Below, piece after piece: positions 1 through 64,000 of a stretch of 64,000 nucleotides of DNA. This DNA comes from Brevundimonas huaxiensis (lineage in GTDB: Bacteria; Pseudomonadota; Alphaproteobacteria; Caulobacterales; Caulobacteraceae), in the NCBI RefSeq assembly GCF_014218725.1, contig NZ_JABBJE010000002.1:124001-188000 (forward strand). The letters are read 5' to 3'. Position numbers and translations under genes: made by a program. Below the pieces are notes generated by a model. That model saw only the letters and a program-made list of their open reading frames with translations. It had not been told where the DNA came from and made no database searches. Each line of letters opens with the position of its first letter. Within the stretch, counting starts at the first letter, position 1.

Positions 1-51
1 CCGCGTTTTCGGACGCGGCCCTTGCCTTGTGTGAATCATCTAAATCTGTAG

Positions 52-72
52 GTCAACCGTGGTCAGGTTGAC
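52..72 (-). terminator. Hairpin after the CobW-family gene
   Basis: Arms GTCAACC and GGTTGAC pair perfectly over 7 bp around a 7-base loop, immediately past the stop of the minus-strand CobW-family gene. There is no clear T-run, so this is a weak intrinsic-terminator candidate. Bases 1-18 hold a second small hairpin (CCGCGT/ACGCGG) that may belong to a gene outside the window. Confidence 0.4.
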
Positions 73-73
73 G

Positions 74-1201
74 TTAGGCGGCGCAGGCCTCGAAGCCGGC
101 CTTCAGCGCGGCTTCGTCCAGATCGCGGCCGATGAAGACGGCGCGGCTCCAGCGGCGTTCGGCGACGCCCCATTCGCGTTGCAGGTCGCCTTCCAGGATC
201 ATGTGCACGGCCTGGAAGACCACGCGGCGGTTCTCGCCCTTGACGTCGATGATGCCCTTGGCGCGCAGGATGTTCTGACCCTGCTCGCCCAGCAGCCGGT
301 CCAGCCAGGCGGTGAATTTCGCCCCGTCCAGCGGCCGATCCAGCGACAGGGAGATGCCCTTGATGTCGTCCTGGTGGGCGTGGCCTCGCGCGCCGTGGGC
401 GTGATCATGCGCGTGGTCGTGGTGATGATGATCGTGCCCATGGTCGTGGTCGTGATGGTCGTGGCCGCAGTGCTCGTCATGCACATGGCCGTCCGCGCCG
501 TGCGGCGGGTTCACGAAGTCCGGCTTGACCTCGAGAATGCGCTCCAGATCGAAGGCGCCCAGACCCAGCACCTGATCCAGCGGCACGTTCGAGCGCTCAG
601 CCCGCACGATGGGCGCCAGCGGGTTCAGCGCCCGCAGACGCGCCTCGACCGCGTTCAGTTCGTCGGCGGTCGCCAGATCGACCTTGTTCAGGATGATCCG
701 GTCGGCGAAGGCCACCTGCTCGCGCGCCTCCTTGGAATCGTCCAGGCGCGCCATCACATGTTTGGCGTCGACCAGGGTCGTGACGCTGTCCAGCTGGGTC
801 TTGGCCTTGACGTCCTCGTCCACGAAGAAGGTCTGGGCCACCGGACCGGGGTCGGCCAGGCCCGTCGTCTCCACGATGATGGCGTCGAAGGCCGGCTTGC
901 CGGGACGCTGGCGCTTCATCAGGCCGGCGACCACGCGGATCAGGTCGCCCCGCACCGTGCAGCAGACGCAGCCGTTGTTCATCTCAAACACATCCTCGTC
1001 GGCGCCGACCACTAGGTCGTTGTCGATGCCGATCTCACCGAACTCGTTGACGATGACGGCGTAGCGCTTGCCGTGATCCTCGGTCAGGATTCGGTTCAGC
1101 AGCGTCGTCTTGCCCGCACCGAGATAGCCGGTCAGGACAGTGACGGGAATCTTGCTGTTGGCGGAAGCGGTCGAGGTCGGGGCGGCGAGGGTGTCGGTCA
1201 T
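74..1201 (-). CDS. CobW/COG0523-family GTP-binding metal chaperone, His-rich
   Basis: This is a 375-residue member of the G3E GTPase family, whose members use GTP to hand metal (Zn or Co) to client proteins. The P-loop GYLGAGKTT sits at about residues 25-33. The family CxCC metal motif appears as NNGCVCC at about 75-81, and the guanine-specificity motif NKVD near 172. Between the GTPase domain and the C-terminal CobW domain there is a His/Asp-rich run (about residues 238-270) that probably binds several metal ions. The gene follows a PhnA-like gene and nadE on the same strand and may be co-transcribed with them. No cobalamin genes are nearby, so a zinc role is more likely than cobaltochelatase support. 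That is inference; the exact client is unknown. Confidence 0.88.
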
Positions 1202-1242
1202 AGGCCGCTAGATGGCGGCTGCATCGCGCGAAGGGAAGAGGG

Positions 1243-1467
1243 TCAGGCCTTCTTCACGAACTCGGTGCGCAGGACCAGGCCGCGCACCTTCTCCACATTG
1301 GCCTCGATCTCGTCCGGATCGCCGGTCAGGCGGATGGTCTTGACCAGCGTCCCGCGCTTCAGCGTGACCCCGCCCGATCCCTTGACCTTCAGATTCTTGA
1401 TCAGGGTCACGCTGTCGCCGTCAGCCAGGAGGTTGCCGTTGGAATCTTTGGTCACGTCGTCGGTCAT
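1243..1467 (-). CDS. Short PhnA-like (YjdM C-terminal domain) protein
   Basis: The 74-residue product matches the C-terminal SH3-like half of PhnA/YjdM: the pattern KDSNGNLLADGDSVTLIK near the start and EFVKKA at the end are characteristic. The N-terminal zinc ribbon of the full-length family (about 110 residues) is absent. PhnA proteins are often labelled alkylphosphonate utilisation, but this domain has no proven catalytic role, so the function is unknown. I chose the ATG at 1467, which begins MTDDVTKD; a longer frame to 1500 would run into a strong hairpin. It lies 41 bases ahead of the CobW-family gene and may share its transcript. Confidence 0.75.
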   Translation of the reverse strand: MTDDVTKDSNGNLLADGDSVTLIKNLKVKGSGGVTLKRGTLVKTIRLTGDPDEIEANVEKVRGLVLRTEFVKKA

Positions 1468-1489
1468 GGCCAAGCTTCTAGGGCCGCGT

Positions 1490-1514
1490 CTCCTCCCCAT
1501 GCAATGGGGAGGAG
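1490..1514 (-). terminator. Strong hairpin between nadE and the PhnA-like gene
   Basis: CTCCTCCCCAT (1490-1500) pairs perfectly with ATGGGGAGGAG (1504-1514) around a 3-base loop, just past the nadE stop. There is no T-run, so it may attenuate or protect RNA ends rather than terminate fully. The sequence GTCTCCTCCCCA recurs in the hairpin near 17322, which suggests a dispersed repeat. Confidence 0.5.
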
Positions 1515-1518
1515 ATGG

Positions 1519-3558
1519 TCAGTCCGGTTCGTTTGCGTCCAGCTCGTCCAGCCACACCCGCGCATTGCCGTCCGACGGCGCGCGCCAGTCGCCGCGCGGC
1601 GACAGCGATCCGCCGGTGACCACCTTGGGCCCGTTCGGCAGGGCCGAGCGCTTGAACTGGGCGGTCTGGAAGAAGCGGATCAGGAACTTCCTCAGCCAGC
1701 CCTTGATCGTCGCCAAATCGTATTCGACCTTTTCGTCGTCCGGCGTATTCGCCGGCCATTCACCCGCGCCCGCATCGCTCCAGGCCTGATGCGCCAGGAA
1801 GGCGACCTTGGACGGCGTCATCCCGAACCGGCTGATGTAGAACAGGAAGAAGTCGTTCAGCGCATAGGGGCCGACGGTTTCTTCCGTCGACTGGATCACC
1901 CCATCCTTGGCCGGCACCAGCTCGGGCGAGATCTCGGTATCCAGAATGGCGTGCAGCGTGTCGCGCGCGCCCGCGCCGATCAGGTCGCCCGCCGCCACCC
2001 AGCGGATCAGGTGCCGGATCAACGTCTTCGCCACCCCGCCGTTGACGTTGTAATGGCTCATATGGTCGCCGACGCCATAGGTGGCCCAACCCAGCGCCAG
2101 TTCCGACAGGTCCCCGGTCCCCAGCACGAAGGCTTTGTGCTGATTGGCCAGCCGGAACAGATAGTCGGTCCTCAGGCCCGCCTGCACGTTCTCGAAGGTG
2201 ATGTCGTGCACCGGCTGCCCCTCGGCGTAGGGGTGGCCGATGTCCTTGAACATCTGTTCGGCGGCGGGGCGGATGTCGATCTCGGCGCCCGTGACGCCCA
2301 GCGCGGTCATCAGGGCCCAGGCGTTGGACTTGGTCCCGTCTGAGGTCGCGAACCCCGGCATGGTGAAGCCCAGGATATTGGTCCGCGGCAGATCCAGCCG
2401 GTCGAAGGCGCGACACGCGACCAGCAGGGCCTGGGTCGAATCCAGCCCGCCGGACACGCCGATCACCAGCGACCTGGCGCCAGTCGCCGTCATGCGGCGC
2501 ATCAGCCCCTGAACCTGGATATTGAAGGCCTCATAGCAATCCTGATCCAGCCGCCCGGCGTCGTCCGGCACGAAGGGGAACCGGTCCAGCGGCCGGATCA
2601 GTTCGCTGGCCTCATGGTCCTCGCGCGCCATGAAGGGCACGACCGTCGCCGCCTCGCCTTCGTTTCTAGCGCATTCGGCGAAGGTGCCGTTGCGCAACCG
2701 GTCCAGCCCGATCCGGTCCACGTCCACGTCGGCGATCGTCAGATGGCTCTCCAGGGCGAACCGCTCGCCTTCGGCCAGCTTCGACCCCAGTTCATGGATC
2801 GTCGCCTGCCCATCCCAGGCCAGGTCGGTGGTGCTCTCGCCCCAGCCCGAGGCGGCGAAGACATAGGCCGACAGGGTCCGCGCTGAATGGCTGGCGCTCA
2901 GCATCGCCCGCTCGTCCGCCTTGCCGATGACGATGTTGGACGCCGACAGGTTCAGCAGGATCCGCGCGCCCGCCAGCGCCGCCCGTGTCGAAGGCGGCAG
3001 CGGCGCCCAATAGTCCTCGCAGATCTCAACCGAGAAGACGAAGCCCGGCCGGTTGACCGCCTCGAACAAAAGGCCCGGCGCAAAATCCACCGTCTCGCCG
3101 TTCAGCGCGATCACGTCCTCGGCGCGCGCCGTCGCCGGCGCGAACCAGCGTTTCTCATAGTATTCGCGGTAGTTGGGCAGATAGGTCTTGGGCACGACCC
3201 CCAGCACCTCGCCCGCCCCGATAACCACGGCGCAGTTATATAGGGCGTCGCCGTTGCGGATCGGCGCCCCGACCACCGCCACGACGTCCGCCTCGGCCGT
3301 CGCCTCCGCGACCACGGCGATCTGCCGCTCGACCTCGTCCAGCAGCGCCGCCTGCATATGCAGATCGTCGATCGCATAGGCCGACAGCGACAGCTCGGGA
3401 AAGACCATCAGGTCCACGCCCTGCTCGCCCGCCTGACGGATCAGCGCGACGTGATCTTGCCCGTTCGCCTTGGGGTCGCCCACATGGCTGACCGGTGTCG
3501 CCGCCGCCACGCGCACGAAGCCGTGGGTCTTGGGAGAATGGAACAGAGCATCAGCCAT
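1519..3558 (-). CDS. nadE: Glutamine-dependent NAD+ synthetase
   Basis: Catalyses the last step of NAD synthesis: ATP-dependent amidation of deamido-NAD using ammonia released from glutamine. The N-terminal nitrilase-type glutaminase domain shows the Glu-Lys-Cys triad: Glu in FPELSLSAY (about residue 54), Lys in VPKTYLP (about 122) and Cys in EICEDYW (about 178). The C-terminal synthetase domain has the PP-loop SGGLDST near residue 367. An in-frame ATG exists at 3603, but starting at 3558 gives 679 residues beginning close to the conserved HGFVRVAAAT, which fits the actinobacterial-type long NadE. The gene is the upstream member of a minus-strand group with the PhnA-like and CobW-family genes. 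The family assignment is secure; the start is less so. Confidence 0.93.
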   Translation of the reverse strand: MADALFHSPKTHGFVRVAAATPVSHVGDPKANGQDHVALIRQAGEQGVDLMVFPELSLSAYAIDDLHMQAALLDEVERQIAVVAEATAEADVVAVVGAPIRNGDALYNCAVVIGAGEVLGVVPKTYLPNYREYYEKRWFAPATARAEDVIALNGETVDFAPGLLFEAVNRPGFVFSVEICEDYWAPLPPSTRAALAGARILLNLSASNIVIGKADERAMLSASHSARTLSAYVFAASGWGESTTDLAWDGQATIHELGSKLAEGERFALESHLTIADVDVDRIGLDRLRNGTFAECARNEGEAATVVPFMAREDHEASELIRPLDRFPFVPDDAGRLDQDCYEAFNIQVQGLMRRMTATGARSLVIGVSGGLDSTQALLVACRAFDRLDLPRTNILGFTMPGFATSDGTKSNAWALMTALGVTGAEIDIRPAAEQMFKDIGHPYAEGQPVHDITFENVQAGLRTDYLFRLANQHKAFVLGTGDLSELALGWATYGVGDHMSHYNVNGGVAKTLIRHLIRWVAAGDLIGAGARDTLHAILDTEISPELVPAKDGVIQSTEETVGPYALNDFFLFYISRFGMTPSKVAFLAHQAWSDAGAGEWPANTPDDEKVEYDLATIKGWLRKFLIRFFQTAQFKRSALPNGPKVVTGGSLSPRGDWRAPSDGNARVWLDELDANEPD

Positions 3559-3649
3559 CGGATCGTCCGCATCACCCGGCCCGCGCCGGTCGTCAGCCTT
3601 CATATAGGCGCGAATGATGAAGGGACGGAAACGACTTCATGCCTGTACT

Positions 3650-3821
3650 CTTTCGTCATCCTCCGACGCGCAGCGACCGGGGGGGGGGGGCAGCGGCGCG
3701 CGAGAGCGCGAACCTGTCGTGCACGCCAGGCTTCAAACATTCGCCCAGCCGACGCATCGCCTTCGGCGCTGCTGGGTCCCACGGTCTGCGCCGTCACCGG
3801 CTTGCTGGAGGATGACGAAAG
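3650..3821 (+). repeat. 172-bp dispersed element with terminal inverted repeats, copy A
   Basis: The ends are perfect 15-bp inverted repeats: CTTTCGTCATCCTCC at 3650-3664 and its complement at 3807-3821. A second element of exactly the same length lies at 29648-29819 in the opposite orientation. The cores match closely: about 28 of 29 bases around 3691-3719 agree. The layout resembles a MITE or the long palindromic intergenic repeats (CIR elements) reported from Caulobacter, but I cannot assign it to a named family from sequence alone. It encodes no protein. Confidence 0.7.
3679..3690. repeat. Homopolymer run of 12 G
   Basis: Twelve consecutive G residues lie inside repeat copy A. The matching place in copy B has no such run (it reads ACTGGGAACCCAG on the corresponding strand), so the run expanded here or is a sequencing or assembly artefact. 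Its length may be unstable. Confidence 0.8.
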
Positions 3822-3962
3822 CGAAATGACGGCAGCCATCCTAACCGGCGGCTCCAAAACTCGCGCTTTCAACGGCTTGCCGGTTTCTCGCGACCTTCCG
3901 CCATCGTCGATTTTGCGGGGGTGTATACTCCTCGCTTTCGCACGCACGCTGACAGGGAGGCC

Positions 3963-3992
3963 TCGATTTCAGACCAATTAGACGAATTAGAC
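3963..3992 (+). promoter_or_regulatory. 30-bp motif in front of ftsY, shared with folE
   Basis: This stretch contains about two and a half copies of the 9-base unit AATTAGACG. It matches the reverse complement of 51268-51297 at 29 of 30 positions. It ends 90 bases before the ftsY ATG, and the other copy ends 99 bases before the folE ATG, both in the same orientation relative to the gene. The spacing suggests an upstream activator or repressor site; the cognate protein is unknown. Confidence 0.55.
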
Positions 3993-4081
3993 GGTGTTTT
4001 TGTCGCCGACCGTCCGAAACGTCGCGGACGACCTTCGCGAATGCGGATGACGTTGGCCTTCGCCCCCGCTAAAGCCACTGC

Positions 4082-5017
4082 ATGAACGACACGCCGAAAA
4101 AGGGCTGGTTCCAGCGCCTGTCCGCTGGGCTCTCGCGCTCCTCCAGACAGATGACCGATCAGGTCGTCGCCACCTTCGTCAAGGAACCGCTGTCCGAGGC
4201 CTCGCTGGAGCAGCTGGAGGAGCATTTGCTGGAGAGCGATCTCGGCCCGGCCGCCTCGGCCCGGATCGTCGAACGCTTTCGCGCGCTGAAGTTTGGCAAG
4301 GACGCGCCCGAGCGCGAGGTCAAGGAGGCGCTGGCCGAGGCGGTCGCCGCCGAACTGTCGCCGCGCCAGGCGACCTTCGACCCTCTGTCCGGCCCCAAAC
4401 CCTATGTCGTTCTGTTCGTCGGGGTGAACGGATCGGGCAAGACCACGACGCTCGGTAAGATCGCCGCCGATCTGACGGGCAAGGGCGCCAAGGTGATGAT
4501 CGTGGCCGGCGACACCTTCCGCGCCGCCGCCCGCGAACAGCTTAAGGTCTGGGCCGAGCGCTCGGGCGCCGACTTCGAGAGCCGTCGCGACGGCGCCGAT
4601 GCCGCGGGCCTGGCCTTCGACGCCTATACCAAGGCGCGGGCCGAAGGCTATGACGTCGTCCTGATCGACACCGCCGGCCGGCTTCAGAACAAGTCCGCCC
4701 TGATGGACGAACTGCTCAAGATCGTCCGCGTGCTGAAGAAGGTCGATCCCGAGGCGCCGCACGACACGCTGCTGGTGCTGGACGCCACCGTCGGCCGCAA
4801 CGCCCTGGCCCAGGAACAGATCTTCGGCCGCACCGCCTTCGTGACCGGCGTAGTCATGACCAAGCTGGACGGCACGGCGCGCGGCGGCGTGCTGGTGCCG
4901 GTGGCCCAGGCGTCGGACGCCCCCCTGATGCTGATCGGCGTCGGCGAAGGGGTCGAGGATTTGCAACCGTTCGACGCCCGCGCCTTCTCCCGCTCACTGG
5001 TGGGACTGGAAGACTGA
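4082..5017 (+). CDS. ftsY: Signal recognition particle receptor FtsY
   Basis: SRP-family GTPase that docks ribosome-nascent chain-SRP complexes at the inner membrane. The 311-residue protein has the NG-domain layout: a helical N domain (about 20-100), the P-loop GVNGSGKTTT (about 113-122), DTFRAAA, DTAGR near 195 and the TKLDGTARGG closing motif near 260. The long acidic A domain of the E. coli protein is absent, as in most alphaproteobacteria. The gene is followed 1 base later by yciB, so the two are likely co-transcribed. The RNA partner (SRP RNA) is in the same window near 29.9 kb. Confidence 0.97.
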   Translation: MNDTPKKGWFQRLSAGLSRSSRQMTDQVVATFVKEPLSEASLEQLEEHLLESDLGPAASARIVERFRALKFGKDAPEREVKEALAEAVAAELSPRQATFDPLSGPKPYVVLFVGVNGSGKTTTLGKIAADLTGKGAKVMIVAGDTFRAAAREQLKVWAERSGADFESRRDGADAAGLAFDAYTKARAEGYDVVLIDTAGRLQNKSALMDELLKIVRVLKKVDPEAPHDTLLVLDATVGRNALAQEQIFGRTAFVTGVVMTKLDGTARGGVLVPVAQASDAPLMLIGVGEGVEDLQPFDARAFSRSLVGLED

Positions 5018-5018
5018 C

Positions 5019-5639
5019 ATGACCGAGACGCCGAAAAAGGCTTCCAACATCCGCCAGGCCGTCGATTTCGGCGCGCTTGTGGCCTTCATGGCCGCCTATG
5101 CGATCAACCGATTCGCGCGCGGTCTGGACGGGCAGGAAGCCCTGGTTCAGGCGACGTGGGTCCTGGTCGGCGCCTCGCTGATCGCCCTGATCGTCGGCTA
5201 TGTGGTCGAGCGTCGTCTGGCCCCCCTGCCGCTGCTGACCGGCGGCTTCGCCCTGATCTTCGGCGTGCTGACCATCGTCTTCCACGATCCGAACCTGTTG
5301 AAGATCAAGCTGTCGATCCAGAACGGCCTGCTGGCGGTCGTTCTGCTGGGGTCGCTGCCGCTGAACCGCTATCCGTTCAAATATCTGCTGGGCGAGGCGA
5401 TCCGCATCACCGACGCGGGCTGGCGCGGGCTGACCCTGCGTTACGGCCTGTATTTCGCCGCCGTCTGCATAATCAACGAGATCGTCTGGCGCACCCAGTC
5501 CGACGACACATGGGTCGCCTTCCGCGGCGGACTGTGGATCGCCTCGGCCGTGTTCGGCGTCTGGCAGGTCTTCTTCATCATGAAGCACCTGATCAAGGAC
5601 GACGAGCCGGCCCCCGTCTCGCCCGACACGGGGCTCTAG
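5019..5639 (+). CDS. yciB: Inner-membrane septation protein A (YciB/IspZ family)
   Basis: A 206-residue polytopic membrane protein with about five or six hydrophobic segments. The family pattern FHDPNLLKIKLSIQN (about residues 88-102) and the later NEIVWR with a downstream Trp-rich segment identify YciB/IspZ. E. coli YciB affects envelope integrity and interacts with cell-elongation and division proteins; the biochemical role is unclear. The start lies 1 base after the ftsY stop, an arrangement common in alphaproteobacteria. Confidence 0.93.
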   Translation: MTETPKKASNIRQAVDFGALVAFMAAYAINRFARGLDGQEALVQATWVLVGASLIALIVGYVVERRLAPLPLLTGGFALIFGVLTIVFHDPNLLKIKLSIQNGLLAVVLLGSLPLNRYPFKYLLGEAIRITDAGWRGLTLRYGLYFAAVCIINEIVWRTQSDDTWVAFRGGLWIASAVFGVWQVFFIMKHLIKDDEPAPVSPDTGL

Positions 5640-5737
5640 GGCGCGAGCGGAACTGTCACGGAACCGACGCGCTTTCCCCGTCAAATCGTAAAGCAGAGCT
5701 GATACGTGTTCGGACGAAACTTCAGGGGAGCGGCGCG

Positions 5738-6343
5738 ATGGTGAAGGCGGGAAAAGCGGCAAGGAAGGTCGGCCCCCTGGCCACCTCGCCCAGCCACCTG
5801 ATGCACCGCGCCTTGCAGCTGGCGCTCGACATCTATGCCGAGGAGACCGGCGCCGACGGCCTGACCCAGCGCCAGTTCGCGGTGCTGGAGGCGGTCTCGA
5901 TCAAGGCCGGCCTGACCCAGACCGAACTGGTGCGGATGACCGGCATCGATCGCTCGACCCTGGCCGATCTGGTCGCGCGCATGACGACCAAGGGCCTGCT
6001 GGAGCGGGAACGCTCGACCCTGGATGCGCGCGCCAAGGCGGTGCGTCTGTCGGCTGAGGGCGCCGCCCGTCTGGAGGCCGCCCGCCCGCTGGTCGAGGCC
6101 GCCGACAAGCGGATCATGGCCCTGCTGCCCAAGGGCCAGCGCGAGACCTTCCTCAATCAGCTGGCCGATCTGGCCGCCGCCGCCGACGCCGCCCCTGACG
6201 CCGCCAAGGCCGAGGCCAAGGCGGCCAAGAAGGCGCTGAAGGCGGTCGAGAAAGAAGCCAAGAGGGCCGAGAAGGCCGCCAAAAAGGCCGACCGCCCCGC
6301 CAAGGTCAAGAAGCCCAAGCTGAAGCTGGTGGAGCCGACCTAG
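5738..6343 (+). CDS. MarR-family transcriptional regulator with Lys/Ala-rich tail
   Basis: The 201-residue protein has a winged-helix MarR core: LTQRQFAVLEAV, then the recognition helix region TQTELVRMTGIDRSTLADLVARM (written here as positions 64-86) and a wing with RDARAK-like charge at about 95-105. From about residue 155 the protein becomes a low-complexity Lys/Ala tail (AKKALKAVEKEAKRAEKAA) that could bind DNA or RNA nonspecifically. The ATG at 5738 follows an AGGGGAG ribosome site; longer frames begin inside yciB. The neighbours give no clear target. The tail is unusual for MarR proteins and recalls the histone-H1-like tails of some GC-rich bacteria. Confidence 0.82.
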   Translation: MVKAGKAARKVGPLATSPSHLMHRALQLALDIYAEETGADGLTQRQFAVLEAVSIKAGLTQTELVRMTGIDRSTLADLVARMTTKGLLERERSTLDARAKAVRLSAEGAARLEAARPLVEAADKRIMALLPKGQRETFLNQLADLAAAADAAPDAAKAEAKAAKKALKAVEKEAKRAEKAAKKADRPAKVKKPKLKLVEPT

Positions 6344-6738
6344 CGCGTCTTGCGCAGCCGTTTGGCGTTGGCGGTCGCCGTCTTGTGGATCGGGGCCAGC
6401 GCCTCGGCCTGAGCCTTCAGAAGTTCGCCGTTCAGGGTCATGGCCTGGGCCGCCGCCCGGCTCCACCAGCTAATGGCGTAGCTGAACTGGGCCTCGGCCG
6501 CCTGGGCCGGGGTGCGGGCCTGGGTCACAGCCGCCGCCGCCCGCAGGGCATGGGCGCTCTCGTCCAGCGCCACGCGCCCCAGCCGCTGACCGATGGCCCC
6601 GGCGCTGGCGGCCATGGCGTCGGCGGAGGCGGACAGCGCCTCGGTCTTCTCGGAACTCATCAGCGACAGTTCCCTGAGGTCCTGCCCCTTGGCGCTGGTC
6701 AGGCCCTGCGCCATCAGGCCGGTGCGGGCCGCGATCAC
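6340..6738 (-). CDS. Phasin-family-like protein
   Basis: A 132-residue, almost wholly helical Ala-rich protein with the pattern AISWWSRAAAQAMTLNGELL and a closing EALAPIHKTATANAKR, typical of phasin_2-type proteins that coat polyhydroxyalkanoate granules. A PHA depolymerase gene is present at 23.6 kb, so a granule role fits. The GTG at 6738 is the first standard start. However, the frame stays open to a CTG at 6810 that overlaps the stop of the creatininase-family gene (C-TGA), and would add 24 residues (TRKTPTAASAAVVG...). Translational coupling from that CTG is possible. The 3' end overlaps the MarR gene stop on the other strand. Confidence 0.6.
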   Translation of the reverse strand: MIAARTGLMAQGLTSAKGQDLRELSLMSSEKTEALSASADAMAASAGAIGQRLGRVALDESAHALRAAAAVTQARTPAQAAEAQFSYAISWWSRAAAQAMTLNGELLKAQAEALAPIHKTATANAKRLRKTR

Positions 6739-6806
6739 CTCGGCCGAGGCGGCTAGGATTTCGGCGCCGACGACGGCGGCGCTGGCGGCTGTGGGCGTCT
6801 TGCGGG

Positions 6807-7580
6807 TCAGAGCGACGCTCCCGGTTGGGTCTCTGCGGCGAAGGCCGCGATGTCACTCAACAGGGCGGGGACCGCCGCGTCGATGATCTGCTGGCCCTTC
6901 TCGGGGCTGGCCTGGCCTGGGTCCGAGCCGATCCGGCCGTCGGGGAAGCGGGCGCGATAGTCGAGGGCGTCGCGGATCGGCCCGTTCGGCGCGATCTGCG
7001 GGCTGTAGTCGGCGGTCTTGATCCGCTCGGGATAGGCGGCCTGCGTCACCGCGATCTCGGATGGGGTGGCGTGCATGCCGTGGCCGGTCGGGAACAGGCG
7101 GTTGCACAGGCCATTGACGCCGGGCAGGTCCCACCAGTTCTTCAGCTTCAGGACGAAGGGCGGGCTGTCCTCGACGAAGCTCCACTCTGCGTAGATTTCC
7201 GAGATCGTCGCCTCGATGGTCGCGACGTTCCCGCCGTGACCGTTCAGGAAGTAAATCCGCTCGAACCCGTGACGGCTCAGGGACGACACCCAGTCGGTGA
7301 TCGCGGCCATGAAGGTCGAGGGGCGCAGGCTGATGGTGCCGGCGAAGGCCAGGTGATGCTGGGCCATGCCGATGTTGAAGGTCGGGGCCACGATCAGGTC
7401 AGCGTCGGTCTTCTCGGCCGCATGGGCGATGATTTCGGGGCACAGCCAATCGGTGCCCAGAAGCCCCGTCGGCCCGTGCTGCTCGTTGGAGCCGATGGGC
7501 ACGACCACCGTCCTGGACAGCGGACCGCCGTCGTTCAGTCGCGCATCGATTTCGGGCCAGGAGGACAGGTGGATCAGCAT
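6807..7580 (-). CDS. Creatininase-family amidohydrolase
   Basis: The 257-residue protein has the creatininase/MftE-type fold: VVVPIGSNEQHGPTG near the start (Glu and His metal ligands), TDWL (Asp ligand), FLNGHGGN near residues 115-122 and GHGMHATPSEIA near 171, where further metal ligands and the catalytic Glu lie. Family members hydrolyse creatinine or formamidopyrimidine-type amides, or act in peptide maturation. Nothing here fixes the substrate. I chose the ATG at 7580 (MLIHLSSWPEI) because the upstream extension is low-complexity Pro/Arg. Its stop overlaps the possible CTG start of the phasin-like gene. Confidence 0.85.
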   Translation of the reverse strand: MLIHLSSWPEIDARLNDGGPLSRTVVVPIGSNEQHGPTGLLGTDWLCPEIIAHAAEKTDADLIVAPTFNIGMAQHHLAFAGTISLRPSTFMAAITDWVSSLSRHGFERIYFLNGHGGNVATIEATISEIYAEWSFVEDSPPFVLKLKNWWDLPGVNGLCNRLFPTGHGMHATPSEIAVTQAAYPERIKTADYSPQIAPNGPIRDALDYRARFPDGRIGSDPGQASPEKGQQIIDAAVPALLSDIAAFAAETQPGASL

Positions 7581-7626
7581 GAAGGCGGTCTCAAGCGACA
7601 GGGTGGGCGACTGTAGCGCGCCGGGC

Positions 7627-8244
7627 TCAGGAAGTCTTGGCGGCCGTGGCGGGCGGATGGGCGGCCATGAAGATGCGCGCGGCCTCTCTGGCGCGGCCTG
7701 CGCGCTTGTCGGCCTCCAACTGCGGCACATCCAGCATGGCGCGCAGATGGCCGTGTCCCAGCACAAGGCCGGCGAACATCTCGGCCGCCTCTTCCGGGTC
7801 GGCGACGCTCATTCGGCCCAGCCGCGTCTGTTCCGCCAGCCAGGCGGCCAGTTCGCGCAGGCTGCGACGCGGACCGGCCTCATAGATGGCGTGGGCGATG
7901 TCAGGCGCCTCGACCGAGACCAGGGCGACCCCGCGCATCGAGCCGACCTTGTCGCCGCTGCACACCCGGTTCAGCAGCGTCAGGGCCAAGTTGTCGAGCA
8001 CCGTCTGCGGATCGCCGGCGCCGCGCAGGGGGGCGACGATGTCCTCGACCCGCTTGGACGCCAGGGCCTGGGCGATCTCCAGCTTGGAGGCGAAGCGATT
8101 ATAGACCGTCTGTTTGGAGACGCCGGCCAGTTTGGCGATCTCGTCCATCTTGGCCTGCAACCCCTTGTCGGCGAACAGGGTCGCGGCGGCGTCCAGGATC
8201 GCCTCGCTCTTGCGTTCATCGACCTGCCCGAGACGGCGCGCCAT
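7627..8244 (-). CDS. TetR-family regulator of the emrAB operon
   Basis: The 205-residue protein has an N-terminal TetR helix-turn-helix (ILDAAATLFADKG, then AGVSKQTVYNRFASK, about residues 14-50) and an AefR-like C-terminal ligand domain (LGHGHLRAMLDVP). The ATG shares one base with the emrB stop (TGATG), so the regulator is the last gene of the efflux operon. It probably represses the operon; the palindrome TGGAC-N6-GTCCA at 10980-10995 in front of emrA is the likely operator. The inducing ligand cannot be read from sequence. Confidence 0.88.
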   Translation of the reverse strand: MARRLGQVDERKSEAILDAAATLFADKGLQAKMDEIAKLAGVSKQTVYNRFASKLEIAQALASKRVEDIVAPLRGAGDPQTVLDNLALTLLNRVCSGDKVGSMRGVALVSVEAPDIAHAIYEAGPRRSLRELAAWLAEQTRLGRMSVADPEEAAEMFAGLVLGHGHLRAMLDVPQLEADKRAGRAREAARIFMAAHPPATAAKTS

Positions 8245-9854
8245 CAGTGGACGTCCGAGGGCGGGGCGCCGGCCTGGGCCTTCACTGGCTGGGCGGCCAG
8301 GGTGACGAAGGCCGCGCCCGCGCAAAGGATGGCCAGCAGGGCGAAGGCGTCGCCGAACGCCATCGTCGTCGCCTGTTTCTGCAACATCCCATAGATGGCC
8401 TTCATCGCCGAGGCGGCCGGGTCGATGGAGCCGGCGAACCGCTGGGCCATGCCGGCCATCATGTTGCGCATCGCCTGGTCCCCCTGACCGATGGCGCTGG
8501 TCAGTTCGCTCATGTGCAGGGCGGTGTTGGACGTCAGGCTGGTGTTCAGGATCGCCAGGCCGAAGGCGCCGCCGACGTTGCGCGACAGGTTCACCAGCCC
8601 CGAGGCGTTCTTGACCATGTGCGGCGGCAGGGTCGCCATCGTCACCTGCTGGGACGCGATCATGGCCAGCATCACGCCGACGCCGCGGAAGGCCTGGACC
8701 GAGGCGAAGTTCCAGAAGCCCCAGTCGTCGGTGACGACGCGCGCCTCCCACATGCCCCAGGCGCACAGCATGAAGCCGCCGAACATCAGCACCCGCGCAT
8801 CCAGCTTGCGCACCAGTCGTCCGGCGAAGGGGCCGGTGGCGAACATGGCCAGGCCCGACACGACCATGGTGGTGCCGACCTCTGACGACGAATAGCCGAG
8901 CACGCGGCCCAGGAAGAGCGGCAGCAGGAAGGTGCCGCCGAACAGGGCGAACCCGACGATGAAGGTCATGATGAACCCGACCAGGAAGTTGCGATTGCCA
9001 AAGGCGCGCAACTCCACGATCGGCTGGCGATAGGTCAGGGACCGCCAGATGAAGATCGGTCCGGCGACCGCCGCCACGACGGTCAAAAGCAGGATGTGAG
9101 TATCGTCGAACCAGTCGTTTTTGGCGCCCTCTTCCAGCACAAACTGCATCGACATCAGAAAGACGGCCATCAGGCCCAGGCCCCACCAGTCGAACCCCTT
9201 GGCCAGCGACGGATCGCCCTTGTCGAAGTTGCCGTAGCGCCCAACCAGAAACAGCACCAGCAGGCCCGGTCCCACATTGATGAAGAACAGCCATCGCCAG
9301 CTCAGCCACTCTGTCAGGTGCCCGCCCAGCGTCGGCCCGACGGTCGGCGCCAAGGTCACGATCAGGCCCATGACCACGCTGGCGGTGACGCGCTTGTCGG
9401 GCGGAAAGGCGGTGAAGGCGACGGCGAAGACGGTCGGGATCATGGCCCCGCCCACGAAACCCTGGATGGCCCTAAACAGGATCATCATGTCGATCGACGA
9501 CGAAAGGCCCGTGGCGACGCTCATCAGAACGAAGCCGGCGCAGGAGACCAGAAACAGCCGCTGCGTCCCCCACAGCCGCGACAGGAAGCCCGACAGGGGG
9601 ATCATCACCACCTCTGGGATCAGATAGGCGGTCTGGATCCAGCTGATCTCGTCGGCCGAGGCCCCGACGCCGGCCTGGATCTGGGGCAGGGAGGCGGCGA
9701 CGATCTGGATGTCCAGAATGGCCATGAACTGGCCCACCACCATGCCGGCGAAGCCCAGCAGCAGCATGGTCCAGTTGATTTCGGGATGGCCGGCGACGGG
9801 ACCCTTTTGCGCGACAGGGGCCCCGCCATCTGCGGCGGGGTTGGCGGCGGTCAC
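8244..9854 (-). CDS. emrB: DHA2-family (EmrB-type) drug:H+ antiporter
   Basis: The 536-residue inner-membrane protein shows the 14-helix DHA2 pattern. It has FMAILDIQIVAASLPQI (motif D1) near residue 50, SGFLSRLWGTQRLF (motif A), an RAIQGFVGG segment and LAPTVGPTLGGHLTE (motif C, the antiporter signature). It works with EmrA and an outer-membrane TolC-type channel, not encoded here, to expel hydrophobic compounds. The GTG start at 9854 overlaps the emrA stop as GTGA. The frame is open far upstream, but that part is only emrA read in another frame. Confidence 0.92.
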   Translation of the reverse strand: MTAANPAADGGAPVAQKGPVAGHPEINWTMLLLGFAGMVVGQFMAILDIQIVAASLPQIQAGVGASADEISWIQTAYLIPEVVMIPLSGFLSRLWGTQRLFLVSCAGFVLMSVATGLSSSIDMMILFRAIQGFVGGAMIPTVFAVAFTAFPPDKRVTASVVMGLIVTLAPTVGPTLGGHLTEWLSWRWLFFINVGPGLLVLFLVGRYGNFDKGDPSLAKGFDWWGLGLMAVFLMSMQFVLEEGAKNDWFDDTHILLLTVVAAVAGPIFIWRSLTYRQPIVELRAFGNRNFLVGFIMTFIVGFALFGGTFLLPLFLGRVLGYSSSEVGTTMVVSGLAMFATGPFAGRLVRKLDARVLMFGGFMLCAWGMWEARVVTDDWGFWNFASVQAFRGVGVMLAMIASQQVTMATLPPHMVKNASGLVNLSRNVGGAFGLAILNTSLTSNTALHMSELTSAIGQGDQAMRNMMAGMAQRFAGSIDPAASAMKAIYGMLQKQATTMAFGDAFALLAILCAGAAFVTLAAQPVKAQAGAPPSDVH

Positions 9855-10936
9855 TGGCCTGTGGCTCCGGTCGTCGTGGCGGCTTCGGCGAAGCTCTGGC
9901 CGCCCTGGCTCTTTAAATCGATCTTGACGTCCACCGACAGGCCGGGACGCAGGGCCAGGCTGCGGTCTGCGCCGCTGACGACGATGCGGACGGGCACCCG
10001 CTGGGTGATCTTGGTGAAGTTGCCCGTGGCGTTCTCGACCGGGATCAGGGCGAATTCGGACCCGGTGGCGGGGGCGAAGCTGTCCACGCGGCCCTCGATC
10101 TTGCGGCCGGGGAAGGCGTCGGCGGAAATCTCCACGGTTTGACCCAGGCGCACCTTGTCCAGCTGCGTCTCCTTGAAGTTGGCGACGATGTAGGTGTTGG
10201 TCAGGGGCACGACTGACAGCAGTTGCGTGCCGGCGTTGACATACTGGCCGGGCCGCACGCTGCGGGCGCCGACGACGCCGGCGACCGGGGCGCGGATGAC
10301 GGTGCGCTCCAGCGCGATACGGGCCTGTTCGACCACGGCGCGGGCCTGTTCGACGGCGGCGACGCTCTGCTGACGGGTCGAGCTCAGCACGCCGGCGGTG
10401 CGTTGTTCGGCGACCAGGGCGGCCTGGGCCTGCTGCACGCTGGCGGCGGCGGTGGCGGCCGAGGCGCGCTCGGTCTGGATGCGCTGCTGCGAGACCCAGC
10501 CCTGTTCGGCCAGCTTGCCGTAACGATCGACCTCGGCGCGGGCCAGGCCGGCCTGGGCGTTGGCCTGGGCGACCGAGGCGGCGCGGGCGGCGATGGTGGC
10601 CTGTTCCTGCTCGGCCTGGGCGTCGACATGGCCGACGGCGGCGATGGCGGCGGCCAGATTGGCCTCGGCCTGAGCGAGCTGAGCCTTCTGGTCGGAATCG
10701 TCCAGCTTGACCAGGATCTGGCCCGCCGCGACCCGCTGGTTGTCGCCCACCAGAACCTCGGTGACCCGGCCGGACAGTTGGGGGCTGACCAGGGTGGTGT
10801 CGGCCTGGACGAAGGCGTTGTCGGTGCTTTCCCAACGCTGGCCGTTCACCCACCAGACGATGCCGCCCACGATCAGGGCCAGGCCGACGAGGGCGGCCGC
10901 AAACAGCGGCAGGCGTTTCTTGAGTTCAGGCGACAT
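9851..10936 (-). CDS. emrA: EmrA/HlyD-family membrane fusion protein
   Basis: Periplasmic adaptor of the EmrAB efflux pump. The 361-residue protein has one N-terminal membrane segment (about 10-30) and the barrel/lipoyl half motif GRVTEVLVGDNQRVAAGQIL (about 75-94). A long helical hairpin rich in Ala/Gln (about 100-210) follows, then the second lipoyl half TVIRAPVAGVVGARSVRPG and the beta-barrel segment VVPLTNTYIVANFKETQL. I chose the ATG at 10936 (MSPELKKR); an upstream in-frame start at 10996 would precede the likely promoter and operator. First gene of emrA-emrB-tetR. Confidence 0.92.
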   Translation of the reverse strand: MSPELKKRLPLFAAALVGLALIVGGIVWWVNGQRWESTDNAFVQADTTLVSPQLSGRVTEVLVGDNQRVAAGQILVKLDDSDQKAQLAQAEANLAAAIAAVGHVDAQAEQEQATIAARAASVAQANAQAGLARAEVDRYGKLAEQGWVSQQRIQTERASAATAAASVQQAQAALVAEQRTAGVLSSTRQQSVAAVEQARAVVEQARIALERTVIRAPVAGVVGARSVRPGQYVNAGTQLLSVVPLTNTYIVANFKETQLDKVRLGQTVEISADAFPGRKIEGRVDSFAPATGSEFALIPVENATGNFTKITQRVPVRIVVSGADRSLALRPGLSVDVKIDLKSQGGQSFAEAATTTGATGQ

Positions 10937-10979
10937 GGAATATCCGGGGGAGGTGCGGCGTTTTGAAGCGGCGCTAAAA

Positions 10980-10995
10980 TGGACCGCGCCGTCCA
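10980..10995 (-). promoter_or_regulatory. Candidate TetR operator of emrAB-tetR
   Basis: TGGAC (10980-10984) and GTCCA (10991-10995) form a perfect 5-bp inverted repeat with a 6-base spacer, flanked by A/T-runs on both sides. It lies 44 bases before the emrA start, between emrA and the divergent amine oxidase gene. Spacing and position are typical for a TetR dimer site; the assignment is inferred. Confidence 0.5.
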
Positions 10996-11057
10996 AAAAT
11001 CAATAGGCGACCGGAACGGCGCCGATCACGACCGGTTTTCGTGTATGTCCTGACCCC

Positions 11058-12374
11058 ATGAACGCCCGCATCTCCGCCTCCCAGCCGCTGCCGTCCCGGG
11101 TCGATGTCGTGGTGATCGGCGCAGGCGCCGCCGGCATCGCCGCCGCGCGCCGTCTGTTGCGGCCCGGCCTGTCGGTTCTGGTGCTGGAGGCCCGCGACCG
11201 GATCGGGGGGCGCGCCTGGACGGTTCGGGCCGAGGGCGAAGGCTTGGACATGGGGTGCGGCTGGCTGCATTCGGCCGACGACAATGTGCTGGCCGGACGG
11301 GTCGAGTCCGAGGGGCTGACGCTGGATCAGACCCCGCCGCCCTGGCGCACTCAGGCCTTCGACCACGAAATGACCCGCGCGGATCAGGCCGCGTTCGGCG
11401 AGGCCTTCGCCGCCTTCGACCAGCGGGTGAGCGAGGCGGCGTCGCTAGGTGAGGATCGCCCGGCGTCGGACTTCTTCGATCCCGACAGTCGCTGGAACCC
11501 GCACATGGACGCCATCTCGGGCGCCTTGAACGGCGCGCGGTTCGCCGAGGTGTCCAGCCTGGATTATGACGCCTATGTCGACACCGGCGTGAACTGGCGG
11601 GTGCGCGAGGGCTATGGCCGGCTGATCGCCCGGCTGGGCGAGGCTGTTTCGTCCATCACGGTCACGGACTGCGCCGTCAGCCGCATCGACCGTTCGGGAC
11701 CGGTGCTGCGGCTGGAAACGAATCGCGGTGAACTGACGGCGCGGATCGTCATCCTGACGGTGCCCAACAGCCTGATCGCCGGCGAGGCGATCCGCATCGA
11801 TCCGCCGGTTCCGGCCCTGCTCGAGGCGACGGCGGGCGTGCCGCTGGGCCTGGCGTCCAAGGTGCATATGACGGTGCGCGGCGCCGGCGATTTCCAGCCC
11901 GACACCCAGCTGTGGACCCGCACCGATACGGCCGAGACCGGCGGCTATCACCTGCGGCCGTTCGGGCGGCCGATGATCGAGGCCTATTTCGGGGCCGACC
12001 TCGCCTGGGGGCTGGAGGCGCAGGGGCCGGCCGCCCTGTTCGACTTCGCCGTGTCCGAACTGGTCGCGGCTCTGGGGTCGGACATGCGCCGGCGCTTGGA
12101 GGCGGTCGCGATCAGCGGATGGGGCGTCGATCCCTGGTCGCGCGGGGCCTATTCCCATGCCTTGCCGGGCCATGCGGCGGATCGGGCGAAGCTGCGCACG
12201 TCGGTCGAGGACCGCATTTTCCTGGCCGGCGAGGCGACCGCGCCGGTCTATTACGGCACGGCCCACGGCGCCTGGATGGAGGGCGAGCGCGCCGCCGACG
12301 CCGCCCTGACCGCCCAAGCGCTCAAGGGCCTGGGTCTTGACCCGCGCCGCCCCGAGGACGACAGCGAGGCATGA
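11058..12374 (+). CDS. FAD-dependent amine oxidase
   Basis: A 438-residue flavin amine oxidoreductase. The dinucleotide-binding motif VVVIGAGAAGIAAARRLL is at about residues 17-34, followed by LEARDRIGGRAWT. The substrate/FAD motif DMGCGWLHS is near 70, and the C-terminal FAD motif RIFLAGEATAPVYYGTAHGA is at about 389-408. Such enzymes oxidise monoamines or polyamines to aldehydes with H2O2 release. The substrate is not evident. No signal peptide is seen, so it is probably cytoplasmic. Its stop overlaps the nth start by 4 bases (ATGA), implying co-transcription with a DNA-repair gene. Confidence 0.88.
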   Translation: MNARISASQPLPSRVDVVVIGAGAAGIAAARRLLRPGLSVLVLEARDRIGGRAWTVRAEGEGLDMGCGWLHSADDNVLAGRVESEGLTLDQTPPPWRTQAFDHEMTRADQAAFGEAFAAFDQRVSEAASLGEDRPASDFFDPDSRWNPHMDAISGALNGARFAEVSSLDYDAYVDTGVNWRVREGYGRLIARLGEAVSSITVTDCAVSRIDRSGPVLRLETNRGELTARIVILTVPNSLIAGEAIRIDPPVPALLEATAGVPLGLASKVHMTVRGAGDFQPDTQLWTRTDTAETGGYHLRPFGRPMIEAYFGADLAWGLEAQGPAALFDFAVSELVAALGSDMRRRLEAVAISGWGVDPWSRGAYSHALPGHAADRAKLRTSVEDRIFLAGEATAPVYYGTAHGAWMEGERAADAALTAQALKGLGLDPRRPEDDSEA

Positions 12375-13117
12375 AGCCCGCCAAGGCCAGAAAGCCCGCC
12401 GCCAAGCCTGCCAAACGCCCGGCCGTGATGACCGGGGCGGCCATACCCATGCTGCGCTGGCCGCCCGACGAAGACCGCGTCGAGGCGATCTTCGAACGCC
12501 TGTCCGGCGTCATGCCCGAGCCCAAGACCGAACTGGATTTCTCCAATCCCTTCACCCTGGTCGTCGCCGTCGCCCTGTCGGCCCAGGCGACGGACGTGTC
12601 GGTCAACAAGGCGACCGAGCGGCTGTTCAAGGTCGCGGACACGCCGGAGAAGATGCTGGCCCTGGGCGAGGAGGGGCTGATCCCCTACATCGCCTCCATC
12701 GGCCTTTATCGCGGCAAGGCGCGGAACGTCATCGCGCTGAGCCGCATCGTGCTGGACCAGCATGGCGGCGAGGTCCCGCTGAACCGCGCCGATCTTCAGG
12801 CCCTGCCCGGCGTGGGGCGCAAGACGGCCTCGGTGGTTCTGAACGAACTGGGGATCGAGGCGGCCATCGCCGTCGACACCCACGTCTTTCGCGTCTCGCA
12901 CCGGCTGGGCCTGGCCAATGCCGGAACGCCGGACAAGGTCGAGGCCCAGCTGTTCAAGGTCGTGCCGGAGGACTGGCTGCCCAAGGCGCACCACTGGCTG
13001 ATCCTGCACGGCCGCTACACCTGCACGGCGCGCAAACCCAAATGCCTGTCTTGCATCATCGCCGACCTGTGCCCGTCGCGGGCAGGCCTGATGGCGCTGG
13101 GCGAGGCGGCGGGCTAG
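12371..13117 (+). CDS. nth: Endonuclease III (DNA glycosylase/AP lyase)
   Basis: Removes oxidised pyrimidines and cleaves at abasic sites in base-excision repair. The 248-residue protein has the helix-hairpin-helix motif LPGVGRKTASVVLNELG with the catalytic Lys (about residue 151) and the catalytic Asp in VDTHVFRVSHR (about 169). Four cysteines spaced C-X6-C-X2-C-X5-C (about 217-233) bind the 4Fe-4S cluster. The first 25 residues are a Lys/Ala/Pro-rich extension beyond the E. coli length (211). It starts inside the amine oxidase stop and ends sharing the bases CTAG with the opposing MarR gene. Confidence 0.95.
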   Translation: MKPAKARKPAAKPAKRPAVMTGAAIPMLRWPPDEDRVEAIFERLSGVMPEPKTELDFSNPFTLVVAVALSAQATDVSVNKATERLFKVADTPEKMLALGEEGLIPYIASIGLYRGKARNVIALSRIVLDQHGGEVPLNRADLQALPGVGRKTASVVLNELGIEAAIAVDTHVFRVSHRLGLANAGTPDKVEAQLFKVVPEDWLPKAHHWLILHGRYTCTARKPKCLSCIIADLCPSRAGLMALGEAAG

Positions 13118-13614
13118 ATCCCCGGAGCGGCGTCGGGGCCGTGGGTCAGCTTCTCAGCCAAGGCCTTCAGCACGCGACGTGCGGCAGCCATATCCTCGTC
13201 CGAAACGCCTTCGAACATGCGTTCGCGCATGGCCGCGGCATGGATCTCGAACGCCTCGATTTCGGCGCGCCCGGCCGGCTCCATCTGGATCAGCCATGAC
13301 CGGCCGTCGCCGATCATCCGACGCCGGCTGACCATGCCGTCCTTCTCGAGTCTTTGCACCAGACGGGTCAGCGACGCGCCGGACAGCTCCATCCTGTTCG
13401 CCAACTCGGAAAGCGTCAGGCCCTTGGGCTCGTCCGCCAGGAAATAAAGCACCACGGTCGGCGCGCCCGTGTGACCGGACTCTCGGAACAGATCGGCGAC
13501 ACGTAACCTCCACCGCTTGGCTGTCACCATCAGCGTCATGGCGACGTCGAGCTGAAGGGCGCTGCGCTGATCTGACGACAGCAGGGTAGGGCGTTGCGAC
13601 AAATATGACCTCAT
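13114..13614 (-). CDS. MarR-family transcriptional regulator
   Basis: A 166-residue winged-helix regulator. It has TVVLYFLADEPKGLTLSELA, the recognition segment ELSGASLTRLVQRLEKDGMV (about 82-101) and a wing with RRRMIGDGRSW. The gene is divergent from a chemoreceptor gene, and two CTTTAGC-type inverted repeats lie between them, so it probably controls itself and perhaps the receptor. The start at 13614 is the longest ATG; a start at the internal MTLMVTAKR is possible. Its stop shares the palindrome CTAG with the nth stop on the other strand. Confidence 0.85.
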   Translation of the reverse strand: MRSYLSQRPTLLSSDQRSALQLDVAMTLMVTAKRWRLRVADLFRESGHTGAPTVVLYFLADEPKGLTLSELANRMELSGASLTRLVQRLEKDGMVSRRRMIGDGRSWLIQMEPAGRAEIEAFEIHAAAMRERMFEGVSDEDMAAARRVLKALAEKLTHGPDAAPGI

Positions 13615-13637
13615 GGAACCAGCAGGCGGCGTAGCGG

Positions 13638-13704
13638 CTTTAAGGCGGCTAAAGCTAGACCGCAGAGGAATATTCTCCCCCAGGTTGAGCCTTTAGCGCG
13701 CTAA
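13638..13704. promoter_or_regulatory. Two inverted repeats between the MarR gene and the chemoreceptor gene
   Basis: CTTTA-N7-TAAAG lies at 13638-13654 and the perfect 12-bp palindrome TTAGCGCGCTAA at 13693-13704. Both carry a TTTAGC half-site. Their position in the shared divergent promoter fits operators for the adjacent MarR protein, but this is inferred. Confidence 0.45.
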
Positions 13705-13734
13705 CCATGCTGACACCCGATTTAAAGTGTTGAC

Positions 13735-15291
13735 GTGGCATTAACGTTCATCTCAGCACGAAAGATTTTTGCATTGCGACTTTTCGCCAAAACCAGAGAT
13801 GACAAGACGCTCAACGAGCTGCGCAACATGATGGCTGCCGTCAGTCGCTCTCAAGCAGTCATCCAGTTCGATCTGGATGGCGTCATTCTGGAGGCCAATC
13901 AGAACTTCCTATCGGTGGTTGGATATGAGCCGGCTGAGATTGTCGGACGTCACCACAGGATGTTCGTCGATCCGACTGAGGCGCAGACGCCAGCCTATGC
14001 CGAGTTGTGGCGAAAGCTGAACGCCGGTGAGTTCGTGGCGGACAAGTTTGTGCGCTACGGCAAGAGCGGCCAGCGGGTGGTGATCGAGGCCAGCTACAAT
14101 CCAATTCTGGACAGCGACGGACGCCCCTACAAGGTGGTCAAGTTCGCCACGGACGTCACCGCCGTCGAGGAAGAGCGCGAGCGCCGCGTCGAGGCCGATC
14201 GTCAGGCCGCCCAGGTCCAGGCCGCTGTTGTCGCAGGCACGGCCAAGGGCTTGTCGGCCATGGCCGCCGGCGACCTTTCCTATCGTATTCAGGACGATTT
14301 CCCGGGCGACTACGCAATCCTTCGCGACAACTTCAACCAGGCCATGGCGACGCTGGATCAGGCGGTCAGCGTCATTGGCGTCAACGCCGGGTCGATGCAG
14401 TCGGGCGCGCAGGAGATCGGCAGCGCCGCCGAAGACCTGTCGCGCCGCACCGAACAGCAGGCCGCCAGTCTGGAAGAGACAGCCGCCGCGCTGGACCAGA
14501 TCACCGCCACCGTGCGCAAGACGGCTGAGAACGCCCAGGCCGCCGACACTGTCGTCACCCAGGGGCGGACCCAGGCCGAGACCGGCGGCGTCGTCGTCCA
14601 GAAGGCCGTCGCGGCCATGGGTGAGATCGAACGCTCGTCCAACGAGATCAGCCAGATCATTGGCGTGATCGACGAGATCGCCTTCCAGACCAATCTCCTG
14701 GCGCTGAACGCCGGCGTCGAGGCCGCCCGTGCGGGCGAGGCGGGTCGCGGCTTTGCTGTCGTGGCCTCCGAAGTGCGCGCCCTGGCCCAACGGTCGGCGG
14801 AATCGGCCAAGGAGATCAAGACGCTGATCTCGGCAAGCTCCAGCCAGGTCAGGGACGGGGTCGTTCTGGTGCGGCAGTCGGGCGAGGCCCTGACCGGCAT
14901 CGCCGGCCGGATCGAGGAGATCACGACCCTGATGAGCGAGATCCGCGCCTCGACCCAGGAACAGGCGGTGGGTCTGGCCCAGGTCAACACCGCCGTGAAC
15001 CAGATGGACCAGGTCACCCAGCAGAACGCGGCCATGGTCGAGCAGTCCACCGCCGCCAGCCTGAGCCTGAGCCGCGAGGCCGCCGAACTGGCCGAACTGG
15101 TCGGCCGCTTCGAAACCAGCCAAGTGGCCGCGGCCCCGACGCCGATTCACTCGGCCCCCGTCCAGCAGATGAAGGCGCGCGTCGAAAGCTTCGCCCGGGC
15201 CCACGCCGCCCCTGCGCGCGCCCGCATGGCGGCTGGCGGCGGCGGGCGGGCGGCCGTGGCCGCCGTTCAATCGGACTGGAAAGAGTTCTGA
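13735..15291 (+). CDS. Cytoplasmic PAS-domain methyl-accepting chemotaxis protein
   Basis: A 518-residue chemoreceptor with no transmembrane segment. A PAS domain (about residues 35-145; [23 protein letters not shown]) is followed by a short HAMP-like linker and a methyl-accepting coiled coil. The kinase-binding tip reads [20 protein letters not shown] (about 310-330), where most receptors have LNAAVEAA. The protein ends DWKEF, an xWxxF tail resembling the NWETF pentapeptide that tethers CheR and CheB. A haem or flavin ligand in the PAS domain is possible but not proven. The start is GTG at 13735. A cheR gene lies at 55.7 kb. Confidence 0.92.
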
Positions 15292-15297
15292 GCTCCA

Positions 15298-15312
15298 GGC
15301 CCGGTTCGGGCC
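15298..15312. terminator. Short GC hairpin between the chemoreceptor and ATP-grasp genes
   Basis: GGCCCG and CGGGCC pair around a 3-base loop 6 bases after the chemoreceptor stop and 5 bases before the opposing stop. There is no T-run, so it is only a weak bidirectional terminator candidate. Confidence 0.35.
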
Positions 15313-15316
15313 GGGT

Positions 15317-16198
15317 TCAGCGCGAGGCGGCCTCCAACCGCGCTTTCACGGCCTCGGCGAAGCCGGCGCCGTTCGCGGGGTCGTGGTCTAGGTAGAAGTC
15401 CGGCTCGATCAGTTCGGCCTCCATCAGCACCCATCGACCGGCGTCGTCGCGGGCCATGTCGATGCGGGCGTAGAGCAGCGGCTCATCGATGGCGGCCAGC
15501 ACCTGCTCGGCCAAGGCCATCGCCGCCGCGTCCGGCGTCACGGCCCTGTACAGACCGCCGAACTGGACCTGGATGCGGAAGTCGCCCGCCAAGGGACGCT
15601 TGTTGACAGCATGGCTGAACCGGCCGCCGAAGAACAGCAGCGAGGTCTCGCCCTCGGTCTCGATCGACTTTAGATAGGGCTGGATCATCGCCGCGCCCTC
15701 GGGCGCATCGCTCAACACCTCGCTCGGCGTCAGGCGCAGGGTGCGAAACGCCCCGGCCGACACCGTGGGTTTAACGATCAGCACCGGCGCACCCGTCTCG
15801 ACGAAGGCGGCGTCCACCTGATGCTGGGTCACGCGGTCGGTCCAGCGCGTCTGCGAAATCGGCACGCCCTTGTCCGCCAGCCGCGCCAGATAGGCCTTGT
15901 CCGAGTTCCAGCGCAGCACCTCGGCGGGATTGGCGACCGCCAGGCCGGCCTCGCGCCACGTCGCGCAGGCCTTCAGCCAGCGCCCATGATCGCGGTGATA
16001 GCCCCAGGCGATGACCGGCAGGATCAGGTCATAGCCCTTGAGGCCCGACGCGTCCTCGACATGATCGGTCCAGGGCGTGGCCGTGACCGTCGCGCCCGTG
16101 CTCTCCAACGTCGCCTTCAACCGTTCCAGCACCTCGGGCCAGCGCCCGACATAGGTCTTGTCGGCGGGATCGGGGGTCAGGACGGCGATCTGGGTCAT
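15317..16198 (-). CDS. ATP-grasp domain protein (RimK/glutathione-synthetase-like)
   Basis: The 293-residue protein has an ATP-grasp fold: a pre-ATP-grasp N domain (MTQIAVLTPDPAD...), then VLIVKPTVSAGAF (ATP-binding Lys, about residue 143) and IQPYLKSIETEGETSLLFFGG, and the Mg-binding end VLMEAELIEPDFYLD with acidic residues near 255-268. Family enzymes join a carboxylate to an amine via an acylphosphate. Substrates cannot be told from sequence. It is convergent with the chemoreceptor gene and divergent from the sugar kinase gene. Confidence 0.78.
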   Translation of the reverse strand: MTQIAVLTPDPADKTYVGRWPEVLERLKATLESTGATVTATPWTDHVEDASGLKGYDLILPVIAWGYHRDHGRWLKACATWREAGLAVANPAEVLRWNSDKAYLARLADKGVPISQTRWTDRVTQHQVDAAFVETGAPVLIVKPTVSAGAFRTLRLTPSEVLSDAPEGAAMIQPYLKSIETEGETSLLFFGGRFSHAVNKRPLAGDFRIQVQFGGLYRAVTPDAAAMALAEQVLAAIDEPLLYARIDMARDDAGRWVLMEAELIEPDFYLDHDPANGAGFAEAVKARLEAASR

Positions 16199-16290
16199 GC
16201 GGTCCTCATACCGAAGCGTGGGCCGGCATATAAGGGCTTCCGTATGTGATTTCGGGTGACGTGCGGGCGTTGACCGGCTAAGGCGCGACC

Positions 16291-17307
16291 ATGACCCAGA
16301 ACACCGCCCAATATGACGTCTGCGCCGTCGGCAACGCCATCGTCGATGTCCTCAGCCCCTGCGACGCCGCCTTCCTGACGGCCCAGGACCTGGCGCCCAA
16401 CTCCATGCAGCTGGTCGACGCCGAACGCAGCGCCGCCCTGTATGACGCCATGGCGCCGGGCGTGGAGGCCTCGGGCGGATCGGCCGGCAACACCGTGGCG
16501 GGCGTCGGCTCGTTCGGCGGCCGCGCGGCCTATATCGGCAAGGTCGCCGACGATACGCTGGGCGAGGTCTTCACCCACGACATCCGCGCCGCCGGCGTTC
16601 ACTTCGACACGCCGGTCCTGACGGGCGGGGCGGATCAGGGTTTCGGCACCGGTCGCTGCCTGATCAATGTGCTGTCGGACGGCGCACGCACCATGGCGAC
16701 CTTCCTGGGCGCCGCAAACCAGCTGTATGCCGACGACATCGACGAGGCCCTGATCGGCGCCAGCGAGATCGTCTATCTGGAAGGCTATCTGTTCGACCCG
16801 GCGCCCGCCCGCGCCGCCTTCGAACGCGCCGCCGCCGCCGCGCACAAGGCCGGCCGCAGGGTGGCCATCACCCTGTCGGACACCTTCGTCGTCGCCCGCT
16901 GGCGCGCCGAACTGCTGGACTTCATCACCCAGTCCGCCGACATCGTCCTGGCTAACGAAGCCGAGCTGGGCGCCCTGTTCGAGACCGAAGACTTCGACGC
17001 CGCCGCCGCAAAACTGGCCGCCATCGTCGAGATCGCCGCCGTGACGCGCGGCGAGCAGGGCTCAGTCGTGATCAAGGGCGAGGACCGCGTCGTCGTCGCC
17101 GCCTATCCGGTCGCCAAAGTCATCGACACCACCGGCGCCGGCGACCAGTACGCCGCCGGCTTCCTGCTGGGCCTCGCGCGCGGCCTGACGCTGGAAGAGG
17201 CCGGCAAGCTGGGCTCTCTGGCCGCCTCTGAAGTCATCGCCCACTGGGGCCCGCGCCCGATGGTGAAGCTGGTCGATCTGGCCGCCGAGCACGGGCTGAA
17301 GCTGTAA
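16291..17307 (+). CDS. PfkB-family kinase, adenosine-kinase-like
   Basis: A 338-residue ribokinase-fold enzyme. It has the glycine-rich substrate motif GGSAGNTVAGVGSFGG (about residues 66-81) and the PfkB signature DTTGAGDQYAAGFLLG (about 279-294) containing the catalytic Asp. The opening YDVCAVGNAIVDVLSP is typical of the alphaproteobacterial adenosine-kinase group, which would phosphorylate adenosine to AMP in purine salvage. Another sugar or nucleoside substrate is possible. It has its own promoter region of about 90 bases opposite the ATP-grasp gene. Confidence 0.85.
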   Translation: MTQNTAQYDVCAVGNAIVDVLSPCDAAFLTAQDLAPNSMQLVDAERSAALYDAMAPGVEASGGSAGNTVAGVGSFGGRAAYIGKVADDTLGEVFTHDIRAAGVHFDTPVLTGGADQGFGTGRCLINVLSDGARTMATFLGAANQLYADDIDEALIGASEIVYLEGYLFDPAPARAAFERAAAAAHKAGRRVAITLSDTFVVARWRAELLDFITQSADIVLANEAELGALFETEDFDAAAAKLAAIVEIAAVTRGEQGSVVIKGEDRVVVAAYPVAKVIDTTGAGDQYAAGFLLGLARGLTLEEAGKLGSLAASEVIAHWGPRPMVKLVDLAAEHGLKL

Positions 17308-17321
17308 TAACCCGGTGTCTC

Positions 17322-17340
17322 CTCCCCACGATGCGGGGAG
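17322..17340. terminator. CTCCCC/GGGGAG hairpin after the sugar kinase
   Basis: A 6-bp perfect stem with a 7-base loop lies between two convergent genes. Its left flank GTCTCCTCCCCA is identical to the left flank of the hairpin at 1490, suggesting a small dispersed repeat doing terminator duty. Confidence 0.45.
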
Positions 17341-17353
17341 CAGGCGTTCGTCT

Positions 17354-18484
17354 TCAGCTTTTCCACCTCAGCGTTACAGGCTGGATCGGATTGACGAACG
17401 GCCGATCCTCGGCGCGGCTCTTGGCCCATTCGCGCTTCAGCTGCTGATACCATTTGGCCTGTTTGTCGGCATCGTCGATCCAGATCAGGGCGGGGTCGTA
17501 GCGCAGGCCCTCGTTCTGCAGGTTCACCATGCCGCCGTCCTGCTTCAGGAAGGCCACCACCCCCATCCGCAGGAAGGGTTTGGCCAGGCCGAACACCCAG
17601 TGGTCGGACCAGAAGATTTGGGTGATGCGCGTCTTGGTGTCGGTAATCGGGGTCAGGCAGGTCAGGGCCAGGACCTGTTTTTCGCCCACCTGAATATGCT
17701 CCCAGCGGAAGCCCGGCAGGCGGAAGGTGATCTCGGTCGCGGGCGCCCCGCCCAGGATCTTGTAGAGGCGGCTGTTCGACGACGGCGCATGGCGCACCAT
17801 GGCCCAGCCGAATTCGGTCGGGGCGAAGGCCTTGGATTTCTCGTGCATCGAATGCTCGGACCGCCACCACCATTGCTGGTGGACGTAGGGGCCGTGGGCG
17901 GGGTCCATCAGGCCGACGACCGCGTGGTCGATATGGCTGTCGAAATCCATCGCCTCGACCAGCTTGGCCTCGCCGCCGACCACGCCGGGGAAGACCGGCG
18001 GCTCATGGTCCGGCTCCATCGGATTGCGGGCGTCCGACGCCATCCAGACGAAGACGATGCCCTGGCTCTCGCGCACCGGATAGGACCGCACGCGGATGCG
18101 GTTCGCCTCGAACGCCTGATCCTCGACCAGCGAAGGAATGGCGGCGCAGACGCCGTCGGGGCGGAAGCGCCAGCCGTGGTAGGGGCATTCGACCGTCTCG
18201 CCCTCTCCGGGCTTCTCCACCAGCTTGCCGGCCGACAGGGGCGCGGCGCGGTGGGGACAGATGTCGCGCATCGCATAGACCTGGCCGGCGCGGGTGCGGC
18301 CGATCAGCACCGGCTCGCCCATGATCTCGTAGCGTTTCAGGCTGGCCGGGGCGACGTCGCGGCCCAGGGCGACGAAATACCAGGCGTCGGTGACGAACCC
18401 CTTGCCGAACGGCTGCGCGCCGGCTTTTGAAGGGGCGGGTTCGACCTGGGGGGACTGGACGGGAGCGGCGTCGGCGGGCTTCAT
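17354..18484 (-). CDS. Rieske 2Fe-2S aromatic-ring-hydroxylating oxygenase-type protein
   Basis: The 376-residue protein carries a Rieske cluster motif, CPHR near residue 75 and CPYHGW near 95-100. The C-terminal oxygenase domain has the probable mononuclear-iron ligands in SHIDHAVVGLMDPAHGPYVH (about 178-197). Such proteins are the terminal oxygenase of vanillate-demethylase-like systems and need a separate reductase, which is not encoded nearby. The first 25 residues are Pro/Ala-rich. The substrate is unknown. It is divergent from a secreted hydrolase gene. Confidence 0.85.
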   Translation of the reverse strand: MKPADAAPVQSPQVEPAPSKAGAQPFGKGFVTDAWYFVALGRDVAPASLKRYEIMGEPVLIGRTRAGQVYAMRDICPHRAAPLSAGKLVEKPGEGETVECPYHGWRFRPDGVCAAIPSLVEDQAFEANRIRVRSYPVRESQGIVFVWMASDARNPMEPDHEPPVFPGVVGGEAKLVEAMDFDSHIDHAVVGLMDPAHGPYVHQQWWWRSEHSMHEKSKAFAPTEFGWAMVRHAPSSNSRLYKILGGAPATEITFRLPGFRWEHIQVGEKQVLALTCLTPITDTKTRITQIFWSDHWVFGLAKPFLRMGVVAFLKQDGGMVNLQNEGLRYDPALIWIDDADKQAKWYQQLKREWAKSRAEDRPFVNPIQPVTLRWKS

Positions 18485-18513
18485 GCCGACTGTCTAACAG
18501 AGCCGCGCGGCGC

Positions 18514-18534
18514 CTGTCTCATGTCGTCTGACAG
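18514..18534. promoter_or_regulatory. CTGTC-N11-GACAG inverted repeat in a divergent promoter
   Basis: CTGTC (18514-18518) and GACAG (18530-18534) form a perfect short inverted repeat between the Rieske gene and the secreted hydrolase gene. It could be an operator, but short repeats of this size arise by chance. Confidence 0.25.
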
Positions 18535-18592
18535 AGAACTTTACATATCAAAGTCGGCGGGGCATAAGCGGGCGTCAAAGGGGAGTTTGATC

Positions 18593-19576
18593 ATGACCAT
18601 CGTATCCATTCTGAACCGCACCGTCGGCGCCGCAGCGGCCGCCGCCCTGCTGTGCGTCGCACCGGCCGCCCTGGCGCAGGACGGGCATGGCGCCCACGCG
18701 GAGGCGGGTCACGCCCACGGCCATCAGCACGCCGATTTCCAGTCCGACCGCATCCACGTTCGCGTCGATGGCGATATGGATGGTCGTGACATCATCCTGA
18801 TCCCCGGGCTCAGCTCGTCGCCCGAGGTCTGGCAGGGGACGGTGGATCATCTGACGGCGCAGGACGGCGTGGGTTGGCGCGTGCACCGCATTCATGTGCA
18901 GGGGTTCGCCGGCGCGCCGGCCGAGGGCAATGCGCAGGGCGCGACGCCGTCGCCCGTCGCTGCGCCTGTCGCCGAAGAGATCGCCCGCTATATCCGCGAA
19001 AGGGGCCTGACCAAGCCTGTCGTCGTCGGCCATTCGATGGGCGGGACCATCGGCATGATGCTGGCCGCGCGCCATCCCGATGCGGTCGGCAAGCTGATGG
19101 TCGTGGACATGATCCCCTTCATGGGCGCGATGTTCGCTGCGCCGGGCGCCTCGGCCGAAAGCGTGACCCCGGTTGCGGACCAGATCTGGGCCGCCCAGGC
19201 CAACAGCCCGCGCGAGGCCTATGTCGCCCAGGCGACCACCAGCATCAACGGCATGATCAACACCGAAAGCCGTCGCGCCGAGGCGTTGGAAGACATGCGC
19301 GAAAGCGACCAGAAGGTCTCGGCCGCCGCCTTCCGCGAACTGATCACGACGGACCTGCGTCCCGAACTGTCCAAGATCACCGCACCGACCGAGGTGGTGT
19401 ACGCCAAGTTCAACGATCCGCGCATGACGCCCCAGATCACCGACAGCATCTATCAGATGTCCTATGCCGGCCTGCCGGGCGTGACGCTGAAACGGATCGA
19501 CGACAGCGCTCACTTCATCATGTTCGACCAGCCCCAGGCCTTCTACGCCGACCTGGATGCCTTCGTGGCGAAATAG
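18593..19576 (+). CDS. Secreted alpha/beta-hydrolase
   Basis: A 327-residue protein with a signal peptide (about 1-28, ending ALA-QD) followed by a His-rich segment GHGAHAEAGHAHGHQH. The hydrolase core has the nucleophile elbow GHSMGG (Ser about residue 148), an Asp in the segment after TEVVYAKFNDPRM, and the catalytic His in DDSAHFIMF (about 306). The His-rich mature N terminus could bind metal, which is unusual for this fold. I chose the ATG at 18593 because it follows GGGGAG and opens directly into the signal peptide. The substrate is unknown. A methyltransferase gene follows 6 bases later. Confidence 0.82.
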   Translation: MTIVSILNRTVGAAAAAALLCVAPAALAQDGHGAHAEAGHAHGHQHADFQSDRIHVRVDGDMDGRDIILIPGLSSSPEVWQGTVDHLTAQDGVGWRVHRIHVQGFAGAPAEGNAQGATPSPVAAPVAEEIARYIRERGLTKPVVVGHSMGGTIGMMLAARHPDAVGKLMVVDMIPFMGAMFAAPGASAESVTPVADQIWAAQANSPREAYVAQATTSINGMINTESRRAEALEDMRESDQKVSAAAFRELITTDLRPELSKITAPTEVVYAKFNDPRMTPQITDSIYQMSYAGLPGVTLKRIDDSAHFIMFDQPQAFYADLDAFVAK

Positions 19577-19582
19577 GCCGTC

Positions 19583-20206
19583 GTGACCCACCCGTCCGCG
19601 AAACGGATCGTCGGCCTTTATCGGGACAAGGCCGACGACTGGGTCCGGGATCGGGGCGCGACCCTTTATTCCGGCGACGGCGGGGTGGACGAAGCGGTCT
19701 GGCTGGATCGGTTCGTTGCGGACTTGCCTGCAGGCGCATCTATTCTGGACGTCGGCTGCGGTTCGGGCTGGCCGATTGAGGCCGCCCTGCTGGAGCGGGG
19801 ACATCAGGTGACGGGCATGGATGCGTCGCCGGGCCTGATCGCCCATGCTCAGGCGACGCTGCCGACGGGCGTGTGGTCGGTCGCGGATATGCGCGCTGAA
19901 TTTCCGGCGGGTCCGTTTGACGGCGTTCTGGCCTGGCACAGTCTGTTTCATCTCAGCCCCGACGATCAGAGCAGGGTGCTGCCGGCGCTGGCCGCGTGCG
20001 TCGCCGAGGGCGGGCGGCTGATGTTCACCTCTGGTCAGGCGCACGGCGAGACCATCGGACAGTGGCGGGGCGAGCCGCTCTATCACGCCAGTCTGGACCC
20101 GGAGGCCTATCGCGCCCTGCTGGCCGACGCCGGATTGCGCGTGGAATATGATGGGGCAAAAAGCGGCGTGTGGCTGGCCCGCCGCGCCTTTCTTTCGGCG
20201 AAATAG
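19583..20206 (+). CDS. Class I SAM-dependent methyltransferase
   Basis: A 207-residue Rossmann-fold methyltransferase. Motif I is ILDVGCGSGWP (about 53-63), the acidic residue after GMDA (about 79) binds the SAM ribose, and LAWHSLFHLSPDD forms the post-I region. There is no targeting signal. The GTG start at 19583 lies 6 bases after the hydrolase stop, so the two are probably one transcript. The substrate is unknown; small-molecule methylation is most likely. Confidence 0.8.
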   Translation: MTHPSAKRIVGLYRDKADDWVRDRGATLYSGDGGVDEAVWLDRFVADLPAGASILDVGCGSGWPIEAALLERGHQVTGMDASPGLIAHAQATLPTGVWSVADMRAEFPAGPFDGVLAWHSLFHLSPDDQSRVLPALAACVAEGGRLMFTSGQAHGETIGQWRGEPLYHASLDPEAYRALLADAGLRVEYDGAKSGVWLARRAFLSAK

Positions 20207-20312
20207 CCGCTCACGATCCCGTGAAGTCGGCGGCACCGTTTCGGCGCGCGTTCATACGCGATACACAGCCGATGAACGAAAACTCGCCCAGCGCGGCATC
20301 TGAAGGACGGAC

Positions 20313-22406
20313 ATGGCGGGACCGGTGAATGCGGGCGGACCACAGGCGCAGGGCAAGCCCCGCCGGTCGGCCTTGGGAAGGTTGTTCTACTGGAGCGCCG
20401 TGCTGGCGGTCTGGGGGCTGATCTTCCTGGTCGTCTTCTTCGCCGTCTTTGCGCGCGGCCTGCCGGACACCTCCAGCCTGTACCAGGTCGATCGCCAGCC
20501 CTCGATCACCTATCTGGATCGCAATGGGGCGCTGATCGCGACCCGGGGCACCCAGATGGCGCCGCCCGCCGATCTGGACGCGCTGCCGGACTATGTGCCG
20601 GCCGCCTTCATCGCCATCGAGGACCGGCGCTTCTATCACCACCCCGGCTTCGACCCCATCGGCATGATGCGGGCGATGGCGACCAACGTCCGCGCCGGGC
20701 GGGTGGTGCAGGGCGGCTCGACCCTGACGCAACAGCTGGCCAAGAACCTGTTCCTGACGCCCGACCAGAACATGCGCCGAAAGGTGCAGGAACTGATGCT
20801 GGCCGTCTGGCTGGAGATGAAATTCTCCAAGAAGGAGATCCTGGCCCTGTATCTGAACCGGGTCTATTTCGGCGCCGGGGCCTATGGGATCGAGGCGGCG
20901 TCGCAGCGCTATTTCGACAAGTCGGCCAAGAACCTGACGGTCGGAGAGGCCGCGCTGCTGGCCGGCCTGCTGAAGGCGCCCTCGCGCTATTCGCCGGTGT
21001 CCGAGAGCGAACGCGCAGCCGCCCGCGCCACCGTCGTGCTGAACGAGATGGAAGAGGCCGGCGTCATCACCGCGGCCCAGCGCGAACAGGCCGTGACCCA
21101 GCCGGTCATCGTCTCGCGCACCCTGGCGACCCAGCACGCCCAGTATTTCATCGACTGGCTGGACAAGTCGATCCGCAGCCTGGTCGGCGAGCCGACCGAG
21201 GACATGGTGGTCGAGACGACTCTGGACCTGACGCTGCAGACGGCGGCCGAGCGGTCGGTGCGCCGCATCCTGGACCGCGACGCCGGCAAGGGCGTGCAGC
21301 AGGCGGCCCTGGTCGCGCTGGACGGCGACGGCCGGGTGCGCGCCATGATCGGCGGCTCCTCTTATGCCGACAGCCAGTTCAACCGCGCCGTCGACGCCAG
21401 GCGCCAGGCGGGCTCGGCCTTCAAGCCGTTCGTCTATCTGGCGGCGGTCGAGGCCGGCTATACGCCCCAGACCCCGGTGGTCGATCAGCCGATCACCATC
21501 GGCAACTGGTCGCCTCGCAACTATTCCGGCACCTTCAGCGGAAACATGACCCTGGCCCAGGCCGTGGCCCAGTCGACCAATACGGTCGCGGCCTATGTCG
21601 CCGATCAGGTCGGGCGCGACAGCGTGGCGCGCGCCGCGCGGCGTCTGGGCATAGAAAGCCGCATCGGGCTGGAGCCGGCGATGGCGCTGGGCGCGGTCGA
21701 GGTCTCGCCGATCGAGATGGCCACCGCCTATGACGCCTTCGCCAACGGCGGGCGCCGCGTCGACGCCTATGGCATCAGCCGCATCCGCACGCCCCAGGGC
21801 CGCGTCATCTATCAGCGCCAGTCGGGCCAGAGCGGCCAGGCGATCAACAATCCGTCGCTGTACTACATGAACCAGATGCTGCGCGGCGTGGTGACCAGCG
21901 GCTCGGGTCGGTCGGCTGCGATCTCGGGCCGCGACCTGGCCGGCAAGACCGGCACGACCTCGGATTACAAGGACGCCTGGTTCGTCGGCTATACCGGCGG
22001 CTTCGTCACCGCCGTCTGGGTGGGCAAGGACGACAACACCGCCATGCGCGGCGTGACCGGCGGCTCGTCGCCGGCCGCCATCTGGAAGGGCTTCATGGAG
22101 GCGGCCTTGCCGCGCCTGGACGCCCCCGCCATCCCCAATGGTCCGCCCATGCCCGAGGGCTGGGTCGCGCCCGATCCGGTCGGCGATCTGATGAGCGGCC
22201 TGGATCAGAACGGCCTGCCCATCGAACCCGTCGATCCCCTGGCCGGCGAACCCTATGTCCCGGACGAACAGGCGCCGATGCAGCCGCCGTCGCCCCAGCC
22301 GTCCAGCCCGGCGTCACCCAAGGGCAGCTATCGCGATGCGCCGAACCCGCAGCAGCCCGAAGGCCGTCCGGCGCCGGAGCGAAAGGGCGACGCCCTGTTC
22401 TTCTGA
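20313..22406 (+). CDS. Bifunctional penicillin-binding protein (PBP1A/PbpC-like)
   Basis: Polymerises and cross-links peptidoglycan. The 697-residue protein has one N-terminal membrane anchor (about 25-48). The GT51 glycosyltransferase domain shows EDRRFYHHPGFD (catalytic Glu about 109), GGSTLTQQLAKN and a second catalytic Glu region. The transpeptidase domain has SAFK (active Ser about 368), STN (about 425) and KTGTT (about 549). The last 70 residues are Pro-rich. Caulobacter has several PBP1A paralogues and I cannot say which one this matches. A strong hairpin terminator follows. Confidence 0.93.
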   Translation: MAGPVNAGGPQAQGKPRRSALGRLFYWSAVLAVWGLIFLVVFFAVFARGLPDTSSLYQVDRQPSITYLDRNGALIATRGTQMAPPADLDALPDYVPAAFIAIEDRRFYHHPGFDPIGMMRAMATNVRAGRVVQGGSTLTQQLAKNLFLTPDQNMRRKVQELMLAVWLEMKFSKKEILALYLNRVYFGAGAYGIEAASQRYFDKSAKNLTVGEAALLAGLLKAPSRYSPVSESERAAARATVVLNEMEEAGVITAAQREQAVTQPVIVSRTLATQHAQYFIDWLDKSIRSLVGEPTEDMVVETTLDLTLQTAAERSVRRILDRDAGKGVQQAALVALDGDGRVRAMIGGSSYADSQFNRAVDARRQAGSAFKPFVYLAAVEAGYTPQTPVVDQPITIGNWSPRNYSGTFSGNMTLAQAVAQSTNTVAAYVADQVGRDSVARAARRLGIESRIGLEPAMALGAVEVSPIEMATAYDAFANGGRRVDAYGISRIRTPQGRVIYQRQSGQSGQAINNPSLYYMNQMLRGVVTSGSGRSAAISGRDLAGKTGTTSDYKDAWFVGYTGGFVTAVWVGKDDNTAMRGVTGGSSPAAIWKGFMEAALPRLDAPAIPNGPPMPEGWVAPDPVGDLMSGLDQNGLPIEPVDPLAGEPYVPDEQAPMQPPSPQPSSPASPKGSYRDAPNPQQPEGRPAPERKGDALFF

Positions 22407-22430
22407 TCGCGACGCCAACGGCGCGTAAAA

Positions 22431-22462
22431 AAAGGGAGGCGACCCGGCGGTCGCCTCCCTTT
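22431..22462. terminator. Bidirectional rho-independent terminator
   Basis: A perfect 14-bp stem (AAAGGGAGGCGACC with its complement, 4-base loop) lies between the convergent penicillin-binding protein and LprI-like genes. The A-run at 22427-22433 supplies a U-tract for the minus-strand gene, and CTTT-G-CATTT does so weakly for the plus strand. Confidence 0.9.
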
Positions 22463-22478
22463 GCATTTCAGGCCTGGG

Positions 22479-22856
22479 TCAGCGGGGGCAGGACAGATCG
22501 CCTTCCTGACATTGGCTGAGGGTCCGCAACTGGCGTGTCCGCTCCGTCGTCAGACGCGCCAGGCAGGTCGAATGCACCATCGGATAGGCGGAACCGCCCT
22601 GAACGCCGGACGCCTCGAACCGGCATTGCTGATCGCGGAAGCTGATCCAGGTGCGTTGGGCGGTGCGCAGCAGGGTGCGGCTTGCGGGCGACAGCCTTCC
22701 CATCGTCATCGTGTACTGGCTGTTCAGCGCCCGATCGGCGCGCTGCAGTTCCTGGGCGGCGTTGGCGTTCATCGTAGCCTGCGACTGGGCGCTGGCGGAC
22801 GAAGCGGCGGCAGCGGCGAGGCCGAGCGCGATCGACAGGGTGATCATCGTTTTCAT
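22479..22856 (-). CDS. LprI/DUF1311-family secreted protein
   Basis: A 125-residue protein with a cleavable signal peptide (about 1-23, ending ASA-QS). The mature part has the DUF1311 pattern QELQRADRALNSQYTMTMGRL, then RTAQRTWISFRDQQCRFEA, with four cysteines likely in disulfides. Mycobacterial LprI of this family inhibits lysozyme. Lying beside a peptidoglycan synthase it may protect the wall, but that is inference from family and location. Confidence 0.8.
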   Translation of the reverse strand: MKTMITLSIALGLAAAAASSASAQSQATMNANAAQELQRADRALNSQYTMTMGRLSPASRTLLRTAQRTWISFRDQQCRFEASGVQGGSAYPMVHSTCLARLTTERTRQLRTLSQCQEGDLSCPR

Positions 22857-22914
22857 GGGGCGTTCCTGAGTGGACGGGCCATGGTGAAACGCGCCCGGCC
22901 GCCAGGGTTTCCGC

Positions 22915-23637
22915 CTAGCGTCCCACGGCGTGCAGCGCCCCGCCGTAATCCTTTAGCCATTTGCGCCAGGGCTTGTGATCCCCGACCAGAAGTTCGACCA
23001 CGGACCAGTAGGCCGGGCTGTGGTCGGCGTGGACCAGGTGGGCGACCTCGTGGGCGGCGAGGTAGTCGATGACCGGGGGCGGGGCCATGATGACGCGCCA
23101 GGAGTAGCGGATGGTGCGGTTGTGCGGGCTGCACGAGCCCCAGCGCGACCGGGTGTCGGCGATGCCCATCTTGACCGGGCCCTGGCCCAGCGCACGCAGA
23201 TGGTGGTCGGTGCGTTCCAGAAGCGTATCGCGCGCCTCGCGCTTCAGCAGGTTCTCGACGCGGCGGGCGTATGCCTCCCCTTCGCCGCCCGAGCGGATGA
23301 TCGTCGCGTCCTCGACCAGGCGTGCGGCGCCCGCGCCGGGCACGGCCTCAAGCCGCACGGGCCTGCCGCGCAGGGAGATGACCTGGCCCGGTTCCAGCGG
23401 GCGGCTCTTGGGGCGGACGGCCAGGCGTTCGCTGATCCAGACGGCCTTGGATCGGGCGAAGGCGACGGCTTGGCTCAGGCCGCGCTCGGTCGGGGCGATG
23501 ACCACGGCCTCGCCGGCGCGCGCGTCGATCCGCACCGACAGACGCCGGGCGCGCGGATTGACCGACAGTCTTAGAACGGGACCAGATCCGGCCCCGCTTT
23601 CGTCAAGCGGCAGCCGCTGACCGTTGCGGTACGCCAC
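22915..23637 (-). CDS. YgjP/SprT-like zinc metallopeptidase (DUF45)
   Basis: A 240-residue M48-superfamily protein. The zinc motif HEVAHLVHADHSPAYW (about 191-206) gives HExxH plus a third His. The upstream segment RWGSCSPHNRTIRYSWRV is the hallmark of YgjP/DUF45 proteins. The physiological substrate is unknown. The frame is open well upstream, but that part is the PHA depolymerase gene in another frame. The GTG at 23637 (VAYRNGQRL), overlapping the depolymerase end by 35 bases, is the most plausible start. Confidence 0.82.
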   Translation of the reverse strand: MAYRNGQRLPLDESGAGSGPVLRLSVNPRARRLSVRIDARAGEAVVIAPTERGLSQAVAFARSKAVWISERLAVRPKSRPLEPGQVISLRGRPVRLEAVPGAGAARLVEDATIIRSGGEGEAYARRVENLLKREARDTLLERTDHHLRALGQGPVKMGIADTRSRWGSCSPHNRTIRYSWRVIMAPPPVIDYLAAHEVAHLVHADHSPAYWSVVELLVGDHKPWRKWLKDYGGALHAVGR

Positions 23638-24883
23638 CGGCGGCCTCGTTCTTAGCGATGAAATCGCGCACGCGGGGATAGATCTCGTCACGGAAGCGAC
23701 GGCCGTTGAACACGCCGTAATGGCCCACGCCCGGCTGGACGTAGAGGACGCGGCGATCCTCGGGGATGTTGGGGCACAGGCCATGCGCGGCCTGGGTCTG
23801 TCCAACGCCGGAGATGTCGTCCTTCTCGCCCTCGACGGTCATCAGGCCGATGTCGGTGATCCTGGACAGATCGACCTTGCGCCCGCGATGTTCCAGCAGG
23901 CCCCGCGCAAGCAGGTGCTGCTGGAAGACGATGTCGATGGTCTGAAGATAGAACTCTTCGGTCAGGTCCAGCACCGACAGATATTCGTCGTAGAATTCCT
24001 CGTGCTTCTCGACCTCGTCGCCGTCGCCGGCGATCAGGCTGGTGAAATAGTTCCAGTGGGCGTCGCGGTGGCGATCCTCGTTCATCGACATGAAGCTGTA
24101 GAGCTGGACGAAGCCCGGATAGACGCGCCGTCCGAAGCCCGCATAGGGCAGTGGCACCGTGTGGATCATGTTCGACTTGAACCAGGTGAAGGGCTTTTCC
24201 TCGGCCAGCTGGTTCGTCACGGTCGGCGACAGGCGCGCGTCGATGGGCGACCCCATGAAGGTCATCGACAGGGGGCGGTTTTCGTCCTCGTCCTCGGCCA
24301 TGATCGCGCCGGCGGCCAGAACGGGCGGGCCGGGCTGGCACACGCCGACGACGTGGGCGCGACCGCCGATCTCGGCCAGCATCAGGCGGACGTGGTCGAT
24401 GTAGTCGAAGAAGTCGAACCGGCCCTCAAGCATCGGCACCTGGCGGGCGTTGACCCAGTCGGTGACATAGACGTCGTGGTCCTGAAGGAAGGCCTCGACC
24501 GTGCCGCGCAGCAGGGTGGCGTAGTGGCCCGACAGCGGGGCCACGATCAGGACGGCCGGGCCGGAGGCGGGCTTCTTGGCGCGCTTCAGATCGCCGATGT
24601 TGCGGGCGAAGCGAACCAGGCGGCACCACGGGCTCTGCCAGATCACCTGTTCGGTGGTGCGCACCGGCTTGCCGCCGATGTCGATGGTTTCCAGCTTCCA
24701 GGCCGGCTTGCCGTAGCGCCGCGTCACGCTCTCGAACAGTTCGGCCGAGGCGTAGGCCGTGCGGCCGATGGCGGTGTCGGCCGCCGGGTTGAAAGGCGAG
24801 GTCCAGAAGCTGCGGGCCAGTTGCGCGCCGACCCGAAACGGCAGGGCCGACTGGTAGGCGAGTTCATGAAAGGCGTAGAGCAT
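23603..24883 (-). CDS. phaZ: Intracellular polyhydroxyalkanoate depolymerase
   Basis: Mobilises stored PHB/PHA. The 426-residue protein starts MLYAFHELAYQSALPFR, typical of PhaZ1-type enzymes. It carries the variant lipase box VCQPGPP with Cys as nucleophile (about residue 180), as in the Cupriavidus enzyme. A catalytic Asp probably lies in the region near GEKDDISG and the His in PGVGHYGVFNGRRF. I chose the ATG at 24883; earlier in-frame ATGs give a poor N terminus. The phasin-like gene at 6.3 kb suggests granule metabolism. The metallopeptidase gene overlaps its 3' end. Confidence 0.92.
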   Translation of the reverse strand: MLYAFHELAYQSALPFRVGAQLARSFWTSPFNPAADTAIGRTAYASAELFESVTRRYGKPAWKLETIDIGGKPVRTTEQVIWQSPWCRLVRFARNIGDLKRAKKPASGPAVLIVAPLSGHYATLLRGTVEAFLQDHDVYVTDWVNARQVPMLEGRFDFFDYIDHVRLMLAEIGGRAHVVGVCQPGPPVLAAGAIMAEDEDENRPLSMTFMGSPIDARLSPTVTNQLAEEKPFTWFKSNMIHTVPLPYAGFGRRVYPGFVQLYSFMSMNEDRHRDAHWNYFTSLIAGDGDEVEKHEEFYDEYLSVLDLTEEFYLQTIDIVFQQHLLARGLLEHRGRKVDLSRITDIGLMTVEGEKDDISGVGQTQAAHGLCPNIPEDRRVLYVQPGVGHYGVFNGRRFRDEIYPRVRDFIAKNEAAGGVPQRSAAAA

Positions 24884-24963
24884 GACGATCCGATACGGCC
24901 GAGCGCCGTTTGTGCAGGGCAACATATAATGCATCACCCTGCAAAAGGATTATGGGGTCGCCG

Positions 24964-25587
24964 CTAACCCCGCGCCATCGCCTGTTCGATGATCCTGGTC
25001 GTCTTGTCCGGCCCCATTCCATAGGCGACGGCGGTGCGGAACTTTCCGTCCGGACCCATCAGATAGACGGTCAGAGAGTGGTTCATCGTATAGCCCTCGC
25101 CCTCGCCGACCTTCTGATAAAAGGCGCGGTAGGCCTTGGCCGCTGTCGCCACCTGTTCAGGCGTGCCCGTCAGGCCGATGGTCCCCTTGGGAAAGCCGTC
25201 GGATGACAGATAGTCCTTGAGCGCCTGGGGCGTGTCGCGTTCAGGGTCGATGCTGACGAAGACGATCTGCAGATTGTCCGCCTTGTCGCCCAGCCGCTGC
25301 TGCACCGCGCCCAGCTCAGCGAGGGTGGTCGGGCAGAACTCGGGGCAATAGGTGAAGCCGAAGAAGACCAGGCTCCATTTGCCGTTCAGAATCGTCTGAT
25401 CGACGGGTTGTCCATCCTGATTGACCAGTTGGAAGTCGCCGCCGACGAGAGGCTGACCGGTCGACGTCACCTCGGCGCCGTCCGACGTGGGCGCACGACC
25501 GCTGACCACCACGACGGTGATGATGGCCAGCGCCACGGCGATGGCGATGCAGGCGCCCGCGAACAGCAGGATGGAACGACGCGGCAT
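24964..25587 (-). CDS. SCO1/SenC-family copper chaperone
   Basis: Membrane-anchored thioredoxin-fold protein that delivers copper to cytochrome c oxidase. The 207-residue protein has an N-terminal anchor (about 6-28), the copper motif CPEFCP (Cys about 80 and 84) and the third ligand His in MNHSLTVYL (about 167). It is divergent from the regB-like kinase gene across only 44 bases. The association of senC with regB and regA is conserved in photosynthetic and other alphaproteobacteria, where SenC influences redox signalling. Confidence 0.93.
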   Translation of the reverse strand: MPRRSILLFAGACIAIAVALAIITVVVVSGRAPTSDGAEVTSTGQPLVGGDFQLVNQDGQPVDQTILNGKWSLVFFGFTYCPEFCPTTLAELGAVQQRLGDKADNLQIVFVSIDPERDTPQALKDYLSSDGFPKGTIGLTGTPEQVATAAKAYRAFYQKVGEGEGYTMNHSLTVYLMGPDGKFRTAVAYGMGPDKTTRIIEQAMARG

Positions 25588-25631
25588 GACGGCCTCTCAC
25601 GAAACGGATGTGATCGGTCTATAGAAGGCGT

Positions 25632-27086
25632 GTGACCTCGACAGAAGCCCGCATGGCGCCGCACGGCGTATCCTCTTCGGAGCCGTTGAACGGCTGGGGC
25701 GACGCGCCGCGTCGCGGTCGGGGGTTTTCGCTGCGGACCCTGATCGTTCTGCGCTGGCTGACGATCATCGGCCAGAGCGCGGCGATCCTGACGGCGCATC
25801 AGGGGCTGCATTTTCCCTTGCCGCTCTGGCCCTGCCTGATCGTGATCGCCATCAGCGCGGCTGTGAATGTGGGGGCCATGGCGCGGGTGCGCCGGCTGGA
25901 GGCCAGCCTGCCGGACGGGCGCACGACGGCGATCCACCTGGGCTTCGACATTTTCCAGCTGGGCGTGCTGCTGGGTCTGACCGGCGGGCTGGAGAACCCG
26001 TTCTGCCTGCTGCTGGTCGCGCCCGTCACCATCGCGGCGGCGGCCCTGCCGGCGCGTCAGGCCCTGATGCTGGGCGTGCTGGCCCTGATCGCGGTCGGGG
26101 TGCTGTTCTTCTGGTCCGAGCCTCTGCCGTGGCGACCACACGAGAACTTCCACCTGCCGACCCTGTATCGCCTCGGCATGGCTATGGCTTTGGTGACCGG
26201 CGTGGTCTTCACCGCCGGCTACGCCTGGCGGGTGGCGGCCGATGCGGAGAAGCTGGAACTGGCCCTGGCGACCACCCAGGACGTGCTGCAACGCGAACAG
26301 AGGCTGGCGGCGCTGGGCGGACTGGCGGCGGCGGCGGCGCATGAGCTTGGCACGCCGCTGGCGACCATTCAGGTGGTGGCGAAAGAGCTTCAGCGCGCCT
26401 CGGCCCCCGACAGCGACGCGGCCGAGGATGCGGCCCTGATCCTGCAACAGGCCGAACGGTGCCGGGGCATCCTGACCCAATTGTCGCAGCAGCCCGAGGG
26501 CGACGACGCCCTCTATGCCGACGTCTCTCTGAAGGCCTTGCTGGAAGAGGTGGTGGAGCCGCACCGGGGCTTCGACCTAGCCTTTGACGTTCTGGTCAAG
26601 ACGCCGCCGGGTCAGCCCGCGCCGCGCGTGCGCCGGATGCCCGAGGTGATCCACGGCCTGTCCACCCTGGTCGAGAACGCCGCCGATTTCGCCAAGACGA
26701 CCGTGCGGGTCCAGGCGGTGGTGGACGCCGGCTGGATCGAGATCGAGATTCTGGACGATGGGCCGGGCTTCGCAGGCGACATTCTGCCCCGGCTGGGCGA
26801 GCCCTATGTGACCAGCCGGCCTCAGGGCAAGGCGCGCCAAGCCTTGGCCGCCCAGATCGCCGCCGCGGCCCGTCCGTCCAAACCGCGCGCAACGGTCGAG
26901 CCGCCCATCGCCCCCAGCCAGGGCGGCATGGGGCTGGGCTTCTTTATCGCCCGCACCCTGCTGGAACGGACCGGCGGGTCGGTCAGCGTGGGCCAGGGCC
27001 TGCCGCAGTCGGACGCCAAGGGTTCACTGCGCGGCGCACGCGTGGCGGTGCGCTGGGCGCGGCCCGCCTTGGAGGTCGCGGCATAA
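25632..27086 (+). CDS. regB: RegB/PrrB/ActS-family redox-sensing histidine kinase
   Basis: Membrane sensor kinase that reports respiratory redox state. The 484-residue protein has about six membrane helices between residues 35 and 205, with the quinone-interaction motif GGLENPF (about 117-123). The H-box is AHELGTPLATIQ (His about 236). The redox-active cysteine is in AERCRGIL (about 277). The C-terminal ATPase domain has NAADFA, DDGPGF and GLGFFIA. The start is GTG at 25632, though an internal ATG (MAPHGV) is an alternative. The response regulator gene follows 89 bases later. Confidence 0.9.
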   Translation: MTSTEARMAPHGVSSSEPLNGWGDAPRRGRGFSLRTLIVLRWLTIIGQSAAILTAHQGLHFPLPLWPCLIVIAISAAVNVGAMARVRRLEASLPDGRTTAIHLGFDIFQLGVLLGLTGGLENPFCLLLVAPVTIAAAALPARQALMLGVLALIAVGVLFFWSEPLPWRPHENFHLPTLYRLGMAMALVTGVVFTAGYAWRVAADAEKLELALATTQDVLQREQRLAALGGLAAAAAHELGTPLATIQVVAKELQRASAPDSDAAEDAALILQQAERCRGILTQLSQQPEGDDALYADVSLKALLEEVVEPHRGFDLAFDVLVKTPPGQPAPRVRRMPEVIHGLSTLVENAADFAKTTVRVQAVVDAGWIEIEILDDGPGFAGDILPRLGEPYVTSRPQGKARQALAAQIAAAARPSKPRATVEPPIAPSQGGMGLGFFIARTLLERTGGSVSVGQGLPQSDAKGSLRGARVAVRWARPALEVAA

Positions 27087-27175
27087 GCGGATTGGGTCGA
27101 AGCGTCGCAGGTGGAACCTTGGCCTTGACCCGCGCGCTACCCGTCCCGACTTGAAGCGGCAGGAGAGAGAAACGC

Positions 27176-27730
27176 ATGTCAGAACTCGAAGCCCGCATCG
27201 CCGCCCTGCCCGACAAAACCCTGCTGCTGCTGGATGACGACCAGGCCCTGCGCACCCGCATGGGGCGGGCGCTGGAGGCGCGCGGCTTTCAGGTGACGAC
27301 CGCCGAATCCGTCGCCGAGGCGATGCAGCTGCTGCGCGACAAGGCGCCGGCCTTCGCCGTGCTGGACATGCGGCTTGAGGACGGCAACGGCCTGAAGATC
27401 GTCGAGGCGGTGCGCGAGAAGCGCGAGGACGCCCGCATCGTCATGGTGACCGGCTACGGCGCCATCGCCACGGCGGTCGTGGCGGTCAAGGCCGGCGCCG
27501 TCGACTATCTGTCCAAGCCTGCCGACGCCGACGACGTGGTCAAGGCCCTGCTCGCCACCGGCGATTCGCCCGAACCGCCCGAAAACCCGATGAGCGCCGA
27601 CCGCGTGCGCTGGGAACATATCCAGCGCGTCTATGAGCTTTGCGACCACAATGTCTCGGAGACGGCGCGCCGCCTGGGCATGCACCGCCGCACCCTGCAA
27701 CGCATCCTGGCCAAGCGCGCGCCGCGGTAG
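27176..27730 (+). CDS. regA: RegA/PrrA/ActR-family response regulator
   Basis: The 184-residue regulator pairs with the RegB-like kinase. The receiver domain has DDDQ acidic residues near 20, the phospho-acceptor Asp in VLDMRLEDG (about 63), and the conserved Thr and Lys (VTGYG; SKPAD). A Fis-type helix-turn-helix, ETARRLGMHRRTLQRILAK, closes the protein. This short receiver-plus-Fis layout with near-identical DNA-binding helix is specific to RegA/PrrA. In relatives it controls aerobic/anaerobic respiration, carbon and nitrogen fixation genes. An AGGAGAGA ribosome site precedes the ATG. Confidence 0.93.
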   Translation: MSELEARIAALPDKTLLLLDDDQALRTRMGRALEARGFQVTTAESVAEAMQLLRDKAPAFAVLDMRLEDGNGLKIVEAVREKREDARIVMVTGYGAIATAVVAVKAGAVDYLSKPADADDVVKALLATGDSPEPPENPMSADRVRWEHIQRVYELCDHNVSETARRLGMHRRTLQRILAKRAPR

Positions 27731-27739
27731 GCCGAACCC

Positions 27740-29572
27740 TCAATCCTCGTCGTCGTCCTCGACCACGTCGGGGATTTCAGGAGTGACCACGGTCGGGGCG
27801 ATGGTCTTGATCTCGCCCAGCTTGGCGCCGGGGAAGGCCTGGAGCACCGCCTGGACGAAGGGATTGGCCTCGACCTCGGCCCGTTCGGCGGCGCGGGCCT
27901 TTTTCTGGATCTCAATGACCGTCTCGGCCCCGCCCTGGCCGTTGGCGGCGATCAGCCAGGTGCGGCCGGTCCATTCGCGCAGGCGGGCCGACAGCTTGCG
28001 CGCCAGTTCGATGGGCGCGCCCTGGACGCTTTCATAAACGATGGCGCCGGGCTTGAACGAGACCGGCTTCACATACCGCTCGACATCCATCTGAAGCCCG
28101 ACCTCGCGCTTCTCGCCGATCAGGGCGACGACCTGTTCGAAAGTCTGAGGATCGGGCAGGGCGGGCGCCATCACCGGGCGAGCGGCCAGTTGCGCCGAGG
28201 TTCCTCCGCCGCCGCCTCCGCCGCCGCCACGCGGGGCCGAGCCGCCGCCGATAAGTTCGCCGGACTGCAGCCGCTTCAGCGCCTCCTCCGGTCCCGGCAG
28301 GTCGGCGGCGTAGGCTAGGCGCACGATGGCCATTTCCACCGCATCGGCCGGATTGGGCGCGCGCCGCACCTCGTCCAGCGCCTTCAGCAGCATCTGCCAG
28401 GTGCGCGACAATGTCGCCGCCGGAATGGCCGCGCCCAGGGCCGCCAGCTTCTGCGCCTGATCATTGGGCAGGCGGGTCGCGTTCGGGCCCAGCATCTTGG
28501 CGACCGAGGCGGCGTGGCAATGTTCCAACAGGTCGTTGGTCACCTGCACCGGATCGGCGCCGAAGCCATATAGGGTGCGGAAACTCTCCAGCGCCTCGGG
28601 CGTACGGCCGGCCATGACGCTTTCGAACAGGGCGATGGTCTGGGTCCGGTCGGCCAGACCCAGCATGTCGCGCACCGTCTCGGTCTTGACCGTCTCGCCC
28701 CGCTCGGCCTGCACCAGGGCCTGATCCAGCAGCGACAGGCCGTCGCGCACCGACCCCTCGGCCGCGCGCGAGATCAGAGCCAGGGCGTCGGTCTCGATCT
28801 TCATGCCTTCTCGGTCGGCGATCCGGCCCAGATGCTCGACCAGGATTTCCGGCTCGACCCGACGCAGGTCGAAGCGCTGGCAACGGCTCAGGGTCGTCAC
28901 CGGCACCTTGCGGATTTCGGTGGTGGCGAAGATGAATTTGGCGTGGGGCGGCGGCTCTTCCAGCGTCTTCAGCAGGGCGTTGAACGCCTGCGTCGACAGC
29001 ATGTGGACCTCGTCCAGCACATAGACCTTGTAGCGCGCCTCGACGGGCGCATAGCGGACGCTTTCCAGAATGTCGCGGATGTCGTTGACGCCGGTGTGCG
29101 ACGCCGCGTCCATCTCCATCACATCCATGTGCTGGCCGGCCATGATGGCGGCGTCGTGCCGGCCGTGGGCGCTCAGGGTCAGCGACGGCTTGTCGATGAC
29201 GTCGGTCTCGTTGTTCAGGGCGCGGGCCAGAAGGCGGGCGGTGGTCGTCTTGCCGACGCCGCGCACGCCCGTCAGCATGAAGGCGTGGGCGATGCGGCCC
29301 GTGGCGAAGGCGTTGGTCAGGGTGCGCACCATCGCCTCCTGCCCGATCAGATCCTCGAAGGTGCGCGGCCGGTATTTGCGCGCCAGCACCTGATAGGCGG
29401 CGCCGTCATCGGCGTGAGCTTCGACTTCGACGGGAGCGGGAGCAGGCGCGACGACAGGCTCAGGCGCCGCCGCGGCGGGCCCGCCGAACATGTCGTCGGT
29501 GTTCTCGTCGCGCGGGGCGACGTCATCCTCTTCCCAGGGCGGGCCGTCGAGATTCGTATCGCTGTCCGTCAT
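27740..29572 (-). CDS. dnaX: DNA polymerase III subunit gamma/tau
   Basis: Clamp-loader ATPase. The 610-residue protein has an acidic Pro/Ala N-terminal extension (about 1-60), then the core YQVLARKYRPRTFEDLIGQE, Walker A GVRGVGKTTTAR (about 101-112), the Walker B segment VLDEVHML and sensor FATTEIRKVP. A Gly-rich linker (about 455-470) leads to the tau C-terminal domain. The CxxC zinc module that follows Walker A in E. coli DnaX is missing: the segment NNETDVIDKPSLTLSAHG carries no cysteines. Its 3' end lies 9 bases from the regA stop on the other strand. Confidence 0.95.
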   Translation of the reverse strand: MTDSDTNLDGPPWEEDDVAPRDENTDDMFGGPAAAAPEPVVAPAPAPVEVEAHADDGAAYQVLARKYRPRTFEDLIGQEAMVRTLTNAFATGRIAHAFMLTGVRGVGKTTTARLLARALNNETDVIDKPSLTLSAHGRHDAAIMAGQHMDVMEMDAASHTGVNDIRDILESVRYAPVEARYKVYVLDEVHMLSTQAFNALLKTLEEPPPHAKFIFATTEIRKVPVTTLSRCQRFDLRRVEPEILVEHLGRIADREGMKIETDALALISRAAEGSVRDGLSLLDQALVQAERGETVKTETVRDMLGLADRTQTIALFESVMAGRTPEALESFRTLYGFGADPVQVTNDLLEHCHAASVAKMLGPNATRLPNDQAQKLAALGAAIPAATLSRTWQMLLKALDEVRRAPNPADAVEMAIVRLAYAADLPGPEEALKRLQSGELIGGGSAPRGGGGGGGGGTSAQLAARPVMAPALPDPQTFEQVVALIGEKREVGLQMDVERYVKPVSFKPGAIVYESVQGAPIELARKLSARLREWTGRTWLIAANGQGGAETVIEIQKKARAAERAEVEANPFVQAVLQAFPGAKLGEIKTIAPTVVTPEIPDVVEDDDED

Positions 29573-29647
29573 GGGAGGAAGTCTTACAGCGGGTGACGGG
29601 CGGGAAGAAGCGATTCCAGCGTCGGTTCAAGCGCAGGTTCATCTTCT

Positions 29648-29819
29648 CTTTCGTCATTCCGGGCGCAGCGAAGCGGAGACCCGGAACCCAGCGGCGCCGA
29701 AGGCGAAATCTCTCCGCCGCATAGGTTTGAAAGCGGAGTGCGCGACAGGTTCGCGCTCACGCGCGCCGCTGGGTTCCCAGTCTTCGGGCCAAGAGGCCCT
29801 ACGCCCGGAATGACGAAAG
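29648..29819 (-). repeat. 172-bp dispersed element with terminal inverted repeats, copy B
   Basis: Perfect 18-bp terminal inverted repeats (CTTTCGTCATTCCGGGCG and its complement) flank a core that matches copy A at 3650-3821 in the opposite orientation. Both copies are exactly 172 bp. The longer ends suggest this copy is the less decayed one. No protein is encoded, and no GANTC methylation site is seen inside it. Confidence 0.7.
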
Positions 29820-29870
29820 GAAAATGGCGTTAGCGCACCAAACGCGCTCAAGCAGCGAGCCGCCGTGCGG

Positions 29871-29910
29871 CGAGCGGTAGCGCCAAAAGGCGAGCGGTAG
29901 CGCCAAAAAA
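29871..29910. repeat. Tandem duplication of a 20-bp unit
   Basis: Two adjacent 20-base copies, both beginning CGAGCGGTAGCGCCAAAA, differ only in the last two bases. On the minus strand each gives a GGCG/CGCC hairpin preceded by a T-run. They lie directly downstream of the SRP RNA, so they may act as a duplicated terminator. Confidence 0.65.
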
Positions 29911-29917
29911 AGAGGAA

Positions 29918-30005
29918 GTAGAGACCGCGACCCGAAGGGGAATTCGTTGTGGCTGCTGCCTTCCGGCCCTGACCAGATTGGCGAAGCCTTCGCCCGCGAT
30001 CTCCA
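29918..30005 (-). ncRNA. ffs: Signal recognition particle RNA (small bacterial type)
   Basis: Read on the minus strand, the domain IV hairpin is unmistakable: CTGGTCAGGGCCGGAAGGCA followed by GCAGCC, the Ffh-binding tetraloop and asymmetric loop of 4.5S RNA. The ends pair: GAGATCGCG at 30003-29995 with CGCGGTCTC at 29929-29921, and CGAAGG with CCTTCG inside. A TTTTTTT run follows at about 29910-29904, giving an intrinsic terminator. Exact ends are estimated within a few bases. Its protein receptor FtsY is encoded at 4.1 kb. Confidence 0.9.
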
Positions 30006-30055
30006 AGCGGAGATATGACGGGTGCGGACGCCGGAATCAAGAGCTACAAACCCGC

Positions 30056-30976
30056 ATGGCCCATCAGAACACCTTCGCCGGCAATCCGCTCGATCGGGCC
30101 GGCGACCTGAGGAATGATCCCGACTGGCTGGCCAAGCAGGCCGCCAAACCCTACGCCCAGGCCCTGGCGCTCTGGGAAGGGCGGCCGCTGATCGAGGAGA
30201 CGGGCGAGGGGCCGAGGCTGGCATGGCTGCAGATGCGTCATGCGCGCACCTTGGTGCGGGACCGCGAGGCGTTTTTGGGCCTGTGGAACGACGAACCCGT
30301 CTTCGCCATCGAGTTCGAAGGCTCCATCGATCCGACCGACGGGCCGCTGGCCGGGCTGGGCGCCTTTCAGGAGATGCGTGCGGCGGCGGCGATCCTGCCG
30401 GCGGCGGATGCGGCCATGGCCGGCGGCGCCAAGAGCCTGTTCGACTGGCGACGCAAACACGGTTTCTGCGCCAACTGCGGCACGCTGGGCGAGACGGCGT
30501 CGGGCGGCTGGAAGCGGGTCTGTCCGGCCTGCGGGACCGAGCATTTCCCGCGCGTCGATCCGGTCACCATCATGCTGCCGGTCTATAAGGGCGGGGCCGA
30601 GCCCATCTGCCTGCTGGGACGCCAGGCGGCCTGGCCTGCCGGACGAATGTCGGCGCTTGCCGGATTTCTGGAGCCGGGCGAATCCATCGAGGAGGCCTGC
30701 GCCCGCGAGGTGAAGGAGGAGGCCGGCCTGACCGTGATCGCCACGGCCTATCACTCCAGCCAGCCCTGGCCCTTCCCGTCTCAGCTGATGATCGGCCTGA
30801 TCGCGGAGGTGTCGGACGATCAGGCGCAACCTGACCAGACCGAGCTGGAAGCCGTCGCCTGGCTGACGCGGGCCGAGGCGCGCGCCGTGCTGGCGGGCGA
30901 GCATCCGAGCATCCAGGCCCCGCCGCCCTTCGCCATCGCCCACAGCCTGATCCAGGCCTGGGTCGAGGAGCCCTGA
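30056..30976 (+). CDS. nudC: NADH pyrophosphatase / RNA-decapping Nudix hydrolase
   Basis: Hydrolyses NADH to NMNH and AMP and, in relatives, removes NAD caps from RNA. The 306-residue protein has the four-cysteine zinc site CANC...CPAC (about residues 138-160). The Nudix box is GFLEPGESIEEACAREVKEE (about 202-221). The NudC-specific motif SQPWPFPSQLM (about 238-248) confers NADH specificity. I chose the ATG at 30056, since the longer frame begins inside the SRP RNA gene on the other strand. Confidence 0.92.
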   Translation: MAHQNTFAGNPLDRAGDLRNDPDWLAKQAAKPYAQALALWEGRPLIEETGEGPRLAWLQMRHARTLVRDREAFLGLWNDEPVFAIEFEGSIDPTDGPLAGLGAFQEMRAAAAILPAADAAMAGGAKSLFDWRRKHGFCANCGTLGETASGGWKRVCPACGTEHFPRVDPVTIMLPVYKGGAEPICLLGRQAAWPAGRMSALAGFLEPGESIEEACAREVKEEAGLTVIATAYHSSQPWPFPSQLMIGLIAEVSDDQAQPDQTELEAVAWLTRAEARAVLAGEHPSIQAPPPFAIAHSLIQAWVEEP

Positions 30977-30987
30977 CGACCGCCTCA

Positions 30988-31008
30988 CCCTTCCCGCAAC
31001 GGGGAGGG
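30988..31008 (+). terminator. Hairpin after nudC
   Basis: CCCTTCCCG (30988-30996) pairs with CGGGGAGGG (31000-31008), with one G-U pair and a 3-base loop, 12 bases past the nudC stop. No strong T-run follows, so termination strength is uncertain. Confidence 0.5.
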
Positions 31009-31163
31009 AGGGCATTTAATGACTTTCCATCCTAACCCAGAGAACGAATCGGCGTCGTTTCAGGGGTTTACGGCTTCGCATCGACCGTCTGCCATACAGG
31101 GTCCCGGCCCGGCCTATGATGCCGACGGGTCTTTGACATCGTCGCGCGACCAGCATCGCAGAC

Positions 31164-31265
31164 GGAATTGCACCGGTGCAACTCGGCGCAAACTATTCCT
31201 GAGTAAAAACAGTTCTATCCGCCGAAATTGCACGCCATTGCACCGTTTTCGCCGGGTGCAATTCC
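31164..31265. promoter_or_regulatory. Cluster of TTGCACC sites between nudC and kdsB
   Basis: A perfect 14-bp palindrome TTGCACCGGTGCAA lies at 31168-31181. Further half-sites are TTGCACG at 31228, TTGCACC at 31238 and GGTGCAA at 31255-31261. The outer copies form an 11-bp inverted repeat, GGAATTGCACC (31164-31174) with GGTGCAATTCC (31255-31265). Both flanking genes end here, so a promoter is not expected. It may be a structured RNA end, a site array for a DNA-binding protein, or a decayed repeat. The rest of 30977-31269 shows nothing. Confidence 0.5.
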
Positions 31266-31269
31266 GGCG

Positions 31270-31992
31270 TCAGGCCAGCGCCCGCGCCGCCTCCAGGTCT
31301 GCCGGATTGTCGACGGAGAGGGGGGCTTCATCGATGACGGCGGCCCAGATCTGCATGCCCATTTCGAGCGCACGCAGCTGCTCCAGCTTCTCGCGCTTCT
31401 CCAGCGGCGACGGCGGCGCGGCGCAAAAACGTTTCAGCGCCTCTCGGCGATAGCCATAGACGCCGATGTGGCGCCAGACGGGCGCGTCGCCATACAGGGT
31501 TGAGCGCGTGAAATAGAGGGCGCGCGCCTGGCGTTCGCCTTCGCCTAGGGCCAGCACCGCCTTGACCACGTCGGGATTGGTCCGGTCCGACCCGTCGGCC
31601 TCGGCGGCGACCAGGGTGGCGATGTCGCAGGTCGGCTCGCCGTGCAGAATGGCGGCGCAGGCGACGGCCAGACCGGGGCTGGCGAAGGGCATGTCGCCCT
31701 GAACGTTGATGACGGCGTCGAAATCGCCCTCGGGGTCGATGGCGTCCACGGCGGCGCGAATGCGGTCCGAGCCCGAGGGCAGGGCCGGGTCGGTCAGGAC
31801 GGCGCGGCCGCCTGCGGCTTCCACCGCCTCGACGATCTCGGGATCTCCGGCGGCGACCACGACCGGCAGGCCCGAGGCCTCGGCTTGACGATAGGCGCGC
31901 ACGATCATCGGCGTGTCCCCGATCAGGGCCAGCGGCTTGTTCGGCAGCCGGGTGGCGGCCATGCGAGCCGGTATCATTATCAACGGATTCAT
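31270..31992 (-). CDS. kdsB: CMP-KDO synthetase (3-deoxy-manno-octulosonate cytidylyltransferase)
   Basis: Activates KDO with CTP for attachment to lipid A. The 240-residue protein has the family start IMIPARMAATRLPNKPLALIG (positions 4-24), with the CTP-binding loop RMAATRLPNKP, and VINVQGDMPF (about 93-102), where the Asp binds Mg. IGVYGYRREALKRF near 175 is also family-typical. It implies an LPS with KDO. It is divergent from the cytochrome c gene, which has a similar neighbourhood in other Caulobacterales. Confidence 0.95.
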   Translation of the reverse strand: MNPLIMIPARMAATRLPNKPLALIGDTPMIVRAYRQAEASGLPVVVAAGDPEIVEAVEAAGGRAVLTDPALPSGSDRIRAAVDAIDPEGDFDAVINVQGDMPFASPGLAVACAAILHGEPTCDIATLVAAEADGSDRTNPDVVKAVLALGEGERQARALYFTRSTLYGDAPVWRHIGVYGYRREALKRFCAAPPSPLEKREKLEQLRALEMGMQIWAAVIDEAPLSVDNPADLEAARALA

Positions 31993-32134
31993 CGACTTCC
32001 CTGACGCCTGTGTGGCCCGTCGCGCGTTGGGCCGGTTGCGAAGGCGGCGCTACCGTGCCAGAGACGCCAAAGCAAGATTATGTCCGGGGCGTGTTTTCGA
32101 GGGGCCCGGCCGGCAGAGGGAAACGACCAGGCGT

Positions 32135-32869
32135 ATGAGCGGCGATCTTAAGTGGAACAAGATTTTCGGCGCGGCTCTGGGGACGGCGTTCGTCATCCTG
32201 GTCGTCCAGCAGGCCTCGGGCCTCGTCTATCATTCGGAAGCCCCCGAAAAGATGGGCTATTTCGTCGATGCGCCGGAAGAGGCCGCCGGCGGTGAAGCCG
32301 CCGAACTGGCGCCCGACTGGGGCACGGTGCTGCCGACCGCCGATCTGGCCGCCGGCGAGGCCGCCTTCGCCCGCTGCCAGGCCTGCCATGACGCGCACCA
32401 GGGCGGCGCAGACAAGATCGGTCCGAACCTGTGGGGCGTGATCGGCGGTCCGGTCATGCACCGTCCGGGCTTCGCCTATTCCGACGCCATGGCCAAGCAC
32501 AAGGCCGAGGCGCCGACCTGGGGCTATGACCAGATCAACAGCTTCATCACGGCCCCGGCCAAATATGTGCCCGGCACCAAGATGTCCTTCGCCGGCATCC
32601 GCGACACCCAGACGCGCATCAATCTGATCGCCTGGCTGCGCACCCAGGGCTCGGGCGGCTTCGCCATTCCGGCGCCGGATCCCACCCGTCAGCCTGGCGC
32701 GGCCGCGCCGGCCGCAGGCGCGCCTGCGACGGGCGAGGCTCCGGTGACCGAAGGCGCTGCGGCGACCGAAGCGACCGGGACCACCCCGGCCGCCGGCGCC
32801 CCCGCCGCGTCTCAGGCGACCCCGGCGGCCCCGCCCGCTGCGACGGCGTCTGCGCCGCCCAACACCTGA
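32135..32869 (+). CDS. Membrane-anchored class I cytochrome c (CycM-like)
   Basis: The 244-residue protein has an uncleaved N-terminal membrane segment (about 9-30) that anchors the haem domain in the periplasm. The haem motif is CQACH (about 81-85), and the likely axial Met is in GTKMSFAGI (about 149). This layout resembles CycM/cytochrome c-552, which carries electrons from the bc1 complex to cytochrome oxidase. After about residue 185 there is a long Ala/Pro/Thr-rich low-complexity tail of unknown role. A strong terminator follows. Confidence 0.9.
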   Translation: MSGDLKWNKIFGAALGTAFVILVVQQASGLVYHSEAPEKMGYFVDAPEEAAGGEAAELAPDWGTVLPTADLAAGEAAFARCQACHDAHQGGADKIGPNLWGVIGGPVMHRPGFAYSDAMAKHKAEAPTWGYDQINSFITAPAKYVPGTKMSFAGIRDTQTRINLIAWLRTQGSGGFAIPAPDPTRQPGAAAPAAGAPATGEAPVTEGAAATEATGTTPAAGAPAASQATPAAPPAATASAPPNT

Positions 32870-32891
32870 TCGCTGCGGCGATGAACGACAA

Positions 32892-32916
32892 AAGGGCGGC
32901 CCGACGGGCCGCCCTT
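32892..32916. terminator. Bidirectional rho-independent terminator
   Basis: AAGGGCGGCCC (32892-32902) pairs perfectly with GGGCCGCCCTT (32906-32916) around a 3-base loop. A T-rich tail follows on the plus strand and A-rich sequence precedes it. It serves the convergent cytochrome c and nitroreductase genes. Confidence 0.88.
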
Positions 32917-32941
32917 CTTCATTTCGGGCTGAGCGCTCGGC

Positions 32942-33556
32942 TCAGAGGATCTGCGCGGCCTCGTCGAACGACAGGCGCGGCGAGCGTGGAAACAGGTTCT
33001 CGTCCGAGCCATAGCCGAGGTTGAGGATATAGTTCGGCTCGACATGGCTGTCGGGGAAGAACTCGGCCTTCACGCCGGCGGCGTCGAAGCCGGACATCGG
33101 GCCGACATCCAGGCCCAGGGCGCGGGCGGCGATGGTCAGATAGCCGCCCTGCAGCGAGGCGTTGCGGAAGGCGGTCTCTCGCCGGCCGGCCTCGTCTGCG
33201 AACCAGGCCTTGGCGCCCGGCGCGTGAGGGAACAGGGCGTCGAGGTGGTCGTGGAAGTCCATGTCCTGACCGACGATCACCGTCACCGGGGCCTGCTTCG
33301 TCTTGTCGCGATTGCCTTCGCTCATCAGCGGAATCAGGCGGGCCTTGGCCTCGGGCGAGGTGATGAAGACGAAGCGGGCGGGCGATCCGTTGACCGCCGT
33401 GGGCCCGAACTTGGTCAGGTCATACAGCTTGTGCAGCAGTTCCGGCGCGACGGGGCGGTCGGTCCAGCCGTTGCGCGTGCGCGCCTCGGTGAACAGTTGC
33501 GACAGGGCGGCGTCCGACAGCGGGACGTCGCGTTGGTGAGTAGCGTCATAGGCCAT
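32942..33556 (-). CDS. RutE/HadB-like nitroreductase (malonic semialdehyde reductase type)
   Basis: A 204-residue FMN-dependent nitroreductase-fold protein. The patterns [20 protein letters not shown] (about 45-64) and [20 protein letters not shown] (about 135-154) mark the RutE group, which reduces malonic semialdehyde to 3-hydroxypropionate in pyrimidine breakdown. No other rut gene is nearby, so a general quinone or nitro reductase role is possible. It is convergent with the cytochrome c gene. Confidence 0.82.
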
Positions 33557-33711
33557 GGGATGCGTCCTGACTCAAATAGCAACGAGTACAGGTGCCAATT
33601 AGGGCGTTTTGCAACAGCCGCAAGCGCCAATCCCGAAAGGCTGGGTTTCGATATCGCGCACCGCGCACAACCCCTCTGTCGCCCGGGCTTTGTTCGCCCT
33701 ATCTAGAGGGC

Positions 33712-34041
33712 ATGAAAGATCTGACCCAACTGATGCAGCAGGCCCAGGCGATGCAGCAAAAGCTGCAGGACGCCCAGGCCAGGATGGCCGAAACGATCGC
33801 CGAGGGTTCTTCCGGCGGCGGCCTCGTCTCGGTGTCCCTCAAGGGCCCTGGCGAGATTACAGCCATCAAGATCGACGACAGCCTGCTGAGCCCGGGCGAG
33901 GGCGAGATCCTGGCGGATCTGATCGTCGCCGCCCATGCCGACGCCAAGCGAAAGCTGGATGAGCAGAACAACGCCCTGATGCGCGAGGCCGCAGGCCCAA
34001 TGGCCGGGATGAACATTCCCGGAATGCCGAAACTGTTCTGA
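33712..34041 (+). CDS. ybaB: YbaB/EbfC-family nucleoid-associated protein
   Basis: A 109-residue DNA-binding protein. It has the family opening [20 protein letters not shown], a helix, then the strand [19 protein letters not shown] and a C-terminal [11 protein letters not shown]. The dimer binds DNA nonspecifically and is usually encoded just before recR. Here its stop shares one base with the recR start (TGATG), giving tight translational coupling. dnaX, the usual third member of this cluster, lies about 4 kb away, separated by nudC, kdsB, cytochrome c and nitroreductase genes. Confidence 0.95.
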
Positions 34042-34643
34042 TGGCCGCCTCCGCCGGGCCGGAGATCGAACGGCTGATCTCCCTTCTCGCCAAACTGCCG
34101 GGCCTGGGTCCGCGCTCGGCGCGGCGCGCGGCGCTGGCGCTGTTGAAGCGACGCGAGCAGTTGCTGGTCCCGCTGGCGGCGTCGCTGGCCGAGACGGCGG
34201 AAAAGGTCGTGTCGTGCTCGGTTTGCGGCGCGCCGGATACGCGCGACCCCTGCGCCATCTGTTCGGATGGAGCGCGAGACAACAGTCTGATCTGCGTGGT
34301 CGAGGAGGCCGGGGCCCTGTGGGCGATGGAGCGATCCGGCGCCTTTCGCGGCAAATATCATGTGCTGGGCGGACTGCTGTCCGCTCTCGACGGTGTCGGG
34401 CCCGAGCATCTGCGGGTCACGGAACTGGTCGGGCGCGTCAGGGGCGGGGGCGTGCGGGAGGTCGTGCTGGCCCTGCCGGCCACGGTCGATGGCCAGACGA
34501 CCGCCCACTATGTCGCCGAGCGGATCGCCGGTCCGGATGTGGAGATCACCTCGCTGGCGCGCGGGGTGCCGGTCGGCGGAGAATTGGACTGGCTGGACGA
34601 CGGCACCATCGTCCAGGCCCTTCGCGCCCGCCGCCCGGCCTGA
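34041..34643 (+). CDS. recR: Recombination protein RecR
   Basis: Acts with RecF and RecO to load RecA at gaps. The 200-residue protein has the N-terminal helix-hairpin-helix [15 protein letters not shown] (about 14-28), the zinc-finger cysteines [16 protein letters not shown] (about 59-74) and the Toprim domain [19 protein letters not shown] with GKYHVLGG (about 84-112). It begins on the ybaB stop. The C-terminal segment [19 protein letters not shown] is also family-typical. Confidence 0.96.
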
Positions 34644-34648
34644 CCGAG

Positions 34649-35011
34649 TTAGTTCGAAGGAACCGTCGGGGCGTTGACGTTCGGCGCTTCGCCCGTCGGG
34701 GTCGGCACGGCGCGGCCCGTTTCATCCGTCGGCGCATCGGCGGCCGGCGGCGTCTGGCTGTCGCCGGCGAAGGCTTGGGTTTCGGCGGCGGCCGCCTCGG
34801 GCCCGGTCTCCGCGTTCTTTGAATCGAACGCCCCGTTGGTCACGAACCACAGGCCCAGCAGCAGAATGGCCGCCGCCAGCGTCGAGATCGCCAGGATGAC
34901 GGCGATGCGCGGGTTCTTGCGGCCGCTGCGCGCCAGTTCGGCGTCGACCGGCCGGCCGTCGTGCACCGCATCGGCGGCGGTGTCGTGGCGGTGGGGCTTT
35001 TCCGGGGTCAT
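34649..35011 (-). CDS. Uncharacterised single-pass membrane protein
   Basis: A 120-residue protein I do not recognise. It has a polar N terminus with several His and Arg, one membrane helix (about 37-58, IAVILAISTLAAAILLLGLWF) and a low-complexity Ala/Pro/Thr-rich periplasmic tail. I chose the ATG at 35011; longer frames read through the divergent promoter of rmuC. It is convergent with recR (5 bases apart). No function can be assigned. Confidence 0.6.
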   Translation of the reverse strand: MTPEKPHRHDTAADAVHDGRPVDAELARSGRKNPRIAVILAISTLAAAILLLGLWFVTNGAFDSKNAETGPEAAAAETQAFAGDSQTPPAADAPTDETGRAVPTPTGEAPNVNAPTVPSN

Positions 35012-35131
35012 GAGCGGGTCCTTCGTGCAAATGGCTGAGACACCAACGTCATCGCAACGGCGACGTTCCGGGCAAGCGGCGCCGGAAGGGCCCCGCTTCT
35101 CATTGATGGCGACTCCCGCTAGGAACGGAGC

Positions 35132-36349
35132 ATGAACATGCTTGTGCCGATCCTCGCTGTCCTGGCCGCCGCCTTCGCGGGCGGTTTTCTGTGGGCCTAT
35201 ATGGGCTGGCAGAGGACAAGCGGCGCGCTTGCGGCGGCGGAGGCCCGCATCGATCTGGTCGAGGAAAGCCGTGTGACCATGGGCGAACTGCTCAAGGCCC
35301 AGGCCGCGCAGTCGGCCCAGGTCGTGGCGGATCAGATGGTCAGCCGCGCGACCGAAACCTTTCGCGCCCAGGATCAGCTGGCGCGCGAGCGGATGGCCGC
35401 CCAGCTGAAACCCGTCGCCGACACCCTGACCAAGTTTCAGGAGCATGTCGCCGCGCTGGAGAAGACGCGCTCTGAGGAGACCGGGGGGCTGCGTGAACAA
35501 CTAGCCCAGCTGATGACGGCCTCGTCCGCCACGCGCGACGAGGCGCGCAAGCTGACCGAGGCCCTGCGCGGCAATACGGGCCGTCGCGGCCGCTGGGGCG
35601 AGCAGACGTGCCGTAACGTCCTGGAGGCCGCCGGCATGGCGGGGCGGTTCGATTTCACCGAACAGACCTCCAGCGCCGACGACGAGGGCCGCCAGAACCG
35701 CCCCGACTTCATCGTCCGCCTGCCCGGCGGCGGCATGTTCGTGATCGACGCCAAGGTCCCGCTGGCCTTCGACGACGGAGAGGGCGACGAGGAGGCGCGC
35801 GCCCGCTCGGTCGGCCTGCGCACCGCCGCCAGCCTGAAGACCCACGTGCGCCAGCTGTCGTCCAAGGCCTATCAGGACCAGTTCAAGCCTAGCCCGGATT
35901 TCGTCGTCCTGTTCGTGCCCGGCGATGCCTTCCTGGTCACGGCTCTGGACCACGAGCCGGACCTGATGACCCAGGCCATGGCCTCCCGCGTCGTCATCGT
36001 CACCCCTTCGACCCTGTTCGCCCTGTGCAAGGCCGTGGCCTATGGCTGGCGCGCGGAAGAGCAGGCGGCCAATGCCGACAAGGTCGCCGCCCTGGGCCGC
36101 GAACTCTACAAGCGGCTGTCGGTCATGGGCGGTCATGCCTCAGCCGTCGGACGCGCCCTGGATACGGCCGTCGGCAAGTACAATCAGTTCGTCGGTTCGC
36201 TGGAAAGCCAGGTCATGGTCTCCGCCCGCCGGTTCGAGGATCTGCAGGTCGATCACGAGGGCAAGGCCTTGCCGGATCTGACGCCGGTCGAAACCGCGCC
36301 CCGCGCCATCGCCCGTCCCGAACTGATCGCCGCCGCCAAGGTCGAATAA
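35132..36349 (+). CDS. rmuC: DNA recombination protein RmuC
   Basis: A 405-residue protein with an N-terminal membrane helix (about 3-25), a long coiled coil (about 30-150) and the RmuC nuclease-like core. Core motifs are GNTGRRGRWGEQTCRNVLEAAGM (positions 148-170), PDFIVRLPGGGMFVIDAKVPL (about 190-210) with the PD-(D/E)xK-like residues, and VVLFVPGDAF. RmuC limits short inverted-repeat recombination in E. coli; its direct activity is still uncertain. It is monocistronic here. Confidence 0.93.
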   Translation: MNMLVPILAVLAAAFAGGFLWAYMGWQRTSGALAAAEARIDLVEESRVTMGELLKAQAAQSAQVVADQMVSRATETFRAQDQLARERMAAQLKPVADTLTKFQEHVAALEKTRSEETGGLREQLAQLMTASSATRDEARKLTEALRGNTGRRGRWGEQTCRNVLEAAGMAGRFDFTEQTSSADDEGRQNRPDFIVRLPGGGMFVIDAKVPLAFDDGEGDEEARARSVGLRTAASLKTHVRQLSSKAYQDQFKPSPDFVVLFVPGDAFLVTALDHEPDLMTQAMASRVVIVTPSTLFALCKAVAYGWRAEEQAANADKVAALGRELYKRLSVMGGHASAVGRALDTAVGKYNQFVGSLESQVMVSARRFEDLQVDHEGKALPDLTPVETAPRAIARPELIAAAKVE

Positions 36350-36405
36350 AAAGGCTCGGCGTGGAAAGGGCGCTTGACAGCGTCCGAGCAGGAATGTCAA
36401 TGTAG

Positions 36406-36422
36406 CTTGTCAATAGGACAAG
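36406..36422 (+). promoter_or_regulatory. Perfect palindrome in the promoter of the XRE-regulated membrane operon
   Basis: CTTGTC (36406-36411) and GACAAG (36417-36422) flank 5 bases and end 12 bases before the ATG at 36435. A TTGACA -35-like hexamer lies at 36374-36379, and a direct TGTCAAT repeat overlaps the region (36395 and 36408). It is a good operator candidate for the XRE protein encoded by the second gene. Confidence 0.55.
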
Positions 36423-36434
36423 GGGTGTTGACGG

Positions 36435-36893
36435 ATGCGCAAGTGGCGGCCGGTAATCAAGGCGACGGTGATCACGTTCGGCGGCGGCCTGCTGTTCGCC
36501 TTCCTCGGCGGCATCGCGGTCGGCTACGCCTCCAGTTCGGGATGGATCGCGCCCGAGATGGGCGAACTGATCGTGACCGCAGTCTTCGCCGCCGCCATCA
36601 TGGCCGGCGCCCTGTGGATCGGCGCCGAATGGATGCGCGTGATCGATGAGGCTGCGCGGGAGGCGCACAAGGCGGCCTGGTACTGGGGCGGCACGGCGGG
36701 CATGTGCGTCAGCGGCGTCGGCCTGATTTTGTCCTCGGCCGGACCGTGGCGCGACATCATCGCGCGCCAGATCGGCTCGGGCGGTGCGCCCATCGACTAT
36801 GTGTCCGCCGGCGCCGCCTTGATGATCGCTCCCATCCTGATCGGCTACACCGTCGTCTGGGTGTGGTGGTGGCTGGCGCGGATGCGGGGCTGA
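36435..36893 (+). CDS. Uncharacterised four-helix membrane protein
   Basis: A 152-residue protein I cannot place in a family with confidence. It has about four hydrophobic segments (about 10-32, 44-64, 84-103 and 122-146) with the last rich in Trp (VVWVWWWLARMRG). It is the first gene of a tight group: the XRE regulator starts 3 bases after its stop, and a second membrane protein follows. Small integral proteins paired with small XRE repressors recur in bacteria, but their role is mostly unknown. Confidence 0.7.
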   Translation: MRKWRPVIKATVITFGGGLLFAFLGGIAVGYASSSGWIAPEMGELIVTAVFAAAIMAGALWIGAEWMRVIDEAAREAHKAAWYWGGTAGMCVSGVGLILSSAGPWRDIIARQIGSGGAPIDYVSAGAALMIAPILIGYTVVWVWWWLARMRG

Positions 36894-36896
36894 GCC

Positions 36897-37103
36897 ATGA
36901 ACAATCGTCTCAAGGTCCTGCGCGCCGAGCGCGACTGGAGCCAGGCGCAGCTGGCCGAACATCTGGGCGTGTCGCGCCAGACCGTGAACGCGCTGGAGAC
37001 CGGCCGTTACGACCCCTCCCTGCCGCTGGCCTTCAAGATCGCCCGCGTCTTCGGCCAGCCCATCGAATCCATCTTCTCGGACGATCAGGAGCCGACGAAA
37101 TGA
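36897..37103 (+). CDS. Small XRE-family (YozG-like) repressor
   Basis: A 68-residue stand-alone helix-turn-helix protein: LRAERDWSQAQLAEHLGVSR then QTVNALETGRYDPSLPLAFK (about residues 7-46). It closes with a short IARVFGQPIESIFSDD segment, typical of YozG-type regulators found beside membrane proteins. It lies between two membrane-protein genes, with 3 bases before it and an ATGA overlap after it. It probably autoregulates the operon through the palindrome at 36406-36422. Confidence 0.85.
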   Translation: MNNRLKVLRAERDWSQAQLAEHLGVSRQTVNALETGRYDPSLPLAFKIARVFGQPIESIFSDDQEPTK

Positions 37104-37750
37104 AGCCTTCCACCCTCTCTCCCGCATCCTGGCCGCGCTGGGTTCGCGCCTTTGTTTTCGGCGCCGTCTTCGGGGTGATCGGTTACGGCGTCGGCGCCTG
37201 GCTGGCCAGGATCGCGCCCGGCGGATTCGGACCGACCGACATGGACTTGCGCTGGTCGGATGGCCTGGCGATGCTGGTCGGTCTGGCCCTGGTCGCGGGA
37301 TCGCTGTGGGCGCTTTACGTCAGTTTGAACCCCGACCGCCTCGGCCGGATGTATAATCTGGACGGTCCCGCCTCGCCGGATGAGACGGCTCTGGCCCGGT
37401 TTCAGGCGCTGGTCATGGGCTTTTCCGGCGTCATCCTGACCCTGCCGGTCGTCTTCAGCCTGGCGGGCGTCAATCCTCTGCTCGGCCTCAGTGCCATCGG
37501 CCTTCTGCTGGTGCTCCACACAGTAATGAATGTGCGCGTCTATCGCCAGGCCGACGAGCTTCTGCGTCGGGCGGTGATCGAGGCGGCGGCCGTCACCTTC
37601 TTTGCGGGCCAGCTGGTCCTGTTCTTCTGGGCCGCCGCCGAGCGTCTGGGCGCCGCGCCCGCCATCACGGCCTGGGACATCTACGCCGTGCTGATGGCGC
37701 TCTATCTGGGCTGCTCCGTGTGGATCAGCGTGCGTCGCGGCCTGGCCTGA
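37100..37750 (+). CDS. Uncharacterised polytopic membrane protein
   Basis: A 216-residue protein with about six hydrophobic segments (about 15-35, 54-74, 100-122, 125-145, 155-177 and 186-208). I do not recognise the family. It starts inside the stop of the XRE gene (ATGA), so its translation is coupled to the repressor. The loop after segment 2 (NPDRLGRMYNLDGPASPDE) is its most polar part. Confidence 0.7.
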   Translation: MKPSTLSPASWPRWVRAFVFGAVFGVIGYGVGAWLARIAPGGFGPTDMDLRWSDGLAMLVGLALVAGSLWALYVSLNPDRLGRMYNLDGPASPDETALARFQALVMGFSGVILTLPVVFSLAGVNPLLGLSAIGLLLVLHTVMNVRVYRQADELLRRAVIEAAAVTFFAGQLVLFFWAAAERLGAAPAITAWDIYAVLMALYLGCSVWISVRRGLA

Positions 37751-37794
37751 TCGGTCCTTCTTCTCCTTCCCTTTCGAAAACAGCGAGACCTCTC

Positions 37795-38757
37795 ATGACC
37801 TTCACCGATCGTCTTCTGTCGTCCGTTTCCAGCCTGGCGCGCGGCGCCGTGGGCGTCGCCGGCGGCCTGGCCCTGTTCGTCGCCATCGCCGGCGTCCCGG
37901 CCGACGCCCTGGCCCAGACCGCCGCGCCCGCCGCGCCAGCGCCGATCCAGGGCGAAGGCCCTGCCCTGTGGGTGGTCAGGGATGCGGATTCGACCCTGTA
38001 TCTGTTCGGCTCGGTCCATGTGCTTCGCCCGACGACCGGCTGGTCCAGCCCCCGTGTCGAGGCCGCCTTCGACAGCGCCTCGGACATCTGGTTCGAGATC
38101 AGCAACCCCGACGACCAGGCCGCCATCATGCCGCTGATCCAGCAGCATGGTCTGTCGCCCGAGACGCCCCTGTCCAGCCGCCTGACGCCGCAAGAAAACG
38201 CCGAACTGGACGCGGCCGCCCAGGTCATGGGCGCCTCGGCCGCCCAGCTTCAACCGATGAAGCCCTGGCTGGCGGCGCTCAGCCTGTCGGTCGCGCCGCT
38301 GATCAAGGCCGGCTACGACCCAAAGTCCGGCGTCGAGCTGGTGCTGAAGGCGCGGGCCGAGGCGGCGGGCAAGCCGATCCACGGCTTCGAGACCATCGAC
38401 AAACAGATCGGCATCCTGGCCGGCCTGCCCGACGATGTGCAGCTGGCTTTCCTGCGCGAGACCCTGAAGGACTATGAGAACGCCGCCACCAAGCTGGATG
38501 AAATGGTCGAGGCCTGGGCCCGGGGCGATGTCGCCACGCTGGACCGCGTCACGATCACGGAAATGAAAGCGGCCTCGCCGGCATTGTATCAAGCCGTTCT
38601 GGTCGATCGGAACACCGACTGGGCCAACCAGATCCAGACCCTGCTCGAAGGCTCCGGAACCGCCTTCATCGCCGTCGGCGCCGCCCACCTGACCGGCGAC
38701 GACAGCGTCCAGGCCATCCTGCAAAAGCGCGGCGTGACGGTCGAAGCGGCGAACTGA
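37795..38757 (+). CDS. TraB/GumN-family secreted protein
   Basis: A 320-residue protein with a signal peptide (about 1-41, ending ALAQ). The TraB/GumN motifs LYLFGSVHVLRP (about 66-77) and FIAVGAAHLTGDDSVQAILQKRG (written as positions about 291-313) carry the conserved His residues of this Tiki-like putative metalloprotease fold. The bacterial function is not established. I chose the ATG at 37795; a longer frame overlaps the upstream membrane-protein gene. It may be read from the same transcript as the XRE operon (44-base gap). Confidence 0.88.
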   Translation: MTFTDRLLSSVSSLARGAVGVAGGLALFVAIAGVPADALAQTAAPAAPAPIQGEGPALWVVRDADSTLYLFGSVHVLRPTTGWSSPRVEAAFDSASDIWFEISNPDDQAAIMPLIQQHGLSPETPLSSRLTPQENAELDAAAQVMGASAAQLQPMKPWLAALSLSVAPLIKAGYDPKSGVELVLKARAEAAGKPIHGFETIDKQIGILAGLPDDVQLAFLRETLKDYENAATKLDEMVEAWARGDVATLDRVTITEMKAASPALYQAVLVDRNTDWANQIQTLLEGSGTAFIAVGAAHLTGDDSVQAILQKRGVTVEAAN

Positions 38758-38765
38758 ATGAAAGG

Positions 38766-38789
38766 AGGCGCGGCGGCGTCGTCGCGCCT
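38766..38789. terminator. GC hairpin between the TraB/GumN gene and tRNA-Gly
   Basis: AGGCGCG (38766-38772) pairs with CGCGCCT (38783-38789) across a 10-base loop. It lies 9 bases past the TraB/GumN stop and just beyond the 3' end of the opposing tRNA. There is no long T-run. Confidence 0.4.
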
Positions 38790-38801
38790 TCGCCGATCGG
38801 C

Positions 38802-38875
38802 TGGAGCGGGCAGCGGGAATCGAACCCGCACGAAAAGCTTGGGAAGCTTTCAGGCTACCACTACATCATGCCCGC
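38802..38875 (-). tRNA. tRNA-Gly (anticodon CCC), CCA encoded
   Basis: On the minus strand the acceptor stem GCGGGC pairs with GCCCGC followed by T-CCA. The D-arm TGTAGTGGTAG, anticodon stem AAAGC/GCTTT around the loop TTCCCAA, and T-arm GCGGGTTCGATTCCCGC are all intact. The anticodon reads CCC, so this is glycine. It lies alone between a TraB/GumN gene and a transporter gene. Confidence 0.95.
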
Positions 38876-38914
38876 GATGGCCTGAGGCCGGTCTATCTCA
38901 AGGCTGAACGGCGC

Positions 38915-39910
38915 TCAAGGTAAGACCGGACCCTGGGCGCGTGCTTCATTCTCGCGGGCATAGCGTTGGGCGATGATCGTGCAGGCGAACAGCTGGATCT
39001 GGTGGAACAGCATGATCGGCAGGACGATCAGCGGGACGGCGTGACCGGCGAAAAGGATGCCGGCCATGGGGATGCCGGTGGCCATGCTCTTCTTGGAGCC
39101 GCAGAACAGAATGACGATCCGGTCGGGGCGGTCGAACTTCAGCGCGCGCCCGGCGAAAAGGGTCAGGGCCAGGACGATGGCCAGCAGGGCGATGTTCAGG
39201 CCGATGACCTTGGCCAGATCCAGCGGAGCGACCTGGGACCAGACGCCGGCGACGACGCCCTCGCTGAAGGCGGCGTAGACGATCAGCAGGATGGAGCCGC
39301 GGTCCACCAGCCCTGTCAGCTTGGCGTGGCGGGTCAGCCAGTCCTTCAGCAGGGGGCGGCACAGCTGGCCCACGGCGAAGGGGGCCAGGATTTGCAGGCC
39401 GATGTCGAAAATGGACTGCAGATGGATGCCGCCATTGGCGCCGCCGATCAGCAGGGCGACCAGCAGCGGCGTCACGATCACGCCCAGCAGGTTCGACAGG
39501 CTGGCGCTGGTCAGGGCGCCCGCGACATTGCCGCCGGCGATGGAGGTGAAGGCGATGGACGACTGCACCGTGGACGGCAGCAGGCACAGATACAGCATCC
39601 CAGTCAGCAGATCGGGCTGAAGCGACCCCCGCATCAGAAAGACCAGGCCCAGCCCCAGCAGCGGAAACAGCAGGAAGGTCGACAGGAAGACCGTGCCCTG
39701 AAGCCGCCAGTGCAGCAGCCCCGCGCCGATGGCCGCCGGCGACATCCGCGCGCCATACAGGAAGAACAGCAGGGCGATGGCGGCCTTGACTACCCCGTCC
39801 ATGACGACGGCCGCCTGTCCGCTGGCGGGAAACAGCGCCGCCAGGATCACCATGCCGATCAGGGCCAGAAGATAGCCGTCGATCGGCAGGCGGGACAGGA
39901 AACGAGGCAT
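38915..39910 (-). CDS. SBF-like (SLC10A7-type) sodium/organic-anion transporter
   Basis: A 331-residue polytopic protein with about ten membrane segments. The internal motifs FFLYGARMSP (about 49-58), LLPSTVQSSIAFTSIAGGN (about 110-128) and FCGSKKSMATGIPMA (about 268-282) identify the bile-acid:sodium-symporter-like YfeH/SLC10A7 group. The substrate in bacteria is unknown. It lies just past acs on the same strand (68 bases), so it could be part of the acetate operon, but that is not shown. Confidence 0.85.
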   Translation of the reverse strand: MPRFLSRLPIDGYLLALIGMVILAALFPASGQAAVVMDGVVKAAIALLFFLYGARMSPAAIGAGLLHWRLQGTVFLSTFLLFPLLGLGLVFLMRGSLQPDLLTGMLYLCLLPSTVQSSIAFTSIAGGNVAGALTSASLSNLLGVIVTPLLVALLIGGANGGIHLQSIFDIGLQILAPFAVGQLCRPLLKDWLTRHAKLTGLVDRGSILLIVYAAFSEGVVAGVWSQVAPLDLAKVIGLNIALLAIVLALTLFAGRALKFDRPDRIVILFCGSKKSMATGIPMAGILFAGHAVPLIVLPIMLFHQIQLFACTIIAQRYARENEARAQGPVLP

Positions 39911-39978
39911 GGACGGCTCAGGCGGCGGCGGGGTGACGCACAGATAGGCGCATCAGCCTGCGCATTGAACCCGCGTCT

Positions 39979-41934
39979 TCAGGCCCCGGCGCGGTTCTTG
40001 ACCAGATCGTCCACGACCGACGGATCCGCCAGGGTCGAGGTGTCGCCCAGCGCGCCGATTTCGTTCTCGGCGATCTTGCGCAGGATGCGGCGCATGATCT
40101 TGCCCGACCGAGTCTTGGGCAGACCCGGCGCCCACTGGATGACATCGGGGGCGGCGATGGGGCCGATCTCGTGTCGAACGTGGGCGACCAGCGCCTTTCT
40201 CAGATCCTCGGTCGCCTCGACCCCGTTGTTCAGGGTGACATAGGCGTAGATGCCCTGGCCCTTGATGTCGTGGGGATAGCCGACGACCGCCGCCTCGGCG
40301 ACATCGTCGTGCAGAACGAGCGCGCTCTCGACCTCGGCCGTGCCCATCCGGTGGCCGGACACATTGATGACGTCGTCCACCCGGCCGGTGATCCAGTAGT
40401 AGCCGTCCTCGTCCCGGCGGCAGCCGTCGCCGGTGAAGTAGCGGCCCGGATAGGTGGAGAAATAGGTGTCGAAGAAGCGTTGATCGTCGCCATAGACGGT
40501 GCGCATCTGGCCCGGCCAGCTGTCGGTGATGCACAGATTGCCGGAGACGGCGCCCTCCAGCGGCTGACCCTCGGCGTCCACGATCTGAAGCTCGACGCCG
40601 GGCAGGGGCAGGGTCGCCGATCCGGGCTTCAGGTCGGTGGCGCCGGGCAGGGGGGTGATCAGATGGCCGCCCGTCTCGGTCTGCCACCAGGTGTCTACGA
40701 TGGGGCAACGGCCGTCGCCGACCACCTCGTGATACCAGCGCCAGGCCTCGGGGTTGATCGGTTCGCCCACCGTGCCGAGCAGCCGCAGCGAGGCGCGCGA
40801 GGCGGCCTTCACCGGGCCGTCGCCCTCGCGCATCAGGGCGCGCAGGGCCGTGGGGGCGGTGTAGAAGATCTCGACCTTGTGCTTGTCCACCACCTGCCAG
40901 AAACGTCCGGCGTCGGGATAGTTGGGCACGCCCTCGAACATCAGGGTCGTCGCCGCATTCGCGAGGGGGCCATAGACCATGTAGGAATGGCCCGTGACCC
41001 AGCCCACGTCGGCGGTGCACCAGAACACCTCGCCCGGGCGATAGTCGAAGACGATCTCGTGCGTCCAGGCGGCCCAGAACAGATAGCCGCCCGTGGTGTG
41101 CAGCACGCCCTTGGGCTTACCCGTCGAGCCGGAGGTGTAGAGGATGAACAGCGGATCCTCGGCATTCATCGGCTCGGGCGGGCAGTCGGCGTCAACCTTG
41201 GCGGCTTCCAGGCCGTAATCGAAGTCGCGACCCTCGATCATCGGCACGTCCGCGCCGGTGCGGCGAATGACCAGGACGGCGTCGACCTTCACCTTCGTCA
41301 GGGCCTCGTCGACATTGGCCTTCAGCGGAATGCGCTTGCCGCCGCGCAGGCCCTCGTCGGCGGTGATGACCAGGTTTGAGCCGCAGTCCTCGATCCGGCC
41401 GCACAGGCTGTCGGGCGAGAAGCCGCCGAAGACGACCGAATGCACCGCGCCGATCCGCGCACAGGCCAGCATGGCGTAGGCGGCCTCGGGGATCATGGTC
41501 AGATACAGGGTGATCCGGTCGCCCTTCCTGGCCCCATGCGCCTTCAGCACATTGGCCATGCGGCACACCTCGGCGTGCAGTTCCCCGAAGGTGATGTGGC
41601 GGCTGTCGGCGGGATCGTCGCCTTCCCAGATGATCGCCGTCTCGTCCTTGCGGTGGGGCAGGTGACGGTCGATGCAGTTGGCCGAGACGTTCAGGACGCC
41701 GTCCTCGAACCATCGGATGCGGAAGTCTTCCTTGTTGAAGGAGACGTCCTTGATCCGGGTCGGCGGAGTGATCCAGTCCAGACGCTTTGCCTGTTTGGCC
41801 CAGAAGGCGTCAGGCGTCTCGCGCGCGGCGATCCGCGCCGCCTCATACGCCTCCCGGTCCATATGGGCCTTGGCGGCCCAGTCGGCGGGGACGGGATAGA
41901 GGGCGGGATCAGGCACGCGAGACGTCTCCGGCAT
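39979..41934 (-). CDS. acs: Acetyl-CoA synthetase (AMP-forming)
   Basis: Converts acetate, ATP and CoA to acetyl-CoA through acetyl-AMP. The 651-residue protein has the P-loop-like motif [20 protein letters not shown] (about 264-283), the adenylate motif [10 protein letters not shown] (about 413-422), [14 protein letters not shown] (about 516-529) and the acetylation-controlled Lys in RSGKIMRR (about 610). It starts 4 bases after the dcaP stop; a TTG start 3 bases earlier is possible. A CrbS/CrbR-like system, which controls acs in other bacteria, lies beside the operon. Confidence 0.96.
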
Positions 41935-41938
41935 CAAA

Positions 41939-43294
41939 TCAGAATCCGTATTTGGCGAACAGGATCAGACGGGTCATGTCGCCGCTGGCGCCGGTTTCGA
42001 TCTCGCGGTCTGCGAACATCAGCTCGGCCCCGACATCAAACGCCGTAACCGGCGACCAGATCAAGTTGGCGTGGAAGCTCTGGGCCGAACGGTTGGCGGC
42101 CAGGCCCGTGAAGGCCAGGTCGTTGTCCACCTTCTGCGCCGACCAGATCAGGCTGGAACGCCAGCCGGGCGCCCAGACGTGGCGATAGGCGGCGAAGCCG
42201 GCGACCACGCCGATCGCATCCAGATCGCCCGAGCCGTTCAGCACGGCGTCGTTGGAGAAGTTCAGACCGACATAGCGGCCGATGCCCTCGCCGCCCGTCA
42301 CCATCAGGCGCAGATCGTCCTTGGCGCCGACCTTGATCTTGGTCGAGGCCGACAGACCCCAGCCGGTCGCGGTGGAATCGATGTTCGTCGCGGGGTTCTG
42401 GTATTTCAGCTGACGCAGCAGGCTGGCGAACTGGAAGTCGCCCCAGGGCCTGGACACCGCATAGCGGGCGGTGAAGTCCGGGATGCTGTTGTCGTCGGCG
42501 ACGATGCGCGCGCCGCCGCCGCCGAAGGGGGTCACCGTCGTCTCGGGGTTCTCGGCCGAGACCGAGAAGGGCCCGCGGGTGTAGCGGACCTGGACCTGAC
42601 GGGCGAAGACCGTGCCCTCGGCCGCGCCGATGAAGTCGGCGGATTCAGGCAGGACGGCGGTGTTCTGGAAGTTGGTCCACTCCTGGCCGATCAGCCAGTT
42701 GTCGATGGTGATGAAGGCGCGGCGTAGGGCCGGGTTGGCCGGGCTGGTGGTGCGCTGGTCGCCGGCGCCGGGCAGGGTCTGGAAGTCCATCTCCATCCGC
42801 GTGCCGATCTTGTGACCGCCGACCATGCCGTCGGTGGTCAGCCAGAACCGGGTCTGGCGGGCGTTGAAGTCGGTCGCCGTATCCTCATCGGCGCCGCCGA
42901 TGGGAATGGAGCCGGGAATGTGGAATTCACGCAGCGCGTCGCCATTGACCGGATCGCCGCCGGAATAGCGGGTGGCGTAGGCGTCCACCTTGACGAAGCC
43001 GCCGAACTTGACCGTGTGGTCGCCGATGCGGAACCCTTCGCCGGGCGCCGCCAGCGCCGACGACTGCTGGACCGGGGCGGGCGCGGCGGGGCGGGTCTCC
43101 AGGCGGATGATGTCCTGCTGTTGCGCCGCCTGCTGGGTTCGGGCGGCGACGATCTCGGACTTCAGGGCGTTCAACTGGGCTTCTAGCTGAGCGATGCGCG
43201 CCTCGAGCGCGGCCTGGTCCTGGGCCGAGGCCAGGCCGGGCGTCGCCATCAGCGCGACGGCGGCGGCTCCCGCCATCAGGCTTGTCTTGATCAT
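41939..43294 (-). CDS. DcaP-family trimeric outer-membrane porin
   Basis: A 451-residue outer-membrane protein. It has a signal peptide (about 1-24, ending ASA-QD), a periplasmic coiled coil (about 27-65; [20 protein letters not shown]) and a 16-strand-type barrel beginning [14 protein letters not shown]. The mid-protein motif [10 protein letters not shown] and the C-terminal aromatic LILFAKYGF are typical of DcaP porins, which pass dicarboxylates and other acids. It is the first gene of a dcaP-acs operon, suggesting that it admits acetate or related acids. That substrate is inferred. Confidence 0.88.
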
Positions 43295-43373
43295 GATGAA
43301 CCTCCCGCGCCCGTCTGGCGCGGGCGTCCCTTTGGCGACCTTTCCGCCTCCGGCCTCGGGGAGCCATTGGCCA

Positions 43374-43398
43374 TTGGTCTAATTTCGACCAAAGTCGA
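43374..43398. promoter_or_regulatory. Overlapping inverted repeats between dcaP and the crbR-like gene
   Basis: Two perfect inverted repeats overlap: TTGGTC-N7-GACCAA (43374-43392) and TCGAC-CAAA-GTCGA (43385-43398). A tandem CCATTGG pair lies just upstream (43364-43377). The 13-mer TCGACCAAAGTCG (43385-43397) is repeated as its complement at 49304-49316, in front of the MHS transporter gene. It is probably a binding site for the adjacent LuxR-type regulator. Confidence 0.6.
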
Positions 43399-43455
43399 AC
43401 CGCGCCATGATGGCGACGACGCGGCCGGTCAGACGCCGCGCACGGAAGGACGCCC

Positions 43456-44064
43456 ATGGATCGCATCGTCGTCGCCGACGACCATCCCCTGTTTCGCGCC
43501 GCCCTGCGCTCGGCCGTCGACAAGGCGGCGCCGGGCGCGGAGGTGGTGGAATGCGCCAGCCTTGCCGAGGCTAAGGCCGCGATGGTCGCCGGACCGGTCG
43601 ATCTGTTGCTGCTGGATCTGAAGCTGTCGGACAGCGAGGGCATGGCGGGGCTCGCCGCCGTGCGGGCCGAGCAGCCGACCGTGCCGGTGGCGGTGGTCTC
43701 GGCCAGCGAGGACGCGCCGGTGGTGCGCCACGCCCTGGGTCTGGGCGCCGCTGGCTTCATTCCCAAATCTTCGTCCCTGCCGCAGATGGTCGAGGCGATC
43801 GCCGCCATTCTGGCCGGCGACAGCTGGGCCCCGGATGTGCCCAAGACCGACTACGATCTGGCCGCCCGGGTCGCCAGCCTGACGCCGTCGCAACTGCGCA
43901 TCCTGGAAGGGTTGAAGGCCGGGCGGCTGAACAAGCAGATCGCCTTCGACCTCGGTGTTTCCGAAGCCACCATCAAGGCGCATCTGACCAGCGTGTTTCG
44001 AAAGCTGGGCGTTCACAACCGGACCCAGGCGGTGATCCTGGCCAAGTCGCTGGACCCGGCTTAA
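43456..44064 (+). CDS. CrbR-like LuxR-family response regulator
   Basis: A 202-residue two-component regulator. The receiver domain has VADDHPLF at the start, the phospho-acceptor Asp in LLLLDLKLSD (about 55) and SASED. The C-terminal LuxR-type helix-turn-helix is LTPSQLRILEGLKAGRLNKQ then IAFDLGVSEATIKAHLTSVF (about 141-180). In Vibrio and Pseudomonas the CrbR/ErdR regulator of this form activates acs. Here it is divergent from dcaP-acs and convergent with a CrbS-like kinase gene 11 bases away, so it is probably the acetate-response regulator. Confidence 0.88.
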   Translation: MDRIVVADDHPLFRAALRSAVDKAAPGAEVVECASLAEAKAAMVAGPVDLLLLDLKLSDSEGMAGLAAVRAEQPTVPVAVVSASEDAPVVRHALGLGAAGFIPKSSSLPQMVEAIAAILAGDSWAPDVPKTDYDLAARVASLTPSQLRILEGLKAGRLNKQIAFDLGVSEATIKAHLTSVFRKLGVHNRTQAVILAKSLDPA

Positions 44065-44075
44065 CGCGCCAACTC

Positions 44076-47000
44076 CTAGCTCGACAGGAAGGCCTTTAGC
44101 GCCGCCGGCTTTATCGGCTTGGGCAGAAGGACGGCGCCGGCCGCGGTCGCCTGCTCGTTCAGTCCGTCGCGGGTGTCGGCGGTGACCAGGGCGATACGGC
44201 GCACGCCCTGGGGCCTCAGCCAGTCGATGACGGCGAACCCTTCGGGCCCGTCGCCCAGATGCAGATCGACCACGGCGGCGTCGAACGGGCCGACCGCCGC
44301 CTTGGCCGCCTCGACGCTGGCGACCAGCGTCGGCCGCGCGCCCCAGCGGGTGAGCAGGGCGTTCAGCGCGTCCAGGATCACCGGCTCATTGTCCACGCAC
44401 AGCACGCGCAGGCCCGCCAGCGGCAGGCGCGCCTCGCGCACCGGCGCGGCCTCGGCGGGCCGGTCGGCCGCGCTGCGCGGCACGGTGATCCGGAAGGTCG
44501 TGCCGCGCCCCACACGCGAGCTCAGCTCCAGCGGGTGATCGAGCAGGCTGGACAGGCGGCGTACGATGGCCAGGCCCAGGCCCGCGCCCGGCTCGTCCAC
44601 GGCGCCCGGCAGACGCACGAACTCGCCGAAGACGGTTTCATGGTCGGTGTCGGGAATGCCGCGCCCTGTGTCGCAGACGAACAACTGCACCGTCCCGCCC
44701 CGCCGACGCGCCCCCACCAGCACCCGGCCGGCATCCGTATAGCGGATGGCGTTGGCCACCAGATTTTGCAGCATGGAGCGCAGCAGATCGCGGTCGGACG
44801 CGACCCACAGGCGGCTGGGCATCACGGTCAGATCCAGACCCTTGGCCTCGGCCACAGGCGCGAACTCGCGGCGCAGTTCGTCGAACAGCCCGCCCAGCGA
44901 CAGCCGCGCGACATTGGTCCGCACGCCGCCGGCCTCCAGCTTTGACAGGTTCAGCAGGGCCGTCAGCAGACGGTGGGCGCTGTCGATGGCGCGGTCGGCG
45001 TTGACGGCCAGGGTGCGGCTGGTCGCATCCTCAAGCGCCGGCTCCTCCTTCAGGGCGGCGATGAACAGCCGGGCGGCGTGCAGCGGTTGCAGCAGGTCGT
45101 GGCTGGCGGCGGCCAGGAACCGGGTCTTGGAGGCCGTGGCGTCCTCTGCCACGCGCCGGGCCTCATCCAGTCGGGCGGTGCGGTCCGCCACGCGGGCCTC
45201 CAGCCGTTCGTTGGCCTCTTCCAGCTCACGCGCGGCTTGGCGCAGGGCGGTGATGTCGGTGTAGCTGGTGGCGTAGCCGCCGCCGGGGATCGGCGCGCCG
45301 GAGGAGCGAAGCACCCGGCCGTCGGGCTGCTGGCGTTCGTGATCGTGGGAGATGCGGCGGCTCAGCGCCTCCAGCCGCCGCTCGACCCAGGCCTCGATGT
45401 CGTCCGGGCTTTCGCCGCGCTCGGCGTTCAGGCGATAGATGACGGCGATGGGCAGACCGACGTGGACGAAGCCGGCCGGCAGGTCGAACATGGCGACGTA
45501 GCGCCGGTTCCAGGCGGTGACGCGCAGATCCTCGTCCACCACGATCACGCCCTGGTCGATGTTGTCGAGCGTGGTCTGCAGCAGGTCGCGGTTGAACTGG
45601 ACGGCCTGGGACGCCTCGTCCAGCATCCGCACCACGTCCTCGGGCGCGCGTCCAACGCCGGCCAGCGCCGCGGCGATAACCCGCCTGGCCGAGGCCGCGC
45701 CGATGGCGCCCGCCAGCATCCGCTCGGCGGCGCGGGCTAGGGCCGCATCGGCCGGATCGGCGTCGCGGAGCTTTGTGTCGGTCTCATCGCCCCAGGCGGT
45801 GAAAGCGCGCTCGGCCCGTTCGTCGCCGATGAAGCGGGCGACCAGGGCGCGCAGATCGCCGACCGAGGCGCCCGACGGCGCGGGCCGGGCCTCCATCCAG
45901 TCCGGTCCCAGCCGATCCACGAAGGCGCGGGCCTGAACCCGGTCGATCAAGCGGGGCTGGGCGAAGCGCGACACGCCGACATAGGCCGCCAGGTTCAGCG
46001 CCAGGCTGACGAAGACGCCGAGCGCCAGCGGATCCTTGACTCCCATCATGACGTGCAGGTGCCAGGGCGCGCCGGGCGACAGCTGGGGCATGGCCAGCAT
46101 GACGATCCAGACGCCCATGCCGACCGTCATGCCCGCCAGCGCCCCTTGCGCATGGCCGCCCCGCCACAGGACCGCGCCGAACAGGGCCGGCGCCAGCTGG
46201 GCCATCGCCGCGAAGGACACCAGCCCCATGGCCGCCAGGCCGCGCGACTGGTTCGTCGCCTGATAATAGAGCCAGGCCAGCAGCAGGACGGCGACAATGG
46301 CGCCGCGCCGGACCTGAAGAATGGTCCCCGCCATGTCCGAGGCGTCGCCGCGCACCCGCCAACGCTCGCGCGCCAGGAACGGCAGGATCAGGCTGTTGGA
46401 CACCATGGCCGACAGGGCGACGGCCTCGACGATGACCATGGCGGTGGCGGCCGAGAAGCCGCCGACGAAGACCACGGCCGTCAGCAGGGTCTCGCCCCGC
46501 TGGAACGGCAGGGCCAGCACCAGCAGGTCCGGATTGACCGACGGCGCGAACAGGGCGCCCGCCGCCACCAGGGGCAGCACCGCCAGACTGGTCAGCAGCA
46601 GATAGAGCGGAAAGATCCACCTCGCCCGCTTCACGTCCGACGGCTGACCGCCTTCGACGAAGGCGACGTGGAACTGGCGCGGCAGGCAGAAGATGGCCAG
46701 GGTCGACAGCAGGGTGATAGCGGTAAAACGCGGCGTGACCTCGGGCGGTGCGGCCAGGGCGCCCAGGCCCTCTATGATGCGCGGGGGCGATCCTTCGTTC
46801 AGCAGCAGGACCAAAGCGAAGACGGCGACGAACAGCAGGGCGCCCAGCTTGACCATCGACTCCAGCCCGATCGCCTGGATCAGGCCGCGATTGTGCTCGG
46901 TCAGGTCGGGACGGCGCGCGCCGAACAGGATGGCGAAGAAGGCCAGAACGCCCGCTAGCACCAGAACCGTCAGACCCTCGGACCCCGCCACCGGCGTGCC

Positions 47001-47441
47001 GGCGGTCAGCAGGGCGCCGGCCATCGAAAGCGACTTCAGCTGCAGCGCGATATAGGGCAGCGACCCCAGGATGGCGACGATGGTGACGGCCGCGCCCAGG
47101 GTCTGGCTCTTGCCGTAGCGCGAGGCGACGAAGTCGGCCATGGAGCCGACGTTCTCGCGCCGGGCCGCCGCCGCGATCCGCCGCCATAGCGGGAACAGCA
47201 GCGTCAGGCCGATCACCGGGCCGATGTAGATGGGCAGATACTCCCACCCGTCGCGCGCCGCCGTGCCGACCGCGCCGTAGTAGGTCCATGAGGTGCAGTA
47301 GATGGCCAAGGACAGGGCGTAGACCGACGGCCCCAAGCCCTTGCCGCGCGCGCGCGCCGACGGCCGTTCCTGAGACCAGGCGACGGCGAACAGCACCGCC
47401 ATATAGGCGGCGACCAGGCCGAGGATCGTCAGGCTGAACAT
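44076..47441 (-). CDS. CrbS-like sensor: SLC5-type transporter fused to hybrid histidine kinase
   Basis: A 1121-residue protein. The first about 480 residues are a sodium:solute-symporter domain with about 12-13 membrane helices (IYCTSWTYYGAVGTAARDGWEYL near the start; VGSMADFVASRYGKSQ). A STAC-type linker and PAS domain follow (LLQTTLDNIDQGVIVVDEDL near 500-520), then a HisKA H-box AASHDLLQPLHAARLF, an ATPase domain (DTGRGIPD; GAGLGLAIV) and a C-terminal receiver domain with VVDLHLGDG. This is the layout of CrbS/MxtR sensors. The ATG at 47441 is preferred over an upstream GTG. A terminator-like hairpin separates it from the transporter gene ahead. Confidence 0.92.
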   Translation of the reverse strand: MFSLTILGLVAAYMAVLFAVAWSQERPSARARGKGLGPSVYALSLAIYCTSWTYYGAVGTAARDGWEYLPIYIGPVIGLTLLFPLWRRIAAAARRENVGSMADFVASRYGKSQTLGAAVTIVAILGSLPYIALQLKSLSMAGALLTAGTPVAGSEGLTVLVLAGVLAFFAILFGARRPDLTEHNRGLIQAIGLESMVKLGALLFVAVFALVLLLNEGSPPRIIEGLGALAAPPEVTPRFTAITLLSTLAIFCLPRQFHVAFVEGGQPSDVKRARWIFPLYLLLTSLAVLPLVAAGALFAPSVNPDLLVLALPFQRGETLLTAVVFVGGFSAATAMVIVEAVALSAMVSNSLILPFLARERWRVRGDASDMAGTILQVRRGAIVAVLLLAWLYYQATNQSRGLAAMGLVSFAAMAQLAPALFGAVLWRGGHAQGALAGMTVGMGVWIVMLAMPQLSPGAPWHLHVMMGVKDPLALGVFVSLALNLAAYVGVSRFAQPRLIDRVQARAFVDRLGPDWMEARPAPSGASVGDLRALVARFIGDERAERAFTAWGDETDTKLRDADPADAALARAAERMLAGAIGAASARRVIAAALAGVGRAPEDVVRMLDEASQAVQFNRDLLQTTLDNIDQGVIVVDEDLRVTAWNRRYVAMFDLPAGFVHVGLPIAVIYRLNAERGESPDDIEAWVERRLEALSRRISHDHERQQPDGRVLRSSGAPIPGGGYATSYTDITALRQAARELEEANERLEARVADRTARLDEARRVAEDATASKTRFLAAASHDLLQPLHAARLFIAALKEEPALEDATSRTLAVNADRAIDSAHRLLTALLNLSKLEAGGVRTNVARLSLGGLFDELRREFAPVAEAKGLDLTVMPSRLWVASDRDLLRSMLQNLVANAIRYTDAGRVLVGARRRGGTVQLFVCDTGRGIPDTDHETVFGEFVRLPGAVDEPGAGLGLAIVRRLSSLLDHPLELSSRVGRGTTFRITVPRSAADRPAEAAPVREARLPLAGLRVLCVDNEPVILDALNALLTRWGARPTLVASVEAAKAAVGPFDAAVVDLHLGDGPEGFAVIDWLRPQGVRRIALVTADTRDGLNEQATAAGAVLLPKPIKPAALKAFLSS

Positions 47442-47482
47442 CGGGGCATCTGAACCGGGCAAGGGGTGTTTCACAAGCGAAA

Positions 47483-47508
47483 GGCGGGCCGTCCTGCGAC
47501 GACCCGCC
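47483..47508 (-). terminator. Terminator-like hairpin between the MHS transporter and CrbS-like genes
   Basis: GGCGGG pairs with CCCGCC and, after one mismatch, CGTC pairs with GACG around a 4-base loop. It lies 24 bases past the transporter stop on the minus strand and is followed by CTTTCGCTT. The CrbS-like gene therefore probably has its own promoter in 47442-47480. Confidence 0.55.
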
Positions 47509-47531
47509 CTCCATTGCGCCTGAAAGCAGGA

Positions 47532-49205
47532 TCAGGCGTTCAGATCGACGTCCTTGCCTTCCTTGACCAGCAGGAAGCCCAGAACGACTGTCCCCAAAGC
47601 CACCACGATCGGGTACCAGAGGCCGGAGTAGATATTGCCCGTCGCCGCCACGATGGCGAAGGCGGTGGTCGGCAGGAAGCCGCCGAACCAGCCGTTGCCG
47701 ATGTGATAGGGCAGGGACATGGAGGTGTAGCGGATGTTGGTCGGGAACATCTCGACCAAGGCCGCCGCGATTGGTCCGTAGACCATGGTCACATAGAAGC
47801 CGAGGATGAAAAGGATCAGCACCACCATCGGCTTGTTGACCAGGGCGCTGTCGGCCTTGGCCGGATAGCCGGCGGCGGTCAGCGCCTCGCCCAGGCTCTT
47901 GTCCCAGGTCTTCTTCTGGGCGGCGAAATCGGCCGGGGCCATGGCGTCGCCCCGGAAGCTGGGGATGACGACTTGATCGCCGATGCGGACCTCGGCGACC
48001 GTGCCCGCCGGCGCCGCGACGTTGGTGTAGGTCACGCCCGCCTTGGCCAGATAGGATTTGGCCACGTCGCAGGAGTGGTTGAACACCGTCTTGCCTACCG
48101 GATCGAACTGCAGATTACAGTCGGCCGGATCGGCATAGACCGTGACGGGCGCCGAGGCGGCGGCGGCGGCCAGTTTCGGATTGGCGGCCTGGGTCAGGGC
48201 GTTGAACAGCGGGAAATAGGTCAGGGCCGCGATCAGGCAGCCGGCCAGGATGATCGGCTTGCGCCCCACCTTATCCGACAGCCAGCCCCAAAAGATGAAG
48301 AAGGGCGACGCCGCGAGAAGCGCGATGGTCAGCAGCACATAGACCAGGGTGGCGTCGAGCTTCATGACCCGTTCCAGGAAGAACAGGGCGTAGAACTGGC
48401 CTGTGTACCAGATGACGGCCTGACCGGCGGTGAGGCCCAGCAGGGCGATCAGCACCAGCTTCAGGTTGGGCCATTTGCCGAAGCTGTCCTTCAGCGGGGT
48501 CTTGGAGCCCTTGCCCTCGGCCTTCATCCGCTTGAACGACGGGCTTTCGGCCAGCTTCAGGCGGATCCACAGGGAGACGCCCAAGAGCAGGATCGAGACC
48601 AGGAACGGAATGCGCCAGCCCCAGGCGGCGAAGGCCTCTTCGCCGACCGCAAGCCGGACGCTCAGGATCACCACGAGGCTCAGCACCAGGCCGGCGGTCG
48701 CCGTGATCTGGATGAAGGAGGTGTAGAAGCCGCGCTTGCCCTGCGGGGCGTGCTCGGCGACGTAGGTGGCGGCGCCGCCGTATTCACCGCCCAGGGCCAG
48801 GCCCTGGATCAGGCGCATCAGCACCAGGATGATGGGCGCGGCGATGCCGATGACCGCATAGGGCGGCAACAGGCCGACGACGAAGGTCGACAGACCCATC
48901 AGCAGCATGGTGACGAGGAAGGTGTTCTTGCGTCCCCACAGGTCGCCCAGCCGCCCGAAGACGATGGCGCCGAAGGGTCTCACCGCAAAGCCGGCGGCGA
49001 AGGCCATCAGGGCGAAGATGTAGCCGGTCGTCTCGTTGACGCCCGAGAAGAACTGGACGGTGATGATCGCCGCCAGCGAGCCGTAGAGATAGAAGTCGTA
49101 CCACTCGATGACGGTGCCGACCGATGAGGCGAGGATGACCAGGCGATCGCTGCGATCGACGGTGTGCTCCTCTCCTCCGGACGCAAGGGGTGCGTCGGTT
49201 GCCAT
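47532..49205 (-). CDS. MHS-family (ProP/ShiA-like) MFS metabolite:H+ symporter with extra loop
   Basis: A 557-residue major-facilitator protein of the metabolite:H+ symporter family. It has IEWYDFYLYGSLAAIITVQF near residue 34, FAVRPFGAIVFGRLGDLWGRKN (loop 2-3 motif, written as positions about 72-93), LIQGLALGGEYGGAATYVAE near 138 and WLSDKVGRKP in the second half. Between helices 8 and 9 there is an insertion of about 110-120 residues with two cysteines (DCNLQF...HSCDVAKSYL) that is absent in the usual 430-450-residue members. The gene is near the acs control system and shares its putative operator. It may import acetate or a related acid; the substrate is inferred. Confidence 0.87.
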   Translation of the reverse strand: MATDAPLASGGEEHTVDRSDRLVILASSVGTVIEWYDFYLYGSLAAIITVQFFSGVNETTGYIFALMAFAAGFAVRPFGAIVFGRLGDLWGRKNTFLVTMLLMGLSTFVVGLLPPYAVIGIAAPIILVLMRLIQGLALGGEYGGAATYVAEHAPQGKRGFYTSFIQITATAGLVLSLVVILSVRLAVGEEAFAAWGWRIPFLVSILLLGVSLWIRLKLAESPSFKRMKAEGKGSKTPLKDSFGKWPNLKLVLIALLGLTAGQAVIWYTGQFYALFFLERVMKLDATLVYVLLTIALLAASPFFIFWGWLSDKVGRKPIILAGCLIAALTYFPLFNALTQAANPKLAAAAASAPVTVYADPADCNLQFDPVGKTVFNHSCDVAKSYLAKAGVTYTNVAAPAGTVAEVRIGDQVVIPSFRGDAMAPADFAAQKKTWDKSLGEALTAAGYPAKADSALVNKPMVVLILFILGFYVTMVYGPIAAALVEMFPTNIRYTSMSLPYHIGNGWFGGFLPTTAFAIVAATGNIYSGLWYPIVVALGTVVLGFLLVKEGKDVDLNA

Positions 49206-49303
49206 GATCCATTTCCTCCCGTGTCGCCGTTATCGGCCGTTCTGCACATCCTTCAGGATGCGTGGACGCCGACATTGACCGAGAGCGGGGCGAGTGGAGA
49301 GAG

Positions 49304-49316
49304 CGACTTTGGTCGA
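49304..49316. promoter_or_regulatory. Shared CGAC-TTTG-GTCGA site in front of the MHS transporter gene
   Basis: The 13-mer CGACTTTGGTCGA is the exact complement of 43385-43397 in the dcaP/crbR-like promoter region. It lies about 100 bases ahead of the MHS transporter start on the minus strand. The rest of 49206-49363 holds a GGTCGCC/GGCGACC hairpin and a repeated GTCGAGGATCG (49313 and 49347). Confidence 0.55.
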
Positions 49317-49324
49317 GGATCGTC

Positions 49325-49340
49325 GGTCGCCAAGGCGACC
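49325..49340 (-). terminator. GGTCGCC/GGCGACC hairpin after the acyltransferase gene
   Basis: A perfect 7-bp stem with only a 2-base centre lies 24 bases past the acyltransferase stop. No T-run follows. It may end the acyltransferase transcript before the transporter promoter. Confidence 0.4.
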
Positions 49341-49363
49341 TTGGAGTCGAGGATCGCTGGCAG

Positions 49364-50521
49364 TCAGCCGTCGATGGAGATGACCGGGCCGAGCTTGGGC
49401 TGGGCCTTGCCGCGACGGGCGCTGCGACGCTTCAGCCAGGCGCGGATGCGGGTCTGGATTGGATTGTCGATCGCGAAGTGAAAGGCGAAGGCGAAGGCGA
49501 CCGCCGCCATGACGCCCAGGCCCCACAGGCCCCATTGAACAAAGAGGGGCAAGCCGACGCGGGCTTCCACCGCATTGACCACGCCGAACCAGACGATGCG
49601 GACCACCTCGTTGGAGATGAACATGGAGAAGGAGACCATGGCGGCGGTCTCCACCCACTTCGAGGGCTTGGTCACAGGCACGGCGCCGGCGGCCAGGATG
49701 ATGACCGAGATCAGGGTCAGGGCGACGAGGGCGTGCTTGTCGTGAAGCTGAAGCGCGAAGAAGCCGACGGCGGCCAGCACCCCGGCACAGCCGGCCAGAC
49801 GCGGCGCGATCCAGACCTTCTGGGCGAACCAGGCCAGGCACATGCCCAGGAAGAACAGCGGGAGGGCGCGGATGATGCCGTAGCGCATCGGCATCTGATA
49901 AACGGGATAGCCGAGGAACGACCAGCACAGCTGGTTGGCGACCAAATAGACGCCGACACCGACGGCCAGGGCCGACCACGGACCCAGACGCATCAGGCCG
50001 CGAATGATCCAGGGGAAGGCCAGATAGCAGCCGATCAGGGCCGAGATCGACCAGGTCGGGGCGTTCCAGCCCAAGCCGCCGTGCACGCCATAGGATTGCA
50101 GCAGCAGCAGCTGGGCCGGCAGCTGATCCCACTCGAACCATTCGGGATTGCGGGGCGGCGAGCCCGCAGCGGTGGCCAGAAGCACGAAGCCGACCAGCGA
50201 CAGACCCATGATCAGGTGGGCGGGCACGACGCGCAGGAACCGCTTCAGGAAGAAGTCGCCGGGCGACATCCGACCCTTGTCCACCGCCGCGCCGTAGACA
50301 CGCATCAGCACATAGCCGCTGTCGATCAGGAAGAAGTTGGTCAGCAGGAAGCCGCCGCGTTCGAAGATCGGATTGATCAGATGGGCGAGCGGCTCGGGAC
50401 CGGCGGCCTGGAAGTGATGCAGGATGATCAGGAAGGCCACGATGAAACGCAGCGCGTCCAGCCAGCCGCCGCGGGCGATCTGAACTGTCTCATTGCGGGT
50501 CGAAATCAGGGACCAGGGCAT
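49364..50521 (-). CDS. Acyltransferase-3 (OafA/OpgC-like) membrane protein
   Basis: A 385-residue integral membrane protein with about ten helices. The acyltransferase-3 pattern WLDALRFIVAFLIILHHF (about 22-39) carries the conserved His. The later RVVPAHLIMGL and SISALIGCYLAFP are also typical. Family members transfer acetyl or succinyl groups onto surface sugars. The substrate is unknown. The ATG at 50521 is supported by AAAGGAGG at 50530-50537. It lies downstream of folE on the same strand. Confidence 0.85.
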   Translation of the reverse strand: MPWSLISTRNETVQIARGGWLDALRFIVAFLIILHHFQAAGPEPLAHLINPIFERGGFLLTNFFLIDSGYVLMRVYGAAVDKGRMSPGDFFLKRFLRVVPAHLIMGLSLVGFVLLATAAGSPPRNPEWFEWDQLPAQLLLLQSYGVHGGLGWNAPTWSISALIGCYLAFPWIIRGLMRLGPWSALAVGVGVYLVANQLCWSFLGYPVYQMPMRYGIIRALPLFFLGMCLAWFAQKVWIAPRLAGCAGVLAAVGFFALQLHDKHALVALTLISVIILAAGAVPVTKPSKWVETAAMVSFSMFISNEVVRIVWFGVVNAVEARVGLPLFVQWGLWGLGVMAAVAFAFAFHFAIDNPIQTRIRAWLKRRSARRGKAQPKLGPVISIDG

Positions 50522-50584
50522 CGTCAGCGCCTCCTTTGATCCCTTCACCGCAAGCGTCGGGCCAGTTCGCCTGTCAGGCGAACA

Positions 50585-51169
50585 TCACGACAGCACCAGA
50601 CGCATGAACTCCTCGCGCGTGCGGGGGTCGTCGCGGACGACGCCGATCAGGTGGCTGGTCGACAGGCTGGCGCCGGGCGCATTGACGCCGCGCAGGGTCA
50701 TGCAGCTGTGCTCGGCCTCGATGACCACGCCGACGCCGTGGGGGCGAAGGACGGTCTGGATGGCCTCGGCGATCTCGGAGGTCATCTTCTCCTGGATCTG
50801 AAGGCGGCGGGCGAAGCCGCGCACGACGCGAGCCAGTTTGGAGATGCCGACGACGCGGTCTGTCGGCAGATAGGCGACGTGCGCCTTGCCCACGACCGGC
50901 AGCATATGGTGCTCGCAGAAGCTGACGAAGCGGATGTCCTTCAGCACGACCAGCTGGTCGTAGCCGCCGGTCTCCTCGAAGGTCTTCTCCAGATAGGAGA
51001 GGGGATCCACCTCATAGCCCTGGAAAAGCTCGCGGTAGCTCTTGGCGACGCGGGCGGGGGTTTCCAGCAGACCTTCGCGGTCCGGGTTGTCGCCGGCCCA
51101 TTCGATCAGGGTGCGGACGGCGGCTTCGGCGTCGGCCTGGGAGACTTTGGAGGCGGGGGCGTCGGTCAT
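50585..51169 (-). CDS. folE: GTP cyclohydrolase I
   Basis: Makes dihydroneopterin triphosphate from GTP, the first step of tetrahydrofolate synthesis. The 194-residue protein has the zinc-site motif FCEHHMLPVVGKAHVAYLP (about 79-97), ISKLARVV, RRLQIQEKMTSEIAEAI and EAEHSCMTLRGV (about 149-160) with the second zinc Cys. The 30-bp motif shared with ftsY lies 99 bases ahead of its start. Confidence 0.97.
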   Translation of the reverse strand: MTDAPASKVSQADAEAAVRTLIEWAGDNPDREGLLETPARVAKSYRELFQGYEVDPLSYLEKTFEETGGYDQLVVLKDIRFVSFCEHHMLPVVGKAHVAYLPTDRVVGISKLARVVRGFARRLQIQEKMTSEIAEAIQTVLRPHGVGVVIEAEHSCMTLRGVNAPGASLSTSHLIGVVRDDPRTREEFMRLVLS

Positions 51170-51267
51170 GGCGGCCTAGATAGCGGAGCGCTTGAGGGAA
51201 GGGGAGAGGGCGAGCCGTCCCATTACGAGGCGGACGCGCGTTCAGACGGCGAAGTCGAAAAAAGAGA

Positions 51268-51297
51268 GTCTAATTCGTCTAATTCGTCTGAAATCGA
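51268..51297 (-). promoter_or_regulatory. 30-bp motif in front of folE, shared with ftsY
   Basis: The reverse complement of this stretch matches 3963-3992 at 29 of 30 bases, with tandem AATTAGACG units. Reading toward folE it is followed by a T-rich run and CGACTTCGCCGTC, similar to TGTCGCCGACCGTC after the ftsY copy. It lies in the divergent folE/fliQ promoter region, 99 bases before folE. Confidence 0.55.
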
Positions 51298-51407
51298 ATG
51301 GCTGGCGCTCCCCAAGGCGAAGGCGGGGAAGTCGGCATGGAAGCGGCGCCGTTCAAGGCCGCTGACGAGATTTTTCCGTGGTCAAGTCTGGACGAAGACG
51401 CGTCTGG

Positions 51408-51422
51408 TTAGCGGCCTGTTAA
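51408..51422 (+). promoter_or_regulatory. CtrA-type box in front of fliQ
   Basis: TTAG-N7-TTAA followed by C departs at one base from the CtrA consensus TTAA-N7-TTAAC. It ends 45 bases before the fliQ ATG, the position typical of class II flagellar promoters in Caulobacter, where fliQ is a CtrA target. CckA and ChpT, which control CtrA, are encoded downstream. Confidence 0.65.
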
Positions 51423-51467
51423 CCATCCTGTCGGCATTTTCTGCCCAGTAGTTGCTGGAGTGGGCCG

Positions 51468-51731
51468 ATGAACGGCGCGGAAGTTCTGGACGTCGGGCGC
51501 GACGCCATCTGGCTGACGATCCAACTGTGCCTGCCGGTGCTGCTGGTCGGCCTGGTTGTGGGCGTGGTGATCGGCCTGTTCCAGGCCCTGACGCAGATTC
51601 AGGAACAGACCCTGATCTATGCGCCCAAGATCATCGCCATCTTCGTTTCACTGATCCTGTTCCTGCCGCTGATGGGCGCCCTGTTGGGCGGCTTCATGCG
51701 CCAGATCGCGGCCCGCATCGCGGGGATGTAG
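51468..51731 (+). CDS. fliQ: Flagellar export protein FliQ
   Basis: Two-helix component of the flagellar type III export gate. The 87-residue protein shows the family opening DAIWLTIQLCLPVLLVGLVV and VIGLFQALTQIQEQTL (about 38-53), with the second membrane helix at about 58-80. Its TAG stop shares the last base with the fliR GTG. It is the first gene of fliQ-fliR-flhB, under a CtrA-type box. Confidence 0.95.
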   Translation: MNGAEVLDVGRDAIWLTIQLCLPVLLVGLVVGVVIGLFQALTQIQEQTLIYAPKIIAIFVSLILFLPLMGALLGGFMRQIAARIAGM

Positions 51732-52504
51732 TGGACGCTTATGCGACCGCCGATCAGGTCTGGGCCGGGGGGCTGATCTTCGCCCGGATCGGGGCGATCC
51801 TGATGCTGATCCCCGGCTTCGGCGAGGCCTATGTGCCGCCGCGCGTGCGACTGTCGCTGGCCCTGGTCATCAGTCTGGCGCTGTGGCCGGTGGTGCGCGC
51901 ATCGCTGCCGGGGCTGCCGGACAGCATGGGTTTGATGGTCGGGTGGATCATCCGCGAGGTGGTCGTCGGCCTGATGATCGGCCTGCTTCTACGCATGTTC
52001 ATGAGCGCCCTGGCGACGGCGGGCGAGATCGTGTCGTTGCAGACGACGCTGAGCTTCGCCCAGACCGCCAATCCGATGCAGGCCCAGCCGGGTTCAACCA
52101 TCGCCGCCTTTCTGGCCCTGTTGGGGGTGACGCTGCTGTTCGCCACCGACACCCATCACCTGTTCATCGCCGGCATGGTGGGCTCGTATCGGCTGATCTC
52201 GCCGGCCCAGCCGCTGATGATGGCCGACTTCACCCAGATGGCGGTGCGGACCCTGGGCGACAGCTTCCTGCTGGGCGTGCAGTTGTCGGCGCCGGTGCTG
52301 GTCTTCGCCTTGATCTTCAACCTGGCATCCGGCCTGGTGGCGCGGGTCATGCCGTCGTTCCAGGTCTATTTCGCCGCCGCGCCCTTGAGCGTGATCCTGG
52401 GCCTGTCGATCTTCGCCCTGAGCCTGGGTGCGCTGGGCACCCTCTTCATCGACCGCTACCGCCGTCTGGCGGAGTATTTCGTGCTGGGAGGCCCTGGTGG
52501 CTGA
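51731..52504 (+). CDS. fliR: Flagellar export protein FliR
   Basis: Polytopic export-gate subunit that assembles with FliP and FliQ. The 257-residue protein has about six hydrophobic segments and the family patterns IREVVVGLMIGLLLRMFMSA (about 75-94) and AGEIVSLQTTLSFAQTANP (about 98-116). The GTG start at 51731 overlaps the fliQ stop. The frame continues far upstream but only through fliQ read out of frame. The flhB start lies 8 bases inside its 3' end. Confidence 0.94.
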   Translation: MDAYATADQVWAGGLIFARIGAILMLIPGFGEAYVPPRVRLSLALVISLALWPVVRASLPGLPDSMGLMVGWIIREVVVGLMIGLLLRMFMSALATAGEIVSLQTTLSFAQTANPMQAQPGSTIAAFLALLGVTLLFATDTHHLFIAGMVGSYRLISPAQPLMMADFTQMAVRTLGDSFLLGVQLSAPVLVFALIFNLASGLVARVMPSFQVYFAAAPLSVILGLSIFALSLGALGTLFIDRYRRLAEYFVLGGPGG

Positions 52505-53573
52505 AGGCGCGGATCCCGAGTCGAAAACCGAAGAGGCGACCCCGCGAAAGCTTGAGGACGCCCGAAAGAAGGGCGATGCGGCCAAGTCGCCCGACGTCGC
52601 CCAGGTGCTGTCGTTGGCGGGCGCCGCGGCGGTGATCCTGATGGGGGGAGGCTGGTTCGCCTCGTCCATCGCCGAACAGATGCTGCCCTTTATCGCCGCC
52701 CCGCACGAGATGCTGGGCGTGCTGAACTCGGGCGCGGGCAACCAGATCATGGTGCGCGCCGTCTGGGCCGTGGCGCCCTTCCTGGGCGCCGTCATGCTGG
52801 CGACCATCCTGGGCGGGGTCGGGGGCAATGTCGCCCAGTCCGGCCTGATCTTCACCGCCGAAAAGCTGAAGCCCAAATGGTCGGCGGTCAGTCCGATGCA
52901 GGGGTTCAAACGCATCTTCGGCCCCGACGGCCTGGCGCAGTTCGTCAAGACCTTCCTGAAGCTGATCGCCGTCTGCGCGGTGTGCTGGATGGTGTTGAAG
53001 CCGCACCTGCGCGAGTTCGAGAACATGGCCTCGATCAGCCCGCTGGCGATCCTGCCGCTGGCGCGCGACATGGCCATGTCGCTGTTCGTGGCCTCGATCA
53101 TCCTGCTGGGCGCCACGGCCGGGGCCGACTTCATCTGGCAGAAGATGCGCTTCGCCAAACGGATGCGCATGACCAAGGAAGAGCTGAAGGAAGACTTCAA
53201 ACAGTCCGAAGGCGATCCGCACATCAAGGCCAAGCTGAAGCAGATCCGCATGCAACGCAGCCGCCAGCGGATGATGGCCAATGTGCCCAAGGCCACCGTC
53301 ATCGTGACCAACCCGACCCACTATTCGGTCGCCCTGCGCTATGAGCCGGATCAGGGCGACGGGGCGCCGATCTGCGTGGCCAAGGGCGTCGACGCCCTGG
53401 CCCTGCGCATCCGCGAAGTGGCGACCGAGCACGGCGTGCCGATCGTCGAGAACGTGCCGCTGGCGCGCGCCCTGTACGCGACCGTCGAGGTGGACGAGGT
53501 CATTCCGCGCGAACATTTCGACGCCGCCGCCAAGATCATCGGCTTCGTCTTCCAGTCCCGCAAGCGCCGGTAA
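52497..53573 (+). CDS. flhB: Flagellar export switch protein FlhB
   Basis: Controls export specificity of the flagellar secretion system. The 358-residue protein opens ESKTEEATPRKLEDARKKGD (about 8-27), has four membrane helices (about 38-215), and ends with a cytoplasmic domain carrying the self-cleavage site NPTH (about 269-272). The GTG at 52497, inside the fliR end, is the best start because the conserved EKTEEATP segment follows directly. It is the last gene of the operon, with cckA 51 bases downstream. Confidence 0.95.
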   Translation: MAEGADPESKTEEATPRKLEDARKKGDAAKSPDVAQVLSLAGAAAVILMGGGWFASSIAEQMLPFIAAPHEMLGVLNSGAGNQIMVRAVWAVAPFLGAVMLATILGGVGGNVAQSGLIFTAEKLKPKWSAVSPMQGFKRIFGPDGLAQFVKTFLKLIAVCAVCWMVLKPHLREFENMASISPLAILPLARDMAMSLFVASIILLGATAGADFIWQKMRFAKRMRMTKEELKEDFKQSEGDPHIKAKLKQIRMQRSRQRMMANVPKATVIVTNPTHYSVALRYEPDQGDGAPICVAKGVDALALRIREVATEHGVPIVENVPLARALYATVEVDEVIPREHFDAAAKIIGFVFQSRKRR

Positions 53574-53624
53574 GGCGGCGTCAGGATTTGGGCGTATGAT
53601 CGCAACACTGATTCGCGAGGCTGT

Positions 53625-55676
53625 ATGACGTCCACCCGCCGCCCTTCGTTCGACCTGTTGTCCGGCGTGATGGCGTTCGGGGTCGTCGTGGCGATCGCGG
53701 CCCTGGCCTATCCGGCGTTTCGGGACAATCCGATTTCGGCGCCGGGACTGGTGCTGATCCTGACCGTCGGCGCCATCGCCCTGATCGGTCTTTTCGGCTT
53801 CCGCCGGGCGGCGGACGCCAAGCCGAGCAGCGACGCGGCCATCGAGGTGTTGGACGCCATGGCCGAACCGGCGGCGCTGGTGTGGGATTCAGGACAGATC
53901 CTGGCCTTCAACGCGGCCTGGTCCGAAGCCAATGGCGCGACCGGCGCCCTGCCGCGCGGCAAGTCGGCCCAGGCCCTCTACATGGCCTTCGCCCAGGCGC
54001 GCAAAGGCGAGCCGGGCCGCGCCATCGTCATGATCGGACAGCGCGAGGTCGAGGTCGTGATCGGCCAGGCGGGCGAGGGCCGGTTCCTGATGCGCGCGGC
54101 GCCGGACGCCGTCCTGCCCATCGCCGCCGCGCCCGTTCACACGCCCGCCGCCGCGGCGACCGGCGAGGCGCGGGCCATGGCCGCCGGGGCGCCGTTCGGC
54201 TCGGCCGTGATCGGCGGCGACGACCTGTTTTCCGGCCGCGCGGAAGAGGCCAATCCGGCGCTGGCGGTCCTGACCGGACCGGGGGCGGCGCGCGATGCGG
54301 CCTTTGGGCATCTGTTCGATCCGGGCGGCATCGCCGAGGCGCGGCTGAAGCTGGCGGGCGGATCGTCGGGGCCGATCGAACTGGTCGCGCGGGCCTATCC
54401 CGACAAGATGCTGCATCTGTATGTGGCGCCCGAGGGCGACAAGCGGCGCATCTGGCTGTTCGACGTCTCGGGCCAGAAGTCGATGGAGCTTCAGCTCAAC
54501 CAGGCCCAGAAGATGCAGGCCGTGGGCCAACTGGCCGGGGGCGTGGCGCACGACTTCAACAATCTGCTGACGGCGATCCAGCTTCAGCTGTCGGGTCTGC
54601 TGGAACGGCACCCGGTGGGCGATCCCTCCTACGAAGGCCTGAACGAGATCCGTCAGACGGCCATTCGCGCAGCCGATCTGGTGCGCAAACTGCTGGCCTT
54701 CTCGCGCAAGTCGACGGTGCGGCGCGAGCGGTTGGACCTTGGCGAGCTGGTGGGCGAGTTCGCCATCCTGCTGCGGCGGCTGCTGCGCGAGGACGTGCGG
54801 CTGGAGACCGACTACGGACGCGACCTGCCGGTCGTGCTGGCCGACAAGTCTCAGCTGGAGACGGCGGTGATGAACCTGGCCGTCAACGCTCGCGACGCCA
54901 TGCGCGGCGTGGTCGAGCCGGGCGCCGGCGTCGTCACCATCGCCACCCGGCGCCTGACGGGCGACGAGGCGCGGGCCCTGGGCTGGGTCGATGCGCCGAC
55001 GGACGAGGTGGCCCTGATCGAGGTTTCGGACACCGGACCCGGCGTGCCGCCCGAACTGGCGGACAAGATCTTCGAACCCTTCTTCACCACCAAGGCGGTG
55101 AACGAGGGGACCGGCATGGGGCTGGCCACCGTCTATGGCATCGTGCAGCAGGCGGGCGGCCATATCACCGTCAGCAATATTGAGGGCCCAGACTCTAAGA
55201 TAATGGGCGCGGCTTTCCGCATCTTCCTGCCGGCGGCGGGCGAGGCGGAACTGGCCGAGGTTCAGCCGGTCGAGGTCAAGGCCAAGGCGCCGCGCGACCT
55301 GTCGGGCGCCGGCCGTATCCTGTTCGTCGAGGACGAGGACGCCGTGCGCGGCATCGCCGCCCGGCTGCTGCGCCAGCGCGGCTATGAAGTCATCGAGGCC
55401 GCCGACGGCGAGGAAGCCCTGCTGCTGGCCGAGGAACACGCCGGCCAGATCGACATGATGATCTCGGACGTCATCATGCCGGGACTGGACGGGCCGTCCT
55501 TGCTGAAGAAGGCGCGCAAATATCTGGGCGACGCGCCGGTCATGTTCATCTCGGGCTATGCCGAGAGCGACTTCTCGGACCTGTTGCAGGATGAGACGGG
55601 CGTGTCCTTCCTACCCAAGCCGCTGGACATCAAGACCCTGGCGGAACGGGTGAAGCAGGAGTTGCACGCGGGCTGA
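53625..55676 (+). CDS. cckA: Cell-cycle hybrid histidine kinase CckA
   Basis: Master kinase/phosphatase that, through ChpT, sets phosphorylation of CtrA and CpdR. The 683-residue protein has two N-terminal membrane helices (about 13-33 and 40-58), PAS-like regions (about 70-280), the H-box [20 protein letters not shown] (about 305-324; His about 309), the ATPase motifs [10 protein letters not shown] and DTGPGVP, and a C-terminal receiver domain with Asp in [14 protein letters not shown] (about 615). The H-box sequence and overall order match Caulobacter CckA closely. A GATTC (CcrM-type) site lies at 53610-53614 in its short upstream region. In Caulobacter it also lies near flhB. Confidence 0.94.
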
Positions 55677-55697
55677 TCGCCCGCATGAAGGGCGGGG

Positions 55698-56513
55698 TCA
55701 GGCGGCGCGGCGAAGCGCGGACGGCGCCTTTACATATAGGCCCCGGCGGCCGTTTACGGCGCGGAAGGCGACCGTCTCGCCTTCAAGACTTTCGTCCACG
55801 CCCAGAAGCAGGCAGCCGTCATCGACCAGGCGGCGCTCCAGTCCGTCGAGCAGACGCGCCCGGCGCGACGGGTCCATATCGGTTATGACATTGCGGCAGA
55901 AGATGACGTCAAAACGGGCGTCATCGGTCGGTTCGTCCAGCAGGTTGGCGCGACCGAAACGCACGGCGTCGGCCAGTTCGGCCTTGATGATCCACTGGTC
56001 TTCCCGCGGTTCGAACCAGCGCAGCATGGTCCTGGCCGTGAGCCCGCGCTGGATCTCGAAGCCGGTATAGAGGCCCGAGCGCGCCTTCTCGATCGCGCGC
56101 TGCGACAGGTCGGTGGCGACCAGATCGACGTCGACGCCGATCTCCCTGGCCGCCATGGCGATGGACCAGGCCTCCTGGCCGGTCGAACAGCCGGCCGACC
56201 ATATCTTGATCCGTCCGTCGGGCCGCGCCCTGGACAGGGCCGGCAGCAGTTCGGTTTCAAGGATGCGGAAAGGGGTGCGGTCGCGGCGGAACCAGGTCTC
56301 GGCGTTCAGCAGGGCCTCGATCACCGACCAGGCCAGCGAGGCGACCGGATTGGCCCACAGGTTCGCCAGCAGGGCCTCGACATTGGCGTAGCCCTCGCGC
56401 CGCGCGATCGGACCCAGCCGGTGTTCAGCCAGATGGATGCGATCTCGCGACAGCCGATAGCCAGCGCGGGTGGCGAGAAGGGACTGCAGCTTGTCGAAGT
56501 CCTCAGGCGTCAT
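55698..56513 (-). CDS. cheR: Chemotaxis protein methyltransferase CheR
   Basis: SAM-dependent enzyme that methylates chemoreceptor glutamates. The 271-residue protein has an N-terminal helical domain (about 1-80), then LNAETWFRRDRTPFRIL, the SAM motif IWSAGCSTGQEAWSIAM (about 102-118), VDLVATDLSQRAIEKA and FDVIFCRNVI (about 205-214), all typical of CheR. Its ATG overlaps the stop of the CheY-like gene as ATGA. It has no associated cheA or cheB here, so it may be an accessory paralogue tied to the CheY-like gene. Confidence 0.92.
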   Translation of the reverse strand: MTPEDFDKLQSLLATRAGYRLSRDRIHLAEHRLGPIARREGYANVEALLANLWANPVASLAWSVIEALLNAETWFRRDRTPFRILETELLPALSRARPDGRIKIWSAGCSTGQEAWSIAMAAREIGVDVDLVATDLSQRAIEKARSGLYTGFEIQRGLTARTMLRWFEPREDQWIIKAELADAVRFGRANLLDEPTDDARFDVIFCRNVITDMDPSRRARLLDGLERRLVDDGCLLLGVDESLEGETVAFRAVNGRRGLYVKAPSALRRAA

Positions 56514-56908
56514 GCGGCGATCGCTCCGACCTCCGTCAGCTTGGACTGCAGGATTTCGCCGTCGAACGGCTTCATCACATAGTCGTCGGCGCCGGCGGCC
56601 AGGGCTTCGGCGATCCGCTCGGGGCGGGTCTCGATCGTGCAGAACAGGACCTTGGGTTGCTTGCCGCCCGGCATAGCGCGCAGACGACGCAGGAAGGTGA
56701 TGCCGTCCATCACAGGCATGTTCCAGTCCACCAGCAGGACGTCGGGCATGGCGCCGGTGCAATAGGCCAGGGCCTCGGAGCCGTCCGCCGCCTCATCGAC
56801 CTCATAGCCCAGGCCCTCGACGATGCGACGCGCAACCTTGCGGATGATGCGGCTGTCGTCGACGATCAGGCAGGTTCGGAAGTCCAAAGGTCGATCCCTC
56901 AATGACAC
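56510..56908 (-). CDS. CheY-like single-domain response regulator
   Basis: A 132-residue stand-alone receiver domain: LIVDDSRIIRKVARRIVEGL (about 14-33), the phospho-acceptor Asp in VLLVDWNMPVMDG (about 61), Thr in FCTIETR and Lys in VMKPFDG (about 113). It has no output domain. It lies between chpT and cheR on the same strand; Caulobacter has a similar chpT-regulator-cheR group. It probably acts in chemotaxis or motility control. The start is GTG at 56908; an alternative TTG lies 6 bases downstream. Confidence 0.88.
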   Translation of the reverse strand: MSLRDRPLDFRTCLIVDDSRIIRKVARRIVEGLGYEVDEAADGSEALAYCTGAMPDVLLVDWNMPVMDGITFLRRLRAMPGGKQPKVLFCTIETRPERIAEALAAGADDYVMKPFDGEILQSKLTEVGAIAA

Positions 56909-56945
56909 GACGGCTTTCGCCCGTGGCGCATGGACTGTTTTTATC

Positions 56946-56960
56946 TCAAACGCCAGTTAA
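56946..56960 (-). promoter_or_regulatory. CtrA-like box in front of the CheY-like gene
   Basis: On the minus strand the bases read TTAA-N7-TTGA, one mismatch from the CtrA core. It ends 37 bases before the GTG of the CheY-like gene. A GAGTC CcrM-type methylation site lies beside it at 56962-56966. The site is plausible for a cell-cycle-timed promoter, but the consensus is short. Confidence 0.4.
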
Positions 56961-56979
56961 TGAGTCGTTTGGAAACGCC

Positions 56980-57651
56980 TCAGACAGGCATTCGCGCGAC
57001 CAGCGCGACCTTTCCGTCTTCAACCTTGACGCGTAGAGCGCCGCCGGCCTCGTTCACGGTCAGCCACAGCCAGTAGGGCTGGATCCACTGGCCGGCCAGA
57101 CCCTCGACCAGGCGTTCGCCGGCCAGACCCGTGACGGCCTCGGGCTTCAGCCGGGCGCGGGCGCCCTCGGCGAAGCCTTCCAGATAGAGCAGGCCGTTTT
57201 CCACCCGCGACTGAATGGTGGCGACGCCACCCATCGGCAGGGCCCCGACGGTCAGATAGGCGAGGTTTGTCAGGGCGCGGGCCTGGGGCTTGGTGAACTC
57301 GGCGTCGGCGATGCGCCAGTCCAGCGAGGCGCGGCCCCCTTGCACCATGCCGGACACCAAACCTTCGATCTCGCGGGCGGTGAACGTCTCGCTGGTCGTG
57401 GCGGCGCCGAAGGCGACGCGGGCGAAGTGAACCAGGGCGACCATCTTCCTGGCGCTCTGCTCGATCAGGGCCAGGGCGTCGTCGCGCATGTCCTGAGCGG
57501 TCGGATCCTGCATCAGGTCCAGGCCCGAGACGATGGCGCCCGACGGACTGATGAAGTCATGGCACAGCTTGGCCGCGATGTAGGTCGCCAGCTCCGTCCC
57601 ATCGACCGGGAGGTCCAGCGGAGCGGCATCTGTGTCGTGGGGGGAGGTCAT
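56980..57651 (-). CDS. chpT: Histidine phosphotransferase ChpT
   Basis: Relays phosphate from CckA to CtrA and CpdR. The 223-residue protein has the dimerisation/phosphotransfer helix LATYIAAKLCHDFISPSGAI (about 20-39; acceptor His about 31) and a degenerate ATPase-like C-terminal domain without ATP motifs. The segment LARGVDLMQDP-like GLDLMQDPTAQDMRDDAL (about 43-60) and VGALPMGG are typical of ChpT. The ATG at 57651 is chosen; the longer frame runs through the divergent cysQ gene. cckA is only about 1.3 kb from its stop. Confidence 0.9.
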   Translation of the reverse strand: MTSPHDTDAAPLDLPVDGTELATYIAAKLCHDFISPSGAIVSGLDLMQDPTAQDMRDDALALIEQSARKMVALVHFARVAFGAATTSETFTAREIEGLVSGMVQGGRASLDWRIADAEFTKPQARALTNLAYLTVGALPMGGVATIQSRVENGLLYLEGFAEGARARLKPEAVTGLAGERLVEGLAGQWIQPYWLWLTVNEAGGALRVKVEDGKVALVARMPV

Positions 57652-57747
57652 GATGTCTGGCGCGCTCAGGTCACAGTTCGTGTCGCGCGCGAAGTTGGAG
57701 TGATTTGCCGGTTCATGGAACCGCCCGGATGGTCTATCGACCCGCCA

Positions 57748-58575
57748 ATGACGACCTCTTCCACACCTGCTCTTGAGCGCGATCTGACGTCCGGCGCGCT
57801 GTCCCTGGCCATCGCCGAGATCGCAGAGGAGGCCGCGCGGCTGATCCTGCCCTATTGGCGCGCAGGCACGGCGGTCGAGACCAAGTCCGACGACAGCCCG
57901 GTGACGCAAGCGGACCGGGCGGCCGAGGCTCTGATCCTGGAACGGTTGGCGGCCCTGTATCCCGGCGTGCAGACGGTGGCGGAAGAAGCCGTGTCGGCCG
58001 ACGGCGCGCCCGAGGCGGCCGAGGACTGGTTCTGGCTGATCGATCCATTGGACGGCACGCGCGGTTTCGTGCGCGGCGGCGAGGCCTTCACCGTCAATAT
58101 CGCCCTGATCCATGACGGCTATCCGGTCGCGGGCGTGGTGACGGCGCCGGCGACGGCGACGACCTGGCGCACCGACAAGCCCGAGGGCGGCGCCTTCCGG
58201 CGTCAGTTCGGCGCCCTTCAGGCCGGCGAGGCGCATTCGGGCGAGGACTGGCGTCCGATCCGGGTACGTGATCGGCCGCAGGAAGGCATGGCCCTGCTGA
58301 GCCACAGCGTCACCGACGAAGAAGCGACGCGTCTGGCCGCTCGGCACGGCTGCTCGCGCTGGCAGGGGACGGATTCGTCGCTGAAGTTCTGCCTGATCGC
58401 CGAGGGGCGGTTCGACGCCTATCCGCGCACCGGTCCGACCTCGGAATGGGACACCGCAGCGGGACAGGCGGTGCTGGAAGCCGCCGGCGGACGGGTTCTG
58501 GCCGATGACGGGCAGCGGATGGCCTATGGCAAGACGCGGTTCCTGAACGGCGCCTTCGTCGCCATGGGCGGCTGA
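57748..58575 (+). CDS. cysQ: 3'(2'),5'-bisphosphate nucleotidase / inositol-monophosphatase-family enzyme
   Basis: A 275-residue Mg-dependent phosphatase. It has the metal motifs VAEEAV (about 75-80) and the signature WLIDPLDGTRGFVRG (about 95-109), with the C-terminal motif EWDTAAGQAVLEAAGG (about 232-247). The TRGF form is typical of CysQ, which removes the 3'-phosphate from PAP made in sulfate assimilation; a histidinol-phosphatase-like activity is an alternative. The ATG at 57748 is preferred, but an in-frame ATG at 57715 would add 11 residues. Confidence 0.85.
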   Translation: MTTSSTPALERDLTSGALSLAIAEIAEEAARLILPYWRAGTAVETKSDDSPVTQADRAAEALILERLAALYPGVQTVAEEAVSADGAPEAAEDWFWLIDPLDGTRGFVRGGEAFTVNIALIHDGYPVAGVVTAPATATTWRTDKPEGGAFRRQFGALQAGEAHSGEDWRPIRVRDRPQEGMALLSHSVTDEEATRLAARHGCSRWQGTDSSLKFCLIAEGRFDAYPRTGPTSEWDTAAGQAVLEAAGGRVLADDGQRMAYGKTRFLNGAFVAMGG

Positions 58576-58578
58576 GGT

Positions 58579-59793
58579 CTAGGACCTCAACAACGCCTCG
58601 GCGCGGTCGGCGAGGGCGTCGACGCCCATTTCCCGGGCCGTCATCGCCGCCTCGCCCAGGATCAGCCCCAGATCGGTCGGGACGACGCCGCCCAGCCGAT
58701 GCCTCGCCAACATGATCTCGGCCATGCCGATCTGATCGGCGGCCCAGTCCAGCGGCGTCGCCGTCGCCATGCGCGCGCGAAGACGGGTTTCCAGCGTCAT
58801 CAGGGCGGTCAGGTTCTTAACCGCCTCGGCCAAGGCCACCTCACGCGTGATGCGCCGCTCTCGGGCCAGGGCGCCGATAATCAGCTCGCCGCCCTGCGTC
58901 AGGGCTTCCGCCTGGGTCAGCAGCATCAGCGGCTGGGCGTCGTCGCCGACGCGCAGCACCTGGATCGCGGCCCAGTCCAAGGGGCTGTGATCCGGCGTGA
59001 ACTGATCAGCGGCGGCGTCGAACATGATCCGCCCCTGACTGCGGGCCTCGTCATGCCCCGCAATGGCGGCCAGGGCCGACAGGCCGGCGCCGCACAGGGC
59101 CAGGGCGCGGGCGCGGGTCAGGGGGCGATGGTCGGGGGAGGCGGCCTCGACCAGGGCGCCCAGGTCGCGGCCGGCCTGATCCAGTAGATGCACGTCGCGC
59201 TGGACCACGCCCATTTCCAGCGAAAGGCCCGCGCGATCCATGCGCAGATCCATGTCCTCGGCGTCGTCCCTGCGCACCGCCTCATCGATCAAGACAGCCG
59301 CCTGATGAAGGCGGGCGATGTCGCCGCTCAGCCTGGCCGTGCGGACCGTCAGCCGGGAGTGAAGCGCGGCCATGCCGACGGCGATGCGTCGGCTGCGCGG
59401 CTGTCCGACCGCCGCAAGGATCGTCGCCGCGCGGTCCAGACGGACGGGATCGCCGCACAGATCAAAGCGCAGCATCAGCACCGCCGCCTTGGCCATGGCG
59501 GCCCGCGCGATCTGATCCTCGCCCACGGCTGAACGCACCAGGCTGTCGGCGCAGCGTTCGGCCCGGTCCAGACTGTCGGCGGCGCCGGTGCGCCGGGCGT
59601 GTTCGCGCCACAGGGCGCAGGCGCGGTTCTCGGTCTCGAAGGGACGCGCGCAGGAGACGCGTCCGGCGTCCGTGGCCTCGCGTCGCGCCTCGGCGCGCAG
59701 CAGATCCGCGCCGATCAGTTCGACCCAGCCCAGGTCTTCGCTCTCTCGCGCCTGGGCGAAGAGTTTTCGAAGATCACGGCCGAATTCAAACAT
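58579..59793 (-). CDS. Uncharacterised helical-repeat protein
   Basis: A 404-residue soluble protein made almost wholly of amphipathic Ala/Leu-rich helices with TPR-like spacing. The segment SPLDWAAIQ (about 266-274) recurs as TPLDWAADQ (about 359-367), showing an internal repeat of about 93 residues. There is no signal peptide or catalytic motif that I recognise. The LDWAxxQ phrase occurs in tetratricopeptide-type proteins of alphaproteobacteria. It is convergent with cysQ, 3 bases apart. Function unknown. Confidence 0.72.
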   Translation of the reverse strand: MFEFGRDLRKLFAQARESEDLGWVELIGADLLRAEARREATDAGRVSCARPFETENRACALWREHARRTGAADSLDRAERCADSLVRSAVGEDQIARAAMAKAAVLMLRFDLCGDPVRLDRAATILAAVGQPRSRRIAVGMAALHSRLTVRTARLSGDIARLHQAAVLIDEAVRRDDAEDMDLRMDRAGLSLEMGVVQRDVHLLDQAGRDLGALVEAASPDHRPLTRARALALCGAGLSALAAIAGHDEARSQGRIMFDAAADQFTPDHSPLDWAAIQVLRVGDDAQPLMLLTQAEALTQGGELIIGALARERRITREVALAEAVKNLTALMTLETRLRARMATATPLDWAADQIGMAEIMLARHRLGGVVPTDLGLILGEAAMTAREMGVDALADRAEALLRS

Positions 59794-59899
59794 CCTGGAC
59801 CTCGGTTATCCCGCTTCGGGACGCAGGCTGCGTCACCTGCGGCGTCCAATGCAAACGCAGCGCCGGGAATGCGGTTCGGCTTGGCCTTAAGCCAGCGCC

Positions 59900-60244
59900 C
59901 TAGTCGAGTTTCGGCGTCTTCTGCTGGCAGCGTTGCAGATTGGCGCGGGCCTCGGGCGCCTCGGCGTTAAGCTGGCGCACCGCGATGATGCGCGCGCGGG
60001 TCTGATCGGCCTCAGCGGCCGGCGCCGCCTTGCCCGCCGCCGTCGCGGCCTGCATGGCCGCCAGGGACCAATAGAGCGCGGCGTCATACAGCTGCCGCCC
60101 CTGGGCGCTCTCGCCGCCTTCAAGCTCAGACGCGGCCTGGGTCAGGCCCGCACAGCGCACCGCCTCGTCGTACGAAACCAGCCCCACGGAAGGGGCGGCC
60201 TGCAGCATAAGGACGGTGCTGGCGAGGGCGAGAAGCGTCGACAT
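59900..60244 (-). CDS. Uncharacterised small secreted protein
   Basis: A 114-residue protein with a probable signal peptide (MSTLLALASTVLMLQAAPSV, about 1-20) and a helical mature part with two cysteines (Cys about 31 and 106) that could form a disulfide. I do not recognise the family. The ATG at 60244 has AAGG 7 bases upstream; an ATG 15 bases earlier is the alternative. It lies 106 bases ahead of the helical-repeat gene on the same strand. Confidence 0.6.
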   Translation of the reverse strand: MSTLLALASTVLMLQAAPSVGLVSYDEAVRCAGLTQAASELEGGESAQGRQLYDAALYWSLAAMQAATAAGKAAPAAEADQTRARIIAVRQLNAEAPEARANLQRCQQKTPKLD

Positions 60245-60310
60245 TGAAGGCCTTGTCATTTGAACTGCCGCTTATCCTGTGGCGAAGCAATGTGTTTTTC
60301 AAACGAACAA

Positions 60311-60355
60311 TATGGCGCAATATCGGACGTCATATTATACGACCCCGATAATATG
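60311..60355 (+). promoter_or_regulatory. AT-rich palindromes in front of the Fic gene
   Basis: CATATTAT (60331-60338) and ATAATATG (60348-60355) form a perfect 8-bp inverted repeat with a 9-base spacer, 19 bases before the ATG at 60375. Just upstream TATGGCGCAATA (60311-60322) adds weaker TAT/ATA symmetry. This stretch is strikingly AT-rich for this genome. It may be an operator for the winged helix of the Fic protein itself. Confidence 0.5.
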
Positions 60356-60374
60356 GAGTACGTGGGGGGGTTTT

Positions 60375-61538
60375 ATGGTGGGAGTAGATAATAAGGATTA
60401 TCGCCATCGCGCGGGTCGGTATGTAAAGCAGATGAACGGCTACAAGGCCTTCATCCCAGAGCCGTTGCCCCCGTCCGATCTGGATTTGACCGGTCGCATA
60501 ACTGCAGTTCTCAGCCAAGCGGACCTCGCGTTGGGACGGCTGGACGGCGCAGTCGAGACCTTGCCGCACCCCGAACTCTTCACCGCCATGTATGTGCGCC
60601 GAGAAGCCGTTCTTTCCAGCCAGATCGAGGGCACACAAGCGTCCCTGGACGACCTTGTCGCGGCAGAAGCGCGTATGCGTGGCGATCGGCCGATGGGAGA
60701 CGTCAATGAGGTTATCAACTACACGGCGGCCCTAAAGTTCGGCGTCGCGCGTCTAGCCGCTTTGCCGATTTCTAGTCGCTTGCTCAGGGAAATCCACGAA
60801 ATCCTGATGCACGGTGTGCGTGGCGGTCATGCCACGCCGGGCGCGTTTCGCACGACGCAGAACTGGATCGGCACGACAGGCGCGACCCTTTCGAGCGCCG
60901 TCTTCGTTCCGCCGCCACCTGATCTGGTGCCTGAACAGATCGGCGCGCTGGAGAAGTTCCTGCATCAACCCACCGACCTTGCACTTCTGATTCAAGTCGG
61001 TCTCGCCCATGCCCAGTTCGAAACCATCCACCCCTTCGTCGATGGCAACGGTCGGCTGGGCCGTCTGCTGATCACCTTCCTGCTTTGCGAACGACAGGTG
61101 CTCAGTAAGCCGGTCCTTTATGTTTCTTTGGTTCTGAAGAGACGACGAGATGAGTATTATCAGCGTCTCCAAGCCGTTCGAGATCGAGGTGAGTGGGAGG
61201 CTTGGCTAGTGTTCTTTCTGGAATGCGTTTCGGAGGCGGCGCTTGATGCGGCGCGATTGGCGAAAAGCATCCTCAGTCTTCGCGAAACGCATCGTGATGC
61301 TGTGGTCAACGAACTTGGAGCGCGTGCGGGTAAGGCGATCCGACTTTTGGAGCGGCTCTATCGCGATCCCTATGTCGAAGTGAACGATGCCGCTGCGATG
61401 CTCGGTGTCAGCTATGCCAACGCCAACACCATCGTATGGGACTTGGAAAGAATGGGCATACTGCGCGAGGCCACGGGACAGCAGAGGAACCGGATATTCG
61501 TCTATGAAGACTATATCGCCCTGTTCCGCGACCTGTGA
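60375..61538 (+). CDS. Fic-family protein with C-terminal winged helix
   Basis: Fic enzymes usually transfer AMP to target proteins. The 387-residue protein has a Fic N-terminal domain (about 10-100) with the inhibitory-helix motif SSQIEG (about 80-85), which blocks ATP until displaced. The catalytic motif HPFVDGNGR (about 219-227) is complete. A C-terminal winged-helix domain (about 325-387, NDAAAMLGVSYANANTIVWD) follows, as in SoFic-like proteins. I chose the ATG at 60375. An in-frame start at 60279 would run through the palindromes. Codon use and upstream base composition differ from neighbours, suggesting transfer. No antitoxin gene is adjacent. Confidence 0.9.
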   Translation: MVGVDNKDYRHRAGRYVKQMNGYKAFIPEPLPPSDLDLTGRITAVLSQADLALGRLDGAVETLPHPELFTAMYVRREAVLSSQIEGTQASLDDLVAAEARMRGDRPMGDVNEVINYTAALKFGVARLAALPISSRLLREIHEILMHGVRGGHATPGAFRTTQNWIGTTGATLSSAVFVPPPPDLVPEQIGALEKFLHQPTDLALLIQVGLAHAQFETIHPFVDGNGRLGRLLITFLLCERQVLSKPVLYVSLVLKRRRDEYYQRLQAVRDRGEWEAWLVFFLECVSEAALDAARLAKSILSLRETHRDAVVNELGARAGKAIRLLERLYRDPYVEVNDAAAMLGVSYANANTIVWDLERMGILREATGQQRNRIFVYEDYIALFRDL

Positions 61539-63182
61539 TCAGCCCCGTTCCTTCGTCTTGGTGAAGGCGATCTTGGGGAAGCGTTCGCCGACATAGCCGG
61601 TTTCCCAGCTCGACTTGGCCAGGAAGACCGGGGCCTGGTCGATGTCGCGCGCCATCTGGGGACGGTATTTGCCGCTGAAGTCCTCGACGTCCGCGTCGGA
61701 GCCCTCCGAGCCCGGAGCGATCCAGCGCGCCTCGGCGTAGGGGCTGGGTTCGAAGACGACATCCAGGCCGTACTCCTCGCCCAGACGGTCGGCCATGACC
61801 TCGAACTGAAGCTGACCCACGGCGCCGACGATGAAGTCCGAGCCGATTTCGGGACGGAACAGCTGGGTCACGCCTTCCTCGGCCAGACCTTCCAGCGCCT
61901 TCTTCAGGTGTTTGGCCTTCAGCGGATCCTTCACGCGAACCCGTTGCAGGATTTCCGGCGCGAAGTTCGGCAGGCCCGCGAAACGGACCACGCCGCTCTC
62001 CGACAGACTGTCGCCGACACGCAGCACGCCGTGGTTCGGAATGCCGATCACGTCGCCGGCGAAAGCGTCGTCGGCCAGTTCGCGGTCCGAGGCGAAGAAC
62101 ATGATCGGCGCATTGACCGACAGGGACTTGCCTGTGTTCTGCACCTTCAGCTTCATGCCACGCTTGAAGGCGCCCGAGGCCATGCGGAACATGGCGATCC
62201 GGTCGCGGTGGTTGGGATCCATGTTCGCCTGGACCTTGAAGACGAAGCCGGTGACTTCGTTCGATCCCGGTTCGACCTCGGTCTCGACGGGGGCGGGGGC
62301 GTTGCGGGTCTCGGGCGGCGATTCCTTCTTCGCCTTCATCACCTTGGGCGCCGGGGCCCAGTCGCCGATGGCCTTCAGCAGTTCGTCGATGCCGAAGTGG
62401 CGAAGCGCCGAGCCCCACAGCACCGGCGTCATGTGACCTTCTAGGAAGGCCTGACGGTCAAAGGCCGGATAGCCGCCCTCGACCAGTTCGACGGCCTCGG
62501 CGAGGTTCTCCTGCTCGCCCGCCTCGAAATACTGCGCCGCCTGGTCCAGCGGCAGGGCGGCGGGGTGTTCGGGATCCTCGGCCGAACCGGCGGCCTTGCG
62601 GGTATAGGGCTGGAACCGGCCGGTGCCGACCTCGACCATGCCGCGCAGGCGATTGCCGCTCTCGGCCGGCCACCAGATTGGGGCGGGGTCCAGCTGAAGG
62701 CGCGACGCGATGTCGTCCAGCAGGGCCATCGGGTCCTGGGCCTCGCGGTCCAGCTTGTTGATGAAGGTGATGATCGGGATGTCGCGCAGCCGGCAGACCT
62801 CGAACAGCTTCAGCGTCTGCGGCTCGATGCCCTTGGCGGCGTCCAGCACCATGATGGCGCAGTCGGCGGCGGTCAGGGTCCGATAGGTGTCTTCCGAGAA
62901 ATCCTCGTGCCCAGGCGTATCGAGCAGGTTGAACATCTTGCCGTCGTGCTCGAACGTCATGACCGAGGCCGAGACCGAGATGCCCCGCTCCTTCTCGATC
63001 TTCATCCAGTCCGAACGGGTGCGCCGGTTCTCGCCCCGCGCCCGCACGGCGCCGGCCGCACGAATGGCGCCGCCGGCCAACAGGATGTGCTCGGTCAGGG
63101 TCGTCTTGCCCGCATCCGGGTGGGCGATGATGGCGAAGGTGCGACGGCGCGCCGCTTCTTCAGGCAGGGTCAAGGAGGACAT
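61539..63182 (-). CDS. prfC: Peptide chain release factor 3
   Basis: GTPase that recycles RF1/RF2 from the ribosome after termination. The 547-residue protein has the P-loop AHPDAGKTTLTEHILL (about 21-36), the switch region EKERGISVSASVMTF (about 63-77), LLDTPGHEDF (about 85-94) and FINKLDRE (about 140-147). These GTP motifs and the length fit RF3 rather than EF-G. Its stop abuts the Fic stop on the other strand. It is preceded by the TPR-protein gene on the same strand. Confidence 0.96.
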   Translation of the reverse strand: MSSLTLPEEAARRRTFAIIAHPDAGKTTLTEHILLAGGAIRAAGAVRARGENRRTRSDWMKIEKERGISVSASVMTFEHDGKMFNLLDTPGHEDFSEDTYRTLTAADCAIMVLDAAKGIEPQTLKLFEVCRLRDIPIITFINKLDREAQDPMALLDDIASRLQLDPAPIWWPAESGNRLRGMVEVGTGRFQPYTRKAAGSAEDPEHPAALPLDQAAQYFEAGEQENLAEAVELVEGGYPAFDRQAFLEGHMTPVLWGSALRHFGIDELLKAIGDWAPAPKVMKAKKESPPETRNAPAPVETEVEPGSNEVTGFVFKVQANMDPNHRDRIAMFRMASGAFKRGMKLKVQNTGKSLSVNAPIMFFASDRELADDAFAGDVIGIPNHGVLRVGDSLSESGVVRFAGLPNFAPEILQRVRVKDPLKAKHLKKALEGLAEEGVTQLFRPEIGSDFIVGAVGQLQFEVMADRLGEEYGLDVVFEPSPYAEARWIAPGSEGSDADVEDFSGKYRPQMARDIDQAPVFLAKSSWETGYVGERFPKIAFTKTKERG

Positions 63183-63213
63183 GGCGCGCGACTAACCCGC
63201 CGCGCGCCGAAAG

Positions 63214-64000
63214 TCACTCACTGGCGGGAGATGGGGCGGATTCCGGCGGTGTTTGCGGAGGGGTTTCCGGCTCCGACTCCGGTTCGCTGATCTGTGGCGT
63301 TTCGGCGTCTTGCGTAATTTCCGGCAAGGCCTGGCCCTTTTCGATGGCGGCGATCATGCCGCTTGCGAAGATGGAAGCGGCGCCGCCGTGGGGATTGTTC
63401 GCCACCGGTTTCAGCACCGCGATCGCCTCTTCCGGCTTGCCGGTTTTCACCAGGGCGTCCGCATAGGGGAAACGCACCGCCGCCAGTTGAGGGGCGCGAT
63501 CCAGCGCCAAGCCTAGGGTCAGCAGATCGTTTTCGTTGGGATAGCCGGGCTGGGTCCGGCGAAGTTCGGACAGCAGCATCAGGGTGCGGTAGTCGTTCTG
63601 ACCGGCTGCATAGGCGCGAGAGAGATAGCTGCGCGCCTGGACCCGCAACGCCTGAGCCTGGTCGTCGTCTTCGGCCTCGCGCGCTTGTTTGAGCCGCTCC
63701 TGCGCCAGGAACTGCAACGCTTCGACATGGTCCGGATTGATGTCCAGCAGGCGTTGAAGCGCACGTTCGCCGGCGGGGCGATCGCCGAAATGGAGACCGG
63801 CATGGCCGGCGGCGAGCAAGGCCAAAGGATCGTCGCCATGCTGGGCAGCCAGCCTGGCGACCTCTTGGCCCAAGGCCTGGCGATCTTCGTCGGGGACGCC
63901 GATCTTGAGCCGTTGATTGATGAGCAGAAGATCGTCGGCGGCGGGCGACAGTCGCGTGACGACGATGTCGGCCGTTGGAAACTGGCCGCTGAGCGTCCTG
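63214..64000 (-). CDS. TPR-repeat protein, C-terminal part (runs off the window)
   Basis: The visible 261 codons are open to the window edge, so the N terminus is missing. Repeated helical pairs such as ALALLAAGHAGLHFGDRPAG, ALQRLLDINPDHVEALQFLA and ARSYLSRAYAAGQNDYRTLM show a tetratricopeptide fold. The last about 40 residues are Pro/Glu/Ser-rich. The role is unknown; a TTG at 63873 is an internal codon rather than a likely start. It lies 31 bases ahead of prfC on the same strand. Confidence 0.7.
   Translation of the reverse strand, partial: RTLSGQFPTADIVVTRLSPAADDLLLINQRLKIGVPDEDRQALGQEVARLAAQHGDDPLALLAAGHAGLHFGDRPAGERALQRLLDINPDHVEALQFLAQERLKQAREAEDDDQAQALRVQARSYLSRAYAAGQNDYRTLMLLSELRRTQPGYPNENDLLTLGLALDRAPQLAAVRFPYADALVKTGKPEEAIAVLKPVANNPHGGAASIFASGMIAAIEKGQALPEITQDAETPQISEPESEPETPPQTPPESAPSPASE

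Follow-up and report, generated by a model that had tools for sequence, protein, structure and literature searches.

The question raised by this locus is whether a short inverted repeat, present at both ends of a sensor and regulator gene block beside dcaP and acs, is the operator of the adjoining CrbR-like regulator, and whether it thereby places a transporter gene under acetate control. Judging from sequence and its comparison among relatives, we consider it highly probable (roughly 0.88) that the repeat is this operator, that is, the acetate-utilization motif ACTU, in Brevundimonas-type Caulobacteraceae.

The window, meaning the whole stretch of 64,000 nt that was analysed, contains TCGACCAAAGTCG at 43385-43397 on the forward strand and its exact complement at 49304-49316 on the reverse strand, with no third copy. 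The first copy is the sole perfect TCGAC-N4-GTCGA 14-mer of the window, and the second, extended to the 14-mer GCGACTTTGGTCGA at 49303-49316, has one mismatch in an arm. The first lies between dcaP and a regulator gene of the REC-GerE type, and the centre of the second lies 104 nt from the start codon (49205) of a gene for an MHS transporter. In all of these respects (the shared and inverted 13-mer, its TCGAC-N4-GTCGA core with one arm base off in the second copy, and the two placements) the original prediction was accurate. The match of 13 bases is nevertheless unremarkable and is no evidence by itself, because 749 pairs of identical 13-mers in inverted orientation occur in the window, along with 113 perfect 5-N4-5 inverted repeats; what goes beyond chance is the location of the repeat and its conservation. 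The features concerned are these.

38915..39910, reverse strand: SBF-like transporter gene, 3' of acs (Pfam PF13593)
39979..41937, reverse strand: acs, acetate-CoA ligase (NCBIfam TIGR02188, 993.8 bits, above the cut-off)
41939..43294, reverse strand: DcaP outer-membrane protein (Pfam PF19577)
43366..43382, reverse strand: candidate operator A2, TTAGACCAATGGCCAAT, a degenerate ACTU box abutting A1
43385..43398, forward strand: candidate operator A1, the perfect 5-N4-5 inverted repeat TCGACCAAAGTCGA; its 17-base ACTU frame spans 43384-43400
43456..44064, forward strand: crbR/erdR-like response regulator, with Pfam receiver and LuxR-type GerE domains
44076..47474, reverse strand: crbS-like hybrid histidine kinase, with an SLC5-fold N-terminus, PAS, HisKA, HATPase and receiver (Pfam and predicted fold)
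47532..49205, reverse strand: MHS-family MFS transporter of the metabolite:H+ symporter type (Pfam Sugar_tr, MFS_1)
49303..49316, reverse strand: candidate operator B, TCGACCAAAGTCGC, upstream of the MHS gene and probably the promoter site of MHS-crbS

The regulator matches PF00072 and PF00196, both above their cut-offs. Against the NCBIfam ErdR model NF041830, the best of 59 models (the next scoring 92.5), it reaches 187.6 bits, which is under the cut-off of 390, and we therefore name it CrbR-like. The receiver domain of the kinase falls slightly under its Pfam cut-off (29.2 against 30.2 bits), and the protein matches the PDB histidine kinase chain 10ed_A at E=7.5e-57. Pfam SSF has no match in this protein, and none of its Pfam matches is named STAC; the AlphaFold2 model (mean pLDDT 81), however, resembles the structures of SGLT, NIS, CHT1 and SMCT1, with a best E of 2e-9 and TM mostly 0.6-0.7, so that the sensor part is predicted to have the fold of an SLC5 transporter. 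The MHS protein scores 356.6 bits with NCBIfam TIGR00883, under the cut-off of 443. Its gene is separated from crbS by a gap of 57 nt on a shared strand and probably heads an MHS-crbS operon, in which case the sensor gene would also be a target of site B. The SBF-like gene is a possible last member of the dcaP-acs unit; among 10 loci, tblastn matched it only in L041-L043.

In Pseudomonas fluorescens, ACTU is described as an imperfect inverted repeat needed for activation by CrbR, and its role was tested through point mutations and in E. coli (PMC5715377). As a sequence, the repeat fits this published motif. We trained an ACTU matrix de novo on 61 gammaproteobacterial acs upstream regions, giving the motif TaATACCAATGTCTAAT, and scored the window with it: of 127,968 positions, A2 ranked first (16.0) and A1 second (14.6). 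In 100 simulated windows, a score of 14.55 was reached anywhere in 2, a score of 16.04 in 1, and two matches of 14.55 in 1. The dcaP-acs side, which the original prediction had treated as a single repeat, thus stands as an operator candidate but consists of two abutting boxes, the second of which had been missed. Site B scores -2.0 (rank 96 of 127,968) under this matrix, which is gammaproteobacterial, and its case therefore rests on conservation in relatives; it is supported by its identity to A1 together with that conservation.

Conservation within the genus was assessed in a draw of 101 genomes, 47 of which have a close crbR. A1 and A2 are both kept, at a single spacing, in 47/47 of these crbR+ genomes, each box within 2 mismatches, the consensus for A2 being drawn from those same genomes; A2 is about as conserved as A1, also in an alignment of 22 loci. 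The boxes stand out from divergent flanks, and arms change symmetrically (TTTAGACCAAAGTCTAA in L043/L128, TAGAC..GTCTA in L142). At the MHS gene, a site at no more than 3 mismatches is found in 46/46 crbR+ genomes and in 0/22 crbR- genomes, a count that leaves out the more distant (~55%) MHS paralogues and takes 22 of the 26 crbR- genomes with a close MHS (G228, G235, G225 and G227 left out); this contrast represents only 2-3 independent changes on the MHS tree, with which a sign test cannot reach significance. Where a crbR+ genome has a second close MHS copy, that copy lacks the site (0/2). The conservation in relatives that had been proposed as a check is thus borne out within the genus, and together with the fit to ACTU it supports the earlier suggestion of a CrbR-like operator and an acetate regulon including the transporter. 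In G102, the MHS-crbS block is inverted together with its site. As for gene order, 3 of 20 crbR- MHS loci (L423, L425, L428) have a complete or almost complete acs within ~400-600 nt downstream, another 3 (L424, L427, L430) have one that is incomplete or more distant, and 14 have none; outside those 20, acs adjoins MHS in L392 (G058).

Given two boxes in one intergenic region, it could be that A1 serves mainly the autoregulation of crbR, with dcaP-acs driven by A2 or another element. A1 lies 64 nt from the start of crbR, and this distance varies only from 64 to 81 nt across genomes; the core of A2 is centred ~80 nt ahead of the dcaP start codon, near the ~78 nt implied by the published P. fluorescens acs map, and that of A1 ~97 nt ahead. 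Against this, the conserved block reaches toward dcaP, taking in A2 at its fixed spacing, whereas the crbR side is poorly conserved past close relatives, and in the loci found without an intact dcaP (L043, L046, L197) A1 is retained, now ahead of acs. We regard this division of labour as unlikely, at about one chance in four, and favour A1 and A2 as a joint operator of dcaP-acs.

The 3.16 Mb genome contains 3 copies of CGACCAAAGTCG, with 0 for the reversed-pattern control. At up to 2 mismatches the 14-mer has 33 matches (control 10): 28 fall within ORFs predicted by our own gene caller, 1 sits where two genes converge, and 4 occupy promoter positions, namely at dcaP/crbR, MHS, cstA and a gene for an acetyl-CoA hydrolase/transferase, where the site overlaps the 3' end of the preceding ORF. 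Sites thus lie upstream of the acetate-utilization genes dcaP-acs and the acetyl-CoA hydrolase/transferase gene, and also of MHS and cstA. The remaining near-matches were rejected as regulon members, with 28/33 inside ORFs. The remaining exact copy in the genome (C6:1950) is flanked by convergent genes, with counterparts at the corresponding position in G180 and G168, and we did not take it for an operator. The looser pattern HMGACYWWDGTCKA gave 9 matches at 8 places in the genome (control 3) and no clear new promoter target. The CoA-transferase has acetyl-CoA hydrolase/transferase domains and scores 73 bits with the NCBIfam ScpC model NF053853, whose cut-off is 500. A canonical SSF permease of the ActP type was not detected in the genome.

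At up to 3 mismatches, the CoA-transferase site is found in 38/39 crbR+ against 2/7 crbR- genomes, and the cstA site in 36/37 against 1/2, both crbR- cstA promoters retaining partly decayed sites. Exact CGACCAAAGTCG, counted in 40 same-genus genomes, occurs as 43 copies in 21 crbR+ genomes against 4 copies in 19 crbR- genomes (p=1e-6), the reversed control giving 6 against 4 (p=0.40). Extra exact copies in crbR+ genomes were found at 12 places (L180-L191): 7 in ORFs, 2 at the convergent place of the C6:1950 type and 3 intergenic. Two of these intergenic copies, in G198, stand ahead of an sdh-type operon and of a sucA-type gene, and the third, in G177, has no gene called nearby.

That the palindrome is used by some other regulator, with crbR merely travelling with these genes, we consider very unlikely. 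The evidence on this point is comparative, and sites persist without a close crbR in G211 and G217 and partly in G230 and G122; in G211 (93% complete) and G217 (82% complete) the site still stands ahead of the CoA-transferase gene, and a regulator match was not found at E<=1e-15. A matrix from gammaproteobacteria with CrbR-type regulators, however, picks A1 and A2 from 64 kb, the sites track crbR at MHS and, for the most part, at the CoA-transferase gene, and the HTH segment LNKQIA...EAT(I/V)KAH is common to the CrbR-like protein and the gammaproteobacterial CrbR-type regulators. A chance repeat of a GC-rich window, or a functionless copied piece of promoter, is rejected through conservation, common as bare 13-mer matches are, and is barely credible given both boxes in 47/47 crbR+ genomes, divergent flanks and symmetric arm changes. 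Against the CrbR operator itself stand the regulator's score under the ErdR cut-off, the weakness of site B by the gammaproteobacterial matrix, the 2-3 changes behind the MHS contrast, the few sites in crbR- genomes, the looser association outside the genus, the exact copy C6:1950 between converging genes and the lack of ErdR binding at the P. putida acsA-I promoter, and we leave its probability at the figure given above.

Outside the genus the pattern is looser than within it. Among nine crbR loci of other genera (L142-L150), a site lies beside crbR in 3; in the other six (L145-L150) an A1-like site beside crbR was not found, and two of these have a site ahead of acs instead. By hand count, 14 crbR+ genomes contain 12 copies of the exact 12-mer and 145 other genomes contain 59, so that it is only twofold commoner with crbR. 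A phylum-wide search matched MHS in 79/397 genomes, and of 27 other-genus homologues taken as loci, 4 (L397, L398, L401, L418) have a close ACTU-like site. When the upstream region of each of these four was shuffled 30 times, only 1-2 of the shuffles outscored the real one, which puts the chance expectation at about 1 match in 27. A universal ACTU-MHS link across the phylum was rejected, 23/27 of these homologues being without a close site. In L120 (Nevskiaceae), crbS and MHS are divergently oriented and have two ACTU-like sites between them.

The nearest known system is the gammaproteobacterial CrbS-CrbR (MxtR-ErdR) regulon, which, as described in PMC5715377, PMC8402216 and PMC9927547, shares with this locus the operator core GAC-N4-GTC with symmetric flanks, the type of regulator, a hybrid kinase with an SLC5-fold sensor, and acs and an acetyl-CoA hydrolase/transferase family gene as targets. 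The gammaproteobacterial acs sites lie mostly 90-120 nt ahead of acs, comparable positions here being those of A2 and A1 ahead of dcaP. Unlike that system, the present one is found in Caulobacteraceae, has two abutting boxes at dcaP/crbR and the DcaP, MHS and CstA genes as candidate targets, has a sensor gene that probably follows MHS, in a genome where no ActP-type SSF permease was detected, and has a CoA-transferase that is not ScpC by NCBIfam. In Pseudomonas putida, ErdR is reported to bind the scpC, pp_0354 and actP-I promoters and not to bind that of acsA-I (PMC8402216). In Sinorhizobium fredii NGR234, alphaproteobacterial as here, CrbS/R is described as required for growth on acetate, but the DNA motif examined, in the portion available, is the direct repeat of RpuR, unlike our inverted repeat (PMC9100948). 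The RpuS/R-mctP system of the same account likewise has an SLC5/STAC kinase controlling a transporter operon, and differs in its imperfect direct repeat, its target and its substrate, pyruvate. Among the matches listed in our literature search (titles and abstract openings), nothing was found on such a regulon in Caulobacteraceae; the combined Caulobacter/acetate search gave no match, and the term 'ACTU motif' did not match PMC9100948.

By analogy with Pseudomonas, Vibrio and Sinorhizobium, CrbS would phosphorylate CrbR upon acetate or a related metabolite, and dimers of CrbR would bind the ACTU sites and activate transcription. A1 and A2 would serve dcaP-acs, and perhaps crbR in the opposite direction; site B, which very probably places the MHS transporter under acetate control, would also serve crbS through probable read-through; and the unlinked sites would serve the acetyl-CoA hydrolase/transferase gene and cstA. 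The regulon would then span outer-membrane entry (DcaP), inner-membrane uptake (MHS, CstA), the activation of acetate to acetyl-CoA (Acs, CoA-transferase) and the sensor. The MHS protein may be a replacement for the ActP-type SSF permease. More tentatively, and with somewhat less than even confidence, we suggest that it is an acetate (short-chain monocarboxylate) permease that took the place of ActP in CrbR-controlled uptake in Brevundimonas, co-expressed with CrbS as a self-amplifying operon for uptake and sensing, and that A1-A2 form a fixed-spacing operator for two dimers, through which dcaP-acs would switch on sharply at a threshold of acetate.

A binding site for a regulator that senses acetate, until now known from other bacteria, is hereby proposed in Caulobacteraceae, into which an operator tested by mutation in gammaproteobacteria would be carried with an altered list of targets. 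Four promoters gain a proposed regulator, and a function is suggested for the MHS transporter and for DcaP. The locus would be a case of regulon rewiring, in which the type of regulator and the operator are the same and the permease is different, and a sensor gene behind its own operator would amount to a positive feedback loop. The acetate switch of Brevundimonas and its relatives becomes directly testable.

The original prediction described a 13-mer between dcaP and crbR, the gene of the CrbR-like response regulator, and its inverted copy ahead of an MHS transporter gene, and both are found in the window at the positions claimed. The GC-rich window holds 749 inverted 13-mer pairs, so the question is whether the place and the conservation of this repeat carry information, and they do. 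The sites concerned are listed here, ACTU being the acetate-utilization motif, the CrbR operator of Pseudomonas fluorescens.

43366-43382, minus strand: A2, a second box abutting A1, absent from the original prediction
43385-43398, plus strand: A1, a perfect 5-N4-5 inverted repeat between dcaP and crbR
49303-49316, minus strand: B, upstream of the MHS transporter gene (47532-49205, minus strand)
G000:C7:68744-68757 (L037 2745): ACTU-type site 71 nt before the start of a CstA-type carbon starvation (pyruvate symporter) gene
G000:C9:61983-61996 (L036 2484): ACTU-type site 39 nt before the start of an acetyl-CoA hydrolase/transferase gene, overlapping the end (stop codon) of the preceding PAP2-like ORF

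We read A1, A2 and B as putative CrbR operators of an acetate regulon, with a probability of about 0.88.

In P. fluorescens, activation by CrbR depends on ACTU, an imperfect inverted repeat that was examined by point mutation and in E. coli (PMC5715377). The acs site given there is TACTACCATCGTCGAAT, and Table 4 of that paper adds predicted matches, among them TACTACCAAAGTCTAAT and TACGACTAAAGTCTAAA; in the window the corresponding site is TTCGACCAAAGTCGAAC. To avoid reliance on resemblance to the published motif, we trained a motif de novo on 61 regions upstream of acs, drawn from gammaproteobacterial loci that carry a CrbR-type gene, using expectation-maximisation with random starting points. 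This gave TaATACCAATGTCTAAT, in most cases some 90-120 nt upstream of acs. Over both strands of the window, the resulting gamma matrix places A2 first (TTAGACCAATGGCCAAT, 43366-43382, minus strand), the originally predicted site A1 second (43384-43400, plus strand) and a position inside the MHS gene third. The A1 score is reached anywhere in 2 of 100 simulated windows, the A2 score in 1 of 100, and two hits at the A1 level in 1 of 100. Site B scores low with this matrix, which is gammaproteobacterial, and ranks 96 among 127,968 window positions.

Across the 3.16 Mb genome there are three exact copies of CGACCAAAGTCG and none of its reversed control, and 33 near-matches to the 14-mer (at most two mismatches) against 10 for the reversed control. 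Placed relative to ORFs called by a purpose-written script, 28 of the 33 fall inside ORFs, one lies between convergent genes, and four are in promoter position, at dcaP/crbR, MHS, the CstA-type gene and the CoA-transferase gene. A near-perfect copy at G000:C6:1950-1963 (L034) sits between two convergent genes, and its position is conserved in G180 and G168 (L182, L186). Adjoining B, at 49325-49340, is a 7-2-7 inverted repeat, GGTCGCC-AA-GGCGACC, seen in just a few close relatives in the MHS alignment and perhaps the terminator of the upstream acyltransferase gene.

Within the genus, the sites follow the regulator at the MHS locus and mostly at the CoA-transferase locus. In 40 genomes, the exact 12-mer has 43 copies in 21 genomes with a close crbR (crbR+) vs 4 in 19 without (crbR-; Mann-Whitney p=1e-6), and its reversed control 6 vs 4 (p=0.40). 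Promoter sites were counted, at up to three mismatches, in a draw of 101 genomes, 47 of them with a close crbR (E<=1e-60). Here the comparison across Brevundimonas bears out both ends of the predicted pair: the repeat on the dcaP side is kept, within two mismatches, in 47/47 crbR+ genomes, and within 300 nt before MHS a site is found in 46/46, placed 101-126 nt ahead of the start (the remaining genome, G201, lacks a close MHS), and in none of the 22 crbR- genomes examined among 26 with a close MHS. Two crbR+ genomes' additional close copies of MHS do not carry the site. The site precedes the CoA-transferase gene in 38/39 crbR+ vs 2/7 crbR- genomes; these two, G211 and G217 (93% and 82% complete), have no regulator match at E<=1e-15. 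For cstA the counts are 36/37 vs 1/2, the crbR+ match in G260 being out of register with the rest; a close cstA gene itself occurs in 37/47 crbR+ vs 2/54 crbR- genomes. An MHS tree with 58 rows (34 crbR+, 24 crbR-) shows crbR and the site present together or absent together in every row, with only three label changes, two of them on well-supported branches, which is too few for a sign test, and the genome counts are thus not independent.

A close crbR is present in only 47 of the 101 same-genus genomes. Among the best 80 crbR matches listed, 10 are Brevundimonas-type loci, followed mostly by Gammaproteobacteria near 50%; other Caulobacteraceae genera carry crbR at 43-59%. This distribution suggests en bloc gain or loss.

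A1 and A2 occur together in all 47 crbR+ genomes of the draw, with an invariant 17 bp between core centres (our script gives 18, because its frames for the two boxes are unequal). The spacing between A1 and crbR, by contrast, ranges from 64 to 81 nt. The block stands out against divergent flanks in a 22-locus alignment. Changes in A1 can be symmetric (AGAC...GTCT in L043 and L128, TAGAC...GTCTA in L142), as would be expected if a dimer binds there. Where dcaP is not intact (L043, L046, L197), the block is kept and lies before acs. At L043 9668-9811, between acs and the block, dcaP survives as a remnant that matches its last 48 residues; through this natural deletion A1 now precedes acs.

MHS (stop 47532) is followed on the same strand, after 57 nt, by crbS, the hybrid kinase gene (start at or after 47474, minus strand), an adjacency kept in L041-L045, L047 and L048. 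In G102 (L192) the pair is inverted relative to crbR, with its own site in front, and L046, without an MHS hit, has a looser site, TTGACCAAAGTCTC (three mismatches), about 215 nt before crbS. On this basis, the preferred reading of site B places it in the promoter of an MHS-crbS operon.

Outside the genus, a hand count in other genera of the family gives 12 exact 12-mers in 14 crbR+ vs 59 in 145 other genomes, a small difference. A site stands beside crbR in three of nine crbR loci read there (L142-L144, one to three mismatches); the other six, L145-L150, have no A1-like site beside crbR, and two genomes of their genus (L193, L194) carry, in its place, a CGACCAAAGTCG site some 46-48 nt upstream of acs. 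L196, which covers L142 with more of its surroundings, has the window's gene order, with ACTU-like sites upstream of MHS and in the crbR-dcaP interval, and a Nevskiaceae contig (L120) has two such sites between divergent crbS and MHS. Among 27 readable MHS homologues outside the genus, four have a close site, about one being expected from shuffles. G198 has an exact intergenic copy about 300 nt before an sdh-type operon (L183 2068) and another 143 nt before a sucA-type gene (L184 2015); these are possible TCA-cycle targets, in one genome, and the second, with longer GC-rich arms, is perhaps a terminator. A record titled Bordetella sp. MAG (L050) is probably mistitled or a mixed bin, because its contig bears a Brevundimonas-type acs-dcaP-crbR locus (76-83% identity).

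The regulator has receiver and GerE domains (Pfam); among NCBIfam models ErdR scores best, with 187.6 bits where the cut-off is 390. The HTH segment closely resembles those of gammaproteobacterial homologues, LNKQIA...EAT(I/V)KAH being constant in the 26 shown. Pfam finds PAS, HisKA, HATPase and receiver domains in the kinase, the receiver slightly below the cut-off (29.2 against 30.2 bits), and nothing in its N-terminus, whose predicted model (mean pLDDT 81) matches SLC5 structures (SGLT1/2, NIS, CHT1, SMCT1). Canonical ActP was not found, because the genome has no Pfam SSF match, a search that very divergent SLC5 proteins could escape since the model misses CrbS too. The MHS transporter matches TIGR00883 below its cut-off and by sequence belongs with the metabolite:H+ symporters.

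Acetate growth of the alphaproteobacterium Sinorhizobium fredii is reported to need CrbS/R (PMC9100948). In P. putida, ErdR binds the scpC, pp_0354 and actP-I promoters and not that of acsA-I (PMC8402216). For Brevundimonas we infer the direction of control at A1/A2, the MHS-crbS operon, the inducer of CrbS/R and the substrate of the MHS transporter. Somewhat short of even odds, the transporter may have replaced ActP and been wired into the sensor operon. If MHS and crbS do form an operon under site B, the sensor would be under its own regulator.
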